Source: Sinorhizobium terangae (GTDB lineage: Bacteria; Pseudomonadota; Alphaproteobacteria; Rhizobiales; Rhizobiaceae). From it: 64,000 nt of DNA. The notes under the pieces are model-generated. The model did not search any database. It was not told the DNA's origin and saw only the letters and a list, made by a program, of their open reading frames with translations. The stretch is from NCBI RefSeq assembly GCF_029714365.1, contig NZ_CP121659.1, forward strand, positions 434,001-498,000, given 5' to 3'. Positions 1-64,000 of this stretch are shown here, piece by piece. Positions within the stretch are counted from its first letter, which is position 1. Each line of letters begins with the position of its first letter. Made by a program: the position numbers and the translations under genes.

Positions 1-444
1 CGGTCGGTCGTCAAGCGCGGCGATGAAGATGGAGACTGGATCAGCGCCAGCGAACCTGTGCGCCGCAAGGACGACGCGCGCGAAGGTGGCTTCGGCCGAC
101 GCCGGCCTGACCCAGCAGAACGGAAATCGCGGGATCATGGCGATCGCCCGCCGCGGCGCGAAAGCAGTGAACGCACGCGCGCTGAGCGCCCGGCACGCGC
201 CGGGGGCGAAAATCGCGCATTCTCCGGAAAGCCGCGCACAAACCGCAGCGAAGGCGATCGGCCTCAAGGTCGTGAGGGCGGCAACCGCCCTTCCGGCGAC
301 CGCCCGCGCGGAAAGCCGGCCGGCAAGCCCAGTCAAGGGAAATCGCCAGGCCAGCGCTCCGGCGGCCCCCGCGGCGGCAAGCCGGGCGGTGGCAAGCCGG
401 GCGGCCGCCCCGGCGGCGGCAAGCCCCGGGGCAAGGGGAAGTAA
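1..444 (+). CDS. C-terminal tail of RluB-type 23S rRNA pseudouridine synthase (5' truncated by window)
   Basis: The reading frame is open from the first base and ends with TAA at 442-444, so only the last ~147 codons are present. What is visible is an extremely Gly/Arg/Lys/Pro-rich tail with runs such as GKPGGGKPGGRPGGGK and no catalytic motif. Large-subunit pseudouridine synthases of Rhizobiales (RluB/RsuA family) carry such basic, disordered C-terminal extensions, probably for RNA binding, and the family usually lies directly before rsmD, as here (6 bp gap). The assignment rests on the tail composition and the neighbour, not on the catalytic domain, which lies outside the window. Confidence 0.6.
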   Translation, partial: RSVVKRGDEDGDWISASEPVRRKDDAREGGFGRRRPDPAERKSRDHGDRPPRRESSERTRAERPARAGGENRAFSGKPRTNRSEGDRPQGREGGNRPSGDRPRGKPAGKPSQGKSPGQRSGGPRGGKPGGGKPGGRPGGGKPRGKGK

Positions 445-450
445 TCGGCC

Positions 451-1011
451 TTGCGGATCGTCGGGGGAGAGTTTCGCGGCCGCGTCCTGGCCACGCCCAA
501 GTCCAACGATATCCGTCCGACGACCGATCGGACGCGTGAAAGCCTGTTCAATATCTTGAGCCACGCCTATCCGGAAGCGCTCGACGGCACCCGCGTGCTC
601 GATCTCTTTGCTGGTACCGGTGCGGTCGGCCTCGAGGCCTTGTCGCGCGGCTGTCGGCAGGCGCTCTTCGTCGAGCAGGGTGTCGAGGGCAGGGGGCTGC
701 TCCGGGTGAATATCGAGACGCTCGGACTTCAGGGGCGCGCCAAGATTTTCCGTCGCGACGCCACCGATCTTGGGCCGGTCGGGACGATGGAGCCGTTTCA
801 TCTGGTTTTTGCAGATCCGCCCTATGCCAAGGGGCTCGGCGAGCGTGCACTTGCGGCGGCCGCTGCGGGCAAGTGGCTCGTCCCCGGCGCTCTGGCAATT
901 CTCGAGGAACGGGCCGACATTGAGCCGCGGCTGCCGGCAGAGTTCGAGCTGCTTGATGTGCGCGTTTTTGGCGACACGCGGATGCATTTCTACCGATTCC
1001 GCGGCGAGTGA
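451..1011 (+). CDS. rsmD: 16S rRNA (guanine(966)-N2)-methyltransferase RsmD
   Basis: RsmD methylates G966 of 16S rRNA in assembled 30S subunits using S-adenosylmethionine. The 186-residue product is full length for the family. It shows the AdoMet motif I (VLDLFAGTGAVGLEAL, about residues 49-64) and the catalytic N6/N2-methyltransferase motif DPPY at 122-125. The start is TTG at 451, six bases after the stop of the upstream pseudouridine synthase gene, giving the conserved N-terminus MRIVGGEFRGR; the two RNA-modification genes are probably cotranscribed. The stop codon directly abuts a palindromic repeat element. Confidence 0.95.
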   Translation: MRIVGGEFRGRVLATPKSNDIRPTTDRTRESLFNILSHAYPEALDGTRVLDLFAGTGAVGLEALSRGCRQALFVEQGVEGRGLLRVNIETLGLQGRAKIFRRDATDLGPVGTMEPFHLVFADPPYAKGLGERALAAAAAGKWLVPGALAILEERADIEPRLPAEFELLDVRVFGDTRMHFYRFRGE

Positions 1012-1083
1012 CTACTGCATGATTCCCTTAAATCGGAATCGATTTAAGGACAAAATCGTGTAGCAGTTCGACGTGCTAAAGCG
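1012..1083. repeat. Rhizobial palindromic intergenic element, copy 1
   Basis: The element begins with CTACTGCATGATT and holds a 10-bp stem (CCTTAAATCG at 1026-1035 with CGATTTAAGG at 1040-1049, 4-nt loop), then a GTAGCAGTTCGACGTGCTAAAGCG-like module. The same two modules recur at 5383, 20480, 29801 and 31401 (and as fragments elsewhere). It starts one base after the rsmD stop codon. This fits the RIME-like intergenic mosaic elements known in Rhizobiaceae; exact family naming is not certain from sequence alone. Confidence 0.8.
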
Positions 1084-1119
1084 GCCGATCGGGTGCCCGT
1101 CGGATGAGCGGAGACGAGC

Positions 1120-2007
1120 GTGATGCGGAAGGATACCTTGTCTGAAGTCGTGCAACCGACCGCGGGGCAGAGCCCCTCGGTTGCCTTGGCGCTCGGAGGC
1201 GGAGGCGCGCGGGGACTTGCACATATCCACATCATCGAGGCCCTCGACGAGATGGGCATCCGGCCCGTGGCGATCGCTGGCTCGTCGATCGGTGCGCTCA
1301 TGGGCGCCGGCATGGCGGCCGGGATGCGCGGGGAGGAGATCCGGCACCATGTGCTGTCGACCGTCGGCCATCGCGGCGAAGTGCTCAACCGGCTGTGGCG
1401 ACTGAGGCCGACGACCCTTTCCGAGGCGGTGTCGAACGGGCTCCATTTCGGCCGGTTCAACATTGAGCGCGTCCTGAACGCCTTTCTGCCCGAAGCGATT
1501 CCCAGCCGCTTTTCCGATCTGTTGATCCCGCTGAAGGTCACGGCGACGGACTACTACGGTCAAACAGAACGCGTTTGTGAAAGCGGTGACCTGCGTAAGG
1601 CGCTTGCCGCCTCCGCTGCCCTGCCGGCCGTATTCATGCCGGTGAAGATCGATGGCCGAGTCATGATCGACGGCGGCATCTACAATCCGATCCCATTCGA
1701 TCACTTACGCGGCCTGGCGAATATTCTGGTCGCTATCGATGTCGTCGGTGGTCCGGATGGCGACGGGCGAACGATACCGAGCCGGATCGACAGCCTGTTC
1801 GGCACGAGCCAATTGATGATGCAATCCATCATTGCGATGAAAATGAAAGACGGCGCGCCCGACATATTGATGCGTCCCGATGTCGGGCGCTTCCGGGTTC
1901 TCGATTTCCTGCGCGCCCACGAGGTCCTGGCCGCGACGGCAAGTACCAAGGAGCAATTCAAGCGTGCGCTTTCCGAGCGGATCGAGAGCTGGAAGGAGAT
2001 CGGCTGA
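1120..2007 (+). CDS. Patatin-like phospholipase/esterase (RssA-type)
   Basis: Predicted cytoplasmic or membrane-associated lipid acyl hydrolase. All landmarks of the patatin fold are present: the oxyanion loop GGGGARG (about 27-32), the nucleophile elbow GSSIG (54-58, Ser55/56 region) and the Asp of the catalytic dyad in DGG (184-186). The length (295 aa) matches the single-domain bacterial RssA/YchK subgroup. GTG at 1120 is directly followed by ATG at 1123, so either could be the start; a GGAGACGAG stretch lies just upstream. It stands alone between a repeat element and a convergent antiporter gene. The natural substrate of this subgroup is not established. Confidence 0.88.
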   Translation: MMRKDTLSEVVQPTAGQSPSVALALGGGGARGLAHIHIIEALDEMGIRPVAIAGSSIGALMGAGMAAGMRGEEIRHHVLSTVGHRGEVLNRLWRLRPTTLSEAVSNGLHFGRFNIERVLNAFLPEAIPSRFSDLLIPLKVTATDYYGQTERVCESGDLRKALAASAALPAVFMPVKIDGRVMIDGGIYNPIPFDHLRGLANILVAIDVVGGPDGDGRTIPSRIDSLFGTSQLMMQSIIAMKMKDGAPDILMRPDVGRFRVLDFLRAHEVLAATASTKEQFKRALSERIESWKEIG

Positions 2008-2022
2008 GGGGCGAGGCCCCTG

Positions 2023-3882
2023 TCAGTCGGTCTGCGCCAGCGTCTCGTCCTTCTGCGGCGGGTCCTCGGCCGGAAGGCTCGGCAGGATCCGCTCCTCGGT
2101 GTCGGCGGAGTGATTGACTTCGCGCTTCGGCTTGACCAACGGCTCGGGCCTCACCGGCCGCGAGTGCAGCATGTCGCGGCCCGCGGAGATGCCCTCGGCT
2201 TCTTGCAGAACGAGGCGCGCTTCGTCGCGACGGCGGATGTCGTCCATGATGGCGATTGCTTCGTCGTCGCCAACGCCCAGTGCTTCCAGCGTCTTGCGAC
2301 CGAAGAGCAGGCCGGATTCGAAGGTCTCGCGCAGTTCGTAATCGACGCCCCTGGCACGCAGTTCCAGTGTGTGCAGCCGGTCGTAGGAGCGGGCGAAGAT
2401 GCGGGCGTTCGGGTACTCGGCCTGGACAAGGCTGATGATCCTGTCCGTGGTTTCCTTCTTCTGCGTGCAGACCGCAACGAGCTTCGCGCGCTCGATGCCT
2501 GCGGCTCTCAGCACGTCGAGCCGGGTACCGTCGCCGAAATAGATGCGGAAGCCGAAGGTTGCGGCCTGGCGCACGCGCGCGGCGGAGTGATCGATAATGG
2601 TCACGTCGCGGCCGCCGGCGAGCAGGATCTGTGAGGCAATCTGGGCGAAACGGGAAAAGCCGATCATCAGCACGTCGGCGCCGGCACCCTCGAAGTCCTC
2701 CTCGATCTCATCGGCCAACTCGTCCTGCTCGTGCATCAAACGCTTGGAGAGCATCGCCGCGACGGGGGTGAGCGCCATCGAGAGCGTTACGATGGCGACG
2801 AGCAGCGACGAGGTTCCCTGTGAAAAGACCCCCGCAGCGGCCGCCGCGGTGAAAAGCACGAAGCCGAATTCGCCGCCCTGGGGCAGAAGAAGGCCGATGC
2901 GCAGCGCGTCGTTGTGGCGGGAGCCGGTGATGCGGCAAAGCCAATAGAGCACGAGGCTCTTCACCAGCATCAGCAACGGCACTGCAACGATGATCAGGAG
3001 ATAGTTTTCGACGATGACGCCGAGTTCCAGAGACAGGCCGACGGCCATGAAGAACAGCGCCTGGAGGATACCGCGAAAGGGTTCGATGTCGGCTTCGAGT
3101 TCATGGCGATAGGACGATTCCGCCAGGAGCACGCCGGCGAGAAAGGCACCCATCGCCATCGAAAGACCGGCAAGCTGCATCAATGTCGCCGCGCCCATGA
3201 CGACGAGAAGGGCGGCCGCGATCATGACATCGCGCGCTCCGGTGCGGGCGATCACCTGGAAGAGCGGATTGAGCAGATAACGGCCCGCAAAGAAGAGAAT
3301 GGCGATGGCGCTGACCGCAATCGCGAAGTCCTGAAATGGCGTCGTCGCGTCTTCCGGAGCTTGCGCTGCCAGCAAGGGGATGAGGGCGAGCAGCGGAACG
3401 ATCGCCAGATCCTGCAGGAGCAGGATGGAGAAGGCGCGCTGGCCGTAGCGCGTATTGGTATCGTTACTCTCGTCGAGGATCTGCATTGCGAAGGCCGTCG
3501 ACGAGAGCGCAAGCCCGAAACCGGCAATGATGCTTCCCCTCCATTCGAGAAGGCCGGCGAATGCGATCAGGGAGGAGAGAGCGAGGCCGGTCAGGACAAC
3601 CTGCGCAGCACCCAGTCCGAAGATGTCGCGCCGCATCTGCCACAGGCGCGAAGGCTTCAATTCCAAACCGATGATGAAGAGCAGGAACACGACCCCGAGT
3701 TCCGAAACGTGCAGGATCTCCTCTCCCTCGGTAATCCGTTGCGCGACCGGGCCGATCAGGATGCCGGCTGCGAGATAGCCGAGTATCGTGCCGAGCCCCA
3801 GGCGCTTGAAGAGCGGTGCCGCGAGCACGGCGCCGCCGAGCAGCATGAGCGCCTGGGTATAGAGAAACGATGTCGTCTGCAT
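2023..3882 (-). CDS. CPA2-family monovalent cation:proton antiporter with TrkA-N domain (KefB/KefC-like)
   Basis: About 619 residues: roughly 12 hydrophobic segments over the first ~385 residues (Na+/H+ exchanger fold), then a soluble TrkA-N/RCK nucleotide-binding domain (about 405-520) and a hydrophilic tail. This is the architecture of the glutathione-gated K+ efflux proteins KefB/KefC. The RCK glycine motif reads GFSRFAQ, so the third glycine of GxGxxG is replaced. I place the start at ATG 3882 because the conserved hydrophobic N-terminus begins there; a GTG at 3903 adds seven residues. It is divergent from pmbA. Whether it is gated by glutathione adducts or simply exchanges Na+/K+ cannot be read from the sequence. 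Confidence 0.9.
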   Translation of the reverse strand: MQTTSFLYTQALMLLGGAVLAAPLFKRLGLGTILGYLAAGILIGPVAQRITEGEEILHVSELGVVFLLFIIGLELKPSRLWQMRRDIFGLGAAQVVLTGLALSSLIAFAGLLEWRGSIIAGFGLALSSTAFAMQILDESNDTNTRYGQRAFSILLLQDLAIVPLLALIPLLAAQAPEDATTPFQDFAIAVSAIAILFFAGRYLLNPLFQVIARTGARDVMIAAALLVVMGAATLMQLAGLSMAMGAFLAGVLLAESSYRHELEADIEPFRGILQALFFMAVGLSLELGVIVENYLLIIVAVPLLMLVKSLVLYWLCRITGSRHNDALRIGLLLPQGGEFGFVLFTAAAAAGVFSQGTSSLLVAIVTLSMALTPVAAMLSKRLMHEQDELADEIEEDFEGAGADVLMIGFSRFAQIASQILLAGGRDVTIIDHSAARVRQAATFGFRIYFGDGTRLDVLRAAGIERAKLVAVCTQKKETTDRIISLVQAEYPNARIFARSYDRLHTLELRARGVDYELRETFESGLLFGRKTLEALGVGDDEAIAIMDDIRRRDEARLVLQEAEGISAGRDMLHSRPVRPEPLVKPKREVNHSADTEERILPSLPAEDPPQKDETLAQTD

Positions 3883-3914
3883 GCTCGATGCTCTCGCTGT
3901 CACGGCTGCTGCGG

Positions 3915-3930
3915 GCCCTGCATGCAGGGC
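3915..3930. other. Perfect 16-bp palindrome in the antiporter/pmbA divergent region
   Basis: GCCCTGCATGCAGGGC is a perfect palindrome, followed on the + strand by TTTTGCC. It lies in the leader between the divergent antiporter and pmbA genes, so it could be an operator or a hairpin in either leader. A weak promoter-like CTTGAT-N17-ATAAAT lies further on, at about 3979-4007, ahead of pmbA. Confidence 0.4.
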
Positions 3931-4032
3931 TTTTGCCGGATATCATTTGGATGCTGGGGCGGGGAATCACGAAGATACCCTTGATGCATGGTTCAGTGCA
4001 CAATAAATGGGGCAGGAATGAAAGGCCAAATC

Positions 4033-5379
4033 ATGTCTGAGATGATCGATTCCGCTGCTTTGGAGAAGCAAGCCGCCGAGCTCGTTGAACTCGCGCGCCG
4101 GGCCGGCGCGGACTCTGCGGATGCGGTGGTCGTACGGGGCCGCTCCCGCTCGGTTTCTGTGCGGCTCGGCAAGGTCGAAGCGACGGAAGCCTCCGAAAGC
4201 GATGACTTTTCGCTGAGAGTCTTCGTCGGGCGCCGGGTCGCAAGTGTCTCGGCAAATCCCGGCTTCGATTTAAAGGTGCTTGCCGAGCGTGCGGTCGCTA
4301 TGGCCAAGGCCTCGCCCGAGGACCCATACGCATCCCTTGCTGACTCCGGCCGGCTTGCGACATCCTACCCGGACCTCGATCTCTTCGATGGCAGCGAGGT
4401 ATCGACCGAAGCCTTGACCGAGGCTGCACTTGCCGCCGAGGAGGCGGCCCTTGCCGTCTTCGGCGTCACCAACTCAAGCGGTGCCGGTGCTTCGGCCGGC
4501 ATGGGCGGACTCGTTCTGGCTACCTCGCATGGCTTCTCGGGCTCCTACATGGCAACTCGCTTCGGCCGCTCCGTCAGCGCCATTGCCGGCGAGGGCACGA
4601 AGATGGAACGCGACTACGATTTCGACAGCCGCCTCTATTTCGATGATTTGCGAACGGCCGAGGACATTGGCCGCGTCGCTGGCGAACGGGCGGTCGCGCG
4701 CCTCAACCCGCGCCAGGTTCCGACCGCAAAGAACGTCACTGTCGTTTTCGACCCGCGCATTGCGCGCGGTTTCGTCGGTCATCTGGCGGGTGCGATCAAC
4801 GGCGCATCGGTGGCGCGCAAGACGAGCTTCCTGCGCGACATGATGGGCAAGCAGATCATGAAGGCCGGCATCGAAGTGACCGATGATCCGCTGATCGTCC
4901 GCGGCGCCTCGTCGCGCCCCTTCGATGGCGAGGGGGTGAGCGGATCGAAACTGTCGATGGTCGAGGACGGTGTGCTGCGGCATTGGTTCCTGTCGACCTC
5001 AGCGGCCATGGAGTTGGGGCTCGAAACCAATGGACGCGGCGTTCGCGGCGGCCCGACGGTTAATCCCGCCTCGACCAATCTCGCCCTGGAGCCCGGAACG
5101 ATCTCGCGCGACGACCTGATAAAGAGCGTCGGGACGGGTTTCTACGTCACCGAGCTCATCGGCCAGGGCGTCAACATGGTGACGGGCGAATATAGCCGCG
5201 GCGCTTCCGGTTTCTGGATCGAGAATGGCGAGATCACCTTTCCCGTATCCGAGGTAACGATTGCTTCCAATCTCAAGCAGATGTTCATGGCTTTGACGCC
5301 TGCCGATGATATCGACAGGAAATTCGGCATTGCTGCGCCGACCCTTGCCATCGAAGGCATGACGCTCGCCGGAACCTGA
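4033..5379 (+). CDS. pmbA: Metalloprotease PmbA/TldE (TldD-PmbA family)
   Basis: TldD and PmbA (TldE) form a heterodimeric cytosolic Zn protease that processes modified peptides and the CcdA antitoxin. PmbA is the partner subunit that lacks the zinc HExxxH motif; none is present here, consistent with PmbA rather than TldD. The 448-residue length is typical, with family features RPFDGEGV and GxNxVTGEYSRGASGFWIENG-like residues near the C-terminus. The start at ATG 4033 has AAAGG seven bases upstream; upstream ATG (4018) and GTG (3988) codons are in frame but less convincing. In Rhizobiales pmbA commonly precedes the inositol-phosphatase-family gene and DUF4170 gene seen next. Confidence 0.93.
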   Translation: MSEMIDSAALEKQAAELVELARRAGADSADAVVVRGRSRSVSVRLGKVEATEASESDDFSLRVFVGRRVASVSANPGFDLKVLAERAVAMAKASPEDPYASLADSGRLATSYPDLDLFDGSEVSTEALTEAALAAEEAALAVFGVTNSSGAGASAGMGGLVLATSHGFSGSYMATRFGRSVSAIAGEGTKMERDYDFDSRLYFDDLRTAEDIGRVAGERAVARLNPRQVPTAKNVTVVFDPRIARGFVGHLAGAINGASVARKTSFLRDMMGKQIMKAGIEVTDDPLIVRGASSRPFDGEGVSGSKLSMVEDGVLRHWFLSTSAAMELGLETNGRGVRGGPTVNPASTNLALEPGTISRDDLIKSVGTGFYVTELIGQGVNMVTGEYSRGASGFWIENGEITFPVSEVTIASNLKQMFMALTPADDIDRKFGIAAPTLAIEGMTLAGT

Positions 5380-5382
5380 TCG

Positions 5383-5486
5383 CTACTGCATGCCTCCTTA
5401 AATCGACCCCGATTTGAGGACAAAGACAGGCAGCAATTCAAAGTGCTACAGCGTTTTTTGCGCGTCTGATGAGACGCGCGGAGCTG
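5383..5486. repeat. Rhizobial palindromic intergenic element, copy 2
   Basis: Contains the CTACTGCATG...CCTTAAATCG...CGATTTGAGG stem module followed by the CAATTCAAAGTGCTACAGCG linker and a second hairpin, GCGCGTCT/AGACGCGC (5460-5479) nested inside ACAGC/GCTGT (5448-5452 with 5482-5486). It shares long identical blocks with copies at 29801-29952 and 31401-31500. It lies between pmbA and the next gene. Confidence 0.85.
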
Positions 5487-5545
5487 TGGCGGGGTGTTCC
5501 GCCAACATTGAGGCGCGCGGGAAGGTCTTGCGCGTATGGAGTTGA

Positions 5546-6364
5546 ATGTCAGAAACAGCCCGACCGCTCACGCCTGCCTGGAGCGAGGACCTTGAGCTGA
5601 TCCTCGCTGCGGCGATCGCCGCAGGCGACACCGCGCTCGGATATTTTCGCAAGACCTTTGACGTGCGCTGGAAGAACGAGGGCCGCTCGCCGGTGAGCGA
5701 GGCGGACCTCGCCGCCAACGACATCCTCAAGGGAAGGTTGCTGGGTGCCCGACCCGATTATGGCTGGCTTTCCGAGGAGACCGATGATGACGAGAGCCGC
5801 CTTTCCCGGGAGAGCGTGTTCGTGGTCGATCCGATCGATGGAACGCGTGCCTTCATCGCTGGCCGTGAACTTTGGTGTGTGAGCGTCGCCGTCGTCCATC
5901 GGGGCCAGCCAGTTGCGGCCGCGCTTTATGCGCCGGCGCTCGGCGAGGTATTTCAGGCCATCCGCGACGGCGAGGCGCTGAAGAACGGAACCGCGATCGC
6001 CGTGCGCGTGCCCGAGCGCGAGGAGACGCTGAAGGTTGCGATGGCGGAGGATCTGGTCGGCAAGCTGGCTTCGCCCTACCGCGAAGAAATTGTGCGCGTT
6101 CAGCATGTGCCATCGCTTGCCTACCGGCTGGCGATGATCGCGGACGGACGGATCGACGGAACCATCGTCAAGAAGAACTCGCATGACTGGGATCTTGCCG
6201 CTGCCGACCTCATTCTTGCGCGGGCAGGCGGTGCGCTTTGCGGGCTGGACGGCCTGCCTCTGTCCTACAATCGCCCCATTGTCACGCACGGCATTCTTGG
6301 CGCGGGTTCGAGGCAGGCGCTGCCGGCTTTGCTTGCCGCCTCCCGCCCGTTGGAGCCCCATTGA
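5546..6364 (+). CDS. Inositol monophosphatase-family phosphatase (CysQ/SuhB-like 3'(2'),5'-bisphosphate nucleotidase)
   Basis: Mg2+-dependent Li+-sensitive phosphatase superfamily. The metal-binding residues are all present: SEE at about 76-78, DPIDGTRAF at 95-103 and WDLAAADLILARAGG near residue 213. The 272-residue length fits CysQ (PAP phosphatase) or a SuhB/IMPase paralogue; substrate specificity cannot be separated by eye. CysQ removes 3'-phosphoadenosine-5'-phosphate formed in sulfate assimilation; IMPase releases inositol, an abundant rhizobial growth substrate. The gene is followed closely by a DUF4170 gene and waaA, the order common in Rhizobiales. Confidence 0.88.
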   Translation: MSETARPLTPAWSEDLELILAAAIAAGDTALGYFRKTFDVRWKNEGRSPVSEADLAANDILKGRLLGARPDYGWLSEETDDDESRLSRESVFVVDPIDGTRAFIAGRELWCVSVAVVHRGQPVAAALYAPALGEVFQAIRDGEALKNGTAIAVRVPEREETLKVAMAEDLVGKLASPYREEIVRVQHVPSLAYRLAMIADGRIDGTIVKKNSHDWDLAAADLILARAGGALCGLDGLPLSYNRPIVTHGILGAGSRQALPALLAASRPLEPH

Positions 6365-6417
6365 CCTTTGGAGGCGAATGCCGCAATCAACACCCTTCAA
6401 GAATAAATGGAATTACG

Positions 6418-6654
6418 ATGGCTCAAGAATCCGCGAAAAAGCAACGTTTGCATCTCGTCTTCGGTGGCGAGCTGACGACGCTTACCGACGTCCACTTCCG
6501 GGATTTGGACAAGCTCGACATCGTCGGCATCTTTCCCGACTACGACAGCGCTCATGCCGCTTGGAAGGCCAAGGCGCAGATGACGGTCGACAACGCCCAT
6601 ATGCGTTATTTCATCGTTCATATGCATCGGCTGCTCGATCCGGAAAATGATTGA
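6418..6654 (+). CDS. DUF4170 small protein
   Basis: A 78-residue soluble protein beginning MAQESAKKQRLHLVFGGEL, with the compact alpha/beta pattern of DUF4170, a family largely limited to alphaproteobacteria and usually placed directly before waaA. No catalytic motif is visible. The ATG at 6418 is chosen because it gives the conserved N-terminus; a much longer upstream reading frame is only the out-of-frame overlap with the previous gene. The function is unknown; its constant position next to lipid A/Kdo genes suggests an envelope connection. Confidence 0.8.
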   Translation: MAQESAKKQRLHLVFGGELTTLTDVHFRDLDKLDIVGIFPDYDSAHAAWKAKAQMTVDNAHMRYFIVHMHRLLDPEND

Positions 6655-6745
6655 TGTCGATGTCATTCGGACGCGCACGGCGTGCCTGCCCCCGGACTGT
6701 GCATGACATCCGTGTCAGGTGGCACATGGGCGAGGGCGCGTATTC

Positions 6746-8059
6746 ATGAGCAGCCTTCGTGCACGGCTAGCGCTTTCCAGCTATCGCTGGATCGGGACGG
6801 CGATCTATCCCCTGGCCTGGTCGTATCTCGCCATACGCGCAGCGAAAGGCAAGGAGGACCCGGCGCGCCGCCGCGAGCGCTACGGCCATGCAAGCGCGCC
6901 GCGCCCGCAAGGACCGTTGGTCTGGTTCCATGCTGCGAGCGTCGGCGAAACGGTCGCCGTCACACCGCTGATCAAGGAAATCCGCCGCCGTGGCATCTCC
7001 GTGGTGCTGACCACCGGTACGACGACGTCGGCCCGGGTTGCCGCTGAGCGATTGGGTTCTGCCGTCGTACACCAATATGTGCCGCTCGATTGCAAGCCCG
7101 CAGTGAGCCGCTTCCTCGACTATTGGGAGCCGGATCTGGCGATCATTGCAGAATCGGAAATCTGGCCGATGACCATTGTCGAACTCGGCAGCCGGCACAT
7201 TCCGCAGGTCCTGGTGAACGGCCGCCTTTCGGACCGGACCTTCGCGCGCTGGAAAAAGCGGCCCTCGCTCGCAGAGGCTCTCTTCGAGAACCTGGCGCTC
7301 GTCATCGCGCAATCCGAAGTGGACGCGGAACGCTTTCGCACGCTCGGCGCACTCCCGGTCATGGTGTCCGGCAACCTCAAGGTCGACACCGACGCTCCGC
7401 CGCATGATCCGAAGGCGCTCAAGGAGTATCGCCAGCAGATCGGAGCACGCAAGTCCTGGGCGGCGATCTCAACCTTCGACGGCGAGGAGGATGCCGCGGC
7501 GACCGTTCACCGCGCCTTGAAGGATAGAAGCGGTCTCCTGACGATCATCGTCCCGCGCCACCCCGAGCGCTGCGATGCAGTGGAGACAGCACTGATCGCC
7601 AGGGGACTGAAGGTCGCGCGGCGGACGCGCAACGACCCGCTGACGCCGGACGTCGATATTTTCCTCGGCGACACGATCGGCGAAATGGGTCTCTATCTGC
7701 GCCTGACCGAGGTCGCCTTCGTCGGTCGGTCGCTCTTCGCCGAAGGCGGTCAGAATCCGCTGGAACCGGCCATGCTTGGCTGTGCGGTACTTTCCGGCGG
7801 CAATGTCCAGAATTTCCGCGAAACCTATCAGATGCTCGCCAAGAACGGCAGCGCCAAGATCGTGCGCGATGTCGAGATGCTGGCCAAGGGCGTCAATTAT
7901 CTGCTCGGCAACGACGACATGCGTCGCTCGATGATAGACGCCGGTCTCGAAAGCGTGCAACAGATGCGTGGCGCGCTGACGGCGACGATCAAGGGACTTG
8001 AGCCCTATATCAACCCGCTGGTCGTGAAGGCACGGCTGGAGCCGCGTATGGAAGGCTGA
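6746..8059 (+). CDS. waaA: 3-deoxy-D-manno-octulosonic acid (Kdo) transferase
   Basis: WaaA (KdtA) adds Kdo residues from CMP-Kdo to lipid IVA at the inner face of the cytoplasmic membrane. The 437-residue product has the N-terminal hydrophobic anchor (YRWIGTAIYPLAWSYLA), the family GE-containing segment HAASVGETVAVTPL, TTGTTTSARV and the C-terminal EGGQNPLEPA nucleotide-sugar-binding region of GT30. The start at ATG 6746 has GAGGGCG upstream; an in-frame GTG at 6719 is less likely. It belongs to a lipid A cluster with lpxK downstream, separated only by a HAD phosphatase gene. Confidence 0.95.
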   Translation: MSSLRARLALSSYRWIGTAIYPLAWSYLAIRAAKGKEDPARRRERYGHASAPRPQGPLVWFHAASVGETVAVTPLIKEIRRRGISVVLTTGTTTSARVAAERLGSAVVHQYVPLDCKPAVSRFLDYWEPDLAIIAESEIWPMTIVELGSRHIPQVLVNGRLSDRTFARWKKRPSLAEALFENLALVIAQSEVDAERFRTLGALPVMVSGNLKVDTDAPPHDPKALKEYRQQIGARKSWAAISTFDGEEDAAATVHRALKDRSGLLTIIVPRHPERCDAVETALIARGLKVARRTRNDPLTPDVDIFLGDTIGEMGLYLRLTEVAFVGRSLFAEGGQNPLEPAMLGCAVLSGGNVQNFRETYQMLAKNGSAKIVRDVEMLAKGVNYLLGNDDMRRSMIDAGLESVQQMRGALTATIKGLEPYINPLVVKARLEPRMEG

Positions 8060-8081
8060 AGCGCCAATTGCGGATCGGATC

Positions 8082-8786
8082 ATGGTCGCATCGAAAACCA
8101 TCGTCGGCATCCTGTTCGACAAGGACGGGACGCTTCTCGACTACGTGAAGAGCTGGGTGCCGGTGAACTACGAATTGGCGCGCATCGCCGCGAAAGGCGA
8201 CGAGGCGCTTGCGAGGGTGCTGCTTCAGGCGGGCGGAATGGACCCGGACAGCGGCTATGTTGCGCCCGACAGCCTGCTTGCCGCCGGCAATACGGTGGAA
8301 ATTGCCACAGGCATGGTTGGCGCCGGCGCGCCCTTCACGGTCGAGGAATTGACGACGCTCTTCGACAGCCTCTTTGCGCAGTCCGCGGACTATGCCGTCC
8401 CGGTGACGGATCTCGGCGCCTTCTTTGCCGGCCTTCACGCGAAGGGCTACCGCCTCGGCGTCGCATCGAGCGACAACGAACGGTCGATCCGGGAAACCGC
8501 CAAGCGCTTCGGCTTCGATGGTTACCTGCACTACGTCGCCGGCTATGACAGCGGCCATGGCGTCAAGCCGGAGCCGGGCATGGTGTTGGGTTTCTGTGCG
8601 GCGACGGGGCTGGCGCCGCATCAGGTGGCGGTCGTCGGCGACAACAATCACGACATGCATATGGGGCGCAGCGCCGGCGTCGGTCTCACGGTCGCAGTGC
8701 TGACCGGCACCGGCTCGCGCCAATCGCTTGCCGCGGCCTCGGACCATTGCCTGGCGGACATAACGGAACTGGAGGCGGTGCTGTAG
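8082..8786 (+). CDS. HAD-family hydrolase (phosphoglycolate phosphatase-like)
   Basis: The 234-residue protein has the HAD signatures in order: motif I DKDGTLLDY (nucleophile Asp about 15), motif II in GVASSDN, a Lys in KPEPG, and motif III VVGDNNHDM. The cap between motifs I and II is helical (C1 type) as in Gph-like phosphatases. It starts 22 bp after waaA and sits between waaA and lpxK, so it is probably cotranscribed with lipid A genes, but a role in that pathway is not shown. Substrate is unknown; phosphoglycolate is only a family guess. Confidence 0.85.
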   Translation: MVASKTIVGILFDKDGTLLDYVKSWVPVNYELARIAAKGDEALARVLLQAGGMDPDSGYVAPDSLLAAGNTVEIATGMVGAGAPFTVEELTTLFDSLFAQSADYAVPVTDLGAFFAGLHAKGYRLGVASSDNERSIRETAKRFGFDGYLHYVAGYDSGHGVKPEPGMVLGFCAATGLAPHQVAVVGDNNHDMHMGRSAGVGLTVAVLTGTGSRQSLAAASDHCLADITELEAVL

Positions 8787-8933
8787 GTCTCGGCACCGAC
8801 CGGCTTGCCTTTTTTCCCATTCTGACGTTTTTTGTCGGTCGCGTTGTTCAGCCCAGCGCGGCCGCCGCGCTGTAGAAGTCGCGTTCCTGGCCGGTTTGGG
8901 GGCAGGGCAGGTCGTGGAGGCAGATTAGGCAGA

Positions 8934-9980
8934 ATGGTTTCAGAAGCGCCACCGTTCTGGTGGACCAAGGCCGATTGGCGCGCCTATGCGCTTTGGCCGA
9001 TTTCCTGGGTTTATGGCCGCATCGCCGGAATGCGCATGGATCGCGCCCGCCGCGCCGCGCCGCCGGTGCCGCTGATCTGCGTCGGCAACTTCACCGTCGG
9101 CGGAGCCGGAAAGACGCCGACCGCCATCGCGCTTGCGCGCGCCGCCAAGGCGAAGGGGCTGAAGCCGGGCTTCCTGAGCCGCGGCTATGGCGGTTCGCTG
9201 GACGTCACGACGATCGTCGACCCGCATCACCACCGTGCCCGGGACGTCGGCGACGAACCGCTGTTGCTCGCCCGCGAAGCCCTGACCGTCGTCTGCCGTC
9301 GCCGTGTCGAGGGTGCGCACAGGCTCGCTGCCGAAGGCGCCGACATCATCATCATGGACGACGGCTTCCAGAGCGCGCGGCTTGCGTTCGACTTTGCCTT
9401 GCTCGTGGTCGATTCCGGGCGAGGCATCGGCAATGGGCACCTGGTCCCCTCGGGACCGGTTCGCGCGCCGATTGCCGACCAGCTTCGCCACGCAACAGCG
9501 CTCCTCAAGATCGGCAGCGGGTCAGCGGCCGACCCTTTGGTCCGCCGGACTGCACGGGCGGGCAAGCCCGTCTATGCCGCGGAAACCATCCGGATCGATG
9601 ATGGCAAGCTCGCGGGTGTCAAGGTTCTTGCCTGGGCCGGTATCGCCGATCCGGAGAAGTTTTATCGGACCGTGCGTGAGACGGGTGCAATCGTCGAGGA
9701 GACGCGAAGCTTTCCCGATCATCACCATTTCTCCGACGATGAAATTGCCGACCTGCTCGATCGCGCCGCGAGCCAGGGCTATACGTTGGTAACCACGTCG
9801 AAGGACATGGTCCGTCTCGAACCTGGCCATGGCCGGGCGGGAGAACTGGCGGCCAAGAGCAACGTGATCGAAATCGACGTGCGCTTCGACGATCCGTCGG
9901 TGCCCGGCAAAATCATAGATCGGACGCTTGCCGCCGCACGGGCGCGCAAGCTGCGGGAGGCCAAAGCAGTCACTCTGTGA
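8934..9980 (+). CDS. lpxK: Tetraacyldisaccharide 4'-kinase
   Basis: LpxK phosphorylates the 4' position of the lipid A disaccharide precursor, at the cytoplasmic membrane. The 348-residue product has an N-terminal hydrophobic helix, the kinase P-loop [12 protein letters not shown] (about 51-62) and the conserved IIMDDGFQ segment. ATG at 8934 is used: it yields the family N-terminus APPFWW, while upstream codons from 8832 encode an unlike Arg/Gly-rich stretch. GGAGG lies about 15 bp upstream. The order waaA-lpxK-DUF2093 is a conserved rhizobial block. Confidence 0.95.
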
Positions 9981-9998
9981 GGAGGGCTCGTACCGAAT

Positions 9999-10232
9999 TC
10001 AACGTCGCTGGTTGGGAAGCGCACCGGCGCGTTTTTCCGCTTCGAGGGAGGCGGCGGCGTCGACATAGGGCTCCTGCCGGGCGACGCTCCAATAACGCAA
10101 TTCGTCCACCGGGATCGCTTTGCCCGTCATGGCACAGACGACATGTGATCCGGCGAGCACGATCTGGAAGTCGCCGTCGAGATAGCGGATCTTCGCCTCG
10201 CGCGAGGAACTTCCTTCAAAGCGGTTCATCAT
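9999..10232 (-). CDS. DUF2093 protein
   Basis: A 77-residue (or 76, second Met) protein with the family core EAKIRYLDGDFQIV followed by CAMTGKAIPVDELRYWSVARQEPY. This is DUF2093, a small alphaproteobacterial family that commonly lies between lpxK and mutL exactly as here. It converges with lpxK (18 bp apart). The function is unknown; a single conserved Cys and aromatic residues are the only notable side chains. Confidence 0.85.
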   Translation of the reverse strand: MMNRFEGSSSREAKIRYLDGDFQIVLAGSHVVCAMTGKAIPVDELRYWSVARQEPYVDAAASLEAEKRAGALPNQRR

Positions 10233-10318
10233 TGCCTGCGTCTGCCTTCCGAATTCGATTGCTTTCTTGGTCTATCCCAGCGCCCGGCAAAACACCAGTA
10301 CCGGCAGTCGATCGCTCG

Positions 10319-12118
10319 TCAGCTGCGACCAAACAAGCGTTCGATATCCGACAGCTTCAGCTCGATATAGGTTGGCCGGCCATGATTGCACTGACCCGAG
10401 CCGGGTGTTGCTTCCATCTGGCGAAGCAGCGCGTTCATCTCCTCCGTCCGCATCCGGCGGCCTGAGCGGACCGAGCCGTGGCAGGCCATTGTCGCGGCGA
10501 GATATTCAAGCCGGCCCGCAAGGCCGTTCGCCGTATCCCATTCCGCAAGCTCGTCGGCAAGCTGCCGCACCAGGCCGGCCGCATCCACCTCGCCGAGCAT
10601 CGCCGGCGTCTCGCGCACGGCGATCGCCCCCGGACCGAAGCGTTCGATTGCGAGGCCGAGCCGGATGAATTCCGCTGCATGCGCCATCAGCCGATCGCAA
10701 TCATCCTCGGGGAGATCCACGATCTCCGGGATGAGCAGGGTCTGGGCGGGCACCGGGCGGGAATGGAGCGCCGTCCGCATCGTCTCGAAGACGAGGCGTT
10801 CGTGTGCGGCGTGCTGGTCGACGATGACGAGGCCATCATCCGTCTGTGCAACGATGTAGTTCTCGTGGAGCTGCGCACGCGCAGCGCCAAGCGGAAAGGA
10901 CGCGGGGGATGCAGCCGCGACGCGCGTGTCCTCGGCCGGAGCGGCGGAGCGTGCCGACGGCTCCGAGAATTCCGCGAAGGCTCGCTGCGGAGCCTCTGCG
11001 AAGCCGTTTGCAGTTTGATCGAAATGCAGCGGCCGGTAGGGAGAGGCCGCAGGCGCCCAGGGTTGCTGTGGCCTCTGCATCTCCGGTCTGAAGGCGCGCA
11101 TCATCCCGCTTGCGCCGGTTGTCGCAGCGCGGTCTCCGTCGCGTGCGAGCGCCTCGCGGATCGCGCCGATAAGCAGTCCTCGGATAAGCCCCGGATCGCG
11201 AAACCGGACGTCCGACTTCGCCGGATGAACATTGACATCGACGAGCGCCGGGTCGAGTTCGATCGCCAGGACGGCGACCGGGTAGCGTCCATGGGGGATG
11301 GTTTCGGCGTAGGCGGCGCGGATGGCCGACAGGATGAGCTTGTCTTGCACCGGCCGGCCGTTGACGAAGACATATTGTTGAAGCGAGTTGCCGCGATTGA
11401 AGGTCGGCACGCCAGCAAAGCCCGTAAGCCGGGCGTCCTCCCGTTCGGCGTCGATCTCGATCGCATTGTCGCGGAAATCCCTGCCGAGCACCTGCGCCAT
11501 CCGCGCCAGGCGGTCTTCGCCGGTGGCCGGGAACTCCAGGGTCGTCCGGTCGGAGCCGGAAAGCACGAAGCGCACCTTCGGGAAGGCGATCGCCATGCGG
11601 CGGACGACCTCGGAAATTGCGGCGGCTTCCGCCTTCTCCGATTTCATGAATTTGAGCCGCGCGGGGGTCGCAAAGAAGAGATCGCGCACCTCGACGACGG
11701 TGCCGACATTGGCCGGTGACGGGCGCACGGCTTCGGTCTTGCCGCCCGCGATCGCGATCGCCGCCCCCTCACTGGCGCCGGCCGTTCGCGTCGTGATCGA
11801 CAGGCGCGCGACCGATCCGATCGAGGGCAGGGCCTCGCCGCGAAAGCCGAGAGTCCGGATATCCGTCAGGCTGTCGCTGATCTTTGAGGTGCAATGGCGC
11901 TGAACCGCCAGAGCGAGATCGGCGGGCGACATGCCGCTGCCGTTGTCGGACACCCTGAGCAGCGTCTTGCCACCGCCGGCGGTTGCAATCTCGATCCTTG
12001 TCGCGCCGGCGTCGAGCGCATTCTCGATCAATTCCTTGGCAGCACTGGCGGGCCGCTCGATGACCTCACCGGCGGCAATCTGGTTGATGAGCGTTTCTGA
12101 AAGTTGCTTGATGATCAT
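10319..12118 (-). CDS. mutL: DNA mismatch repair protein MutL
   Basis: 599 residues. The GHKL ATPase head is complete: [10 protein letters not shown] (Glu30s catalytic), DNGSGM and GFRGEAL. The C-terminal domain carries the endonuclease motif [12 protein letters not shown], matching DQHA(X)2E(X)4E, plus ACHGSVR and CNHGRP, which bind metal. MutL with this motif nicks DNA itself, expected in bacteria that lack MutH. A Pro/Ala-rich linker (about residues 330-400) joins the domains. The gene is on the minus strand after the DUF2093 gene. Confidence 0.97.
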
Positions 12119-12236
12119 GGCTCATTTTCCCGGATTCGCCGCGCGAGGGAAAGGGGTGTCTGCGCTTGATCTGCCGCGGGGGGACGGTCACACGGGCGGT
12201 CGCCACCGATAGTCACAGGAAAAATGAGGCCATGAT

Positions 12237-12253
12237 TTAATTCCCCTTTAACG
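12237..12253. promoter_or_regulatory. Candidate CtrA binding site (TTAA-N7-TTAACG)
   Basis: TTAA (12237-12240), seven bases, then TTAACG (12248-12253) matches the full alphaproteobacterial CtrA consensus in otherwise GC-rich DNA. It lies between the divergent mutL and PAS/receiver genes, 247 bp before the latter's start and 119 bp from mutL. Apart from this box and a degraded repeat (12432-12456), I see no gene in 12119-12499. Confidence 0.5.
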
Positions 12254-12431
12254 TTCTGCTGCGATTTTCCAAAGCAACCTGAATGAGCACGGGTTTTGTC
12301 TTTGGAGCCCTGCGGCGTTGCTGGACGCCGTCACGCATTCCGCCCGAAGAGACGCCTTCCGAGGCCGGCCAGCATGTCCCGGAATGAAACCGCCGCGCCG
12401 GCGCCGCGGGTCTTTTCAGACACGCAAGGGC

Positions 12432-12456
12432 CGCTGTGAAACTTTAGATTGCTGCA
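12432..12456. repeat. Degraded fragment of the palindromic intergenic element
   Basis: CGCTGTGAAACTTTAGATTG followed by CTGCAT resembles, in reverse orientation, the CGCTGTAGCACTTTGAATTG-CTGCAT linker seen in the intact copies at 20480 and 31401. The hairpin modules are missing, so it is likely a decayed copy. Confidence 0.5.
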
Positions 12457-12499
12457 TCCGGTGCAACGAACCATGCAGACGGCGAATGAGGACAGCGTA

Positions 12500-14224
12500 A
12501 TGACCGATGTGGCGTCGGGCGGCGCAGACATCAACAGGATCATTCTCGAGTCGAGTTGCGACGCGCTTGGCCTCGCTTTGCTTGTCTGCGGTCGAGACGA
12601 TACGATCCTCTTCGCCACCCCCTCGATCCTGCAGTTCTTTCCGGTTCCCGCCCGCCTGTTGACGCCCGGCACTCGGCTCCGCGACTTCCTGGGCGCCGTC
12701 TACGATACCGGTGTGCGTCCCGGCACACTACCCGAAAACAGCCGCCGCCGAGCAAACAGGGAAGACTGGATCGCCGAACACATGGCGCTTCATTGGCGCG
12801 AGCGCTACGAGAGCGTCGAGCGGGCCGGTCGCACACGCTGGGTTTCATTGCGCAAGCGCCGGCTGTCGAGCGGTATCGGCATGTTGTCGGTCACCGATGT
12901 TTCGGAACAGAAAAAGCGCGACGAACAGCTTCAGACCGACCTCGAGCGCGTGGAACTGACCGAAGAAATCCTCGACGCACAGCCCAATCCAATCTGCGTC
13001 AAGGATCGGAACCTCAACTACATCGCCGTCAACAAGGCGTTCTGCACGATCCATGAGGTTTCTCAGGAGGCGATCCTCGGGCGCTCCGCGTGGGACCTTG
13101 TCGACGCCGAACTGGCGGAACGGTTCGAACAGTCGGACCGATCAGTGCTCGAAACCGGCAAGCCATACTCGGAGGCGGAACACATCGTTCGCGCCGACGG
13201 CAGCGATCTCTGGGTCGTGACACGCAAATATCGCATCGGCATGCCCGGCCGTCATTTTGTGGTGACCTGCATGAACGACGTCACCGATATCGCGGCTTGG
13301 TATCACGGTACGGGCGACGGCACGGCCAGCAGCGGCCTTCAGATCCTCGATTACAGCATCTTTACGCCGGCCCAGAACTTCTACGATCCCTTCCGTGCAT
13401 TGAACGTGCAGCAATTGGTCGAGGCGGGATCGATGATCGAGACCCTGCCGGCGCGCGGACTGCGCGTGCTGCTTGCGACCGGCGACCGAGGCGCGGAGGA
13501 ACGGCTCGTGGCGCGTTTGCGCGGTTCCGGTCTCGACGCATGTGCGGTGCGCAATATCGACGAGCTCGAAGCTTTCGCGTCCGCTGCCGAACGTTGCGGC
13601 GTAAAGCTCGATATCCTGGTGGTCGACGGCGCATTCCCGAGCGTCGAGCACGTCCTTGCCGGCTGGCACGCGAGCGCCGTCCTCAAGATCGCCGCCGACA
13701 TCGATGCCGGCGCCCTGCTTGCCGAGATCTTTCGTGTTTGCGCCGAGCGTCCGCAATCGCGGACGTCGCCTTCGCAGGCGGACTGGGGGATCTCCTTCGA
13801 AGGCGACGTTGCGCCCGAAACGCATGTCCCGGATATCGAAGTGCTGGTCGCCGAGGACAATCAGATCAATCAGTTCGTGTTTGCCCAGATACTGGAGGGG
13901 CTCGGGGTCTCCCATCGGATCGCCGCGAATGGCAAGGAGGCAGTGGAGCTCTGGCACGAACTTCAGCCGGCCCTGGTGCTGATGGACATATCGATGCCGG
14001 TCATGAACGGCTTCGACGCCGCAGTCGCCATCCGTGATGCCGAAGTGGGGACGGGGCGGCGGACACCGATCATCGCGGTGACGGCGCAGGCGCTCGACAT
14101 CGACCTTAGGCAATGCGAAGCGTCGGGGATGGATGACCACATCATGAAACCGGTCAGCCCGGACATGATCGAGGCGGTGCTTAGAAAATACATGCCGGCC
14201 GGAAACATGCGTGTCGTCGGCTGA
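12500..14224 (+). CDS. PAS-PAS-pseudoreceiver-receiver signalling protein, no kinase domain
   Basis: 574 residues. Two PAS domains (about 15-130 and 145-260; the second begins ILDAQPNPICVKDRNLNYIAVN), then a receiver-like fold at about 320-420 that lacks the acidic pair, and a canonical C-terminal receiver (from about 450) with VAEDNQ, phospho-acceptor Asp in LVLMDISMP (about 496), TA and the K of IMKP. No HisKA or HATPase segment exists, so it must be phosphorylated by another kinase or a phosphotransferase. ATG 12500 has GAGGA nine bases upstream; 12449 and 12473 are alternatives. The adjacent EAL gene and CtrA box suggest a role in cell-cycle or c-di-GMP control (inference). Confidence 0.85.
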   Translation: MTDVASGGADINRIILESSCDALGLALLVCGRDDTILFATPSILQFFPVPARLLTPGTRLRDFLGAVYDTGVRPGTLPENSRRRANREDWIAEHMALHWRERYESVERAGRTRWVSLRKRRLSSGIGMLSVTDVSEQKKRDEQLQTDLERVELTEEILDAQPNPICVKDRNLNYIAVNKAFCTIHEVSQEAILGRSAWDLVDAELAERFEQSDRSVLETGKPYSEAEHIVRADGSDLWVVTRKYRIGMPGRHFVVTCMNDVTDIAAWYHGTGDGTASSGLQILDYSIFTPAQNFYDPFRALNVQQLVEAGSMIETLPARGLRVLLATGDRGAEERLVARLRGSGLDACAVRNIDELEAFASAAERCGVKLDILVVDGAFPSVEHVLAGWHASAVLKIAADIDAGALLAEIFRVCAERPQSRTSPSQADWGISFEGDVAPETHVPDIEVLVAEDNQINQFVFAQILEGLGVSHRIAANGKEAVELWHELQPALVLMDISMPVMNGFDAAVAIRDAEVGTGRRTPIIAVTAQALDIDLRQCEASGMDDHIMKPVSPDMIEAVLRKYMPAGNMRVVG

Positions 14225-14487
14225 GGCGTGAATCCTGTCAACTCACTAGAATTGGGGAGGCCGGCCATAGATTTGATAGCGAGGCGCTATGGGATTGTTA
14301 ACCGCCGATTGTCATCGTCTGCGTTGAACTGCCAGAAAGTGTAGAGCCTCGCAGCAATGTATGTGCTTCGTCCAGCCGCCCAGCCCCTACCTTCCCCGAT
14401 GCGAGAGGTCCGTCTCCACCGGCGAGAGCCGTGGCGCCACGGCTGTTTGGCAGTGCTTGCATCGGCCGACAGCGGGAGCTTGCGGCG

Positions 14488-15834
14488 ATGATGTGGAGGC
14501 AGGTCGCGGGTCATGAGATCACTGACGTGACGCACGCGTTGGCGCTTCTTGATGAACTGACCGGCCTGGGTAATGGCCGGCATCTGCGCCAAACGGTCTG
14601 TGAACTTGCGGCCGAACGCGCGAGTGACCCTGCTCCGTTCACCATTGGCCTTGCCAATCTCGATGGTTTCAAGCCGATCAACGACCTGTTCGGGCCGGAG
14701 GCCGGCGATCAGATCCTCCGGCAGGTCGCGCACCGTCTGAAAGCCTGCGTTCCGGAAGGTGCGACCGTGACACGGACCACGGACGACGAGTTCGCCTTCG
14801 TGCTGCCGCTGATCTTCGAGCGCAATGGCGCGGAAAAACTCGGCCGGGTGCTGAAGGAAGTCCTGTCTGCTCCCTTCGATCTTGGCGACCGAAACGTCCG
14901 GCTCTCTGCGTCCTTCGGCTTCGCGGTCTATCCTTTCGCGGGCGACAGCTTTGAAGACCTGCTGAAGAGCGCCGACACCGCACTCTATCGCTCGAAGCGG
15001 CGGGGTCGAGCCCAGATTACCGTCTATTCGCAGGAGATCGCCCAGGAAATGAAGCGCGCCACTCAGATTGAGCAGGCGTTGCGCAACGCGATCATCGCCG
15101 ACCAGGTCGATGTGCATTTCCAGCCCATCGTCGACCTGCGCAGCGATACGGTCGTCGGCTTCGAAGCACTGGCGAGATGGTGCGACGCGGATCTCGGCTA
15201 CGTCTCGCCGTCGATCTTCGTACCGCTCGCCGAAGAGCGCGGATTCATCGAGCAGCTGGCCGAAACGTTGCTGCGCAAGGCGGCACAGGCGGCGCTGTCC
15301 TGGCCGAAGGAACTCTTCCTTTCCTTCAATCTGTCCTCAGCACAGCTGATGGATCCGGCGACCAGCTCGCGCCTGCTGTCGATCATCAACCAGGTCGGGC
15401 TCGACCCCCGCCGCCTGGAGCTCGAGATTACCGAGACAGCGGTGATGGCTGATGCGGATGTGGCGCAAAAGATCGTTTCCGAACTGCGGGCGGCGGGCGT
15501 GCGCGTGTCGCTCGACGATTTCGGGACAGGGCAATCGAGCCTCGGCCGCTTGCGCGATTTTTCCTTCGACAAGGTGAAGATCGATCGCGCCTTCGTATCC
15601 CGCATCTCCGCCGATCGGGCATCCGAGCACATCATCAAGGCCATCGTTTCGATGTGCGAGGGGCTGGAGCTCGAGGTCGTCGCCGAAGGCATCGAGGATT
15701 TCGCCGAGGCGCTGAAGCTGAAGGCGCTTGGCTGCGGGATGGGACAGGGCTATTTCTACGGCAAGCCGGCGGACGCCGTTGCCACGATGCGCTATCTTTC
15801 GGATCGCTATCGCGACAGCGCGGCATCCCGGTGA
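14488..15834 (+). CDS. Degenerate GGDEF / intact EAL c-di-GMP phosphodiesterase
   Basis: About 448 residues with no N-terminal sensor or membrane segment. The GGDEF half starts at DELTGLGNGRHL but its signature is TTDDEF (about 96-101), so diguanylate cyclase activity is unlikely; it may bind GTP as an allosteric domain. The EAL half keeps the catalytic residues: FEALARW (about 224-230), an E in ITETAV, DDFGTGQSS and VVAEGIED, so hydrolysis of c-di-GMP is expected. ATG 14488 has GCGGGAG about ten bases upstream; GTG 14431 would add 19 residues. It follows the PAS/receiver gene in the same direction and may be its output partner. Confidence 0.88.
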   Translation: MMWRQVAGHEITDVTHALALLDELTGLGNGRHLRQTVCELAAERASDPAPFTIGLANLDGFKPINDLFGPEAGDQILRQVAHRLKACVPEGATVTRTTDDEFAFVLPLIFERNGAEKLGRVLKEVLSAPFDLGDRNVRLSASFGFAVYPFAGDSFEDLLKSADTALYRSKRRGRAQITVYSQEIAQEMKRATQIEQALRNAIIADQVDVHFQPIVDLRSDTVVGFEALARWCDADLGYVSPSIFVPLAEERGFIEQLAETLLRKAAQAALSWPKELFLSFNLSSAQLMDPATSSRLLSIINQVGLDPRRLELEITETAVMADADVAQKIVSELRAAGVRVSLDDFGTGQSSLGRLRDFSFDKVKIDRAFVSRISADRASEHIIKAIVSMCEGLELEVVAEGIEDFAEALKLKALGCGMGQGYFYGKPADAVATMRYLSDRYRDSAASR

Positions 15835-15843
15835 CGCTTGATT

Positions 15844-16758
15844 TCAGCGGTCACGCAAGCCCTCGTCCAGAAGCCAATCTCTGATGCGCCGAGCCTGAGT
15901 GTTAAGCTCGCGCGATCGCGGCCAGACGACGTAGAATGCGTGTCCGGTCTTCAGGACGTGCCCGCCCACCGGAACGAGCGCACCGGAGCGAACCTGCCGC
16001 TCGATCAGGTGCTCCCAGCCCAGTGCGATCCCTTCACCGGCAAGCACGGCCTGGATGACGAGCACGTAGTCGTTGATCGCCAGCCGTCGTCCCTGGACCG
16101 GGTAGGAAAGGCCCGCACTTGCGAACCACTCCGTCCAGTCGCAGGCCCGCCGCACGGGTTCCTCGAGGTGGATGAGATTGTGTCGCAACAGGTCGGCCGG
16201 CGTCTCTGGCAGGCCGTGCGCCTCGATATAGGCGGGCGTCGCAACGGCATTGACCACTTCCTCGGCCAGCAGGGCGGCATGATAGCGTGGCCAGTGACCG
16301 GGATCACCGCCTCGGATGCCGAGCGGGATCGGCTCCTCGTCGAGGTCGAGATCGCGCACGCTGGTCTGGATGCGAAGGTCGATTTCCGGCAAGTCTTCGC
16401 GCAGCCGGTTCAGCCGTGGAAGCATCCACATCGAGGCGAAAGCGGTGGACGCTGCGAGGGTAACATTCGTCTCGCGGCCCTTCGAGCGGATATCTTCGGC
16501 TGATTTCTGGATTCGCGACAGGCCGACCGAGACGTCTGCATGGAATTTCTCGCCCGCTTCAGTCAATTCGACCGCCCGGTGCACGCGGTGAAACAGCGGC
16601 ACGCCAAGTTGGTCCTCGAGACCGCGGATGGCGTAGGATACGGCTGCTTGCGTCATCCCGAGCTCGTTGGCGGCGCGGGTGAAATTCTGATGGCGGCCGG
16701 CTGCCTCGAAAACGATGAGACTGGCGGCGGACGGAAGGAGGCGGCGCAGATTTTCCAT
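15844..16758 (-). CDS. LysR-family transcriptional regulator (GcvA-like)
   Basis: 304 residues with the LysR winged helix-turn-helix near the N-terminus (FTRAANELGMTQAAVSYAIR, about 26-45) and a C-terminal co-inducer domain with the aromatic WxxW-like pattern of the GcvA/AmpR subgroup. It is transcribed away from the MttB-like gene, the classic LysR arrangement, with 89 bp between the two starts, so it probably controls that operon. Its end is 9 bp from the end of the convergent EAL gene. The inducer is unknown; a methylated amine or glycine/betaine derivative would fit. Confidence 0.92.
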   Translation of the reverse strand: MENLRRLLPSAASLIVFEAAGRHQNFTRAANELGMTQAAVSYAIRGLEDQLGVPLFHRVHRAVELTEAGEKFHADVSVGLSRIQKSAEDIRSKGRETNVTLAASTAFASMWMLPRLNRLREDLPEIDLRIQTSVRDLDLDEEPIPLGIRGGDPGHWPRYHAALLAEEVVNAVATPAYIEAHGLPETPADLLRHNLIHLEEPVRRACDWTEWFASAGLSYPVQGRRLAINDYVLVIQAVLAGEGIALGWEHLIERQVRSGALVPVGGHVLKTGHAFYVVWPRSRELNTQARRIRDWLLDEGLRDR

Positions 16759-16847
16759 AAATGCACCTTATAGCATGCGTCGAATTTTTCCACCGTTACA
16801 ACGGTCTTGATGGTCACTAGCATCATGAAAAATGATGGGAGGTTGCA

Positions 16848-18395
16848 ATGGAATCGACGTCAGCAGCAACGGTTGCGACGCCCCGCAGAACACGCGGTGC
16901 ACGCGCACAGCGACGGGAAGGGGGCAGCAATCTTGGCGTTCCCTATATCGTCCGCAACATACCGACCTACGACATTCTCGGCGAGGAAAGCCTGCAGCGC
17001 ATCGAGCGGACCGCGGATCGCATCCTTGCGGAGGTCGGCATCGAGTTCCGCGATGATCCCGCGGTACTCGACCATTGGAAGCGCGCCGGCGCGAAGGTCG
17101 ATGGGGCTCGGGTCACCTTCGAGCCGGGCATGCTGAAGGAGATCGTCCGTTCCGCACCGTCGCAGTTCACCCAGCATGCCCGCAATCCCGCCCGCAGCGT
17201 CGAGATCGGCGGCCGCAACGTCGTCTTTTCCCCGGCCTACGGTTCTCCCTTCGTGATGGACCTGGACAAGGGCAGGCGCTACGGCACGATCGAGGATTTC
17301 CGCAATCTGGTGAAGCTCGCCCAATCGAGCCCGTGGCTGCACCATTCCGGCGGAACGATCTGCGAGCCGGTCGACGTGCCGGTCAACAAGCGCCACCTCG
17401 ATATGGTCTACAGCCATATCAAGTATTCCGACCGCGCCTTCATGGGCTCGATCACGGCCGAGGAACGTGCCGAGGATTCGATCGAGATGGCGCGCATTGT
17501 CTTCGGCGCCGATTTCGTCGACAGGAATTGCGTCATCCTCGGCAACGTCAACGTCAATTCGCCGCTCGTCTGGGACGGGACGATGACGAAATCCTTGCGC
17601 GCCTATGCGCGCGCCAATCAGGCGGCGGTCATCGTGCCCTTCATCCTGGGCGGGGCTATGGGGCCTGTCACCAATGCCGGCGCCATCGCCCAGTCCTATG
17701 CCGAAACGCTCGCAGGCTGTGCGCTGACGCAACTCGAACGAAAAGGGGCGCCGGTGATCTTCGGCAATTTCCTGTCATCGATGTCGCTTCGCTCCGGCTC
17801 GCCCACTTTCGGCACGCCCGAGCCGGCGATCGGCAGCATGGTCGTCGGTCAACTCGCCCGCCGGCTGGGCTTGCCGCTGCGTTGCGCCGGCAACTTTTCC
17901 AATTCGAAGCGGCCGGATGCGCAGGCGATGCAGGAGGGCGTCATGTCGATGCTGTCTGCGGTCCACTGCGGTGCCAATTTCATCCTGCATTCGGCCGGTT
18001 TCGTCGATGGCCTGCTCGCCATGTCCTACGAGAAGTTCGTGATGGATACCGATTTCTGCGGGGCGCTGCATTCCTATCTCGCGGGCGTCGTCGTCGACGA
18101 CAATGCGCTCGCCATGGATGCCTTCCTCGAGGTCGGACCGGGCAGCCATTTTCTCGGCTGCGACCATACGATGCGCAATTATCAGACCGCTTTTTGGGAC
18201 AGCGCGCTTTCCGACAACGAACCGTTCGAGAAATGGGTCGAGCAGGGCGAGACGGACATGGCGGCACGCGCCAACCGCAGCTGGAAAAAGACGCTTGACG
18301 AATACGAAGCACCGCCTCTGGATGTAGCCATCGACGAAGCTCTGGTGGATTATGTCGCCAGACGAAAGAACAGCATGCCCGACGCCTGGTACTGA
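16848..18395 (+). CDS. Trimethylamine methyltransferase (MttB)-family protein, non-pyrrolysine
   Basis: 515 residues of the MttB superfamily, corrinoid-dependent methyltransferases that demethylate trimethylamine, glycine betaine, proline betaine or related quaternary amines. Archaeal MttB reads through an amber codon as pyrrolysine; here the frame has no internal stop, so this is the non-Pyl (MtgB/MtpB-like) branch. Family landmarks include the LLHHSGGTICEPVD-like segment and the C-terminal YEAPPLD. Start ATG 16848 has GGGAGG upstream. The next gene, 28 bp on, encodes a DgcA/TMADH-like flavoenzyme, so the pair likely degrades an N-methylated substrate. No corrinoid-binding partner is in the window. 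Confidence 0.88.
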   Translation: MESTSAATVATPRRTRGARAQRREGGSNLGVPYIVRNIPTYDILGEESLQRIERTADRILAEVGIEFRDDPAVLDHWKRAGAKVDGARVTFEPGMLKEIVRSAPSQFTQHARNPARSVEIGGRNVVFSPAYGSPFVMDLDKGRRYGTIEDFRNLVKLAQSSPWLHHSGGTICEPVDVPVNKRHLDMVYSHIKYSDRAFMGSITAEERAEDSIEMARIVFGADFVDRNCVILGNVNVNSPLVWDGTMTKSLRAYARANQAAVIVPFILGGAMGPVTNAGAIAQSYAETLAGCALTQLERKGAPVIFGNFLSSMSLRSGSPTFGTPEPAIGSMVVGQLARRLGLPLRCAGNFSNSKRPDAQAMQEGVMSMLSAVHCGANFILHSAGFVDGLLAMSYEKFVMDTDFCGALHSYLAGVVVDDNALAMDAFLEVGPGSHFLGCDHTMRNYQTAFWDSALSDNEPFEKWVEQGETDMAARANRSWKKTLDEYEAPPLDVAIDEALVDYVARRKNSMPDAWY

Positions 18396-18423
18396 CGGGC
18401 GTGGAAGCCTCAAGGACCGTTGG

Positions 18424-20472
18424 ATGACCGTTTCGAAGGACCCGCTGCTCCAACCCTACCGTCTGAAGCATTTGACACTCAAGAACCGGATCATGTCGAC
18501 GGCCCATGAGCCGGCCTATTCCGAAGACGGCATGCCGAAGGATCGCTATCGTCTCTACCACCTGGAAAAGGCCAAGGGCGGCATAGCGCTGACGATGACG
18601 GCCGGTTCGGCCATCGTCTCCGAGGACTCTCCGCCGGCCTTCGGCAATCTCCATGCCTATGCCGACGAGATCGTGCCGTGGCTCAAGAAACTCGCCGACG
18701 ACTGTCATGAGTACGGCACCGCCGTGATGATCCAGTTGACTCATCTCGGCCGCCGTACGAACTGGAGCAAGGGCGACTGGCTGCCGGTGTTGAGCGCCTC
18801 TCCCATCCGCGAGCCGGCGCACCGGTCGTTTCCGAAGGAAATCGAGGAGTGGGATATCGAGCGGATCGTGGGCGACTATGCAGCGGCCGCCAGCCGCATG
18901 CAGGCCGCCGGTCTCGATGGTATCGAAATCGAGGCCTACGGCCACCTGATCGACAGCTTCTGGTCGCCAGCCACCAATCATCGTGACGACGAATATGGCG
19001 GGTCGCTCGACAATCGCCTACGCTTCATGAACCTGGTGGTGGACGCCGTGCGCAAGGCGGTTGGTCCGGATTTCATCGTCGGCACGCGTATGGTCGCGGA
19101 CGAGGACTGGGACAAGGGCCTGTCGAAGGAAGAAGGCGTCGAGATTGCGAGACGGCTCGCGGGCTCCGGCAAGATCGACTTCCTGAACATTATTCGCGGC
19201 CATATCGAGCACGACGCACCGCTCACCAAGGTGATCCCGATCCAGGGCATGGCCGCCTCGCCGCATCTCGATTTCGCCGGAGAAGTACGGGCAGCCACGA
19301 AATTTCCGGTCTTCCATGCCGCCCGCATTGCCGATGTGGCAACGGCGCGGCATGCGATCGCCGAGGGCAAGCTCGATATGGTCGGCATGACCCGTGCCCA
19401 TATTGCCGACCCCTATATCGTCAGGAAGATCGAAGAGGGGCGTGAGGCCGAGATCCGCCCCTGCGTCGGCGCGACCTATTGTCTCGACCGCATCTATGAG
19501 GGCGGCGGCGCCCTCTGCATTCACAACGCGGCGACCGGACGCGAGGCGATCGTGCCGCACGTCATCTCGAAAAGCGATGGCCCCCGCCGGCGTGCGGTTG
19601 TCGTCGGGGCGGGGCCCGCCGGCCTAGAGGCGGCCCGCGTGCTCGCCGAACGCGGTCACTCGGTCGAGCTTCTGGAGGCAACCAGTGAAGCCGGCGGCCA
19701 GATCCTGCTGGCAGCGCGGAACCCGCGTCGCAAGGAAATGATCGGCATTGTCGACTGGCGGCTTTCCGAACTCGAGCGGCTCGGCGTTCCGATCCATTAC
19801 AATGTCTTTGCCGGCGTGGAGGACGTGCTGGCGCGGGAACCGGATCTCGTCGTCGTTGCCACCGGCGGCATCGCCCAGAATCCCGCGCTCGAGACAGGCG
19901 ACGACCTCGTCGTTTCGAGCTGGGATATTATTGCGGGCGCCGTGAAGCCCGAGGGACCTGTTCTGCTTTATGACGACAACGGCGCGCACAGCGGCATGAC
20001 CGCGGCCGAACTGATAGCCAGAGCTGGCGTCGAACTTGAGATCGTTTCGCCGGAGCGCATGTTCGCACCCGAGATCGGCGGCATGAACCACGTTCCCTAT
20101 GCGAAGATCTTTGCCGAGAAGAATGTGCGGGTTACGATCAACACGCGGCTGAAATCGGTAAGACGCGACGGCAATTCACTGGTTGCGACCTTGTGTTCGG
20201 ATTTTTCGGAGACCGCTTCGATCGAGCGTCGGGTGGCGCAGGTGATCGTCGAGCATGGCACGGTGCCGATGGCCGAACTCTATATCGAGCTCAAGCCGCT
20301 GTCCCGCAACCTTGGCGCGGTCGACTACAAGGCTCTCATCCGTCGCGAAAACCCAATTGTCTCGCGCAATCCCGAAGGGACGTTCGATCTGTTTCGGATC
20401 GGCGATGCGGTCGCGAGCCGCAATATCCACGCGGGCATCTATGATGCCCTGCGATACTGCGTGCTTTTCTGA
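18424..20472 (+). CDS. TMADH/DgcA-like FMN-NAD(P) oxidoreductase (N-methyl amine demethylase)
   Basis: 682 residues: an Old Yellow Enzyme FMN barrel (about 1-340), a cysteine cluster, then a Rossmann domain (VVVGAGPAGLEAARVLAERGH). This is the layout of trimethylamine dehydrogenase, 2,4-dienoyl-CoA reductase, dimethylglycine demethylase DgcA and stachydrine demethylase StcD. The cluster has Cys347, Cys353 and Cys365 but Ala350 where TMADH has its second cysteine ligand. ATG 18424 follows AAGGA by six bases; the upstream 18352 codon lies within the MttB gene. Likely removes N-methyl groups in concert with the MttB homologue; the exact substrate is unresolved. Confidence 0.87.
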   Translation: MTVSKDPLLQPYRLKHLTLKNRIMSTAHEPAYSEDGMPKDRYRLYHLEKAKGGIALTMTAGSAIVSEDSPPAFGNLHAYADEIVPWLKKLADDCHEYGTAVMIQLTHLGRRTNWSKGDWLPVLSASPIREPAHRSFPKEIEEWDIERIVGDYAAAASRMQAAGLDGIEIEAYGHLIDSFWSPATNHRDDEYGGSLDNRLRFMNLVVDAVRKAVGPDFIVGTRMVADEDWDKGLSKEEGVEIARRLAGSGKIDFLNIIRGHIEHDAPLTKVIPIQGMAASPHLDFAGEVRAATKFPVFHAARIADVATARHAIAEGKLDMVGMTRAHIADPYIVRKIEEGREAEIRPCVGATYCLDRIYEGGGALCIHNAATGREAIVPHVISKSDGPRRRAVVVGAGPAGLEAARVLAERGHSVELLEATSEAGGQILLAARNPRRKEMIGIVDWRLSELERLGVPIHYNVFAGVEDVLAREPDLVVVATGGIAQNPALETGDDLVVSSWDIIAGAVKPEGPVLLYDDNGAHSGMTAAELIARAGVELEIVSPERMFAPEIGGMNHVPYAKIFAEKNVRVTINTRLKSVRRDGNSLVATLCSDFSETASIERRVAQVIVEHGTVPMAELYIELKPLSRNLGAVDYKALIRRENPIVSRNPEGTFDLFRIGDAVASRNIHAGIYDALRYCVLF

Positions 20473-20479
20473 GGCCGTT

Positions 20480-20575
20480 ACAGCGCCGCGCTTTCAATTG
20501 GAGGTCGCTGTAGCACTTTGAATTGCTGCATGATCTTGTCCTTAAATCGATTCCGGTTAAACAATCATGCAGTAG
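20480..20575. repeat. Rhizobial palindromic intergenic element, copy 3 (inverted)
   Basis: In reverse orientation relative to copy 2: ACAGCG hairpin module, the linker GTAGCACTTTGAATTGCTGC, then a TCCTTAAATCGATTCCGGTTAA stem and terminal ATGCAGTAG. It sits between the DgcA-like gene and the bidirectional terminator. Confidence 0.82.
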
Positions 20576-20600
20576 AAAAGCGGCGCATTGCGCCGCTTTT
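20576..20600. terminator. Bidirectional intrinsic terminator
   Basis: AAAAGCGGCG (20576-20585), loop CATTG, CGCCGCTTTT (20591-20600). The A-run and T-run make it a terminator on either strand, fitting its place between the converging methylamine operon (+) and PRC-barrel gene (-). Confidence 0.85.
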
Positions 20601-20636
20601 CAGGTATGGGAGCGGGATGTCCGCTGCCAATTCAGC

Positions 20637-21266
20637 TTACTGCTGAGGTGACGGCTGCGTCGGCGTTGCCGGTGACGTACCGGTTGACGATGTCGTTGAT
20701 GTGTCGACCGGCTGTGCTGCATTGCGCTCGGCCATCATCTGCGATTTCGTCTTGAACTCCGGCGCTGCCTTCAGCGTGTCGGCCGTCTCGGTCGTGGTCA
20801 GCTTCAGCGCTGCCGTGTCGGCCTGCTCGGAGATCTCGATCCGGTCGAACGGGACCGCGACGTTCTTCTGGCCGATTCCGAGGAAGCCGCCGACGCCGAT
20901 CACGGCCGCTTGGACGCCGCCGTCCTTCTTGATGATCAGATCGTCGATTTTGCCGATGCTTTCATCGGCCGCATTGTAAACCGATTGGCCTACATAATCG
21001 CTCGTCGCGATCTGATCGGCTGCCTGCTCGGTCAAATAGTCCGATTTAGCGGCAGTATCCTTAGGTGCCTCGGTGCCAGCGGGAGGAGGAGTCTGGGCCT
21101 GGTCGGCCGGAGGCTCCGTCGCAGGCGGTGTCGTGCCGCCCGGCTGCGTCTGCGTGGGTGCTGCCGGAGGCGGAGTCGTTGTCTGCTGCGCGAAACTTGT
21201 CGGGGCGAAGGTAACGCCCACGAGAAGCGCGCCAGCCGCAACGGAAGATACAAGTTTCTTTGTCAT
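20637..21266 (-). CDS. Exported PRC-barrel domain protein
   Basis: 209 residues: Sec signal peptide (MTKKLVSSVAAGALLVGVTF...SFA), a Pro/Thr/Gln-rich low-complexity linker (about 28-70), then a PRC-barrel domain (YVGQSVYNAADESIGKIDDL, VQAAVIGVGGFLGIGQKNVA) and a Ser/Thr/Pro tail. ATG 21266 is preferred over 21299 since it begins the signal peptide and follows GAAAGG. PRC-barrel proteins of this exported type are common stress-induced envelope proteins in rhizobia. An EcfG-type promoter lies 85 bp upstream, supporting general stress control. Molecular function is unknown. Confidence 0.88.
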   Translation of the reverse strand: MTKKLVSSVAAGALLVGVTFAPTSFAQQTTTPPPAAPTQTQPGGTTPPATEPPADQAQTPPPAGTEAPKDTAAKSDYLTEQAADQIATSDYVGQSVYNAADESIGKIDDLIIKKDGGVQAAVIGVGGFLGIGQKNVAVPFDRIEISEQADTAALKLTTTETADTLKAAPEFKTKSQMMAERNAAQPVDTSTTSSTGTSPATPTQPSPQQ

Positions 21267-21350
21267 ATCAGACTGCCTTTCGTTGACGTTGTCGACCACC
21301 CCACGGCGTTGGCGAGCGGCCTGCCCACACCGCGCTGGTGATACTCAAGC

Positions 21351-21375
21351 AACGTCCGGAGGCGAAATCTGTTCC
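21351..21375 (-). promoter_or_regulatory. EcfG/RpoE2-type general stress promoter
   Basis: On the minus strand GGAAC (21375-21371), a 16-bp spacer and CGTT (21354-21351) match the alphaproteobacterial EcfG sigma consensus GGAAC-N16/17-CGTT. It points at the PRC-barrel gene start 85 bp away. Nothing else was recognised in the 386-bp gap 21267-21652. Confidence 0.65.
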
Positions 21376-21652
21376 GTAAAAAATGCAAGCAGCCACCGAG
21401 GGAAGTGGTGGCGGTTCTACCTTGGCTGCGTTGTTTTGGCAGGATCAAGCCGTTGGCGGTCGTGTCATGCAGGGTCGGCAAACGCAGCCTTTCTTTGTTA
21501 AGGTATAGCTAAAACTACGTCCGTCGCCAGAACTTCTCGCATGGCCCCCGGAAAATACTTAGGTGAGTAACGAAATTTCGCGTGAAGATCCCGGACGAGC
21601 TCAATCCGAGATCTTCATACTTTACCGCTATCGCGCGCTGTCCGATGACGTC

Positions 21653-23377
21653 TTAATGGCTCTCGCGTTGCACATCGCTGCCGCTCTTGCCGACGAGGAA
21701 GTCGAGGTCGGCACCCTTATCGGCCTGCAGCACGGTCTCATGATAGAGCTTGTAGTAACCGCGCTGCCATTTCTGCTCCGGCGGCTGCCAGGCGGCCATG
21801 CGAGCCGCGAACTCCTCCTCGCTGATCAGAAGGTTCAACTCGCCCTTCATGGCATCGAGACGGATACGGTCGCCGGTCTTGACGATCGCAAGCGGGCCGC
21901 CGGCATTGGCTTCCGGACTGACGTGCAGGACCACCGTGCCGAAGGCAGTGCCCGACATGCGCGCATCCGAAACGCGCACCATGTCGCGAACGCCCTTTTC
22001 GACGAGCCGCCGCGGGATCGGCATGTTGCCGACTTCCGCCATGCCGGGGTAGCCCTTCGGGCCGCACCCCTTGAGGACGAGGATCGTATCCTCGGTTACC
22101 GGCAGGTCGGGGTCGTCGATCTCGGCCTTGAGGTCTTCGATTGTCTCGAACACGTAAGCCGGACCTTCGTGCGCGAGCAGATGCTCGCTCGCGGCCGATG
22201 GCTTTATGACCGCGCCGTTCGGGGCAAGATTGCCTTTCAGCACGCGAATGCCGGCGGCGGCGCGCAGCGGGTTGTCGAGTGGACGGATGACGTCGTCATT
22301 GTAGACCTCGGCACCTTCCCAATACTTGCTGATGGGCACGCCGAAAACCGTCGGCGCGTCGGCGTGGAGCAGGTGCTGGATGCGGTTCATCACTGCCGGC
22401 AGGCCGCCCGCATAGGCGAGATCCTCGATGAGATACTTGCCCGACGGCATGCAATTGACGATGCAGGGGACCTGGCCGCCGACGCGATCGAAGTCTTCAA
22501 GACAGAGGTCGACGCCGGCGCGTCCGGCGATTGCGAGCATGTGCACGACAGCATTGGTCGACCCGCCGACGGCGGCGTTCGCGATGATGCCGTTCTCGAA
22601 GTTCTTCTTCGTCAGGATCTTCGAAAGCCGAAGGTCCTCGTGCACCATCTCGACGATCCGCTTGCCAGTCATGTGTGCGAGCGCCATGCGGCGCGCGTCG
22701 ACGGCAGGAAGGGCTGCGTTGGTGGGGAGCGAAAGGCCCATCGCTTCCACCACCGAGGCCATCGTGGTTGCGGTGCCCATGGTCATGCAGACGCCGGGCG
22801 AACGCGACATGCCGCTTTCCGCAGCCATGAATTCCTGCAGGCTCATTTCGCCAGCCCGTACGGCTTCGGAAAATTTCCAGACATCCGTACCCGAGCCGAT
22901 GTCCTTGCCCTTCCATTTGCCGTTCAGCATCGGCCCAGAGGAAACGACGATCGTCGGCAGGTCGACGGACGCGGCGCCCATCAACTGGCCCGGGGTCGTC
23001 TTGTCACAGCCGCCGAGCAGCACCACGCCGTCGATCCCGTGGGCGCGGATCGCCTCTTCGACGTCCATCGCCAGAAGGTTGCGGAAAAGCATGGCGGTCG
23101 GGCGCATCTGCGTCTCCCCGAGCGAGGAAACCGGGAATTCGACCGGAAAACCGCCGGCCTCCCAGACGCCGCGTTTGACGCCTTCGGCCAGGACGCGCAG
23201 GTGGCTGTTGCAGGGGGTGAGCTCGGACCAGGTGTTGCAGATGCCGATGATTGGCCGCCCGTCGAAAACATGATCCGGGAACCCCTGGTTCTTCATCCAG
23301 GATCGATGAATGAAGCCATCCTTGTGCGTTCCGCCGTACCAATGGCGGCTTCTCAAATCCTTTTTCTTCTCGCTCAT
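21653..23377 (-). CDS. IlvD/Edd-family sugar-acid dehydratase (probable D-galactonate/L-arabinonate dehydratase)
   Basis: 574 residues of the Fe-S dehydratase family. It shows the cluster/Mg motifs CNTWSELTPCN (about 48-58), LLGGCDKTTPGQ and SGMSRSPGVCMTMGTATTM, and the C-terminal SDARMSGTAFG. The subgroup contains L-arabonate and D-galactonate dehydratases rather than dihydroxyacid dehydratase. As last gene of a galactose operon it would turn D-galactonate into 2-keto-3-deoxygalactonate. An 85-bp gap separates it from the lactonase gene. A long open frame on the opposite strand is a codon-bias shadow. Confidence 0.88.
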   Translation of the reverse strand: MSEKKKDLRSRHWYGGTHKDGFIHRSWMKNQGFPDHVFDGRPIIGICNTWSELTPCNSHLRVLAEGVKRGVWEAGGFPVEFPVSSLGETQMRPTAMLFRNLLAMDVEEAIRAHGIDGVVLLGGCDKTTPGQLMGAASVDLPTIVVSSGPMLNGKWKGKDIGSGTDVWKFSEAVRAGEMSLQEFMAAESGMSRSPGVCMTMGTATTMASVVEAMGLSLPTNAALPAVDARRMALAHMTGKRIVEMVHEDLRLSKILTKKNFENGIIANAAVGGSTNAVVHMLAIAGRAGVDLCLEDFDRVGGQVPCIVNCMPSGKYLIEDLAYAGGLPAVMNRIQHLLHADAPTVFGVPISKYWEGAEVYNDDVIRPLDNPLRAAAGIRVLKGNLAPNGAVIKPSAASEHLLAHEGPAYVFETIEDLKAEIDDPDLPVTEDTILVLKGCGPKGYPGMAEVGNMPIPRRLVEKGVRDMVRVSDARMSGTAFGTVVLHVSPEANAGGPLAIVKTGDRIRLDAMKGELNLLISEEEFAARMAAWQPPEQKWQRGYYKLYHETVLQADKGADLDFLVGKSGSDVQRESH

Positions 23378-23462
23378 TCGAGCCCTCCCGTTCCATGGCG
23401 ATTCATCGCATGGCTAAATTGTATGACTTTTTGGCAGCCCGATACCAGCACTTGTTATGCGG

Positions 23463-24347
23463 TTAGAGCAGAAAGGCGGGCTCGAAACGGCCCTTGACTT
23501 CGACGCCGAGGTCGAAAGTCTTCCCGGCATTGGGATCGGCCGCCCGGGCGGTCTCGTCCATTCCCTGCCAAGCCGAGGTTATAAGCAGCCGATCGGCTTT
23601 CGCTCCGATGAAAGCGGGGCAGCTTGGCTGCGTCGCGGGGACGGCATAGCGGGCGATCTTTTGGCCGTCCGGCCTGTAGACGTCGACGGAACTTGCACCC
23701 CAGAGCGCGTTCCAGATCAGCCCGTCGGCATCGCAGACCGCGCCGTCGACGTCTCCGGGAGACGTGCTCTCGTCGGAAAGGACAACGGCATCCCCGGTCG
23801 GAAGAGCGGTCGCGGGATCAATATCGACGCGCATCAGATGGTTGACGGCCGAATCGGTGAAATAGGCCGTGGCTCCGTCGGGCGAGAAACAAATGGCGTT
23901 TGGAATGCTGATATTGCTGTAAAGCTTGGTCACACGGTCGCCGGCGACATGGTAGATCGCACCCGAATGCCTTTCGGCTTTCCGTCCCATCGTGCCGATC
24001 CAGAGAGCGCCGCATGGATGGACGCGACCGTCATTGGAGCGGTTGCCGGGTTTGTCCTCAAGCATGGCGAAACGGGAGAGCTTGTCGCTTCCCGTATCGC
24101 GAATGAAAAGCCCCTGGTCCGACGCGACCAACTGCCGGGCCGGGTCGATGACGGCAAGCACGGTGCCGAGAAAGGGCAGCGTGTGAACCGTCTTGCGGCC
24201 GCTTTCAACATGCAGTTCGTGCAGTTCCCGGCCCGTGATGTTGAACCACCAGGCAGTGCCGCTGCCGGGATCGAAGGTCGGACCTTCGCCGAGCTCGGAG
24301 CAGAGGTCGCAGAGGACGCGGCCGGAAAACGGAACGGGATCGGTCAT
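23463..24347 (-). CDS. SMP-30/gluconolactonase-family sugar lactonase
   Basis: 294 residues, six-bladed propeller of the SMP-30/regucalcin family. Metal-binding positions are recognisable: Glu in ELGEGP (about 18-23), Asn/Asp in RSNDGRVHPCGALWIGTM (about 103-120), Asn in SIPNAICFSPDG and Asp in DVDGAVCDADG. Such enzymes open aldonolactones; in this operon the substrate is probably D-galactono-lactone made by the dehydrogenase. Its ATG (24347) overlaps the dgoA stop by 4 bp, so translation is coupled. Confidence 0.88.
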   Translation of the reverse strand: MTDPVPFSGRVLCDLCSELGEGPTFDPGSGTAWWFNITGRELHELHVESGRKTVHTLPFLGTVLAVIDPARQLVASDQGLFIRDTGSDKLSRFAMLEDKPGNRSNDGRVHPCGALWIGTMGRKAERHSGAIYHVAGDRVTKLYSNISIPNAICFSPDGATAYFTDSAVNHLMRVDIDPATALPTGDAVVLSDESTSPGDVDGAVCDADGLIWNALWGASSVDVYRPDGQKIARYAVPATQPSCPAFIGAKADRLLITSAWQGMDETARAADPNAGKTFDLGVEVKGRFEPAFLL

Positions 24348-24982
24348 CGGTGGCCTCCATAAACTGCGTCATAGGCTTGAAGCGTCGCCTTCGCCCGCTG
24401 TTCAACGTCTGCGGCGCTCATGCCGGGCTTGTAGAGGCTCGAGCCGAGGCCGAAGCTGCGAATACCGATCTTGGCGTAGTCGGCGAAGTTGCTTTCCGAC
24501 ACGCCGCCGACGGCTGCGATCTCGATATCGGTTGGAAGAACCGTGCGGATCGCCGCAATACCGGCGGGGCCGAGTACGCTCGCGGGAAAGAACTTGAGAC
24601 CGGACGCTCCCGCGCTGGCGGCGGCGAGCGCCTCGGTCGGCGTGAACGCACCCGGCATCGTGACCATGCCCTTCGCCGCGGCAAGGTTGATCACCGACGG
24701 TTCGACATTGGGGCTCACCATCAGCCGCCCGCCGACGACGGCAAGTTGTTCCACCTGCTCGGTCGTCAGCACAGTTCCTGCGCCGATCAGGCAGCCGGCC
24801 GGCGCCATCTTCACGGCGATCTCGATGGAACGAAACGGGTCGGGCGAGTTCAGCGGGATTTCAATTGCGGTGAAGCCTGTCTCGATCAGCGCGCCGACGA
24901 TGCCTTCCGTTTCGGCGGGTTTGAGCCCGCGCAGGATGGCGACCAGCGGATATTTCATCGGTGGCAAGGGGATGCGGTTCAT
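24344..24982 (-). CDS. dgoA: 2-dehydro-3-deoxy-6-phosphogalactonate aldolase
   Basis: 212 residues, a KDPG/KDPGal class I aldolase. Motifs: ILRG (about 16-19), E in AIEIPLNSPDP, IGAGTV, and the Schiff-base lysine in LKFFPAS (about 135-141). It splits 2-keto-3-deoxy-6-phosphogalactonate into pyruvate and glyceraldehyde-3-phosphate. The subgroup preference for galactonate over gluconate is inferred from the adjacent dgoK. A purine-rich GAAAGAAAG lies before the ATG; 14 bp separate it from dgoK. Confidence 0.93.
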   Translation of the reverse strand: MNRIPLPPMKYPLVAILRGLKPAETEGIVGALIETGFTAIEIPLNSPDPFRSIEIAVKMAPAGCLIGAGTVLTTEQVEQLAVVGGRLMVSPNVEPSVINLAAAKGMVTMPGAFTPTEALAAASAGASGLKFFPASVLGPAGIAAIRTVLPTDIEIAAVGGVSESNFADYAKIGIRSFGLGSSLYKPGMSAADVEQRAKATLQAYDAVYGGHR

Positions 24983-24996
24983 CTTCTTTCTTTCGG

Positions 24997-25914
24997 TCAG
25001 AGGGGCCAGATGGCGCAGGCGGCGGCGGAGAGGCCGGCCCGCACGGCATCATCGGCGTCGACATGTTGAACTTTGAGGCCCTGGCTTTGCAGGGCCGCGC
25101 GGTAGAGCGCTCCGAGCGGGCCCGAGGCGACGAGGCAAATTCCGTCGATCGATCCGGCCGTCGCGAGGGCGCCTGCGATCTCGATGCCGATCAGGGTGCC
25201 GGAGAGCCGTGCCTTGGCGTCGGTGGCGCTCAGCCCGTGGAGAAGCTGTCCCGCGCGAACTGAAAAAAGCAGGTTCGTGGCAAGAGCCGGATTCCGCGCC
25301 GCCTCTGACACGGCTTCGACAAAAGCCGGATCGTTGCCGGCGAAGACGCCTCCATCCGCCACCGCATGACTGAGAATCGAGTGACGCGAGACGACATCGA
25401 ACAGTTCGCCGGTCATGAAGGTGGAAAAGCCTTCGACCGTGTCGCCGTTGAGGCGGACCCATTTGCTGTGCGTACCCGGCATGCACACGAGGTGCCGCCC
25501 GGTGCCGAGCGTACCGGCGGCGCCGAGAAGCTGCGTTTCTTCGCCGCGCATTACGTCCGGATGGCGCATGTCGCGCTGGGCGAGGCCAGGCAGTATCCGG
25601 ATATCGCGGTCGACGTCCGGGACGGAGATAGCGTTGCCGGCAATCGCGGTGAGGGCGGCCGGTGTATCGAGGTAACCGGCCTCCCTCCAGCCCTGGCGGG
25701 CACCGGCCATGCCGCAAATGATGATCGGGAGATGGCCGGGAGCATCCGTCGCGGCGAGATGGGTGTCGAGTACTGCGTGGAAACCAACCTTCGCCGCCGT
25801 CGTCATGCCTTCAGCACTGCGGCGTTCCGCAAGGACGGCTCCGTCCTCCCCGACGAGCCACAGCCGGAAACTCGTGGTTCCCCAATCGACCGCGGCATAA
25901 TAGCCTGCCGTCAT
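24997..25914 (-). CDS. dgoK: 2-dehydro-3-deoxygalactonokinase
   Basis: 305 residues, DgoK family of the sugar-kinase/hexokinase fold: N-terminal phosphate-1 motif AAVDWGTTSFRLWL, ICGMAGARQGW, LVCMPGTHSKWV and DVVSRHSIL. It phosphorylates 2-keto-3-deoxygalactonate at C6. The start is ATG at 25914, overlapping the dehydrogenase stop as TGATG; the frame runs open further upstream only as a shadow of the SDR gene. It completes the De Ley-Doudoroff route with dgoA and the dehydratase. Confidence 0.94.
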   Translation of the reverse strand: MTAGYYAAVDWGTTSFRLWLVGEDGAVLAERRSAEGMTTAAKVGFHAVLDTHLAATDAPGHLPIIICGMAGARQGWREAGYLDTPAALTAIAGNAISVPDVDRDIRILPGLAQRDMRHPDVMRGEETQLLGAAGTLGTGRHLVCMPGTHSKWVRLNGDTVEGFSTFMTGELFDVVSRHSILSHAVADGGVFAGNDPAFVEAVSEAARNPALATNLLFSVRAGQLLHGLSATDAKARLSGTLIGIEIAGALATAGSIDGICLVASGPLGALYRAALQSQGLKVQHVDADDAVRAGLSAAACAIWPL

Positions 25915-26684
25915 CAAAATACGCCTCCATCGATGATCATGGTCTGAGCCGTCATCGCCGCCGAGCAATCCGAAGCCAGGTAGAGGCACGGCCCCACCAG
26001 GTCGTCGGCGATCAGCATGCGTTTCAGGCACTGTCTCTCTTGCATCCGCGCAATCGCGTCGTCGTCCAGCCACAACCGCTTCTGCCGTTCGGTGACGATC
26101 ATGCCGGGCAGGATCGCGTTGACGCGAATATTCTCCGGCCCGAGTTTCCCGGCCAGCGACTTTGTGAGGCCGACAATGCCGGCCTTCGCGGTGGCATAGG
26201 CGGGGACATCCGGCATGTTGAGCATGAAGGCGATCGACGAGAAGTTGATGATCGACCCGCCGCCGGCGCGCTGCATGTGGGGTGCCGCTGACTGGCACAT
26301 GAAGAACAGGTGCCTGAGATTGACGGACAGGCTTTCGTCCCAGCTCTCTTCCGTCACCGTTTCGAGTTGCTGCCGGTCGTCACGTGCGGCATTGTTAATG
26401 AGCACGCGGATCGAGCCGAGCATGCCGGCGGCGGTTTCGACGGCCGCTTTCAAGTTCGGGACCTGTCTGAGATCGGCGGGAATGAATTGGGGTCTTCTTC
26501 CCGTTTCGGCGGCCAGCTTCTCGCAAAGCGCAAGGCTCTCTTCCTCAGCGATGTCAATGAAGGCCACGCGCGAACCTTGCCGCAGGAAAGCTTCCACCAG
26601 AGCAGCGCCTATGCCCGACCCACCGCCGGTTATGAGCACACCCTTGTTTTGGAGGTCGGGAAACTGACCGCTCGGCAATGGCAT
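25914..26684 (-). CDS. SDR-family dehydrogenase (probable galactose 1-dehydrogenase)
   Basis: 256 residues of classical short-chain dehydrogenase: cofactor motif TGGGSGIG (about 19-26), NNAA, catalytic Ser in INFSSIAF and YATAK, and a DGG near the C-terminus. First gene of the galactose operon, read from the operator region at 26685-26812. The expected role is oxidation of D-galactose to the lactone that the SMP-30 protein opens; SDR substrate cannot be proven by sequence, but the operon context makes it likely. Confidence 0.85.
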   Translation of the reverse strand: MPLPSGQFPDLQNKGVLITGGGSGIGAALVEAFLRQGSRVAFIDIAEEESLALCEKLAAETGRRPQFIPADLRQVPNLKAAVETAAGMLGSIRVLINNAARDDRQQLETVTEESWDESLSVNLRHLFFMCQSAAPHMQRAGGGSIINFSSIAFMLNMPDVPAYATAKAGIVGLTKSLAGKLGPENIRVNAILPGMIVTERQKRLWLDDDAIARMQERQCLKRMLIADDLVGPCLYLASDCSAAMTAQTMIIDGGVF

Positions 26685-26718
26685 GGCTTCCTCTATGCTG
26701 ATATTGGATGAGGTGGCA

Positions 26719-26746
26719 GTTCCATTATGTGGAACATTGTTTTATT
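26719..26746. promoter_or_regulatory. Candidate IclR/KdgR-like operator
   Basis: A perfect inverted repeat GTTCCA-TTATG-TGGAAC (26719-26735) overlaps TGGAACATTGTTTTATT (26730-26746), which differs at only two positions from the KdgR-box core TGAAACATTGTTTCATT. KdgR belongs to the IclR family. It lies between the divergent galactose operon and iclR-type gene, 35 bp before the operon's first codon. Confidence 0.6.
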
Positions 26747-26812
26747 ATCTGGAATTATCGCGCCGTTGCTTTTATCCTGTCAAGGCACGCCGCTGCTACG
26801 AAGCCTGATGAC

Positions 26813-27625
26813 ATGAACGAAACCAAAACGACCGACGCAGAGATTGAAATCGCCGGAACCGGCACGCTCGGCAAGGCCATGGCGGTTCTCGAGGCGGTGG
26901 TGACGGCGGGCAGCCCGCAGCGGTTCACGGATATCGTTCAATCCGTCGGGCAGCCGCGCGGCACCGTGCATCGGCTGCTCAGTCACCTGGTCGAGGAAGG
27001 CCTGCTCGTTCAGGGCCGTGATCTGTCTTACGAGCCGGGCCTGCGCCTGTTGAAGCTCGCCTATCGCTCCTGGTCCGGCAACCGCTTCCGTGACATCGCT
27101 GAGCCGCATCTGTTGCGTTTGCACGAACTGACCGGGGAGACGGTTCACCTCGGCGTCCTGCAGGAGACCGAGATCATCTATGTCGACAAGGTCGAGAGCC
27201 GGCAGGCGGTACGGATGAGTTCGCAAATCGGCAAGGCGTCACCGGCCTATTGTACGGGCATAGGCAAGGCCGCGCTGTCGTCGCTGTCGCAGCCGGAGTT
27301 GTTGCGAATCGCCGCAAACATGAAATTCCATCCGTTCACGGCCCATACGCACCGCTCTGCGGCCGGCCTGCTTGCGGAAATCGATGAAATTCGCCGCGAT
27401 GGGCACGCGTTTGACCGCGAAGAGCACGAGGCGGAAATCTGCTGCGTCGCCGCGCCGATCTTCGTTCCGGAACACGATCTGGTTGCGGGCGTATCCGTCA
27501 CCGGGCCTGCCTATCGCGTCAACATGGCGCAGCTGGCGGCTTGGGCCGACGTCGTACGGGGGGCGGCGGGAAAGATCGAGGAGGAGGTCCGAATGCGCCT
27601 CGGCCCCGGGCGCAATGGACGTTAA
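26813..27625 (+). CDS. IclR-family transcriptional regulator of the galactose operon
   Basis: 270 residues: N-terminal winged HTH (RFTDIVQSVGQPRGTVHRLL, about 40-60) and the C-terminal IclR effector domain (RMSSQIGKASPAYCTGIGKA, APIFVPEHDLVAGVSVTGP). Start ATG 26813 is chosen because the sequence from the earlier ATG 26708 reads through the operator region. Divergent from the five-gene galactose catabolic operon with a KdgR-like palindrome between them, so repression relieved by a ketodeoxy sugar acid is a reasonable model. Start context has only a weak ribosome-binding site. Confidence 0.9.
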   Translation: MNETKTTDAEIEIAGTGTLGKAMAVLEAVVTAGSPQRFTDIVQSVGQPRGTVHRLLSHLVEEGLLVQGRDLSYEPGLRLLKLAYRSWSGNRFRDIAEPHLLRLHELTGETVHLGVLQETEIIYVDKVESRQAVRMSSQIGKASPAYCTGIGKAALSSLSQPELLRIAANMKFHPFTAHTHRSAAGLLAEIDEIRRDGHAFDREEHEAEICCVAAPIFVPEHDLVAGVSVTGPAYRVNMAQLAAWADVVRGAAGKIEEEVRMRLGPGRNGR

Positions 27626-27842
27626 CTCTGCTTTACGGTAAATTAGGAACTTCGACTGGACGAGCTGTTTCGAGATCATTAGCTTGCGATATATCAGGCG
27701 CGCCGCTACGGCCGGTTGCAAGGACTTGAAGCGGACTTGATTTTTGACGGAAGTTTTGACGTCGTTTATCACGGCGAAGGCGGCCTCGCTCGATCGGGCG
27801 CGGGATGTGGGAGACGAGCGGGTGGTAGATTTCAGCGCAGGT

Positions 27843-28562
27843 ATGTCCTCATTAATACTCCCGAGCGGGCGGTCAGTCGCGGGAGCGCTGGGCGACGAAG
27901 ACGATATCAAGCGGGTTCTCGGTCAGATATCGGACGCCTACGGCTTTCGCGGATTCCTGGTTTTGTCGATCCCGGATGCCGGATGCCACAGCCTGGGCAC
28001 GCAGGCGCTGATGACAACCTGGCCGTCGGAGTTTCTCAGGCGCTACGACAGCGCTCGTCTGATCGATGGTAGCCCTGTCATCCAGCGGCTGCGCCGGAGC
28101 ACGATTCCGTTCACCTACGATGCCCATCTGCTTGCGCGCAGGCGGCTCGACGGCAAGGGTGACGCGGCGGTTTGTGTCTTCGAAGCGGCCGGTCTGCCGC
28201 GCGGTCTGTATCTGCCGGTTCATGACGCATCGGGACGACGCGCCGCCGTCGCCTTTGGTGGCAACAGAGAGCTTGTTTCCAATGACGAGATGCAGGCGCT
28301 CAACCTTTGGGCGGGTCTTCTCTACAGTCGGCTGAGCGAGGTGCGAGGCCGTGACCGGCGGGGACCCGGCAGCCTTTCCCGTCGTGAGATCGAGTGCCTC
28401 CGCTGGGCCGCCGCGGGCAAGACGACCATGGAGATGGCGAGAATCATGGCGCTTTCCGAATACACGGTGAACCATTACCTCAATCGCGCGACGCGCAAAT
28501 TGGATTCCGTCAATCGTGTTCAGACCGTTGCCAAAGCCATGCGTGCAGGGCTGATCAACTGA
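27843..28562 (+). CDS. LuxR-type transcriptional regulator (solo), first of a tandem pair
   Basis: About 239 residues: an N-terminal region like the autoinducer-binding domain (IKRVLGQISDAYGFRGFLVLSIPD) and a C-terminal GerE HTH (LSRREIECLRWAAAGKTTME...SEYTVNHYLNRATRKLD). No luxI synthase is nearby. Start is uncertain: ATG 27843 aligns with the paralogue, GTG 27822 has GAGACGAG upstream, and TTG 27744 is a longer alternative. Together with the next gene it forms a tandem duplicate pair; the two may heterodimerise, as VisN/VisR do in S. meliloti. Ligand unknown. Confidence 0.85.
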   Translation: MSSLILPSGRSVAGALGDEDDIKRVLGQISDAYGFRGFLVLSIPDAGCHSLGTQALMTTWPSEFLRRYDSARLIDGSPVIQRLRRSTIPFTYDAHLLARRRLDGKGDAAVCVFEAAGLPRGLYLPVHDASGRRAAVAFGGNRELVSNDEMQALNLWAGLLYSRLSEVRGRDRRGPGSLSRREIECLRWAAAGKTTMEMARIMALSEYTVNHYLNRATRKLDSVNRVQTVAKAMRAGLIN

Positions 28563-28722
28563 ATTTCGTTTTTCGAAAAGGCCGGACGGAACATGCGGCG
28601 CGCAAAGCGGGGGAAAATACACAGCCTTTTGCACATGAATGGCGCCGAACGTGGATCATCTGTTGGCATTGGTCGACTGCTCGGGCTATTTGGTAATCGA
28701 TGAATGCCATGGAACGTGCGAA

Positions 28723-29478
28723 ATGCAAGATACGATGACGGCCGGGATGACTGACACCGATCTGCCCCGGGGCGGTGATTTCGCGTCTGAAATCGCAAGG
28801 CTTGAGACCCAGTTCGATATCATCCGCTATATGCGGCGGGTCACGCAGCTCTTCGGTTTCAAGGTTTTTCTCATCTGTTCGATTCCCGCGATCGAAGTGG
28901 AGAGGCTGGCTGCAACGACCGTCATATCCAACATGCCGGCCGAACTCCTCAACAAGTATGACAGCCTGTCGATGCTGCGCTTCAGCACGGGCGTGCGTCG
29001 CTTGCGGGAGACCACGACGCCGTTCCAGATCATGCTTGAAGACTGGGAAAACGAGGGCGGCAAGCCGGCATCGGCTGCAGACTACATCGCCATGTTGCAC
29101 GAGAACGGCCTTTTGCAGGCCAACTATTTCCCGGTCCACGATGCCGAAGGCGGCCGCGGTGCAGTTATTCTCATGGGGCCGGAAGCGGATTTGCCGATGA
29201 CGGCGGCGATGGAATTGCAGATGATCGCGATCCACGTCTACAATCGATTGGCGGAGATCGGCGCCGTCTGGAAGAATACCAATACCACCCTGTCCGAGCG
29301 CGAAATCCAGTGCCTGAGCTGGACGGCAGCCGGCAAGACCAGCGCCGAAATCGCCGGTATCCTTGGTCTGTCCGAGCACACCGTCAATCACTATCTCAAT
29401 CACGTTACCAAGAAGCTCGACGCCGTGAACCGCACGCAGGCGGTCGTGAAGGCGATGAAGAAGGGCTACATCAGCTGA
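28723..29478 (+). CDS. LuxR-type transcriptional regulator (solo), second of a tandem pair
   Basis: About 251 residues with the same plan as its upstream neighbour: ligand-domain segment DIIRYMRRVTQLFGFKVFLI and C-terminal HTH LSEREIQCLSWTAAGKTSAE...LSEHTVNHYLNHVTKKLD. Identity to the first copy is strongest in the HTH, pointing to an old tandem duplication. ATG 28723 with GGAAC upstream is preferred; ATG 28639 would extend it by 28 residues. It lacks a neighbouring acyl-homoserine-lactone synthase gene. Confidence 0.85.
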   Translation: MQDTMTAGMTDTDLPRGGDFASEIARLETQFDIIRYMRRVTQLFGFKVFLICSIPAIEVERLAATTVISNMPAELLNKYDSLSMLRFSTGVRRLRETTTPFQIMLEDWENEGGKPASAADYIAMLHENGLLQANYFPVHDAEGGRGAVILMGPEADLPMTAAMELQMIAIHVYNRLAEIGAVWKNTNTTLSEREIQCLSWTAAGKTSAEIAGILGLSEHTVNHYLNHVTKKLDAVNRTQAVVKAMKKGYIS

Positions 29479-29614
29479 TACCCGGCGCGAGCCGCGCCCC
29501 TGCGCGAAAATAATATGCTTGCTCAGAAACAGTGCAGCCATCCTTGCCTGCATTGCTAAAGCGCATAGACCTCATCCAATTGAAATCACTATATTTTCCT
29601 GCAAGGCGCGAATC

Positions 29615-29630
29615 TGGCACGCATTGTGCA
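29615..29630 (+). promoter_or_regulatory. Candidate sigma-54 (-24/-12) promoter
   Basis: TGGCACGCATTGTGCA matches TGGCACG-N4-TTGCA except for one base, with the invariant GG and GC exactly ten bases apart. It points at a stretch without genes that ends in a hairpin with a T-run. Confidence 0.4.
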
Positions 29631-29640
29631 TCTGTGTGTT

Positions 29641-29760
29641 GTGTCCAGAGGGGACTACAATAAAACAGCGCCCACGAAGGTTGCGAGGAAGCAGGGCCGC
29701 CGCCAGTCGTTTGTGATCCCGGATGTACGGACACGACGATCGGCTGGCGGCCCTGTTTTT
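29641..29760 (+). ncRNA. Candidate small RNA ending in an intrinsic terminator-like hairpin
   Basis: No coding frame is convincing in 29479-30017. A predicted start about 12 bp after the sigma-54-like element gives a ~120-nt transcript. Its 3' end folds: CAGGGCCGC...CAG (29692-29706, with a 3-nt bulge) pairs with CTGGCGGCCCTG (29744-29755), with an inner GTCGT/ACGAC helix, followed by five Ts. Could also be merely the terminator of the upstream luxR-type gene. Confidence 0.35.
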
Positions 29761-29800
29761 CCCAATCTGTCGCATTGGCGAACCGCTCCGCCTCAACTAT

Positions 29801-29952
29801 CTACTGCATAATTCCTTAAATCGGGTCAGATTTGGGGATAAATTATCCGCTGCATGTTTCCTTAAATCGTGGGCGATTTAGGATAAAAACATGCAGCAAT
29901 TCAAAGCGCTACAGCGTCCTTTGCACGTCGGAAGAGACGCGCGGCACTGCAG
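29801..29952. repeat. Rhizobial palindromic intergenic element, copy 4 (partial tandem)
   Basis: Two successive CTGCAT...CCTTAAATCG modules: 29801-29848 (degenerate, second arm AGATTTGGGG) and 29849-29896 (intact stem CCTAAATCG-like with GCATG...CATGCAG), then the CAATTCAAAGCGCTACAGCG linker and GACGCGCGGC hairpin module. The doubling of the first module is not seen at other copies. Confidence 0.8.
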
Positions 29953-30017
29953 TGGTTCAAAATGTTACCGCCTAATCAATGCCAGGCGGCGTAACGAAGA
30001 CAGATGAAGAGGGCGGC

Positions 30018-31175
30018 ATGCCGGACGTAACCAGGGAAACGGTTCTTGAAAAGCTGCGGAACGTGCGCGGACCGGACATGGAGGGCAATATCGTCGACCT
30101 CGGCCTTGTCTCCGACGTCTTCATTTCCGACGGAAAAGCCTATTTTTCGATCACCGTTCCGGCCGATCGGGCGAAGGAGCTTGAGCCGATGCGCGCCGCG
30201 GCGGAGAGGGTCGTGCGCGAAATACCCGGCGTCAAGGCGGCAATGGTTGCGCTGACGGCAGATCGCAAGGCGGCACCGCAGGCGGCGCCGGTTCAGACGC
30301 CGCGGCAGGTTCCGCCCGCGGCGCACGGGCACGCTCAGCGTCCGGCCGGTGGCGCGCCGGCAAAGGCGGGTATCCCCGGCGTCGGCGCCATTATCGCCGT
30401 TGCTTCCGGCAAGGGCGGTGTCGGCAAGTCGACGACATCGGTGAACCTCGCGCTCGCATTGCAGGCAAATGGCTTGAAGGTTGGTCTGCTCGACGCCGAT
30501 ATCTACGGCCCCTCCATGCCGCGCCTTTTGAAAATCAGCGGCCGGCCGCAGCAGATCGAAGGGCGGCTCATTCGGCCGATGGAAAACTACGGGCTGACGG
30601 TCATGTCGATGGGTTTCCTCGTCGACGAGGAAGTTGCCATGATATGGCGCGGCCCGATGATCCAGTCGGCCCTGCTGCAGATGCTTCGCGAGGTGGCCTG
30701 GGGCGAGCTCGACATTCTCGTCGTGGATATGCCGCCCGGCACGGGTGACGCGCAACTGACGATGGCCCAACAGGTGCCGCTGGCCGGCGCCGTCATCGTC
30801 TCGACGCCGCAGGACCTGGCGCTCGTCGATGCACGCAAGGGGCTCACGATGTTCCGAAAGGTGGAAGTCCCGGTTCTCGGGATCGTCGAGAACATGAGCT
30901 ACTTCGTGGCGCCTGACACCGGCAATCGTTACGACATCTTCGGTCACGGCGGCGCGCGCAAAGAAGCCGAGCGCATTGGCGTGCCGTTCCTCGGCGAGGT
31001 ACCTTTGACCATGGGTATTCGCGAAACCTCAGACGCGGGAACGCCGGTGGTGGTTTCCGAACCCGACGGCGAGGTCGCGCGCATTTACCGGGGTATTGCA
31101 GCAAAGGTCTGGGAGCAGGTTTCGGCGGCTCGCCAGACCAAGGGCCGGACGATGCCCGATATCGTCTTCGAATAG
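30018..31175 (+). CDS. mrp: Mrp/ApbC-type Fe-S cluster carrier ATPase
   Basis: 385 residues. N-terminal MIP18/DUF59 domain (about 1-85), an Ala/Pro/Gln-rich linker, and a ParA/MinD-like ATPase with deviant Walker A SGKGGVGKST (about 128-137), LDADIYGPSMPRL and DILVVDMPPGTGD. The family transfers Fe-S clusters to apoproteins. The C-terminal CxxC seen in E. coli Mrp is absent: the loop reads YFVAPDTGNRYDIFGHGGA. ATG 30018 with AGAGGGCGG upstream is better than 29979. A repeat cluster precedes and a repeat mosaic follows the gene. Confidence 0.93.
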   Translation: MPDVTRETVLEKLRNVRGPDMEGNIVDLGLVSDVFISDGKAYFSITVPADRAKELEPMRAAAERVVREIPGVKAAMVALTADRKAAPQAAPVQTPRQVPPAAHGHAQRPAGGAPAKAGIPGVGAIIAVASGKGGVGKSTTSVNLALALQANGLKVGLLDADIYGPSMPRLLKISGRPQQIEGRLIRPMENYGLTVMSMGFLVDEEVAMIWRGPMIQSALLQMLREVAWGELDILVVDMPPGTGDAQLTMAQQVPLAGAVIVSTPQDLALVDARKGLTMFRKVEVPVLGIVENMSYFVAPDTGNRYDIFGHGGARKEAERIGVPFLGEVPLTMGIRETSDAGTPVVVSEPDGEVARIYRGIAAKVWEQVSAARQTKGRTMPDIVFE

Positions 31176-31197
31176 ATTTGCGTCGTCCGAGCAGGTC

Positions 31198-31570
31198 AGA
31201 GCCTCTCATGTCTAAATGGAAACGATTCTGTTGGCTCAAGCGGAGTGGAACGTTTGCTCGGCTGGCGCGCGCCGTGGCCTGAGCATACGGCCAAGCCGTC
31301 CGAGCAAACAGGCCGCCTGCTTCAGCCAACGCGAAGGGTCGGGCATCTTTCCGCCAGGATCAGAGGCGATCGCCTCGGCCGTACGGTCAAGTACGACACT
31401 ACAGCGCCGCGCGTCCAATCGGACGCGCAAAGGTCGCTGTAGCACTTTGAATTACTGCATGGTTCCTTAAATCGATTCCGATTTAAGGAACCATGCAGTA
31501 GGCAATCGCCTCTGATCCTGATGAAAACCTGCTCCGGCAGAATCGCTTCCATTTAGACATGAAAGGCTCT
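31198..31570. repeat. Nested mosaic of palindromic elements with 33-bp inverted ends
   Basis: Outer arms 31198-31230 and 31538-31570 are inverted copies with two mismatches in 33. Inside them, 31355-31374 and 31501-31520 are a second inverted pair (one mismatch in 20), split by the 100-bp element at 31401-31500. A third palindromic module (GTTGGCT.../...AGCCAAC with GTTTGCTCGG/CCGAGCAAAC inside, 31229-31333) interrupts the left half only. The right half (31501-31570) looks intact. No coding capacity. Confidence 0.85.
31401..31500. repeat. Rhizobial palindromic intergenic element, copy 5 (best preserved)
   Basis: ACAGCG...CGCTGT hairpin enclosing GCGCGTCC/GGACGCGC, linker AGCACTTTGAATTACTGCAT, then a perfect 22-bp inverted repeat (31453-31474 with 31479-31500, loop ATTC) containing CCTTAAATCG. 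It interrupts the symmetric core of the surrounding mosaic. Confidence 0.9.
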
Positions 31571-31605
31571 AGTTTGCGCCGAAATGAAATCCTGCGAGGA
31601 CAGGC

Positions 31606-31725
31606 ATGCGCAAAGGAGCATTGATTTTGCGCGCGTGTTGCGCCATATGCCTTGCCGCCCCTGTGCAGGGTGATCGGCTCAGCGCCTCTCGCCGGAGACT
31701 ATGGCCTCCCGCGACAAACGATTGA
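31606..31725 (+). CDS. Possible 39-residue small exported peptide
   Basis: ATG 31606 follows GAGGA by six bases and opens a 39-codon frame ending TGA at 31723. The product starts MRKGALILRACCAICLAAPV, a short basic N-terminus plus hydrophobic Cys/Ala-rich segment like a signal peptide, then a basic tail. It lies in the otherwise gene-free leader 31571-31846 before corA and could equally be a chance frame or a leader peptide. Confidence 0.25.
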   Translation: MRKGALILRACCAICLAAPVQGDRLSASRRRLWPPATND

Positions 31726-31846
31726 GGATTTGTCGTGCAGGGCGGAAGCTTCATCTGATGAATCTGCATTATGGAAATCGTGTGGCGGTTGATCGCTTCA
31801 GAGCCTTGTGGGTCGATTTTGTCGGCCGCATGAAAAGGGCAGCGGC

Positions 31847-32824
31847 ATGATCACGGGATACTGTACGAACGGTGACGCCGTTGCATTGTCAGCGGCAGAG
31901 CCGCCGGCGTCCCTGCGTCCCGAGGTCGTCTGGATCGATCTCGTCGAGCCGACCAAGACGGAAGATCTGATGATGGAGAAATTGCTGGGGATCTCCATCC
32001 CGACGCGGGACGACCTGAAGGATATCGAGCCGTCAAGCCGCCTCTACACCGAGAACGACGCCGTCTTCATGACGGCTTCGCTGGTCTATCGCAGCGATAC
32101 GGAAATTCCGGGCCTGACGGATGTCGGCTTCATTCTTTCGGGCGGCCGGCTGGTGACGATCCGCTACGCGGAGCCCAGGGCGTTCGGGTTATTCAAAGCC
32201 GGTATGCACCGGATTCCCGGCGGGTGCCGCAACGGAGCCGTGCTTCTCGCCCGGCTGCTCGAGACGATCGCCGACCGGACGGCGGAAATCCTGGAGCAGG
32301 CGGTGGACAAGATAGACGGCCTGTCGATCGAGGTTTTCGGCGACAAGGCGGCGGCCAGACGCCGTCCGCCGCACTTTCTCGAGGCACGGCTGCGCGATGT
32401 GGCGGGTCACTACAGGCTGGTCGCAAAAACGCGCGACAGCCTTGCCTCGCTTTCAAGGCTTTTGACCTTCGTCTACACTGTTCCCGCTGTGCAAGGCGAC
32501 AAGGACAGCCGGGAACTTTGCCGGTCGATATCGCGGGACATACAATCGCTCTCCGAGCACGCGGCGTTCATCTCGGGAAACATCACCTTTCTGCTCGATG
32601 CCTCGCTGGGGCTTATCAACGTCGAGCAGAATGCGATCATCAAGATCTTCTCGATTGCCTCGGTCGTCCTCTTGCCGCCGACACTCGTCGCGTCCATCTA
32701 TGGCATGAATTTCCGCGTGATGCCGGAGCTTGAATGGCAGCTCGGCTACCCGTGGGCACTGGCGGCTATGGTGATATCGGCCGTGATACCCTTCTTCTTC
32801 TTCCGTTGGAAAGGCTGGCTTTAA
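31847..32824 (+). CDS. corA: CorA-family magnesium/divalent cation transporter
   Basis: 325 residues: a long soluble N-terminal funnel domain with helices, and two C-terminal transmembrane helices separated by the selectivity signature, here YGMNF. The charged KGWL C-terminus faces the cytoplasm. Mg2+ (or Co2+/Ni2+) uptake as a pentamer in the inner membrane is expected. ATG 31847 has AAAAGGG upstream, better than GTG/ATG codons at 31808. kup follows after 17 bp in the same direction, so the two ion transporters are probably cotranscribed. Confidence 0.93.
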
Positions 32825-32841
32825 GAGCCTGTTGGACACGT

Positions 32842-34743
32842 ATGTCTCAATTGTCTGCCCCTGCCGTACACGGGTCCGAGAATATGCGCCGCCTGCTCGT
32901 CCTCGGGCTCGGCTCGATCGGCGTCGTCTATGGCGATATCGGCACCAGCCCTCTCTACGCGTTCCGCGAGGCGCTGCGGCCCGTTTCGCATGACGGTGTC
33001 ACGGACGTTGAGATCATAGGGTTGATCTCGCTGATGATCTGGACGCTGACCATCATCGTCACGATCAAGTATGTGCTCTTTCTGTTGCGTGCCGATAACC
33101 AGGGGGAGGGCGGCACGCTCTCGCTGCTCGCTCTGTTGATGAAGACCGCCAACGGTCACACCTCGATTCTTTTCTTCATGGGCATCGCCGGAGCGGCTCT
33201 TTTCATCGGCGATGCGATGATCACGCCGGCGCTGTCCGTGCTCTCGGCGGTTGAGGGGCTGAAGCTGGTGACGCCGGACCTGACCGATTATGTCGTTCCG
33301 ATCGCGGTGGTGATCATGCTGCTGCTATTCGCAGTGCAGTCGAAGGGTACGGCTGCGGTTTCGAATTTCTTCGGGCCGATTACCCTTGTCTGGTTTCTGG
33401 TGATGGGCGCTGTCGGTCTGATGCACATCGCTGACGACCTGTCGATCTTCGCTGCGTTTAATCCGTACTACGCGGCCACATTCATGCTCAACGAAGGCTT
33501 CGTCGGCATGATCGTGCTCGGCGCGGTGTTTCTGACCGTGACCGGGGCGGAGGCACTTTATGCCGACCTCGGCCATTTCGGTCGGCGGCCGATTCAATGG
33601 GCATGGTTCACCGTGGTGTTTCCGGCACTGACGCTGAATTATCTCGGCCAGGGCGCCTTCGTTCTCAAGAACCCGCAGGCGATGTCCGATCCATTCTTCC
33701 TGATGTTTCCGAAATGGGCGCTGCTTCCGGCCGTCATTCTGGCAACGGCGGCGACGATCATTGCCAGCCAGGCCGTGATCACCGGCGCCTTCTCGCTGAC
33801 GCGCCAGGCAATCCATCTCGGCTTCCTGCCACGCATGGCGATCTTCCACACATCCGAGACCCATACCGGCCAGATCTATCTGCCGAACGTCAACACGCTG
33901 CTGATGTTCGGCGTCATGGCCCTGGTCTTCATGTTCGGCTCCTCCGAGGCGCTGGCGACCGCCTATGGCATTTCCGTCACCGGTGCCATGGTCGTGACGA
34001 CCATCCTGTCCTTCGAGTTCCTGCGTGCCCGCTGGAACTGGTCGGCCTGGTGGGCAGCCGGCACGCTGCTGCCACTGTTCACGTTGGAGTTCTTCTTCCT
34101 CGGCGCCAACATGCTGAAAATCCATGATGGCGGCTACGTGCCGATATTGATCGCGGCGACCTTCATCATAATCATGTGGACCTGGAAGCGCGGGACGGAA
34201 CTGCTGCATGCCAAGACGCGGCACATCGACATTCCGCTGGCGAGCTTCATCAAGTCGATCGAACGCAAGAGCGAGCATGCGCCGGTGGCCGTGCCCGGCA
34301 CGGCGATTTTCCTGACAAGCGACCCGGAGTCGACGCCCGCGGCCCTCCTGCACAACATCAAGCACAATCATGTGCTGCATATGCAGAACTTCATCCTGAC
34401 GATCCGTACGGCCAACACACCGAAAGTGCCCAAGGAGGAGCGGGTCAGCGCGAAGCCCCTGTCCGAACGCTTCACGCTTCTCGAGATGAAGTTCGGCTTC
34501 ATGGAGACGCAGAACGTCTCCCAGGCCCTGGGTCTTTTCCGCAAGTCGGGGCTGAAATTCGACATCATGTCGACGTCCTTCTATCTCGGCCGCCGCAAGC
34601 TCGTACCCGACGCGCAGTCCGGCATGCCGCACTGGCAGGATCGTCTGTTCATCGCGCTCGCCAGCGCGGCGATCGACCCGTCGGACTATTTCCGTCTGCC
34701 GACCAACCGCGTGGTCGAGCTCGGTTCGCACGTGATCATCTGA
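32842..34743 (+). CDS. kup: Low-affinity potassium transporter Kup
   Basis: 633 residues, the length of rhizobial Kup proteins. About twelve transmembrane segments occupy residues 15-450, starting with the signature [20 protein letters not shown]; a ~180-residue soluble domain follows ([23 protein letters not shown]). Kup is a K+/H+ symporter of the KUP/HAK/KT family. ATG 32842 is chosen because upstream in-frame codons overlap the corA gene in another frame. The Shine-Dalgarno (TTGGA) is weak, consistent with coupling to corA. Confidence 0.95.
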
Positions 34744-34750
34744 AACGCCA

Positions 34751-34770
34751 GGGAAGACTATCTTCTTCCC
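34751..34770 (+). terminator. Weak hairpin after kup
   Basis: GGGAAGA (34751-34757), loop CTATCT, TCTTCCC (34764-34770), eight bases after the kup stop. There is no following T-run, so termination is uncertain. Confidence 0.3.
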
Positions 34771-34803
34771 CCGACGAGAATATCGCCGGTTCGCCTGCAC
34801 GTA

Positions 34804-34870
34804 TCCTTAGATCGCAGTGCAGCAAATTCAAAGTGCTACGGCGCCCTTTGCGCATCCGTCCGGAAGCGGG
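34804..34870. repeat. Partial palindromic intergenic element, copy 6, running into the araC-type gene
   Basis: CCTTAGATCG-CAGTGCAGCA, AATTCAAAGTGCTAC and GCGCCCTTTGCGC follow the module order of the intact copies, with most of the first stem deleted. The stop codon and last ~10 codons of the AraC-type gene lie inside this element. Confidence 0.7.
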
Positions 34871-35849
34871 AGGGCGCCACTCCCGTCCAGCGCTTAAACG
34901 CGCGCGTGAAATGCGCGGAATCGCTGTAGCCTACCCTGAAGGCGATGTCGGTCATGCTGTGAACGCCTTCGCAGATCAACCGGATGGCCTCCCCGCGCCG
35001 CGTCTCGTCGAGCAAGTCCTCAAAATCGACGCCGCAAAACTTCAGGCGCCGCTGCAGGGTCCGAGCCGACATGCCAATGCTTCTTGCTACGACCTCCAGC
35101 CCAAGCGCATGACCATCGGACAGCCTTTCGCTAAGCAGCTTCGCCGCCTCCACCGTCGAGGCCAGTGCCTCTGTCACCTTCGAAGGGCGATTGCGTCGGA
35201 TTTTGAGAGGAAGGTTCAGCAGCTCCCGATCGATCTCGATCATATCGTGATCGCATCCCATTTCGATGTTGGGGCCCAAGCACTCCTCCAGCGCCTCGCT
35301 TCCGCGTGACCTCGACGCAGTCAGTCGAACTTTTATCGCGGAGGGCTCTCCCGCCAGAAGCGGCACCTTCCGCAATACGGCGAGGCTTCCGAAGATGAAG
35401 TGCCGCGGATCGAACTCGAAACGATCGGCGAAGCGGAAGATGATGCGAGCGGTTCCGCCTTCCACCACGAAGCGTACATCCGACCCGTGATGGATCGATG
35501 ACACGTTGGCTGCCGCGAGCACACATGCATCAGCCACGTTCTCCGCTGCGAGAACCGACTGTCCCCATTGGCCGAGATCGCGCAGTTCGGTCAAGCGCCC
35601 GACATGCGCGCCCGCGAACGGGTCCCCCAGGAGAGCGGCCAACTCGTTGGCCATGTGAAAGCACTGGGCGCGCGGAAGCCAGCCGTCCGCGTTCTGGAAC
35701 ACATTTGGCGAGATGCCGAGGCGCGCGCAGAACTCGATGGCCGAAACATCGTGCTTCGCGAGGTAGGGCGCCATCGGCAGAAAGGCCCTAACCCTGATGG
35801 AGGGTGCAGAATGTAACATCCGAGCAGCAAAGTTGGCATGGAAAGGCAA
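34836..35849 (-). CDS. AraC-family transcriptional regulator (OruR/ArgR-like, arabinose-binding-like N-domain)
   Basis: Up to 337 residues: an N-terminal Arabinose_bd-like effector domain (VRAFLPMAPYLAKHDVSAIE onwards, about 20-205) and a C-terminal double HTH (LGLEVVARSIGMSARTLQRR, MTDIAFRVGYSDSAHFTRAF, about 250-330) ending FKRWTGVAPSRFR. Starts at 35849, 35819 or 35774 are possible. The last ten residues and stop derive from a repeat element. It is divergent from an exported-protein gene, and a broken duplicate of its 5' part lies at 37325-37600, so it likely controls genes at both places. Confidence 0.9.
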   Translation of the reverse strand: MPFHANFAARMLHSAPSIRVRAFLPMAPYLAKHDVSAIEFCARLGISPNVFQNADGWLPRAQCFHMANELAALLGDPFAGAHVGRLTELRDLGQWGQSVLAAENVADACVLAAANVSSIHHGSDVRFVVEGGTARIIFRFADRFEFDPRHFIFGSLAVLRKVPLLAGEPSAIKVRLTASRSRGSEALEECLGPNIEMGCDHDMIEIDRELLNLPLKIRRNRPSKVTEALASTVEAAKLLSERLSDGHALGLEVVARSIGMSARTLQRRLKFCGVDFEDLLDETRRGEAIRLICEGVHSMTDIAFRVGYSDSAHFTRAFKRWTGVAPSRFRTDAQRAP

Positions 35850-35946
35850 GACGTAAGTTGAATACTATAGCAGTATGCAACCGGCTGAGAAGACCTTTGC
35901 GACGAAGTTGTTCATGGCAACGCTTAGCGACCTTGAGGAGGAACTG

Positions 35947-36588
35947 ATGCCGTCGAAACTTACCGCCAGCTCCATTGCGATCACGTTTTTCGCTCTCAGT
36001 CACATAACGGCGTTGGCGCAAAGCACTGAGCCGGCGCCCGTACACGTCCCGTTGCAAAAGACAATCGGTCAGGCAAGAACCGAGGTCGTGCCGTCGCTGA
36101 TCGTCCTCAATGCGCGCGGCGCCAATCTGGCGGACAAAACGTTGACCCTGACCGGCGTGGCCGCCAACTCCATACTGTTTGCGGATCGTCCGGTGCGGGC
36201 GGCTGGCCACGCGCCGACCAAGCAGCTAATCGAGGAGTGGGCGGAAGGCAGCGACAGTTTCGCCAAGGACCCGCCGAACGCAACCATATCCGTCTTGAGC
36301 AAGGACGGTTCGACGATCCGTGACGCGGTCGTCGTTCTGACGTCGCCCAGGCTCGATGGCGAGCAACTGTCCTTCGCCGTCGAGGTTCTGGAGGGAAGCC
36401 TCGATGGCGCCGACGGTCCGGCCTCGGTGTTCATCGACATTATCGGCATGCCGCTGACGCCGCTCTCCTTCGCCGGCGTCGCCCGCCGCACTGCCTATCG
36501 CGGCGCCTGGTACGCTGGTGCCGCCGCTGCGGCAGCCCCCTACTACCGCCCGGCCTGTGGCTATTATCCCTATCCGCCCTGCTATTGA
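35947..36588 (+). CDS. Exported protein of unknown function with C-terminal AGVARRT/tyrosine-rich tail
   Basis: 213 residues with a Sec signal peptide (MPSKLTASSIAITFFALSHI...ALAQS) and an excellent GAGGAGGA site before ATG 35947. The middle (LTLTGVAANSILFADRPVR, ISVLSKDGSTIRDAVVVL) is beta-rich. The tail carries SFAGVARRTAYRG followed by a Tyr/Pro/Cys-rich end (YYRPACGYYPYPPCY). The motif AGVARRT recurs in the exported protein at 38435. I do not recognise a named family with certainty. Divergent from the AraC regulator and probably under its control. Confidence 0.75.
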   Translation: MPSKLTASSIAITFFALSHITALAQSTEPAPVHVPLQKTIGQARTEVVPSLIVLNARGANLADKTLTLTGVAANSILFADRPVRAAGHAPTKQLIEEWAEGSDSFAKDPPNATISVLSKDGSTIRDAVVVLTSPRLDGEQLSFAVEVLEGSLDGADGPASVFIDIIGMPLTPLSFAGVARRTAYRGAWYAGAAAAAAPYYRPACGYYPYPPCY

Positions 36589-36820
36589 AACGCTGGACTA
36601 AGTATCGCGGCAAAAAGGCAGGATCAAACCGAGCGCCGCTTTACCCGCACAGGTCTCTCCCGCAGCGATTGTACCGACTGGATTAAACCGATGTCGGATA
36701 GGGCCCCTGCGCATGTCATGAATCCGGCGCGGATTGGTTCGCGCTGGTGTCTGCGATGCTGGCGCGCTCAACACTCCTGTTACCGCGCGGCCAGCCCAAC
36801 CCCTAGGAAGGAGCATGTTT

Positions 36821-37171
36821 ATGAACAGAATTGCGACTTTCTCCGTCATCGCCGCCCTCTCCGCCTTCAGCTTCGGTGGAATGGCCTATGCCCAAGGCGC
36901 GACCATGAACTGGCCGAAGGAGATCGAGGCGACCGTGCGCAGCTATAGCGGCGACAAGGTGAATGTCGTCCTCGTCAGCACCCTGTCGGAGCAGGACCAG
37001 ACGCGGATGTGGGTTGAAAACGCCACGCCGGACCAGCGCGCGGCGCTGCTTGCGGCAGTCGAAGCCAACAAGCCACTCTTGGAGAAACTTAAGGCACAGA
37101 ATATCGAGATCGACAATATCGGCGGCGCCGAACAGGCGGCCGACGGCGGGCTGACGATCTACGTGCGCTAG
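36821..37171 (+). CDS. Small exported protein of unknown function
   Basis: 116 residues: signal peptide MNRIATFSVIAALSAFSFGG-MAYAQG, then a soluble domain of ~90 residues with a helical central part (TPDQRAALLAAVEANKPLLEKL) and a C-terminal strand GGLTIYVR. ATG 36821 lies seven bases after AAGGAG; ATG 36815 is too close to it. The domain may be BON- or fasciclin-like in size but no family is assignable. It stands alone between the first exported protein and the duplicated regulator remnant. Nothing recognised in 36589-36820. Confidence 0.7.
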   Translation: MNRIATFSVIAALSAFSFGGMAYAQGATMNWPKEIEATVRSYSGDKVNVVLVSTLSEQDQTRMWVENATPDQRAALLAAVEANKPLLEKLKAQNIEIDNIGGAEQAADGGLTIYVR

Positions 37172-37324
37172 TTCCTCCGGAGGGTGAAGAAGCGGGATGC
37201 GGAACCTTGATGAACTATGGGCGCATCCCGCTCCTATAATGGCCGCCGAAGCACCGGCCTTGGAGATGACCAGCGGGCCCGGCGAACGGCGGTTCCACAC
37301 CGAACCGCTGACCTTGCTCGGGCA

Positions 37325-37600
37325 TCGGGCGCAACTCGTTGGGCATATGAGAGCGTGGGTGCGCGGGAGCCAGCCGGCCGCGTCCGGAACGCATTTGGCG
37401 AGATTCCGAGGCGTGCAGAGCTCGATGGCCGAAACATCGTGCCTGGCGAGGCAGGGCCCATCGGCAGCAAGGCCCTAACCCGGATCGAGGGTACAGAATA
37501 TAACATCCGAGCAGCAAACTTGGCATGAAAAGGCAAGACGTAAGTTGAGCACTAGAGCAGTATGCAACCGATTGGGAAGGCTTTCGCAAGGAAGTTGACC
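37325..37600 (-). pseudogene. Broken duplicate of the AraC-type regulator 5' end and its promoter region
   Basis: From 37600 down to about 37325 the sequence aligns with 35905 to about 35630, covering the divergent promoter (shared GTAACATCCGAGCAGCAAA-like, GGCAAGACGTAAGTTGA and AGCAGTATGCAACCG blocks) and the first ~70 codons of the regulator (MPFHAKFAARMLYSVPSIRV from 37536 on the minus strand). Small deletions shift the frame at least twice, so no functional regulator remains. The promoter half now faces the DUF2092 gene at 37638. Confidence 0.8.
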
Positions 37601-37637
37601 CGGCGACCCACAGAAAACGAGTCCGCTAGGTGAGCAA

Positions 37638-38438
37638 ATGAATGAACCCGTAATGAGATCGCCTGGCACGGCATGGCGCTCGTACACACTGATATCGATG
37701 CTCGTAGTCAGCGTGGTCGCATGGCCGGCCTCGGCGAGAGACGGGATCGACCCGGAGGCCGAGCGAATCCTGGCTGCGATGAGCGAGAATCTCAAGTCGA
37801 TGCCCGCGCTTGGCGTCGACTACGACGCAGATCAGGAAATCCTCACTCTGGATGGCCAGAAGATTCAGTACAGCGCATCCGGCTCCATTGCACTCGATCG
37901 CGCGAAGGGTTTCCGGATGAAGCGTATGGGCCCCTTTGCCCAGGCGGAGGTGATATTCGACGGCACCACGATATCGCTCCACGACCGGATCACAAATGCT
38001 TATGCCCAACTGCAAAGTCCCGGCCGCAGCATTGAAGATGCGACCGAGGAACTTCGCGCCACAACCGAACTTGATGCTCCGGGAGCGGAGTTGCTGGCAA
38101 GTGATCCCTATGTCGTCCTCACTGATGGCGTCACCGAGGGAACCGTCGTCGGATCGGCCTTCGTCAACGGCGTCGAATGCGATCATCTCGCCTTCAGGAC
38201 CGATATCGTCGACTGGCAAATCTGGATCAGCAAGGGCAGCAGGCCACTACCGCTCAAATATGTCATCACGACCAAATGGATGACGGGAGCGCCGCAATAT
38301 ACGCTGCGACTGAGCAACTGGAATTCGGACGGGATCGATACTGCGCAGTTCAAATTCACGCCGCCAGCCGACGCGAACAAAGTTGAACACGTCCATGCCG
38401 ACGTTACCGGCGAGCTTGCACTGGAGGCGGCGCAATGA
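37638..38438 (+). CDS. DUF2092 exported protein (LolA-like fold)
   Basis: 266 residues. Signal segment SYTLISMLVVSVVAWPASA, then the DUF2092 pattern DPEAERILAAMSENLKSMPA, DGQKIQYSASGSIALDR, GTTISLHDRITNAYAQ and a C-terminal KFTPPADANKVE. The family is thought to adopt a LolA/outer-membrane lipoprotein-carrier-like fold, implying binding of a hydrophobic ligand in the periplasm (inference). Its promoter is a duplicate of the AraC/exported-protein divergent region. The next gene overlaps it by 4 bp (ATGA). Confidence 0.85.
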   Translation: MNEPVMRSPGTAWRSYTLISMLVVSVVAWPASARDGIDPEAERILAAMSENLKSMPALGVDYDADQEILTLDGQKIQYSASGSIALDRAKGFRMKRMGPFAQAEVIFDGTTISLHDRITNAYAQLQSPGRSIEDATEELRATTELDAPGAELLASDPYVVLTDGVTEGTVVGSAFVNGVECDHLAFRTDIVDWQIWISKGSRPLPLKYVITTKWMTGAPQYTLRLSNWNSDGIDTAQFKFTPPADANKVEHVHADVTGELALEAAQ

Positions 38439-38743
38439 AGAGGCGCAGGTTGAAGGTCCTTTCGGTCGCCGTCGCCGGTCTGGCCATGCTTGCGGTCGAT
38501 ATCGTTCCCATGCCGTTCGTATCGGAGGCGCACGCAATCATAGGCCGGCCAGTAACGCCGGGAAGTGTGGCCGGCGTCGCCCGCCGTACGACGCGTCGAG
38601 TGATCCGCCGCTCCACCGTCTATGCCGCCACACTGCCGGCCGGCTGCGTCAGGACCAGCGTCAGCGGCGTCATGGTGTGGCGTTGCGGCGGGGTCTACTA
38701 CCAACCAGAAGGCGGGCGCTACGTCGTCGTTTACATCGACTGA
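38435..38743 (+). CDS. Small exported protein with AGVARRT motif
   Basis: 102 residues. Basic N-terminus MKRRRLKVLS and hydrophobic segment VAVAGLAMLAVDIVPMPF form a signal peptide; the mature part holds SVAGVARRTTRRVIRR and two cysteines (LPAGCVRTS, VWRCGGVYYQ), possibly a disulfide. ATG overlaps the DUF2092 stop, so the two are translationally coupled, typical of DUF2092 operons. The motif S(F/V)AGVARRT is shared with the protein at 35947. Function unknown. Confidence 0.75.
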   Translation: MKRRRLKVLSVAVAGLAMLAVDIVPMPFVSEAHAIIGRPVTPGSVAGVARRTTRRVIRRSTVYAATLPAGCVRTSVSGVMVWRCGGVYYQPEGGRYVVVYID

Positions 38744-38788
38744 ACTCAACGCATTGGTTCGCAACTCAATTTTTCTTGGAGAGATAGA

Positions 38789-40231
38789 ATGGATATTACG
38801 CGTCGTGACTTGACGGTAGCCGGCCTTGGGGCGCTGGCGGCTGGATCTCTTGGTATGCCAGCAATGGCCGCAGAAGGATTGGTAGCGGATTTGCCGGAAG
38901 GACTCGATGAGTTCGCGCTGGCTGTCGAGGCCTATATTTATGCATATCCCCTCGTGACAATGGAAATGACCAGGCGGGTGATTACCAACGTCGCCGAGGC
39001 GGAGGGAAGCCGGGGCCCTATGGGGCATCTGATCAAGTTGCGCCAGTATCCGGACGCCAAGTTCCGGGACGTGACGGCACCCAACGCCGATACCCTCTAT
39101 ACGACTGCGTTCTTTGACGTGGGGGATGAGCCCTGGGTCGTTAGCCTGCCCGATATGAAAGACCGCTATGCCCTGTTTCCGATGCTGGACGGCTGGACGA
39201 CAGTGTTCGACGTTCCCGGAAAACGCACCACGGGCACGGACGCCCAGACGTTCGTGGTCACCGGCCCCGGTTGGGAGGGGAAGCTCCCGGAGGGTGTGAC
39301 GCAATACAAGTCTCCGACGAGCATCGTGTGGCTGCTGGGACGCATCTACTGCACCGGCACCCCGGAGGACTACGCCGAAGTTCATAAACTGCAGGATGAA
39401 GTGAAGCTCTACCCCTTGAGCGCTTGGGGGAAGGACTGGGCTCCGCCCGAGGGCAAGGTCGATCCGTCGATCGACATGAAGACCGCCGTTCGCGAGCAGG
39501 TCAACAACATGGACGCCATCGAGTACTTCACTCTCTTCGCCGAGCTCCTGAAGCGCAATCCGCCGACCGACGCGGACGCGCCCATGGTCGCCAAGCTCGC
39601 TGAACTGGGAATTGTTCCCGGTCAGGACTTCGACAAGACCAAATTCGATCCGGGATTTGTGAAGCGCGTCCCGCAGCTCGGCTTCGCACGCATCATGATG
39701 CATTTCAAATTCAGCGACGGCGACGTGCAGGATATTGATGGCTGGGGCTTCACGACAAAGACCGGCATCTACGGTACCAACTATATGCAGCGTGCCCTGG
39801 TCACCGCGATCGGTCTCGGAGCAAATCGGCCGCAGGATGCGATCTACCCTACCTCGCTGAAATCCGACAGCGGACTGATCAAGCGGCCATATAACGGGTC
39901 CGAGAAGTACGTTCTGACATTCAAGAAAGGCCTGACGCCGCCTGTTTCGGGCTTCTGGTCATTGACCATGTATGATGCCGACTACTTCTTTGTCGACAAT
40001 CCGCTGAATCGCTACTCGATCAGCGCAAGGCAGCCACTCAAGGCAAATCCGGACGGCTCGATCGACCTGTTGATCCAGCATGAATCACCGGGAGCGGACA
40101 AGGAATCGAATTGGCTCCCGGCGCCCAAAGGAAAGTTCATTCTAATGATGCGCCTCTATTGGCCCAACGAGAGCAATCCGTCCATCATTGACGGTTCTTG
40201 GACGATACCGCCCGTGAAGAGGGTGAGTTGA
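38789..40231 (+). CDS. DUF1254/DUF1214 exported protein
   Basis: 480 residues. The N-terminus has a Tat-like twin-arginine signal (TRRDLTVAGLGALAAGSLG). A DUF1254 domain follows (EAYIYAYPLVTMEMTRRVIT, TAPNADTLYTTAFFDV) and a C-terminal DUF1214 domain (KGLTPPVSGFWSLTMYDADY, NRYSISARQPLK, NWLPAPKGKFILMMRLYWP). This pair occurs widely in exported bacterial proteins without an assigned reaction. The ribosome site is TTGGAGAGA. It follows the DUF2092 pair in the same direction by 45 bp and is probably in the same operon. Confidence 0.88.
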   Translation: MDITRRDLTVAGLGALAAGSLGMPAMAAEGLVADLPEGLDEFALAVEAYIYAYPLVTMEMTRRVITNVAEAEGSRGPMGHLIKLRQYPDAKFRDVTAPNADTLYTTAFFDVGDEPWVVSLPDMKDRYALFPMLDGWTTVFDVPGKRTTGTDAQTFVVTGPGWEGKLPEGVTQYKSPTSIVWLLGRIYCTGTPEDYAEVHKLQDEVKLYPLSAWGKDWAPPEGKVDPSIDMKTAVREQVNNMDAIEYFTLFAELLKRNPPTDADAPMVAKLAELGIVPGQDFDKTKFDPGFVKRVPQLGFARIMMHFKFSDGDVQDIDGWGFTTKTGIYGTNYMQRALVTAIGLGANRPQDAIYPTSLKSDSGLIKRPYNGSEKYVLTFKKGLTPPVSGFWSLTMYDADYFFVDNPLNRYSISARQPLKANPDGSIDLLIQHESPGADKESNWLPAPKGKFILMMRLYWPNESNPSIIDGSWTIPPVKRVS

Positions 40232-40525
40232 CATCTGTATTGACGCGCACGCTACCGTGGCGGCTGCAAAGCCGACCATCGATTTCTCACGTCTCACACC
40301 GGAAGCACGGTGCGATTGAGATATAGCGATAATGATCCCTGTGGCACAGCGAGAAAGCCGAAAGTACAGCGTTTCCGGCGGCTCTTACTGGTACCCGTCG
40401 AGACTACTTGAACAGGCCGTTTCTGCCCGTAGTTGGCATCAAATGGCAAGCGCCGCGCTTGCGCTTATTGTAACGCTGTGACCAAGCGTTGCGAACGCGT
40501 TGTCGCCACGGGGCAAGGGGGAAGC

Positions 40526-41512
40526 GTGACCTTGGAAGCGGCTCACCGAACCGGCGTTGCTGGGTGCGCGCAAGCCGGCATGATCTTCATCGAGGGCGGA
40601 ACCTTCTCGATGGGGTCCGACGCACACTATCCCGAAGAGGGGCCGATACATCGCGTTCGTGTCGATGGCTTTCTAATCGATGAAACGCCTGTGACAAATG
40701 CCGAGTTTTCGGAGTTTGTTGAGGCGACCGGTTATCGCACCTTTTCGGAATCTCCTCCTGATCCACGGGACTACCCCGGTATTTTACCGGAGATGCTGTA
40801 TGCCGGTTCATTGGTCTTTCATCAGCCGAACGGGGCCGTCGACCTGCAAGACTGGACTCGATGGTGGTCCTTTCTGGAGGGGGCCTGCTGGCATCACCCA
40901 TACGGGCCGGGAAGCAACATCAAAGGGTTGGATGACCATCCAGTCGTTCATGTTTCCTACCACGACGCGCTCGCGTACGCGCGGTGGAGGGGCAAGGATC
41001 TTCCAACGGAGGCTGAGTGGGAGTTTGCTGCCAGAGGCGGCCTCGATGGCGCTGAATATGCCTGGGGCTCGGAATTTATCCCTGCCGGACGTCATCTGGC
41101 CAATACCTGGCAGGGCGCCTTCCCGAGAACCAATAACGTTGAGGACGGTTATTCGCGCACCTCTCCGGTCAAAGCCTTCCCGCCCAACGGATACGGCCTT
41201 TACGACATGATCGGGAACGTTTGGGAGTGGACGTCCGACTGGTTTTCGCCGCGGCACGAGGCAGACCCCTCGAAGGCGTGCTGTATTCCCAGAAACCCGC
41301 GCGGCGGGCGCGAAGCCGACAGCCATGATCCCTGTCAGCCCGAGATAAGAATTCCGCGCAAGGTGTTGAAGGGCGGGTCGCATCTATGTGCGCCCAACTA
41401 CTGCCGTCGCTATCGTCCAGCGGCGCGGCATGCCGAGCCTATAGACACCTCAACATGTCACGTCGGTTTCAGATGCGTTATCAGACCGGGAGGGTCGTAT
41501 GAAGTCACCTAA
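40526..41512 (+). CDS. Formylglycine-generating enzyme (SUMF1/FGE family)
   Basis: 328 residues. FGE oxidises a cysteine in the CxPxR motif of sulfatases to C-alpha-formylglycine. Family landmarks: GMIFIEGGTFSMGS, ETPVTNAEFSEFV, LPTEAEWEFAARGG, GNVWEWTSDWF, and the copper-binding/catalytic cysteine pair in GGSHLCAPNYCRRYRPAAR (spacing of five as in human FGE). The start is taken as GTG 40526 after AAGGGGGA; TTG 40433 gives a Cys-rich N-terminus without family support. It overlaps the sulfatase gene by 14 bp. No signal peptide, so it acts in the cytosol before sulfatase export. Nothing recognised in 40232-40525. Confidence 0.92.
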   Translation: MTLEAAHRTGVAGCAQAGMIFIEGGTFSMGSDAHYPEEGPIHRVRVDGFLIDETPVTNAEFSEFVEATGYRTFSESPPDPRDYPGILPEMLYAGSLVFHQPNGAVDLQDWTRWWSFLEGACWHHPYGPGSNIKGLDDHPVVHVSYHDALAYARWRGKDLPTEAEWEFAARGGLDGAEYAWGSEFIPAGRHLANTWQGAFPRTNNVEDGYSRTSPVKAFPPNGYGLYDMIGNVWEWTSDWFSPRHEADPSKACCIPRNPRGGREADSHDPCQPEIRIPRKVLKGGSHLCAPNYCRRYRPAARHAEPIDTSTCHVGFRCVIRPGGSYEVT

Positions 41513-43877
41513 GCACGCGAGAACACGTTGGTTGGGAGTGAGCACGGCGCTCCTGCTTCTGAGCGCTCCCGCAATGGCTCAGGAATCACTGCCTTTTCCG
41601 CCGAAGCCCTCAGGGAGCAAAGCCGGCCCGACGATAGCTCAGTCCACCTACAGCCCGTTGCCTGCGCAGCCGCGCCTTCCCGCGAACGCCCCGAACATCG
41701 TCGTTATCATGCTTGATGACGTCGGCCCGGCGTTGCCGGACACCTTCGGCGGAGTGATCGAAACACCGACGTTGAGCCGCCTTGCGGAAGACGGAGTGTC
41801 CTACAATCGCTTCCACAATGCCGCCATGTGCTCCCCCTCGCGGGCGGCATTGCTGACGGGGCGCAACCATCATCGCGTCGGGAATGGCCAGATCGCCGAG
41901 TTGGCAAACGATTGGGACGGATATACCGGGAGGATACCACGCACCTCCGCAACCGTCGCGAAAGTCCTTGGCTATTACGGTTACGCGACCGCAGCCTTCG
42001 GCAAATGGCATAATACCCCGGCCAATGAAACGACCGCGGTCGGCCCGTACACGGACTGGCCCGCTGGCGAAGGAATCGGGTTCGATTATTTCTATGGTTT
42101 TCTTGCCGGGGAATCCTCCCAGTGGGAGCCCGCCGTTGTCGAAAACACCGTTCGCGTCGATCCATCTCACGGGAAGGAAGGCTACCACTTCACCGAGGAC
42201 ATGACCGACAAGGCGGTGTCGTGGATGAAGCAGGTGCACGCGCTGACGCCGGACCGGCCCTTCTTCATGTACTGGGCGCCCGGCGCTGCACATGGTCCGC
42301 ATCACATCTTCAAGGAATGGGCGGACAAGTACAAAGGCAAATTCGATGACGGCTGGGATGCCATGCGAGAGCGCATCTATGCACGCCAAAAACAACTCGG
42401 TTGGATACCGGAGAATACGGAACTGACGCCCCGCCCGGATACGCTTGCGGGATGGAAGGACATTCCAGAAGACGAGAAGCCGTTCCAGCGTCGGCTGATG
42501 GAGGTCTTTGCAGGCTATACCGAACATGCGGACACTCAGGCCGGGCGGTTGATCGAGGCCCTCGATGAACTGGGAATTCGCGACAATACCCTCATCTTCT
42601 ATGTCTGGGGCGACAACGGGTCCAGCGCGGAAGGCCAGAACGGTACGATCAGCGAGCTTCTGGCGCAGAACGGCATCGCTACGGAAATCAAGGATCACAT
42701 CCGCACGATGAATGAATTGGGTGGAATGGATGTTCTCGGATCACCCAAGGCCGACAACATGTATCATGCCGGCTGGGCCTGGGCCGGTTCCACGCCGCAT
42801 CGATCGACCAAGCTGGTTGCCGCCCATTTCGGCGGAACGCGAACGCCGCTCGTGGTCTCCTGGCCGAGCAGGATCAAGCCGGACAAGAAGCCGCGCTCCC
42901 AGTTCCATCATCTCAACGACATCGTGCCAACGATCTATGACGTTCTGGACATTCAGCCGCCGAAGCTCGTGGACGGCATCACCCAGGACCCCCTCGATGG
43001 TGTCAGCATGACTTACACCTTCGACTCTCCCGAGGCTGCGGGGCAGAAGAAGGAGCAGTACTTCGAGATCATGGGCAGCCGTGCCATCTATCAGGAAGAG
43101 TGGATCGCATCCGTCTTCGGGCCGCGTACACCATGGACTCCCGGCCTCGATCCCGCCATCTTCAAATGGTCGCCGGACAATGACGTGTGGGAACTTCACG
43201 ATCTCAGCAAGGACTACTCCCAGGCGAAGGACGTCGCGGCCGATCATCCCGAAAAAGTCGAGGAACTGAAAAAGGCGTTTGGCGTTCAGGCCGAAGCCAA
43301 CAAGGTGTTCCCCGTCGGGGGAGGGCTATGGTCTGCCGTCTTCCATCCGGAAGATGCGCCGTCCAATCCCGCGACCGAGTTCCAGTTCACGCAAGACGTC
43401 GTGGGTGTTCCCGAATTCACGGCGCCGAAAGTTGGAGCTCGCAGCAACCTTGTAACCATCGAGGCGGAATTGAAGCCGGACTCGGAGGGCGTGCTCTACG
43501 CATTGGGTGCCTTTTCGGGTGGTGTCGCTTTGTGGGTCGAGAACGGCAAGCTCACCTACGAGTACAATCTGTTCGAGATCGAGCGGACGCGTCTTCAATC
43601 CTCCGAACCGTTGCCGAGCGGCAAGGTCAACATAGAGGTCGAGACGCGCAAGTCCGGCAGCAATCGCGGCGCACCGCTCGACGTCGTTATCCGCATCGAT
43701 GGCAAAGAGGTGGCGAAAGGGCGCGTGCCGCGCTCCGCTCCGCTCGCGTTCACCGCCAATGACGCCTTCGACGTGGGCAGAGACAGCTACTCTCCAGTCT
43801 CCCTCGCGTACTTTGACCGCAAGCCGTTCGCCTTCAACAGCAAGATCGAACGTCTGAAGGTCGAATACTTGAAGTGA
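41499..43877 (+). CDS. Exported arylsulfatase (type I, formylglycine-dependent)
   Basis: 792 residues. Signal peptide STALLLLSAPAMAQ, then the alkaline-phosphatase-superfamily sulfatase domain: metal ligands in VVIMLDDVG (Asp73/74), the formylglycine motif CSPSRAALLTGRN with Cys111 as the converted residue, GKWH, and DNGSS. A ~150-residue C-terminal beta-sandwich-like extension (about 640-792) is typical of large bacterial arylsulfatases. The enzyme would release sulfate from organic esters in the periplasm or outside. Its ATG lies inside the FGE gene, linking synthesis of enzyme and activator. Confidence 0.94.
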   Translation: MKSPKHARTRWLGVSTALLLLSAPAMAQESLPFPPKPSGSKAGPTIAQSTYSPLPAQPRLPANAPNIVVIMLDDVGPALPDTFGGVIETPTLSRLAEDGVSYNRFHNAAMCSPSRAALLTGRNHHRVGNGQIAELANDWDGYTGRIPRTSATVAKVLGYYGYATAAFGKWHNTPANETTAVGPYTDWPAGEGIGFDYFYGFLAGESSQWEPAVVENTVRVDPSHGKEGYHFTEDMTDKAVSWMKQVHALTPDRPFFMYWAPGAAHGPHHIFKEWADKYKGKFDDGWDAMRERIYARQKQLGWIPENTELTPRPDTLAGWKDIPEDEKPFQRRLMEVFAGYTEHADTQAGRLIEALDELGIRDNTLIFYVWGDNGSSAEGQNGTISELLAQNGIATEIKDHIRTMNELGGMDVLGSPKADNMYHAGWAWAGSTPHRSTKLVAAHFGGTRTPLVVSWPSRIKPDKKPRSQFHHLNDIVPTIYDVLDIQPPKLVDGITQDPLDGVSMTYTFDSPEAAGQKKEQYFEIMGSRAIYQEEWIASVFGPRTPWTPGLDPAIFKWSPDNDVWELHDLSKDYSQAKDVAADHPEKVEELKKAFGVQAEANKVFPVGGGLWSAVFHPEDAPSNPATEFQFTQDVVGVPEFTAPKVGARSNLVTIEAELKPDSEGVLYALGAFSGGVALWVENGKLTYEYNLFEIERTRLQSSEPLPSGKVNIEVETRKSGSNRGAPLDVVIRIDGKEVAKGRVPRSAPLAFTANDAFDVGRDSYSPVSLAYFDRKPFAFNSKIERLKVEYLK

Positions 43878-43894
43878 GCACCGGTTTCGGTCGA

Positions 43895-43919
43895 ACCGGC
43901 AAACTCTGCGTTTGCCGGT
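43895..43919 (+). terminator. Hairpin after the arylsulfatase gene
   Basis: ACCGGCAAAC (43895-43904), loop TCTGC, GTTTGCCGGT (43910-43919), then CCTTCTTT. Ten perfect base pairs with a short pyrimidine tail, 18 bp after the stop. It argues against a start at 43912 for the next gene. Confidence 0.6.
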
Positions 43920-43956
43920 CCTTCTTTCCGCCGGCGTGCATACAGGAGTAATTGAA

Positions 43957-45279
43957 TTGACGCGGCACCACTCCCGGAACGCCAAAGGCGGAGGACGACT
44001 GTCATGGCCGCTTTTACCATGCGTCGCGGCCTTGAGCGCGATGGTGCTCTCCGCGTGTGCGGGCCGCCCGACGGGGGTGCTCGTGCCGGTAGCGGCCAAT
44101 CCGTCAGCCACCCAAGTTGAAATGCTGGTTGCGACGACCCGGGGCCGGGCGGAAAAGCCGGGCGAGATGTTCAGCGGTGAACGCGCGCTCATTCCGGCAT
44201 TCGCGGACATTACAGTGTCCATTCCGCCTGAGACCGCACGCAAGGCGGGTGAAGTCGCTTGGCCGCGCAAGCTTCCGCCGAATCCGGAGACGGACTTCGC
44301 AGCACTGAAGGCGGCGGAAGTTGACCGCAGTGCGGCCGAAAAATGGTTGAACAGCCATGTGCGCAAGAGCCCGGATGGCAGCGTCCTCGTCTTTATCCAT
44401 GGGTTCAACAACCAGTTCGAGGATGCGGTCTTCCGTTTTGCGCAGATCATCCACGACTCGGGTGCGCACAGCGTACCGGTGCTTGCGACGTGGCCGTCAC
44501 GGGGGAGTCTGCTCGCCTATGGCTACGACCGCGAAAGCACCAACTATACCCGCAACGCGGTAGAAGACTTGTTTCAGTATCTGGCGCGTGATCCCGAGGT
44601 TAAGGAAGTCTCGATCCTGGCCCATTCGATGGGCAATTGGCTGGCGCTGGAATCCTTGCGGCAGATGGCCATCCGCAACGACGGGCTGCCGGCGAAGTTC
44701 AAGAATGTCATGTTGGCGGCGCCGGACGTGGATGTCGACGTCTTCGGTTCGCAGATCGCCGACATGGGCAAGCAACGGCCGCGCTTCACGCTCTTCGTTT
44801 CCCGCGATGACCGTGCGCTCGCCGTTTCTCGTCGCGTCTGGGGAAATGTCTCGCGGCTGGGAGCGATCGATCCGGAGCAGTCGCCCTACAGGGAGGAACT
44901 GGCTGCGAACGGGATCACCGTCATCGATCTCACCAGGATCAAGGCAGGTGACAATCTGCACCACACAAAGTTCGCGGAGTCGCCGGAAATCGTACAACTG
45001 ATTGGCAGCCGACTGTCCAGCGGCCAGACCTTGACCGACAGTCGTCTGGGGCTTGGCGACCACATCGTGGCGGTGACCGCCGGGGCCGCCCAGACCGTCG
45101 GAACCGCAGCAGGCCTGGTCGTTGCTGCTCCTGCTGCCATAGTCGATCAGAACACGCGGCAGAATTACGTCCACCACGTCGAGACACTCGTCGGACCATC
45201 CGGCGCGGCGAGGTCAAATACGTCCGATAGCGCGTGCGGAGAGCAGAGTCAGGAGAGGTCCGGGAACTGCAGCCGATAG
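43957..45279 (+). CDS. Lipoprotein alpha/beta hydrolase (DUF900 family)
   Basis: 440 residues. A TTG start at 43957 follows AGGAG by nine bases and gives a lipoprotein signal with lipobox LSAC (Cys34). The DUF900 alpha/beta hydrolase core follows: VLVFIHGFNNQFEDAVFRFA (oxyanion loop), nucleophile elbow AHSMGN, and a probable catalytic His in DNLHHTKF. The C-terminal ~70 residues are Ala/Val-rich. Esterase or lipase-like activity at the periplasmic face is expected; the substrate is unknown. It follows the sulfatase after a hairpin. Confidence 0.87.
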   Translation: MTRHHSRNAKGGGRLSWPLLPCVAALSAMVLSACAGRPTGVLVPVAANPSATQVEMLVATTRGRAEKPGEMFSGERALIPAFADITVSIPPETARKAGEVAWPRKLPPNPETDFAALKAAEVDRSAAEKWLNSHVRKSPDGSVLVFIHGFNNQFEDAVFRFAQIIHDSGAHSVPVLATWPSRGSLLAYGYDRESTNYTRNAVEDLFQYLARDPEVKEVSILAHSMGNWLALESLRQMAIRNDGLPAKFKNVMLAAPDVDVDVFGSQIADMGKQRPRFTLFVSRDDRALAVSRRVWGNVSRLGAIDPEQSPYREELAANGITVIDLTRIKAGDNLHHTKFAESPEIVQLIGSRLSSGQTLTDSRLGLGDHIVAVTAGAAQTVGTAAGLVVAAPAAIVDQNTRQNYVHHVETLVGPSGAARSNTSDSACGEQSQERSGNCSR

Positions 45280-45378
45280 CCCGGCAGATGACGGATCAGG
45301 CTGCTGTCCTGAGCCGGGATTGAACGAGGGGCTTGGAAGAGAGATTGCTCGCAACAGCGACCGTTACAGGGAGATATC

Positions 45379-46170
45379 ATGAAGATTTGCATCGTTCGTA
45401 CTCTAGCGGCAATCGGAACTTGCCTCGTTGCCGGCACGGTCAAGGCCGCGGACATTTATTCCCCGATGACGCCGGAGGTTCAGCAGACGACCACCGAAAG
45501 CGGATGGACCTTTTCCTTCGCCCCCTATTTCTGGGCGGCCGGATTGTCGGGTGACGTCGCGCAGTTCGGGCTGCCGGCGGTGGATGTCGATGCCAGTTTC
45601 AGCGATATCTTCGATCACCTTGAGTTCGGTGCGATGGCGATTGGCGAAGCCCGCAACGGACCGTACAGCATCTTCGCTGACGTCATGTACACCAAGATTT
45701 CGGGCCAAGCGGGCACACCACGAGGTGTTCTCGCAACGGACGTCGAGCTCACATCGGAAACGTTCGCCGGGCTGCTCGGCGTGGGATACTCCGTCTTCGA
45801 GAGCGGGGCAGCGCGGTTGGACGTGGTCGGCGGCCTGCGCGTATGGTCCGTCGAAAGCGAGCTTTCCTTCCACGGCGGGCTTCTTGATGGGCGCTCCAGA
45901 AGCGATGACGCCACCTGGGTGGACGGTCTGGCCGGCTTTCGCGGTACCTATTCGCTGACACCTGAAATATACCTGACGGGTTGGGGACTCATCGGTGCCG
46001 GTGCTGCCGATCTCGACTGGGACGTTGCCGCGGCGATCGGCTACCGGTTCAGCGACACGATTTCGGCGGTCGCCGGCTACCGCGCTCTGGGGGTGGACTA
46101 TAGCGACGACGGATTCGTGTTCGATGCCGTCCAGCAGGGGCCGATCCTTGGGCTTGTGCTGCGGTTCTAG
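45379..46170 (+). CDS. Outer-membrane beta-barrel protein
   Basis: 263 residues with a signal peptide (MKICIVRTLAAIGTCLVAG...VKA) and alternating amphipathic strands rich in aromatic girdle residues (WTFSFAPYFWAAGL, LTGWGLIGAG, ISAVAGYRALGVDY), ending in Leu-Arg-Phe, the C-terminal phenylalanine recognised by the BAM complex. Probably an 8- to 10-stranded barrel. Start ATG 45379 follows AGGGAG. It closes the exported-protein/sulfatase island; a role as porin or surface protein is inferred. Confidence 0.82.
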   Translation: MKICIVRTLAAIGTCLVAGTVKAADIYSPMTPEVQQTTTESGWTFSFAPYFWAAGLSGDVAQFGLPAVDVDASFSDIFDHLEFGAMAIGEARNGPYSIFADVMYTKISGQAGTPRGVLATDVELTSETFAGLLGVGYSVFESGAARLDVVGGLRVWSVESELSFHGGLLDGRSRSDDATWVDGLAGFRGTYSLTPEIYLTGWGLIGAGAADLDWDVAAAIGYRFSDTISAVAGYRALGVDYSDDGFVFDAVQQGPILGLVLRF

Positions 46171-46188
46171 CGATGCTCGTGCGCTCGC

Positions 46189-46212
46189 CTGGGCGCTCAA
46201 CGGTGCGCCCAG
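46189..46212 (+). terminator. GC-rich hairpin after the beta-barrel gene
   Basis: CTGGGCGC (46189-46196), 8-nt loop, GCGCCCAG (46205-46212). No T-run follows, so its strength as a terminator is doubtful. Confidence 0.35.
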
Positions 46213-46405
46213 CGACTGGCGCCGTTCGCCAAAGAGGATCCGGTGCGGCGGTGGCGACTACACTGCGACGGAACGGCAGGGCCCCGATGATGACTTATAC
46301 CAGCCCATATTGCTCTTCAACGACGCAACGCCCACCGCCTTGAGCTTCAAAGAAACGGCCCGTTGCTCCGACATCAACTCGCGCAACTGCATTTCCTGTC
46401 GTCCA

Positions 46406-46421
46406 TTAAACCAGCATTAAC
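46406..46421. promoter_or_regulatory. Candidate CtrA binding site (TTAA-N7-TTAAC)
   Basis: TTAA (46406-46409), ACCAGCA, TTAAC (46417-46421), a full match to the CtrA consensus, 237 bp before the SleB-like hydrolase gene. The rest of 46213-46657 shows no gene or other recognisable feature. Confidence 0.5.
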
Positions 46422-46657
46422 CATGACGCTCCTATGGTTCATGCATGGAGTGTTAGAGATGAGGGTTAGCCCGGGGCTGAAGCGTACAACGCGCACAAGC
46501 AACTAGGTTATTCCTGCATTTTCTAGGCTCTACCGAGGCGGTTTCGGTGCGCTGTCCGACCGCTTCCAAATCTTAGCTTCCTGCACGGAATCTTGGAGCT
46601 GGCCCTTCGCCGGCTTGGGAGAACGCGTGCCCGAGTAGTGTTGCGTGGAGCCGGTTG

Positions 46658-47836
46658 GTGCGTAAGAGCCAGAAGTTGCGTTGCAAGTCTCGTATGTCTT
46701 TGCCGGCCTGGGCTGCGCCCGCGATGATCGGCATTGCCATTTTCCTGAGCTTCCCCTCAGCGGTCGCCTATTCCGACCTGGCGACCTTCCTGTCCGGCAT
46801 CAACCGAGGCGGCGAGCGCTGGCGGATGTATCTGACACAATCGCCGGCGGGTTCGCTGCACGAGGTCGAGATGGTGTTCGCCGATCCGATCACCACCGGT
46901 GCCCTGGATGGCGGTGCCGGCATCACGATGCCCGACGGCAGCCATGTGGCGCTGACCGCGGAAACCAAGCACGAGGGCGCCTCGCCCGACGAAGACCGCG
47001 TGACCCGCAAGCTGAAGAAGGGTCGGATCATTGCCGTCACCCCCGTGACGCCGCCGAAGGACTTTACCGCCGGTTCGATCCTCCAGCGTACGAGTTCGCT
47101 GATGGAGCCGGACTTCGACGGGCTCGAGAAGATGGTTTTCGCCAAGCCGCGTATCAAGGGCAAGGAGATCGAGATCGCCACGGCCTTCTACCGAAAGAAG
47201 CCGCCGAAGGCCGATCCCGGCGTTTCGCCGATGCTCGCCAAGCTGATTACCAACGACAAGGCCGATATTCTTGCGACCGCCTATGTCCGGCCCGAGCCGG
47301 ACTATGCGCGTGAGTCGCCCTTCGATTCGATTCTCAGGGAAGACAAGAACGCCGGCCGCTTCATTCCGGAAATCGCGCCCGACGACCATGCCTGGGCGGC
47401 AACCGCCTTGCCCGCCACGGTCTTCAGCAAGGAAGAGCAGACCTGCCTCGCCGAAGGAATCTACTTCGAGGCCCGCAGCGAGTCCGTGAAAGGCCAGGCC
47501 GCAGTGGCGCAGGTTATTCTCAATCGCGTCCGCAACCCGACCTACCCGAAGACGATTTGCGGCGTCGTCTATCAGAACAAGGCCTGGCGCAACCGTTGCC
47601 AGTTCTCCTTCGCCTGCGACATGATCCGCGACCTGATCTACTCGCGCTCGCACTGGAAGACCGCCAAGGAAGTCGCAATGGCCGTCACCGCCGGTAAGAT
47701 CTGGCTGCCGGAAGTGGGGTCGGCAACACATTATCACGCGACCTATGTGAACCCGGCCTGGGCAAAAACCATGAAGCGCGTCGGCAAGATCGGCTTGCAC
47801 ATCTTCTATCGCACCTATGGCGGCGGCTGGAGCTGA
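46658..47836 (+). CDS. Cell-wall hydrolase, SleB-like (hydrolase_2 domain)
   Basis: 392 residues. N-terminal signal/anchor (WAAPAMIGIAIFLSFPSAVA), a ~230-residue unassigned central region, then a SleB/hydrolase_2 domain from about 270: TCLAEGIYFEARSE with the putative catalytic Glu, QVILNRVRNPTYP, CQFSFACD and ATHYHATYVNPAW. SleB-type enzymes are peptidoglycan lytic transglycosylases or amidases; in rhizobia they are linked to envelope growth rather than spores. GTG 46658 follows GGAG by seven bases; TTG 46655 and ATG 46694 are alternatives. An upstream CtrA box suggests cell-cycle control. Confidence 0.85.
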   Translation: MRKSQKLRCKSRMSLPAWAAPAMIGIAIFLSFPSAVAYSDLATFLSGINRGGERWRMYLTQSPAGSLHEVEMVFADPITTGALDGGAGITMPDGSHVALTAETKHEGASPDEDRVTRKLKKGRIIAVTPVTPPKDFTAGSILQRTSSLMEPDFDGLEKMVFAKPRIKGKEIEIATAFYRKKPPKADPGVSPMLAKLITNDKADILATAYVRPEPDYARESPFDSILREDKNAGRFIPEIAPDDHAWAATALPATVFSKEEQTCLAEGIYFEARSESVKGQAAVAQVILNRVRNPTYPKTICGVVYQNKAWRNRCQFSFACDMIRDLIYSRSHWKTAKEVAMAVTAGKIWLPEVGSATHYHATYVNPAWAKTMKRVGKIGLHIFYRTYGGGWS

Positions 47837-47998
47837 TAGACAGTCTCGACTCCGCCGGATGATCTGGCGCCGCGCGGTTACCTGATACAGTCCGGTCGCC
47901 GCCGATTCTCGTTGCCGCTTTGCCGCAGCTTGCCAATATTCTGGCTAACCATCTGAAATCATGGAGAAATATTGTCCACGTCGAAGGGGCTCGTATGC

Positions 47999-48027
47999 CT
48001 TGACTATGCGGGTGCCTAAAACTATGT
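47999..48027 (+). promoter_or_regulatory. Housekeeping promoter of the atp F0 operon
   Basis: CTTGAC (47999-48004), 17-bp spacer, CTATGT (48022-48027): a near-perfect match to the rhizobial sigma-70 consensus CTTGAC-N17-CTATAT. The predicted start near 48034 leaves a leader of about 95 nt before atpI. Confidence 0.75.
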
Positions 48028-48129
48028 TGCGCGCGACTTCAAATGGGGCCGAAGCGTGGCTTGAACACCGGCCGTTTGTATGACCGAGATCGCGTTTAAG
48101 ACCGCGTGGGGACTGCAAAGGGGAGCCAT

Positions 48130-48489
48130 GTGACGGAGAAGCCGGAAGAAAGTCTGGAAGCGCGGCTGAAGCGCCTTGGCGACGACATCGCGTCCAAGCG
48201 GACGGACAAGTCGGACGACGTCGAGACGCGCGCTGCGGAAAGTCGGCAAGGCTACGCGGCGGCGATGAAGCTCTCGAGCGAGTTCATCGCCGGCATCGTG
48301 GTCGGGGCGTTTCTGGGCTATCTTTTGGACCACTTTGCGGGTACAGGGCCGTGGGGCATGATCGTCTTGCTGCTTCTCGGGTTCTGTGCCGGCGTCTTGA
48401 ATGTGCTGCGGTCGGCCGGGCTGGTGGCAACGCCGGACCAGGGAAGACGCAGCCCTGGAAATGACAAGAAGGACGGGGATGGCGCCTGA
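48130..48489 (+). CDS. atpI: F0F1 ATP synthase assembly protein AtpI
   Basis: 119 residues: a charged N-terminus, two transmembrane helices (SSEFIAGIVVGAFLGYLLDHF, WGMIVLLLLGFCAGVLNVLR) and a charged C-terminus. AtpI helps assemble the c-ring and may carry Mg2+. GTG 48130 follows AAGGGGAG closely; ATG-like codons further upstream (48106) are less convincing. First gene of the F0 operon, as in other alphaproteobacteria, where the F1 genes are in a separate operon elsewhere. Confidence 0.92.
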   Translation: MTEKPEESLEARLKRLGDDIASKRTDKSDDVETRAAESRQGYAAAMKLSSEFIAGIVVGAFLGYLLDHFAGTGPWGMIVLLLLGFCAGVLNVLRSAGLVATPDQGRRSPGNDKKDGDGA

Positions 48490-48549
48490 GGCGTTGCCCG
48501 AATGAACACGATTTCCGCTCGCGGGCGGGCAAAACGAAAGAGAAGCGCG

Positions 48550-49302
48550 GTGTCAAACGATCCGACCCACCAGTTCCTGGTCAACAAGATTGTCCCGATC
48601 GAGATTGGCGGAATTGACTTTTCGTTCACCAATGCGTCGCTGTTCATGGTCGCGACCGTCGGTGCGGCTGCCGGCTTTCTCTATCTGACGACCTCGCAGC
48701 GCGGCCTGATCCCGACGCGCATGCAGTCGGTCTCGGAAATGTCCTATGAATTCATCGCCTCGATGCTGCGCGAGGGCGCCGGAAGCCACGGGATGAAATT
48801 CTTCCCGATGGTGTTCTCGCTGTTCATGTTCATCCTGACGGCGAACCTGCTCGGCATGTTTCCCTATTTCTTCACCGTCACCAGCCAGATCATCGTTACC
48901 TTCGCACTCGCCGTCTTCGTGATCGGCACGGTCATTCTCTACGGCTTCTATAAGCACGGCCTGAGCTTCCTTAAGCTTTTCGTGCCGCATGGGGTGCCGG
49001 GTGCGCTTCTGCCGCTGGTGGTGTCGATCGAAGTCATCTCGTTCCTTTCCCGTCCGATCAGCCTCTCGGTCCGTCTCTTCGCCAACATGCTGGCCGGCCA
49101 CATCACGCTGAAGGTCTTCGCAGGCTTCGTCGCCTCGCTCAGCGCGTTTGGCGCGCTCGGCATCGGCGGCGCGGTCCTGCCGCTCCTCATGACCGTCGCT
49201 CTCACCGGTCTTGAATTCCTGGTCGCCTTCCTCCAGGCCTATGTCTTTGCGGTGCTGACCTGCATGTACCTCAACGACGCCGTCCATCCGGGAAGCCACT
49301 AG
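48550..49302 (+). CDS. atpB: ATP synthase F0 subunit a
   Basis: 250 residues, five to six transmembrane helices. It starts [20 protein letters not shown], the rhizobial subunit-a N-terminus, and contains the essential arginine in the helix [14 protein letters not shown] that faces the c-ring, with the conserved QAYVFAVLT near the end. The GTG at 48550 fits this N-terminus; an earlier ATG at 48502 adds a basic 16-residue stretch without family support. Proton half-channels form at its interface with subunit c. Confidence 0.96.
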
Positions 49303-49384
49303 GGAATAACAGTCGCTGGCTTCCGGTCGGACAAGCCGCCGGAAGCGCAAATCTAAGCCGCAACACCATTCGAAGGAGTCAATC

Positions 49385-49612
49385 ATGGAAGCGGAAGCAG
49401 CAAAGTTCATCGGTGCAGGTCTTGCATGCCTTGGTATGGCCGGCACGGCTCTCGGCCTCGGCAACATCTTCGGCAGCTACCTGTCCGGCGCTCTGCGCAA
49501 TCCGTCGGCTGCTGACGGCCAGTTCGGCCGCCTCGTATTCGGCTTCGCCGTTACGGAAGCTCTGGGCATCTTCTCGCTACTCGTAGCCCTGCTCCTCCTC
49601 TTCGCCGTCTAA
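49385..49612 (+). CDS. atpE: ATP synthase F0 subunit c
   Basis: 75 residues forming the typical hairpin of two transmembrane helices: [20 protein letters not shown], polar loop with RNPSA, and [20 protein letters not shown] with the proton-carrying Glu in the TEALG segment. AAGGAG lies at good distance before ATG 49385. An 82-bp gap separates it from atpB. Confidence 0.97.
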
Positions 49613-49689
49613 TACGGACCGAAGTTTTGACCGCGGCCTCCAGCAGGGGCCGCGGTCACGCATATTCTTGAGTGCACCTGGAGGTGAGC

Positions 49690-50301
49690 ATGTTTGTGAC
49701 CGCGGCTTATGCCCAGTCAACCACCACTGAAGGCGAAGCGCACGAACCCGCTGCAGCCGGCGAGGTGCACACCGAAACGGGTGTGGCCCCCGAAGGCGAA
49801 CACGGCACGGGCGTGTTCCCGCCCTTCGATTCGAGCCATTTCGCATCGCAGTTGCTTTGGCTCGCGATCACGTTCGGCCTCTTCTATCTATTGATGTCGA
49901 AGGTCATCATTCCGCGTATTGGCGGCATTCTCGAGACCCGCCACGACCGGATCGCTCAGGACCTGGATGAAGCGTCCCGCCTCAAAGGCGAAGCCGACGC
50001 TGCGATCGCGTCCTACGAGCAGGAACTGGCAACCGCCAAGGCCAAGGGCCATTCGATCGCCGATACGGCACGCGAGGCTGCCAAGGCGAAGGCCAGCGCC
50101 GACCGGACTGCGGTTGAGGCCGACTTGGCGAAGAAGATCACCGCCGCTGAAACGCGCATTGCCGATATCAAGTCCAAGGCGCTCGCCGATGTCGGCGCGA
50201 TCGCCGAGGAAACGGCAACCGCGGTCGTCAAGCAACTGATCGGTGGAACCGTCACCAAGGCCGAGATCGCTGCCGCCGTCAAGGCATCGGCAGGCAACTG
50301 A
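49690..50301 (+). CDS. atpF2: ATP synthase F0 subunit b'
   Basis: 203 residues. An acidic N-terminal extension ([20 protein letters not shown]) precedes a single transmembrane helix ([20 protein letters not shown]) and a long Ala/Lys/Glu coiled coil (about 85-185). Presence of both b and b' in tandem is characteristic of alphaproteobacteria and phototrophs, where they form a heterodimeric peripheral stalk. GGAGGTGAGC sits just before ATG 49690; ATG 49672 is upstream of that site and unlikely. Confidence 0.94.
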
Positions 50302-50314
50302 GGAACAATGAACG

Positions 50315-50800
50315 ATGGCACTTGATGCTACTTTCTACGCCCTTATCGGCCTGATCCTCTTCCTGGCCCTCATCGCCTATCTGAAGGTTCCGGGGATGAT
50401 GGCCAGCGCGCTCGACGCTCGCGCCAACAAGATCGGCAACGAACTGGCGGAAGCCAAGCGCCTGCGCGAAGAGGCCCAGAGCCTGGTGGCCGAGTATCAG
50501 CGCAAGCGCAAGGACGCTGAGGCCGAGGCCGCCAGCATCGTTGCCGCCGCGCAGCGGGAAGCGGAAATGCTGACGGCGGAAGCCAAGCAGAAGACCGAGG
50601 AATATGTCGCGCGCCGCACGGCACTTTCCGAACAGAAGATCAAGCAGGCCGAAAGCGACGCGATCAATGCGGTCCGTTCGGCAGCCGTTGATCTGGCGAT
50701 CAGCGCCGCAGAGAAGGTCTTGTCGACCAAGACCGATGCCGATGCGCAGGATACGCTGTTCAAGAAGGCGCTCGGCGAGGTCAAGACTCGGCTCAACTGA
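50315..50800 (+). CDS. atpF: ATP synthase F0 subunit b
   Basis: 161 residues: N-terminal transmembrane helix (ATFYALIGLILFLALIAYL) followed by an uninterrupted charged helix for coiled-coil pairing with b'. Fourteen bases separate it from the b' stop. It ends the F0 operon and is followed 48 bp later by a strong terminator. Confidence 0.95.
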   Translation: MALDATFYALIGLILFLALIAYLKVPGMMASALDARANKIGNELAEAKRLREEAQSLVAEYQRKRKDAEAEAASIVAAAQREAEMLTAEAKQKTEEYVARRTALSEQKIKQAESDAINAVRSAAVDLAISAAEKVLSTKTDADAQDTLFKKALGEVKTRLN

Positions 50801-50848
50801 GACGGCAACGATCTGAAAATTCAAAGAAGGCGTCACCTCGCGAATTGA

Positions 50849-50884
50849 CCCCCGAAAGTTGGACCTCCACTTTCGGGGGTTTTT
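50849..50884 (+). terminator. Intrinsic terminator of the atp F0 operon
   Basis: CCCCCGAAAGT (50849-50859), 9-nt loop, ACTTTCGGGGG (50869-50879), then TTTTT. An 11-bp perfect stem with U-run, a textbook rho-independent terminator. Confidence 0.93.
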
Positions 50885-50985
50885 GCATGCCGCGAGTGTC
50901 TGAGGCGAGCGATTGCCGCACGTCGACGGCGAGGGGAGTTATCGCGGCGCCAGTCCAACCCTTGGGGGGAAGCTCGCTCGGCGGC

Positions 50986-51034
50986 CAATTCAATGTGCTG
51001 CAGCCATCTTTGCGCGTCTCGAAGACGGGCCGCG
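50986..51034. repeat. Degraded palindromic intergenic element, copy 7
   Basis: CAATTCAATGTGCTGCAG, CTTTGCGCGTC and AGACGGGCCGCG follow the linker and second-hairpin modules of the intact copies, with substitutions and the first stem lost. Lies in the gene-free gap 50885-51173. Confidence 0.6.
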
Positions 51035-51107
51035 TTATAGCGCGGGATGCGCTTACGTGCGTTCGCGCCACCGCTTTATCCGTTTGCTTTTGCCGCATTT
51101 GCGCGAC

Positions 51108-51127
51108 GTCAGGTGATTTCACCTGAC
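51108..51127. other. Perfect palindrome downstream of rnhB
   Basis: GTCAGGTGA (51108-51116), TT, TCACCTGAC (51119-51127). Nine-base-pair stem between the atp terminator and the end of rnhB. No T-run on either side; it may be part of another repeat family or a weak terminator for rnhB. Confidence 0.45.
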
Positions 51128-51173
51128 TGCAAAATGCTCTGGCGCGCCACCTGTCGATTGCTGGTCGAAGGCA

Positions 51174-51824
51174 TCAAACCTGGCGAAAGGGCCGGAAACT
51201 CATTCGGTGCAGCGAGCAGGGGCCGTGGCTGTCGATGGCGTTTCGATGCTTTGTGGTGGCATAGCCGGCATGAATGGCGAAGCCATAGGCCGGGAAAGTG
51301 ACATCGGCGCGCGCCATCATCCGATCGCGAGTCACCTTGGCGACGATCGATGCAGCAGCGATCGACATCGACCGGGAATCGCCTTTGATGATCGCTTTGG
51401 CGTGGCAGGAAATTCCCGGCGGAACATCACGGCCGTCGACGAGCAGGAAACGCGCGGTCGTGGAAAGACCATCGACGGCCCGCCGCATCGCGTCGAGGCT
51501 TGCCTTGAGAATATCGGTCGTGTCGATGCGTGTCGCCGAAGACGAGGCGATCGACACCGTCGCCGTCGCGAGAATTTGCTCAAATAGTGCTTCGCGCTGC
51601 TCGGCGCTCAGGAGCTTGCTGTCGTTCAGACCATTCGGAATGGCGTCCGGATCGAGAATGACCGCCGCAGCAACGACGGGGCCGGCCAAGGGTCCCCGCC
51701 CCGCCTCGTCCGCGCCGGCGACAGGCCAAAAACCATCGCGGCGGGCGGCAAGCTCGAAGCCGAAATCAGGGACGGGCAGCTCGATGGGAAAGAGTGGGGA
51801 ATCGGGCGAATTGCGACGTGACAT
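51174..51824 (-). CDS. rnhB: Ribonuclease HII
   Basis: 216 residues. RNase HII cuts at ribonucleotides embedded in DNA. The active-site block [20 protein letters not shown] (catalytic Asp and Glu), NDSKLLS and the later [11 protein letters not shown] with a conserved carboxylate-containing segment are present, ending with the typical [11 protein letters not shown] 51824 (GAGGG upstream) gives the usual length; the frame stays open to 51911. It is transcribed towards the atp terminator, and precedes by strand order a radical SAM gene. Confidence 0.94.
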
Positions 51825-52022
51825 GCGGGGACCCTCGCATATTCGCCCGATTCCCTTCAAGCCCCCCGGTACGAGTGCGGCGGTAACCGGGAGGAAAACC
51901 AGCGCCATCACGAGGCAGGGGAGGGCGCCGGAACCGAGATTTTGCTTGAACGATGCTATCGAACTCCTGTCGGAGAGGAGATCGGCTTGTATTTGGCGAG
52001 AAGTCTCAGGGGGTGCGCTGAC

Positions 52023-53180
52023 CTAAAGCAGTGACAGTTGAACTCCCATTCCGAGTGGCGGCACGAAGACGTCATTGCGCAATTGCCGGCGCGTCAGGTT
52101 GAGCCCCAGGCGCTTGGCAGCAAGCTCGAAGCGCCGGCCGATCTGCCAGGCATAGGGGCCAGCCCCTTTCATGCGCTTGCCGAACTCGGCGTCATAGTCC
52201 TTGCCGCCACGCATGGAGCGGATCAGCGACATGACGTGGCGGTAGCGGTCCGGATAATTCCGCAGCAGCCAATCGCGAAAGAGCGGGCTTACCTCGAGTG
52301 GCAGCCGCAACAGCACGTAGCTCGCTTCCGACGCGCCCGCCGCCTTCGCCGAATCGAGCACGCGCTCGATCTCATGGTCGTTCAGCGCCGGGATGATCGG
52401 TGAAACCAGAACACCGGCGGGAATACCTGCATCCGAGATGGCGCGGATCGCCTCGAGCCGCTTTGCCGGCGTCGATGCCCGCGGTTCCATCGTGCGCGCC
52501 AGTTTTCGATCGAGCGTGGTCACCGAAATGCCGACCCGCGCCAATCCCATTTCCGCCATCGGGGCAAGCAGATCGATGTCGCGTGTCACCATGGCCGACT
52601 TGGTGACGATCATCACAGGGTGGTTTGCCGCCTTCAACACTTCGAGGATCTGGCGCATGATCCGCCATTCCTTCTCGATCGGTTGGTAGGGGTCGGTATT
52701 GGTGCCGATCGCGATCGGACGAACCTTATAGTCGGGCCTCGCCAACTCCCGTTCCAGCAGACGCGGGGCATCGGGCTTGGCGAAAATTTTGGACTCGAAA
52801 TCGAGGCCCGCCGAGAGGCCCATATAGGCATGGGTCGGGCGCGCGAAACAGTAGATGCAGCCGTGCTCGCAACCGCGGTAAGGATTGATCGAGCGGTCGA
52901 AACCAATGTCCGGAGATTCGTTGCGCGTGATAACCGCACGTGGCTTCTCGACCTGGACTTCCGTCTTGAAGGGCGGCAGTTCCTCGATGCTCTCCCAACC
53001 GTCGTCGAAGACCTCACGCGATTGCGGTTCGAAGCGGCCGGACATGTTCAGGCCCGCGCCGCGGCCACGCCGGCGATCGATGTCGATCCTCAGGCCCGTC
53101 CCCTTGATCATTGCTTCGGCCTTGTCCGCGGTGTTGGCGGGCGCAAAGGCGCCCTGCCTCAATTGAGACAGCTCGGTCAT
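52023..53180 (-). CDS. PA0069/SplB-like radical SAM protein
   Basis: 385 residues. The radical SAM cluster motif is RGCEHGCIYCFARPTH (CxxxCxxC, about 111-126), inside an SplB-type TIM barrel (SINPYRGCEHG, ATxVTKSAMVTRDIDLL-like, ARVGISVTTLD). Spore photoproduct lyase is the founding member; this non-sporulator branch (PA0069 family) has no settled function but is often proposed to act on DNA damage. ATG 53180 follows AGGAGA by six bases. A LexA box 65 bp upstream supports SOS induction and a repair role (inference). Confidence 0.87.
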   Translation of the reverse strand: MTELSQLRQGAFAPANTADKAEAMIKGTGLRIDIDRRRGRGAGLNMSGRFEPQSREVFDDGWESIEELPPFKTEVQVEKPRAVITRNESPDIGFDRSINPYRGCEHGCIYCFARPTHAYMGLSAGLDFESKIFAKPDAPRLLERELARPDYKVRPIAIGTNTDPYQPIEKEWRIMRQILEVLKAANHPVMIVTKSAMVTRDIDLLAPMAEMGLARVGISVTTLDRKLARTMEPRASTPAKRLEAIRAISDAGIPAGVLVSPIIPALNDHEIERVLDSAKAAGASEASYVLLRLPLEVSPLFRDWLLRNYPDRYRHVMSLIRSMRGGKDYDAEFGKRMKGAGPYAWQIGRRFELAAKRLGLNLTRRQLRNDVFVPPLGMGVQLSLL

Positions 53181-53244
53181 CGATATCTCCTCGGAAGAGA
53201 CGGGGCTTCGTTTCGTCCTGATTATTTTCCTATCGCAGAAGCGA

Positions 53245-53259
53245 GAACAAAGCAAGAAC
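53245..53259. promoter_or_regulatory. LexA (SOS) box, alphaproteobacterial type
   Basis: GAAC (53245-53248), AAAGCAA, GAAC (53256-53259), or GTTC-N7-GTTC on the other strand: an exact match to the alphaproteobacterial LexA operator. It lies 65 bp before the radical SAM gene and 100 bp before the divergent glycosyltransferase-like gene. Confidence 0.7.
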
Positions 53260-53359
53260 AAATCTTTAGAATTTGAGCGACGGAAGATCGCACCGGAGCG
53301 GCGAAGCGGGCGACCCCGATGGCTGTAGCATTTGTGAGTGCAATGCGGTAGGAACGACT

Positions 53360-53890
53360 ATGCTGACGATCATCATGGAAACACGGGACAACGAGGCCGA
53401 GCTTGCGCAGACGCTGTCCGTGCTTGTTGCCGGCGCTGTGGAGGGCCTCGTCAGCGACGTCATCATTCTCGATCACGGTTCAAAGGACGGTTCGTCGCGC
53501 GTCGCCGATGCTGCCGGGTGCCGTTTCTGTGTCGATTGGGATTTGGGCGACATTGTCCGTTCTGCCCGGGGGGAATGGGTAATGCTCCTGGAGCCGGGCG
53601 CACGACCGACCGGAAGATGGGTGGACGAGCTTCTCGAATATGTGTCGCTCAACAGAAACCCGGCGCGGTTCTCTCCCTCACGAATGCATCGCCGTCCGCT
53701 GTTAAGTCGTCTCTCGCGCAGGGCACGCCCGCTTGAGACGGGATTCCTGATGCAGAAGCGAGATGCAATCGCCGTCGCCCGCGCGAATATGCGGCTCAGC
53801 GACATGGTCAATGTTCGTGCGGTGCGCAAACTGTCGACTGAGCTTGTTCCCGCCTGGGTGGCGGCCGGCAATCGGCCGGCTGCGGAGTAG
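53360..53890 (+). CDS. Short glycosyltransferase family 2-like protein
   Basis: 176 residues. The N-terminal half resembles the nucleotide-sugar half of GT-A glycosyltransferases: LTIIMETRDNEAELAQTL, VSDVIILDHGSKDGSSRVAD (the usual D-x-S-x-D-x-T position) and ARGEWVMLLEPGARP. The acceptor half is much reduced, so it is far shorter than classical GT2 enzymes; transferase activity is doubtful without testing. ATG 53360 has TAGGAAC upstream. Divergent from the radical SAM gene across a LexA box. Confidence 0.7.
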   Translation: MLTIIMETRDNEAELAQTLSVLVAGAVEGLVSDVIILDHGSKDGSSRVADAAGCRFCVDWDLGDIVRSARGEWVMLLEPGARPTGRWVDELLEYVSLNRNPARFSPSRMHRRPLLSRLSRRARPLETGFLMQKRDAIAVARANMRLSDMVNVRAVRKLSTELVPAWVAAGNRPAAE

Positions 53891-54118
53891 TCGCTTGCTA
53901 CTGCAAGAATGGGGTGCCTGTCTTGTCCGCGGCACCCCCCGAAGCGGCTCTCAAATGACCTTGCTAGCGAAAATGGCTTGCCATGCAATCCGGAGGACGG
54001 CACGTCGTATATATCCTGCTCTTCCCCCGCCCGTGTCGTCGGAAGATTTGTCTTCGCTGCGCTTGAGATGGGTCTCGCCTTCGGCCACCCCCAACGCCGG
54101 CTGACGGTGAGAAATGTA

Positions 54119-54138
54119 CCGGGCTTGATCGAGCCCGG
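54119..54138. terminator. Short GC-rich hairpin between convergent genes
   Basis: CCGGGCT (54119-54125), loop TGATCG, AGCCCGG (54132-54138). It lies in the gene-free stretch 53891-54205 between the converging glycosyltransferase-like gene and moaB; T-runs are poor on both sides. Nothing else recognised in the gap. Confidence 0.4.
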
Positions 54139-54205
54139 CTGTTTCGTTGGGAACAACCCGCAGTTGGATGAGGAAAAATATCGAGACAAGGACTGCGGGA
54201 CGCAA

Positions 54206-54748
54206 TCAGCCGCGTTTGAGGTGCTCGTCCAGCCGCGGCATGATTTCAACGAAATTGCAGGGCATGTGCCGATAGTCGAGCTGTTGTTTCAGGATGCCGT
54301 CCCATGCGTCCTTGCAGGCGCCCGGTGATCCGGGCAGGACGAAGATGAATGTGGCGTTGGCAACGCCACCGGTGGCTCGCGACTGGATCGTCGACGTGCC
54401 GATCTTCTCGTAAGAGATCCGGTGGAACACTTCGGAAAAGCCGTCCATGCGCTTTTCGAACAGTGGCTCAAGCGCCTCCGGCGTCACGTCGCGGCCGGTG
54501 AAGCCGGTGCCTCCGGTGGTAATGACCACGTCGATCGCCTCGTCCAGCGTCCAGGCCTTCACCTGATCGTAGATCTTCTGCCGGTCGTCGGTGACGATCT
54601 CCCGTGCTTCGAGCCGATGGCCGGCCGCGCGTATGCGCGCCTCAAGCGTGTCGCCTGACCTGTCGTCGGCGCGCGTACGGCTGTCGGACACCGTGAGCAC
54701 GGCAATGCCGACGGGAATGAAGGGACGGCCTTCGTCGATGCCTGGCAT
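54206..54748 (-). CDS. moaB: Molybdenum cofactor biosynthesis protein MoaB (MogA/MoaB family)
   Basis: 180 residues of the MPT-binding/adenylyltransferase fold: VLTVSDSRTRADDRSGDTL, the nucleotide/MPT-binding VITTGGTGFTGRDVTPEAL and FVLPGSPGACKDAWDGIL. It activates molybdopterin by adenylation (MogA-type) or is the poorly active MoaB; sequence length favours MoaB. It follows ispE by 6 bp and is last in a TPR-ispE-moaB operon. Confidence 0.92.
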   Translation of the reverse strand: MPGIDEGRPFIPVGIAVLTVSDSRTRADDRSGDTLEARIRAAGHRLEAREIVTDDRQKIYDQVKAWTLDEAIDVVITTGGTGFTGRDVTPEALEPLFEKRMDGFSEVFHRISYEKIGTSTIQSRATGGVANATFIFVLPGSPGACKDAWDGILKQQLDYRHMPCNFVEIMPRLDEHLKRG

Positions 54749-54754
54749 TGGGTG

Positions 54755-55663
54755 CTAATCTCTCCGTGTAGTTCGCGCGGCGCAAACGTACCATTCCGGA
54801 TGGCTGGCGGAAATACGCTCGGCGGCCCGATGCGCGCTTTCGTCGCTGTCGAACAGCCCGAAGCAGGTGGCGCCGGAGCCGGACATGCGCACAAGCGTGG
54901 CGCCCGCCGCCTTCAGGCTAACGGACACCTCCTCGATCACCGGAACGAGCCTCCGCGCCGGCGCCTCCAGATCGTTGCGCATATCGCCCATCGCCGACAA
55001 CCATTCCGCCGCCGTGTTCATGCCTTTCGGCAGGCCGAGCGGTGGATTCACCTTGTTTACGAGCGTCCGGAAGATCATCGGCGTCGAGACGGCGACCAGC
55101 GGATTGACGAGAACGATTGCAAAGGATGGGAGATCAGGAAGGGCGGTGATCTCCTCGCCGATTCCCTCGGCGAGAAGCGGCCGGCCATCGAGGCACATCG
55201 GCACATCCGCCCCGAGTTCGAGCGCAACGGCACCGAGCCTTGCCGGCTCCACGGACGCGCCCCACAGTGTAAGGAGACCACGAAGCGTTGCCGCCGCATC
55301 CGCCGAACCGCCGCCAATGCCGGAGGCCACCGGCAGGTTCTTTTCGAGATGGAGATGGACCGGACCGGCGGCGATGCCTCGTGACATCAGGTCTCTTCGC
55401 AGCAGGTCGCGCGCGCGCAGCACCAGATTGCCGCCCGTTTTCTCCGCCGAAAGCGGCAACCCGTCCGCAAAGCGCCCGGACACCGTGAAGCGGTCGGCGT
55501 CAGCCGACGCAAGCCCGATCCGGTCGCCGCAATCCGCGAAGGTAACGAGGCTTTGGAGAAGATGGTGGCCGTCGGCGCGCTGGCCGACGACATGCAGCGC
55601 CAGATTGATCTTGGCGGGCGCCGCGCATGTCAGCGCGAAGCCCGGAATGCCGTCCAAATGCAT
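54755..55663 (-). CDS. ispE: 4-diphosphocytidyl-2-C-methyl-D-erythritol kinase
   Basis: 302 residues of the GHMP kinase family. IspE phosphorylates CDP-ME in the MEP isoprenoid pathway. Motifs: APAKINLALHVVGQRADGHH (about 15-34, with the catalytic Lys/Asp region), the ATP-binding LPVASGIGGGSADAAATLR, and the C-terminal MSGSGATCFGLF. Starts 4 bp after the TPR gene stop. The polyprenyl synthase that uses MEP-pathway products is a little upstream. Confidence 0.95.
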   Translation of the reverse strand: MHLDGIPGFALTCAAPAKINLALHVVGQRADGHHLLQSLVTFADCGDRIGLASADADRFTVSGRFADGLPLSAEKTGGNLVLRARDLLRRDLMSRGIAAGPVHLHLEKNLPVASGIGGGSADAAATLRGLLTLWGASVEPARLGAVALELGADVPMCLDGRPLLAEGIGEEITALPDLPSFAIVLVNPLVAVSTPMIFRTLVNKVNPPLGLPKGMNTAAEWLSAMGDMRNDLEAPARRLVPVIEEVSVSLKAAGATLVRMSGSGATCFGLFDSDESAHRAAERISASHPEWYVCAARTTRRD

Positions 55664-55667
55664 ATTC

Positions 55668-57491
55668 TCAGGATTTCTTGCCCGGCGTCGCGGGCCCCGT
55701 CTTCTTCGGCAACTCCTTGGCGTCGGCCGCGGCAGGAACCTGCGGCTTGACGGGCGGCAAGCCGTTTTCGATCTTTGCCTTGATCTTCGGAATTTCTGCT
55801 TCCTCGGGCTTCAATTCCAGTGCCTGATTCCACTGGAATACCGCTTCGAGCTTGCGTCCGACCCGCCAGTAGGCATCGCCGAGGTGGTCGTTGATCGTGG
55901 CATCGCCCGCCATCAGCTCGGCCGCCCGCTCGAGTTCTGTTACCGCATCGTCGAACCGGTTCATCCGGAAATAGGCCCATCCGAGCGAATCGACGATGTA
56001 GCCGTCGTCGGGCTTGAGCTCAACGGCCTTGCGGATCATGTTTAGGCCCTCGTCGAGGTTAATGTTCATGTCGACCCAGGAGTAGCCGAGATAGTTCAGG
56101 ACCTGCGGCTGGTCCGGATTGAGCTCCAGCGCCTTGCGGAAATTCGGCTCGGCCTTCTCCCAGATCTTCTGCCGCTCGTAGGCGATGCCGCGCTGGAAGA
56201 ACACGGTCCAGTCGCCGCGTTTCGGTACCGGACCGATGGCCGCCACGGCGCGGTCGTAGACTTCGCCCATCTCCTTGTAATCCTTGGCGTCCGACAGAAC
56301 GCTGCCATAGGCGAGATAGTTGCGGATATTCTTCGGATCGACGTCGATCAGCGCTCTCAGGTGCTTCTTGGCCTCATCGACCTTGCCGACGCTGGCAAGG
56401 CTAAGGCCAAGCTGGAGCTCGGAAAGGCGGCGCATCGGAGAACCTTCCGGCACGCTCTTGTAAAGCGCAATCGCTTCATCCTGCTTCTTCAGGTTTTCGG
56501 CAATGCCGCCGAGCATGACGAGGATGTCGGCACTTTCCGGATCGAGCTGGCGTGCAGTCTGCAGATAAAGCGAAACGACGTCTTCCGCGCCTTCGCGATT
56601 GAGTGCGCCTCCGACGGAAAAGAGCACGGCGGCGGCGCCTTGTACGGCGGTGCGAACCTGCTGTTCCTGAGGCTTGCCTTCCTCGATGCTCTTTCTCAGC
56701 GCCTCGAGCGGCGTGTAGTTGTTGACCATACCTTCGCCGACGGCAATCGTGTCGAGCGCCTTTTGCTTGTTACCCTCGCGAGCCTCGAAGCGTGCCAGTG
56801 CCTCGACCGAACGCATGAATGTGTCCGGGGCGGCGCTGCCGCCTTCTCGGTCGAGAATGGCGTCGTTGAGCCGTGCGCGTGCCGTTGCCTTGTCGCCGGC
56901 GGCAAGCGCGATCGCGCCGGCGTGATAGTTCTTGAAGACACGGAACCATTCCGGGCCCTCAAGCGCCTTGATCTGCGCGAGCGCTTCCTTCGGCCGCCCC
57001 TGGCCGAACTTCGCCCAGGAGGACAGAAGCGTATTCATCAGCCGGTCGAGATCGTTCGGGCCGTCATAGGCGAGGAGCTTCTGGGCGCTGCGGTATTCGC
57101 GCTTGCGGATCGCCTCGATGGCACGGACCACCGTCGTGATCCGTTCGACGGCCGGATCGGACTTGAGGTCGTCGGCGATCTTGACGCCCTCATCAAGCTT
57201 GCCTGCCATGAGCAGCGTGATCATCAGCCGCTGCTTGACGTCGTTGTTGTCCGGTTCCAACCGCAGGGCAATCTTGTAGAGCTCGGTTGCTGATGCGAAG
57301 TCGCGATCCACATCGGCCGTGCGGGCGGCGAGAAATGCGCCGGAAAAGGTGTCGACCGATCTGATGTCGAAAGGCTTCGTGTCTTCGACGGCCGCCTTTT
57401 CCTCGGCAAAAGCCTGATAGCTGCCGGACACTGATGCGAAAGCAAGCAGTGCTGCGCTGCTAAGAAGGCGAAGGAATGTATTTTGCCGCAT
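55668..57491 (-). CDS. Exported tetratricopeptide-repeat protein
   Basis: About 607 residues. Signal peptide MRQNTFLRLLSSAALLAFAS...AFA, then at least eight TPR-like helical repeats, clearest near the C-terminus (WEKAEPNFRKALELNPDQPQ, LGWAYFRMNRFDDAVTELER, GDAYWRVGRKLEAVFQWNQA). The tail is Pro/Lys-rich. ATG 57491 follows AAAGG by six bases; the open frame continues upstream to 57605 without signal-peptide logic. Proteins of this type serve as periplasmic scaffolds; a specific role is unknown. A small palindrome AATTCC-TAATAT-GGAATT (57616-57633) lies upstream. Confidence 0.88.
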   Translation of the reverse strand: MRQNTFLRLLSSAALLAFASVSGSYQAFAEEKAAVEDTKPFDIRSVDTFSGAFLAARTADVDRDFASATELYKIALRLEPDNNDVKQRLMITLLMAGKLDEGVKIADDLKSDPAVERITTVVRAIEAIRKREYRSAQKLLAYDGPNDLDRLMNTLLSSWAKFGQGRPKEALAQIKALEGPEWFRVFKNYHAGAIALAAGDKATARARLNDAILDREGGSAAPDTFMRSVEALARFEAREGNKQKALDTIAVGEGMVNNYTPLEALRKSIEEGKPQEQQVRTAVQGAAAVLFSVGGALNREGAEDVVSLYLQTARQLDPESADILVMLGGIAENLKKQDEAIALYKSVPEGSPMRRLSELQLGLSLASVGKVDEAKKHLRALIDVDPKNIRNYLAYGSVLSDAKDYKEMGEVYDRAVAAIGPVPKRGDWTVFFQRGIAYERQKIWEKAEPNFRKALELNPDQPQVLNYLGYSWVDMNINLDEGLNMIRKAVELKPDDGYIVDSLGWAYFRMNRFDDAVTELERAAELMAGDATINDHLGDAYWRVGRKLEAVFQWNQALELKPEEAEIPKIKAKIENGLPPVKPQVPAAADAKELPKKTGPATPGKKS

Positions 57492-57643
57492 ATCAAACCT
57501 TTCATTGCCGACGGTGCGTTTTGCTTCACCGTCGCTGGTTGTTCCGGATCGATCAGAGATTGCCGGAAGCAAGTCTTGAGGAACAGAATGGCTTTTTTGG
57601 CGCAACGCGGCAAGAAATTCCTAATATGGAATTGTCCGCCGGT

Positions 57644-58660
57644 CTAGCTTACTCGATCGATGCAAAAATCGATCACCTCTATCAGCGCTGATTTCCAGGG
57701 AGAAGCCGGCAACGGCGCCAATGCGTCACGCGCGATTGTGCCATAATGCTGCGCACGCGCAATCGTGTCGCTCAGCCCGCCATAGCGCCGGATGAGGCCG
57801 AGCGCCTTTTCAAGATTGGCACCGTCGCTGTTTCCTCCTTCGATGGCTTCGCGCCAGAAGGTGCGGTCTTCCGGCGTACCGCGGCGATAGGAGAGGATGA
57901 CCGGCAGCGTGATCTTGCCTTCACGGAAATCATCGCCGACATTCTTGCCGAGTTCGCTCGAAGAGCCGCCGTAGTCGAGCACGTCGTCGACCAATTGGAA
58001 GGCCAAGCCGAGGTTCATGCCGTAGGACTTCAGCGCCTTGCGGTTCGCATTGCTGGTTGCCGCGACGATCGGTCCGACTTCCGCCGCCGCCGCGAAGAGT
58101 GCCGCCGTCTTGGCGCGGATCACCTGCAGGTAGTCGTCTTCGGTTGTCTCCATGTTCTTGGCGACCGAAAGCTGCAGGACTTCGCCTTCCGCAATGACCG
58201 AGGCCGCCGTCGAAAGCACGTCGAGGGCCTCGAGCGAGCCGACATCGACCATCATGCGGAACGCCTGACCGAGCAGGAAGTCGCCAACGAGCACGCTTGC
58301 CTGGTTGCCCCAGATCGTGCGCGCCGTCGATTTGCCACGCCTGAGGTCGCTTTCGTCCACGACGTCGTCGTGCAGCAGTGTCGCCGTATGCATGAATTCG
58401 ACGCTAGTTGCGAGCTTGACGTGGGCGTCGCCCTCGTAGCCGAACAGCGAGGCGGCGGCGAGCGTGAGCATGGGGCGCAGGCGTTTGCCGCCGGACGAAA
58501 TCAGGTGGTTGGCGACCTCCGGGATCATCTGGACATCGGAGCCGGCCTTGGACAGGATCAATTGATTGACCCGTTCCATGTCGGACATGGTCAGGTCGAC
58601 GAGCGGCTTCACAGACGCCTGTTTGTTTTTATTGTCTTCCAGCGGTATCACTACGCCCAA
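57644..58660 (-). CDS. ispB: Octaprenyl/polyprenyl diphosphate synthase
   Basis: 338 residues of the trans-prenyltransferase family. Both aspartate-rich motifs are intact: first DDVVD in LLHDDVVDESDLRRG, second DDVLD in LAFQLVDDVLDYGG. It makes the long isoprenoid chain of ubiquinone. The start is TTG 58660, which gives the typical N-terminus (M)GVVIPLEDNKNKQASVKPL and follows AGGAG by eight bases; the open frame to 58792 overlaps the divergent DUF2007 gene. Chain length (C40 or C50) cannot be read directly. Confidence 0.92.
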   Translation of the reverse strand: MGVVIPLEDNKNKQASVKPLVDLTMSDMERVNQLILSKAGSDVQMIPEVANHLISSGGKRLRPMLTLAAASLFGYEGDAHVKLATSVEFMHTATLLHDDVVDESDLRRGKSTARTIWGNQASVLVGDFLLGQAFRMMVDVGSLEALDVLSTAASVIAEGEVLQLSVAKNMETTEDDYLQVIRAKTAALFAAAAEVGPIVAATSNANRKALKSYGMNLGLAFQLVDDVLDYGGSSSELGKNVGDDFREGKITLPVILSYRRGTPEDRTFWREAIEGGNSDGANLEKALGLIRRYGGLSDTIARAQHYGTIARDALAPLPASPWKSALIEVIDFCIDRVS

Positions 58661-58769
58661 CGCCCGGACTCCTGTTTCATCGTCGATTTCGACAATAGAA
58701 AGAGGGCTTTCAGGCGGCAAGAGGCGAATTGCCTCGCGTGCTTGAAATAAGACAGGAAAACCGAGCCGA

Positions 58770-58991
58770 ATGAAGGAACTGATCCGCACCAACGACGCCG
58801 TACTCCTCTCCTTCGCCGAAAGCCTGATGAAGGATGCCGGAATCGGCTGCCTTATTGCCGATCAGGGAATGAGTATTTTGGAGGGCTCGCTTGGACTTTT
58901 GCCGCGCCGTTTCATGGTTGCTGAGGATGATGCCGAGAAGGCGAGGCGGATCCTGATCGATGCGGGCCTGGAAAAGGAATTGCGGCAGTGA
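58770..58991 (+). CDS. DUF2007 putative signal-transducing protein
   Basis: 73 residues with the DUF2007 pattern MKELIRTNDAVLLSFAESLM, ADQGMSILEGSLGLLPRRFM and a C-terminal AEDDAEKARRIL. The fold is ferredoxin-like and resembles PII-type proteins, hence the name, but no function is shown. In Rhizobiales it sits between the polyprenyl synthase and the tRNA methyltransferase gene as here. Starts 110 bp from the divergent ispB start. Confidence 0.87.
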   Translation: MKELIRTNDAVLLSFAESLMKDAGIGCLIADQGMSILEGSLGLLPRRFMVAEDDAEKARRILIDAGLEKELRQ

Positions 58992-59043
58992 TTTCGGCTT
59001 TTCCGGGAACCACTTGCGACCTTCCTTATGGAGGGGCGGTGCA

Positions 59044-59817
59044 ATGACGGCGATGCCGGAAACCGTGGATGCCTTCCACCGCGGCCGATTTCACTTGATT
59101 CAGCCGCTGGGCCAGGGGCATCGCTCGGGAATGGATGCGATGCTCCTCGCCTCGCTCGTTTCCTGCCGCGATCGCTGCCGCGTGGCCGATCTCGGCGCCG
59201 GTGCAGGAGCCGCCGGCATGGCGGTCGCCTCGAGGCTCGAGGAGGCTGACGTGCTCCTGGTGGAGCGTTCGGCCGTCATGGCCGGTTTCGCTCGCCGCAG
59301 TCTCGCACTGCCGCAGAACGCATATTTCGCTTCGAGGGTCTCGGTGCTCGAGGCGGACGTGTCGCTGAACGGCAAGGCGCGCACCGCCGCGGGTCTGCCG
59401 GATGATGCCTTCGATCATGTCATCATGAACCCGCCGTTCAACGATGCCGCGGACCGGAAGACGCCGGACAGCCTCAAGGCCGAGGCCCACGCGATGACCG
59501 ACGATCTTTTCGAGGCCTGGATCAAGACCGCAGGGGCGATCATGAAACCAGGCGGGCAGCTGTCTCTCATTGCCCGGCCGGAGTCGATCGCCGAGATCAT
59601 CGCGGCATGCGGTCGGCGTTTCGGCGGTATCGAGATCACGCCGCTTCTCCCGCGCGCGGGCGAGAACGCCGTGCGCATCCTCGTGACGGCGATCAAGCAG
59701 AGCCGAAAGCGATTGGCTCTGCGCGCGCCGCTCATCATGCACGACGAGGGAACACACCGGTTTTCTCCGGAAGTGGATGACCTCAACAATGGGCGGGCCG
59801 CTTACCGCCGTCGGTGA
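59044..59817 (+). CDS. tRNA1(Val) (adenine(37)-N6)-methyltransferase-like protein (TrmN6/YfiC)
   Basis: 257 residues of class I methyltransferase: recognition block RFHLIQPLGQGHRSGMDAML, motif I VADLGAGAGAAGMAVA, motif II-like LLVERS, and the amino-methyltransferase motif NPPF (about 138-141). NPPF is the N6-adenine signature of the YfiC/TrmN6 family. ATG 59044 follows GGAGGGGCGG, well placed; an open frame upstream to 58960 overlaps the DUF2007 gene. Target assignment is by family only. Confidence 0.87.
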   Translation: MTAMPETVDAFHRGRFHLIQPLGQGHRSGMDAMLLASLVSCRDRCRVADLGAGAGAAGMAVASRLEEADVLLVERSAVMAGFARRSLALPQNAYFASRVSVLEADVSLNGKARTAAGLPDDAFDHVIMNPPFNDAADRKTPDSLKAEAHAMTDDLFEAWIKTAGAIMKPGGQLSLIARPESIAEIIAACGRRFGGIEITPLLPRAGENAVRILVTAIKQSRKRLALRAPLIMHDEGTHRFSPEVDDLNNGRAAYRRR

Positions 59818-59902
59818 TAAAACGTAAGCGAAAAAACGAGGCATTGTGTTTGCGACGGCAGTGCATACATGCAGAACAGGTTTATGACGGGCAGGAGTTG
59901 AA

Positions 59903-60769
59903 ATGGCCGGATTCTTGAAAAGGCTGGTGCCGAAGCGGTTCCGCGGGGAGGGATTGACGATCCCGGCGATCCGGCTTCACGGAGCGATCATGGCCGGCGG
60001 CGGCCAGTTTCGCCCGGTTCTCAACCTTGCGACTGTGGCCCCGCTTCTGGACAAGGCCTTCTCGGTCAAGGATGCGCCGGCGGTTGCCATCTCCATCAAC
60101 TCGCCGGGCGGCTCGCCGGTGCAGTCGCGCCTGATTTACCAGCGCATCCGCGATCTCGCGGAAGAAAAGAAGAAGCGCGTCCTCATCTTCGTCGAAGACG
60201 TGGCTGCGTCCGGCGGCTACATGATCGCGCTTGCCGGCGATGAGATCATCGCCGATCCGACCTCGATTGTCGGCTCGATCGGCGTCGTTTCCGGTGGATT
60301 CGGGTTTCCCGAACTCCTGAAGAAGATCGGTGTCGAGCGTCGCGTCTACACGGCGGGTGAAAACAAGGTGGTGCTCGATCCGTTCCAGCCGGAAAAGGAG
60401 CGCGACGTCGAGTTTCTCAAGAGCTTGCAGCTTGAGATCCACGACACGTTCATCCAGATGGTCAAGACCCGCCGGGGAACCCTTCTGGCTGATCATCCCG
60501 ATATCTTCTCCGGCCTTTTCTGGACCGGTCGGCGTGGGCAGGAACTCGGCCTTGTCGACGCACTTGGCGATATGCGCGGAGAGGTGAGAAGACGCTATGG
60601 CGCAAAAACGCGGCTCGAATTGATCCAGCCGGCGCGCAGCCTCTTCGGCCGCCGCCAGCCGGGCGCGGCCGTTGCCGCCGCGATCGCAGCACCCCTGGCG
60701 GCATCCGCGGCGGCGGGGCTTGCCGAAGCGCTTGAGGAAAGGGCGCTGTGGGCGCGGTACGGGCTCTAG
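59903..60769 (+). CDS. sohB: S49-family serine peptidase (SohB-like)
   Basis: 288 residues. Family S49 uses a Ser-Lys dyad: Ser in DVAASGGYMIALAGD and Lys or its region after SIVGSIGVVSGGFGFPELLKKIGV are present, plus INSPGGSPVQS. It lacks the long N-terminal membrane anchor of SppA; the C-terminal Ala-rich stretch (AAVAAAIAAPLAASAAAGLA) may be a membrane contact. The family digests signal peptides or membrane protein fragments. ATG 59903 has GGCAGGAG upstream. A different intergenic repeat abuts the stop. Confidence 0.88.
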   Translation: MAGFLKRLVPKRFRGEGLTIPAIRLHGAIMAGGGQFRPVLNLATVAPLLDKAFSVKDAPAVAISINSPGGSPVQSRLIYQRIRDLAEEKKKRVLIFVEDVAASGGYMIALAGDEIIADPTSIVGSIGVVSGGFGFPELLKKIGVERRVYTAGENKVVLDPFQPEKERDVEFLKSLQLEIHDTFIQMVKTRRGTLLADHPDIFSGLFWTGRRGQELGLVDALGDMRGEVRRRYGAKTRLELIQPARSLFGRRQPGAAVAAAIAAPLAASAAAGLAEALEERALWARYGL

Positions 60770-60877
60770 TGCATGTCGCCCAAAAGTGTGTAGCGGTTTT
60801 GGGACAACGACATGCATAAGAGCATGACCTAAGGCGCATCGCATGAGTCCGATTGAAGGCGACGCGCTTTAGGCGCG
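60770..60877. repeat. Second type of rhizobial intergenic palindromic repeat
   Basis: GTGCATGTCGCCCAAAA (60770-60786) pairs with TTTTGGGACAACGACATGCA (60797-60816), forming a long imperfect stem; a second block (GCGCATCGC...GCGACGCGC, then TTTAGGCGCG) follows. It differs from the TACTGCATG family in the rest of the window but has the same habit, starting one base after a stop codon. Confidence 0.75.
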
Positions 60878-60980
60878 CTGCTCCACCCCTCGCGTCTGGT
60901 CAGGCGCATCAGGTGGAAGTAGAACTTTGAGAGGCTGTATCGCTTCGCCGGAATCGGAGGAAGCGTGCAGAGGAGGAACA

Positions 60981-61172
60981 ATGCCGCAGCTCATCCTGCT
61001 CGTGATCATCGGTATTATCGCCTGGCTCGGTTATCGGAAATTCATCGCCGACGCCGAAAAGCTGGCGCGGCAGCGCGAGCGCCTGCGCCGCGAACAGCAG
61101 ACCGGCGCCAATGGAACTCTTGTCAAGGATCCGAAGACCGGAGAATACCGCCTGAAGCGCGATGACGAGTGA
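60981..61172 (+). CDS. Small single-pass membrane protein
   Basis: 63 residues: an N-terminal transmembrane helix (MPQLILLVIIGIIAWLGYRKF) followed by a charged cytoplasmic helix (AEKLARQRERLRREQQ) and KDPKTGEYRLKRDDE. The ribosome site GAGGAGGAA is strong. Similar short anchored proteins lie before glyQ in other Rhizobiales; the function is unknown. Confidence 0.82.
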   Translation: MPQLILLVIIGIIAWLGYRKFIADAEKLARQRERLRREQQTGANGTLVKDPKTGEYRLKRDDE

Positions 61173-61276
61173 AAGACGCATGCCTCATCCCTGACGCGGA
61201 TTAGGTAAGACGCTTGACCCTTGCTTTGTGGCATGGCACCTGTCCGGCAAATTTCGAAGAATTCGGACGTGATCCT

Positions 61277-62239
61277 ATGACCACCGCCTCCCTCCCGGAC
61301 CATATGAACCCAAAGCGCTCCTTTCAGGCCCTGATCCTGACGTTGCACAACTATTGGGCCGATAAGGGCTGCGCTGTGCTCCAGCCCTACGACATGGAGG
61401 TTGGCGCCGGTACGTTTCATCCGGCGACGACGCTGCGTGCGCTTGGACCGAAACCGTGGCGTGCGGCTTACGTCCAGCCGTCGCGCCGCCCGACCGACGG
61501 GCGCTATGGCGAGAACCCGAACCGGCTTCAGCACTATTACCAGTACCAGGTGCTCCTGAAGCCGAACCCGTCGAACCTGCAGGAACTCTATCTCGGCTCG
61601 CTGCGCGCGATCGGCCTCGACCCGCTGCTGCACGACATCCGCTTCGTCGAGGACGATTGGGAGAGCCCGACGCTTGGCGCCTGGGGTCTCGGTTGGGAGT
61701 GCTGGTGCGACGGCATGGAAGTGTCGCAGTTCACCTATTTCCAGCAGGTCTGCGGCATCGAGTGCTCGCCCGTTTCCGGCGAGCTGACCTATGGCCTCGA
61801 GCGCCTCGCCATGTATGTCCAGGGCGTCGACAATGTTTACGACCTGAACTTCAACGGCCGCGAGGGCGCCGAGAAGATCAGCTATGGCGACGTTTTCCTG
61901 CAGGCCGAGCAGGAATATTCCCGATACAATTTCGAATATGCCAACACGGCGATGCTCCATCAGCATTTCATCGATGCCGAGAAGGAGTGCCTGGCACTGC
62001 TGGCGGCCGGCGCACCCGGTGACAGCAGCAACAATCGCCTGCATAAATGCGTCTTCCCCGCCTATGACCAGTGCATCAAGGCGAGCCACGTCTTCAATCT
62101 GCTGGATGCGCGCGGTGTGATTTCCGTGACGGAGCGCCAGAGCTATATCCTGCGCGTCCGCACGCTGGCAAAGGCTTGCGGCGAGGCGTTCCTGCTGACC
62201 GACGCCGGCGGCGCCAACTGGAGCAGGGAAGCAGCATAG
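61277..62239 (+). CDS. glyQ: Glycine-tRNA ligase alpha subunit
   Basis: 320 residues. Alpha subunit of the alpha2beta2 bacterial GlyRS. Signature blocks: [60 protein letters not shown] and [19 protein letters not shown]. Starts at 61277 or 61304 fit ([15 protein letters not shown]); upstream codons at 61214 are unlikely. The beta-subunit gene glyS does not follow directly; a small minus-strand frame and lemA come next, and glyS is presumably beyond the window. Confidence 0.96.
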
Positions 62240-62282
62240 TGGACGAGGTCGCCGGCCTCCGCCCGTTTCGATCGAAAGATCG

Positions 62283-62486
62283 TTAGCGGCACGGGCCTCG
62301 GGCGCATCGGCGCGTATCCGTCAACAGCAGACCTGCGACCGGATATATCTCCGCCGACAACTGGCCGCCATAAGTCTGCAGGGCACGGCGCACGCCGTTC
62401 GGCCTGTCGCCCTGGGCTCCGCTCGCATAGGCAACGAAGAGGGCCAGGAAGGCGATTACGTTGATGTGGGTTGCGAGCGTTTTCAT
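62283..62486 (-). CDS. Possible small exported protein
   Basis: 67 residues from ATG 62486: MKTLATHINVIAFLALFVAY resembles a signal peptide, cut after ASGAQG, then a ~40-residue mature part with two cysteines near the end (RRCARGPCR). A weak AGGACC precedes the start. It lies on the strand opposite its neighbours in the 497-bp gap between glyQ and lemA, where no other gene is seen. Confidence 0.45.
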   Translation of the reverse strand: MKTLATHINVIAFLALFVAYASGAQGDRPNGVRRALQTYGGQLSAEIYPVAGLLLTDTRRCARGPCR

Positions 62487-62736
62487 GGTCCTGGGCTTTT
62501 CGTCTTGAGTTGGCCGATGAGGCGAATTTCGCCTATCTTTGGTTTCAGCGCCGTTCCCGGCGGAACAGCTTTGTAGTTGCAGCCAGTGGTCGATTCCGAT
62601 GTAAGGAAATCGAGCTCGCGCAGGCCAGGCGAGCCGCTCGCAACTTTGTGGCCGCCCGTTGCTTTGATTGCAAAAAATGCCTTTCAAGCCGGAAAGCCGG
62701 TGCTAATCTCTGGCGGATTCTCAAGGAGGGGCTTTC

Positions 62737-63285
62737 ATGATCGGACTGGCAATCGGCGTCGCGGTGATCCTTTATCTGGTTTTTGTCTACAACGGCCTCG
62801 TCAAGGCGCGGCAGGTCACCGAAGAGGCGTGGTCCGGCATCGATGTGCAATTGAAGCGGCGCGCGGATCTGATCCCCAACCTGATCGAAACGGTGAAGGG
62901 CTATGCGGAGCACGAAAAGTCGACGCTTGAAGAAGTCGTCGCGTTGCGCAATCGAGCGCAGGCCATGCCGCAGGGCGACGTTGCCGGCCGGGCCGCCGTC
63001 GAAGGCGCTCTTTCACAGGCGCTCGGCAAGCTCTTTGCGCTCGCGGAAGCCTATCCGGATCTCAAGGCCAACGAGAATTTTGCGGAGCTCCAGCGCACGC
63101 TTGAGACGATCGAAGGCGAGATCCAGATGTCCCGGCGCTATTACAACGGCGCTGCCCGTGACCTTAACGTGAAGGTCGAAAGCTTCCCGTCCAATCTGAT
63201 CGCCAATGCCTTCCGCTTTGCCAAGGCCGGTTATTTCGAGATTGCCAACGAAGCGGACCGGGCGGTGCCATCGGTCAAGTTCTGA
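62737..63285 (+). CDS. lemA: LemA family membrane protein
   Basis: 182 residues: N-terminal transmembrane helix ([20 protein letters not shown]) and a long four-helix domain with the LemA block [20 protein letters not shown] and [12 protein letters not shown]. LemA proteins are inner-membrane proteins of unclear function, often paired with a DUF2207 (TPM-associated) protein, as here 22 bp downstream. AAGGAGG lies at the right distance before ATG 62737. Confidence 0.94.
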
Positions 63286-63307
63286 CGATGCGGAGAAGGA
63301 AATTGCG

Positions 63308-64000
63308 ATGAAGCGGTTTTCCGCAGCGCTTGCGTTTGTTCTTCTCGTCCTTGTTTGGCCACTCACCGTAGCCGCGCAAGAGTTTATCTCGTCGTTCCAT
63401 TCGGTCATCGAGGTCGCAAAGGACGGAACGCTCACCGTGACCGAGACGATCAAGGCCAATGTCGAGGGCAACCAGATCCGGCGCGGCATCTATCGCGATT
63501 TCCCGCTGACCTTCGCCGATGCGCGCGGCCGGCGCAGCAAGGTCGACTTCGATCTCATCTCCGTGGAACGCGACGGCGAGAAGGAGAGCTACCGCACCGA
63601 ATCGATCGACGGGGGTATCCGCATCTATACCGGCGAGGCCGACGTGTTCCTGCCGCGCGGGGAACACACGTTCCAGATCACCTATGAGACAAGCCGGCAG
63701 ATACGTTTCTTCGACGATCACGACGAACTTTATTGGAATGTGACCGGAACCGAGTGGGCCTTCCCGATCGAGGAGGCAACCGCCACCGTCACCTTGCCGA
63801 GGGGCGTGAAATCCGAAGCGCTCGACGTGTTTACCGGCGGTTATGGCGCAACGGGCAAGGATGCACGCGCGGTCGAGGAGGGGGACGAGATCTTCTTCGC
63901 GACGACACGTCGGCTGCGCCCGCGGGAAGGCCTGACGATCGCCGTCAAGCTGCCGAAGGGCAGCATCGACCGGCCAAGCGCATCCGAGGAAAACATCTGG
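63308..64000 (+). CDS. DUF2207 membrane protein, N-terminal part (cut by window end)
   Basis: 231 codons are visible, open to the last base. Signal peptide [24 protein letters not shown], then the DUF2207 extracytoplasmic domain: [32 protein letters not shown], and further on a region around [20 protein letters not shown]. Members of this family continue with one or two transmembrane helices and a Gly/Ser-rich tail, which would lie outside the window. GGAGAAGGAA precedes the ATG. Translationally close to lemA, with which it forms a conserved pair. Confidence 0.9.

Follow-up and report, generated by a model that had tools for sequence, protein, structure and literature searches.

Two nested TA-duplicating palindromic elements behind mrp in Sinorhizobium terangae, and a structured MITE family with matched arms

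Introduction

Behind the mrp gene of Sinorhizobium terangae lies a 373-bp mosaic of palindromic repeats, and the question it raises is how its layers came to be nested and what moved them. A preliminary description, made from the letters alone, proposed a symmetric parent element of about 140 bp, a 100-bp element inserted at its centre and a second palindromic module inserted into its left arm. We analysed this locus within a stretch of 64,000 nucleotides from the S. terangae genome (the window, to which positions refer), together with related loci in other genomes.

Results

Repeat architecture of the locus

The outer arms are as described before, at 33 nt and 94% complementarity with 2 mismatches (31198-31230/31538-31570). 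The inner arms proved to be part of a longer 33-nt pair (31343-31375/31500-31532; 82%), with a 21-bp core at 95%. The perfect 22-bp palindrome was confirmed at 31453-31474/31479-31500, and the left module holds palindromic pairs at 31230-31241/31319-31330 and 31252-31266/31295-31309. The 100-bp element (element R) had been placed exactly at the centre between the inner arms; it lies instead in the loop of hairpin B, beside the right arm. The predicted fold of the 373 bp has an energy of -233.2 kcal/mol, compared with -126.0 +/- 5.2 in shuffled sequences (z -20.7), and none of 100 shuffles was equally stable. Element boundaries were refined from empty sites and sequence, giving the following features.

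29979-31175, + strand: mrp (Mrp/ApbC-type ATPase, named from its translation), upstream of the insertion
31197-31198, no strand: target duplication on the left of the outer element, decayed to CA here and in genome G026; the empty site and most other copies have TA
31199-31569, + strand: body of the outer element, an IS630-type MITE of ~272 bp without the insertion; nearly palindromic, strand given as that of the window
31198-31230, + strand: left terminal inverted repeat (stem)
31230-31330, + strand: hairpin A, the extra left module of the preliminary description; in 39 of 39 top-scoring fetched copies
31331-31343, + strand: A/B linker and junction core, consensus CCCGAAGGGCCGG, in the window GCGAAGGGTCGG; near-invariant alignment columns, also in order-wide matches
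31337-31537, + strand: hairpin B, the earlier inner arms, with R in its loop; boundaries approximate
31400-31401, no strand: left TA of element R; the empty site in G026 reads GACAC-TA-GGC
31402-31498, + strand: body of element R, RIME1/CIR-like; two hairpins and a linker, with GATTC (GANTC) at 31474-31478 in the second loop
31499-31500, no strand: right TA of element R, from the comparison with G026
31538-31570, + strand: right terminal inverted repeat
31570-31571, no strand: right target duplication (TA) of the outer element, from empty sites and the flanks of other copies

The only open reading frames over the outer element are an 84-aa frame (31216-31470) and an overlapping 161-aa frame on the minus strand, both of which we judge to be spurious and the element non-coding. 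No Rfam family reached its gathering score in this stretch or in five diverse copies; the sub-threshold matches of the stretch fall on the perfect hairpin of element R.

The outer element inserted at a CTAG behind mrp

The outer element is inserted ~22 bp behind mrp. A search with 30900-31850 gave matches in all 33 of 33 genus genomes; we fetched 16 mrp loci and could read the junction in 10, the downstream sequence of the remaining 6 being too diverged to judge. At eight of these 10 orthologous loci (G016, G030, G005, G010, G028, G027, G029 and G018) we found an empty site, CAGG-CTAG-(T/G)TTG, so that the older palindromic element does have empty counterparts in relatives, as the preliminary description led one to expect. 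The site is filled in G032, which is of the same species, and in G026. A left TA decayed to CA is common to the window and G026 and favours a single insertion event over two. In a tree of the local site, G026 pairs with G027, whose site is empty (support 0.997), rather than with the genome of the window; this patchy distribution of the filled site calls for loss or local recombination in addition.

Among 40 full copies (39 from the genus and that of G026, with L072 left out of this count), 31 have TA on both sides, the nine exceptions including decayed ends. Targets of the 31 TA-flanked copies are CTAG (11), TTAA (8), TTAG (5), CTAA (3) and four others; 27 of the 31 fit YTAR. The outer element is thus short and non-coding, with terminal inverted repeats, a TA duplication with empty sites, and dispersed copies of a mobile family (G010, for example, has 25 forward and 26 reverse end matches). 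It is a single copy in the S. terangae genome by a covariance model search, in which it matched at 31198-31570 (E 8.6e-58). As had been stated before, no transposase lies inside the nested elements, so movement must be in trans. In all features tested the outer element conforms to a MITE; its target and, less surely, its ends make it one of IS630 type.

Upstream of mrp, the window also carries two adjacent LuxR-type regulator genes (27744-28562 and 28639-29478), which look alike and were named by eye.

Hairpin A is a native part of a ~272-bp element

In 39 further genus copies (L088-L126), 267-275 bp long, hairpins A and B occur together in all 39; these are the best-scoring copies, and the query contained hairpin A. 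We therefore also paired ends by their terminal repeats alone, leaving out unpaired ends, many of them at contig ends of genome G006. Among the 53 end-to-end pairs listed, 39 span 264-276 bp, 5 span 372-476 bp and 9 span 126-251 bp; none has the ~140 bp of the proposed symmetric parent. Hairpin A is also in all 33 rows of our alignment (rows chosen for full length) and in order-wide full-length matches, and it has no TA at its borders. Shorter forms exist: L161 (126 bp) has only B and L132 (165 bp) only A, each with a junction that fits the loss of one hairpin, and L163 (168 bp) lacks part of A. Hairpin A as a separate insertion was rejected on the grounds of the joint presence of A and B in the 39 top copies, the pair lengths and the hairpin-loss junctions. 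We conclude that the left module, which had been taken for a later insertion, is hairpin A, a native part of the outer element. In favour of the symmetric parent with a central insertion and a later insertion of A, one can point to the B-only L161 and to L163; set against the 39 top copies, the alignment rows, the order-wide matches and the pair lengths just given, we consider that history very unlikely.

The longer forms contain R, which lies in the A/B linker at 8 loci fetched from G012 and G025, is present twice in L158 and is reversed in L137. The linker composites are 369-373 bp long and multi-copy in G012 and G025 (L127-L131, L133-L135; L158 has two R), which means that such composites can move as units. 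The preliminary description had allowed that the 373 bp might recur genome-wide as one fixed unit. A composite of similar length does recur, with R at a different place; the arrangement of the window is a single copy in the S. terangae genome, by which it was rejected as a genome-wide unit, and G026 has the same site without R. A fixed composite of the full 373 bp is accordingly scarcely credible.

In the draft genome G006, many contigs stop no more than ~44 bp from one of the family's terminal repeats, as if the element had broken the assembly.

Element R is a later insertion

The claim that R entered the older palindromic element afterwards is borne out by G026, in which an uninterrupted 272-bp element reads GACAC-TA-GGC where the window reads GACAC-TA-[R]-TA-GGC. 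Other outer copies often have TC at the R target point (GACACTCGGC in L091 and L112), from which it follows that a point change created the CTAG used by R. In G032, R is present and hairpin A has in addition lost an internal segment; the order of events is outer element, then R, then the hairpin A deletion in G032.

Elsewhere in the S. terangae genome R recurs at least 40 times (40 of 423 candidates scored). TA stands on both sides in 26 of 29 examined copies, and GANTC occurs in 28 of 30, in 26 of them at the same position within the second loop; shuffled sequences gave a mean of 10.3 and at most 16. R fits a ~108-bp, two-palindrome anatomy, the window copy being 4 bp shorter than most. Alignments of five regions fetched with four megaplasmid queries have no R at L415, L418 and L419 or at L416 and L417; the flanks there are diverged, so the sole clean filled/empty pair for R is that inside the outer element. 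In the A/B linker of G012 and G025, R has GT rather than TA on the right, and the reversed R in L137 and L159 has CA on one side. An R-like half copy (54 bp, 89%) lies at L225:8203-8256, between kinase and regulator genes beside pckA (chvG/chvI-like, by our own reading of the names). RIME1 (Rhizobium-specific intergenic mosaic element) is reportedly ~108 bp long with two large palindromes, and a copy is said to lie between chvG and chvI. The TA flanks, GANTC, the half copy beside pckA and the anatomy that a review gives for CIR (see Discussion) together make R best filed as RIME1/CIR-like.

A further half R lies at L225:3289-3332, upstream of an ahcY-like gene. The reverse nesting also occurs: in L105 (G010) a 272-bp element sits within an R-like palindrome, as probably in L119.

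The family is spread across the order and its ends read TAG

The outer family has matches in 199 plasmid records (Rhizobium 145, Sinorhizobium 53, Agrobacterium 1) and in 21 of a sample of 151 genomes of the taxonomic family, numbers slightly understated because this first query started at element position 30 and ran ~28 bp beyond the end. With a covariance model built from 33 copies, 32 of the 150 genomes searched within the order gave matches, representing 26 of 90 genera, with S. terangae and one other of its family included; a complete genome, G219, gave 12 matches. TA stood on both sides in 15 of 18 order-level loci re-examined. The junction pattern occurs in at least 120 stretches of named genomes, the 80 listed being mostly from Rhizobium and Sinorhizobium and also from Agrobacterium, Neorhizobium and Mycoplana. 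We found no description of the 272-bp family in the literature searched, including PMC1525189, PMC2573895, PMC2873474, PMC3733652 and PMC2680597, a set that covered little of the RIME and CIR originals and S. meliloti repeat lists; the family may have been published as an S. meliloti repeat (Sm, A, B, C motifs) or under a RIME/CIR-type name.

The element ends read TAG. For 207 distinct junctions, the frame ending at the junction TAG is open for at least 130 codons in 58 of 198 cases, compared with 21 of 200 and 14 of 204 for the other two frames. In L420 (1742-1745), the junction TAG coincides exactly with the end of an annotated LacI-type gene. Of five annotated plasmid copies, four are flanked by convergent genes; a sixth record carries no annotation. 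The open-frame excess would be explained in part by insertions that restore a stop at the end of a gene, or by selection against other sites.

The fold is conserved with compensatory changes and the arms match within copies

A 33-copy alignment was made without structure, and the structure was then derived from it. Of its cells 96.5% are paired, and both sides have changed in 59 of its 85 pairs, compared with 22.9 in shuffles and 20-30 in slid structures. The fold of a single copy, L097, has z -18.3. Covariation extends to hairpins A and B, away from the element ends. G-U pairs make up 2.9% of cells in the terminal stem and 5.7% in the internal stems.

In 36 divergent copies, several of which share a genome, the two arms of a copy agree at a mean of 0.94 over positions 6-21, compared with 0.48 between copies, and this agreement ends at position 25. 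Conservation is seen at the outer bases (TA-GAGC) and at a few inner positions; the other arm positions drift. In a larger set of 109 distinct copies, 60 have 22 perfect arm pairs, in 22 different arm sequences; 8 of 64 ends called at an inner TA, 17 places without a call and one 355-bp element had been dropped from this set.

We then compared each copy with its nearest relative. Nearest pairs less than 5% apart differ by 4 double changes, all still paired, and by 29 single changes, of which 23 break a pair. At 5-10% there are 32 double changes (30 of them Watson-Crick) and 66 single ones; slid controls gave 5 and 10 double changes, and by our own arithmetic ~4 would be expected if the changes were independent. 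At 10-20% the counts are 140 double and 119 single. The one-sided, pair-breaking changes in close copies mean that resident copies decay arm by arm, and that spreading lineages are those with matching arms. We read this pattern as correction of one arm by the other or strict selection at movement; selection on RNA or co-change with a transposase may lie behind it instead.

IS630 elements are candidate mobilisers

The IS630 transposase domain PF13358 occurs at 12 places in the S. terangae genome, 8 of them of one type. Five of these 8 were measured, and all have 1049 bp between their TAs, with ends that begin TA-GAGCGGTTCCGG and TA-GAGCGTTTCAGG (in full, TAGAGCGGTTCCGG and TAGAGCGTTTCAGG). These 1.05-kb elements with TAGAGC ends are presumably of the ISRm2011-2 type (IS630 family), which, unlike the outer element, is autonomous and codes for a transposase. 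Compared with MITE ends, theirs are the same at 9-12 of 16 positions and those of an IS in G010 at 9-14 of 16, with TAGAGC in common. Agreement at 12 or more of 16 positions has a chance of 4e-5 for one comparison, although 24 were made and the ends are interdependent. There is a constant difference in the genus, GAGCG in the IS and GAGCC in the MITE, and the ends diverge beyond position 16. The two ends of an IS630 element agree with each other at 15-17 of 20 positions.

PF13358 was matched in 11 of 14 further genomes that bear the element. G074, G151 and G175 gave no match, so another or a lost mobiliser has to be assumed there. Among 60 fetched IS630 loci, 9 of them with paired TAGAGC ends, none had ends nearer to the MITE than these, in a search for an autonomous partner that required fixed lengths and TA. 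Judged from sequence, the outer element was probably mobilised in trans by an IS630 transposase.

At L165, ~1332, a second TAGAGCG end (TAGAGCGCCGTGCGTTCAAATG) lies 54 bp outside the IS630 element; another TA element is perhaps nested beside it.

Discussion

The reading that we consider probable is that the locus consists of two nested non-autonomous TA-duplicating elements, mobilised in trans by IS630 transposases, with arms kept alike by fold-back. A ~272-bp MITE, whose terminal stem (24 paired positions and an inner stretch) closes a junction bearing hairpins A and B, first inserted into a CTAG downstream of mrp; the loop of its hairpin B later gained a CTAG of its own by a point change, and the RIME1/CIR-like R took that as its target. 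An IS630-family transposase, for instance from the 1.05-kb IS630 of the same genome, the ends of which are also TAGAGC, would act in trans. During movement or replication the strand would fold back on itself so that one arm corrects the other, and elements with mismatched ends would drop from circulation. The empty sites for both steps, the TA flanks, the mobility of the family, its order-wide spread and the compensatory changes in a conserved fold are established by the data; we infer both the trans mobilisation by the IS630 family and the correction between arms.

Two other explanations of the matched arms have to be weighed. The element could act as RNA, perhaps as a terminator or by stabilising 3' ends, hitch-hiking on TA insertion and maintained by selection on the transcript. 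Its stable fold, the conservation of the junction core across the order and the position of most annotated plasmid copies between convergent genes would suit such a role. However, G-U pairs are few in the terminal stem, most one-sided changes in close copies break pairing, both strands fold and match the model, and no Rfam family matched above its cut-off; we regard selection on a transcript as unlikely, if far from negligible. Alternatively, the ends may covary because one transposase binds both and lineages differ in their transposase, with no fold-back involved. The conserved TA-GAGC and inner positions amid drifting ones are what this predicts, as is the predominance of one end type within a genome, such as G010. 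Yet the ends of the IS630 elements match each other less well than those of the 60 MITE copies with perfect arms in 22 sequences, and hairpins A and B covary although they do not form the ends. Co-change with a transposase is a real possibility, though somewhat less likely than not.

The conserved two-hairpin fold and the drifting but matched arms mark the outer element as a variant MITE. We tentatively suggest, as an idea more doubtful than likely, that it belongs to an order-wide class of mobile elements recognised by fold: the machinery would read shape (stem, junction CCCGAAGGGCCGG and two hairpins) and not letters beyond TA-GAGC and a few inner bases, arm would be copied onto arm at each round so that the ends drift jointly, and the terminal TAG would serve as a stop, making insertion at gene ends harmless. 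Whatever the mechanism, the locus provides two dated insertions, each with its empty site, and the family is a structured MITE family, order-wide, with ends that keep complementarity and not sequence. It makes testable the question of whether the arms of long-stem MITEs are kept by RNA selection, by transposase binding or by arm-to-arm correction in folded DNA.

Several known repeats resemble one or other element. RUP of Streptococcus pneumoniae (IS630-Spn1; 107 bp) is an IS630-family MITE that, like the outer element, has no genes, IS630-like inverted ends, a TA duplication and many intergenic copies (PMC2229807). The outer element differs from RUP in its 272 bp, its two internal hairpins on a junction, its drifting matched ends and its order-wide range. 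Br-REP1 and Br-REP2 of Bradyrhizobium are hairpin repeats in 3' regions, Br-REP1 having three stem-loops, and their printed consensus is, by eye only, unlike the outer element (PMC5082802). Bru-RS of Brucella is a stem-loop repeat of 103-105 bp (PMC2267715), and R resembles it by description, both being alphaproteobacterial short stem-loop repeats; the Rfam Brucella sRNA BASRCI27 matches R weakly (22.6 bits, with a cut-off of 59.8). CIR (CcrM-associated intergenic repeat) is described in the same 2007 review as two large palindromes and a linker, with GANTC at the loop and TA termini, its target duplication being entered in a table as '?' (PMC2229807). R shares with CIR and RIME1 a length of ~108-110 bp, two palindromes, a linker, TA termini and GANTC at the loop, and goes beyond the CIR entry in that its filled and empty sites display a TA duplication. 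For one case, this pair answers the question mark: the target duplication is TA.
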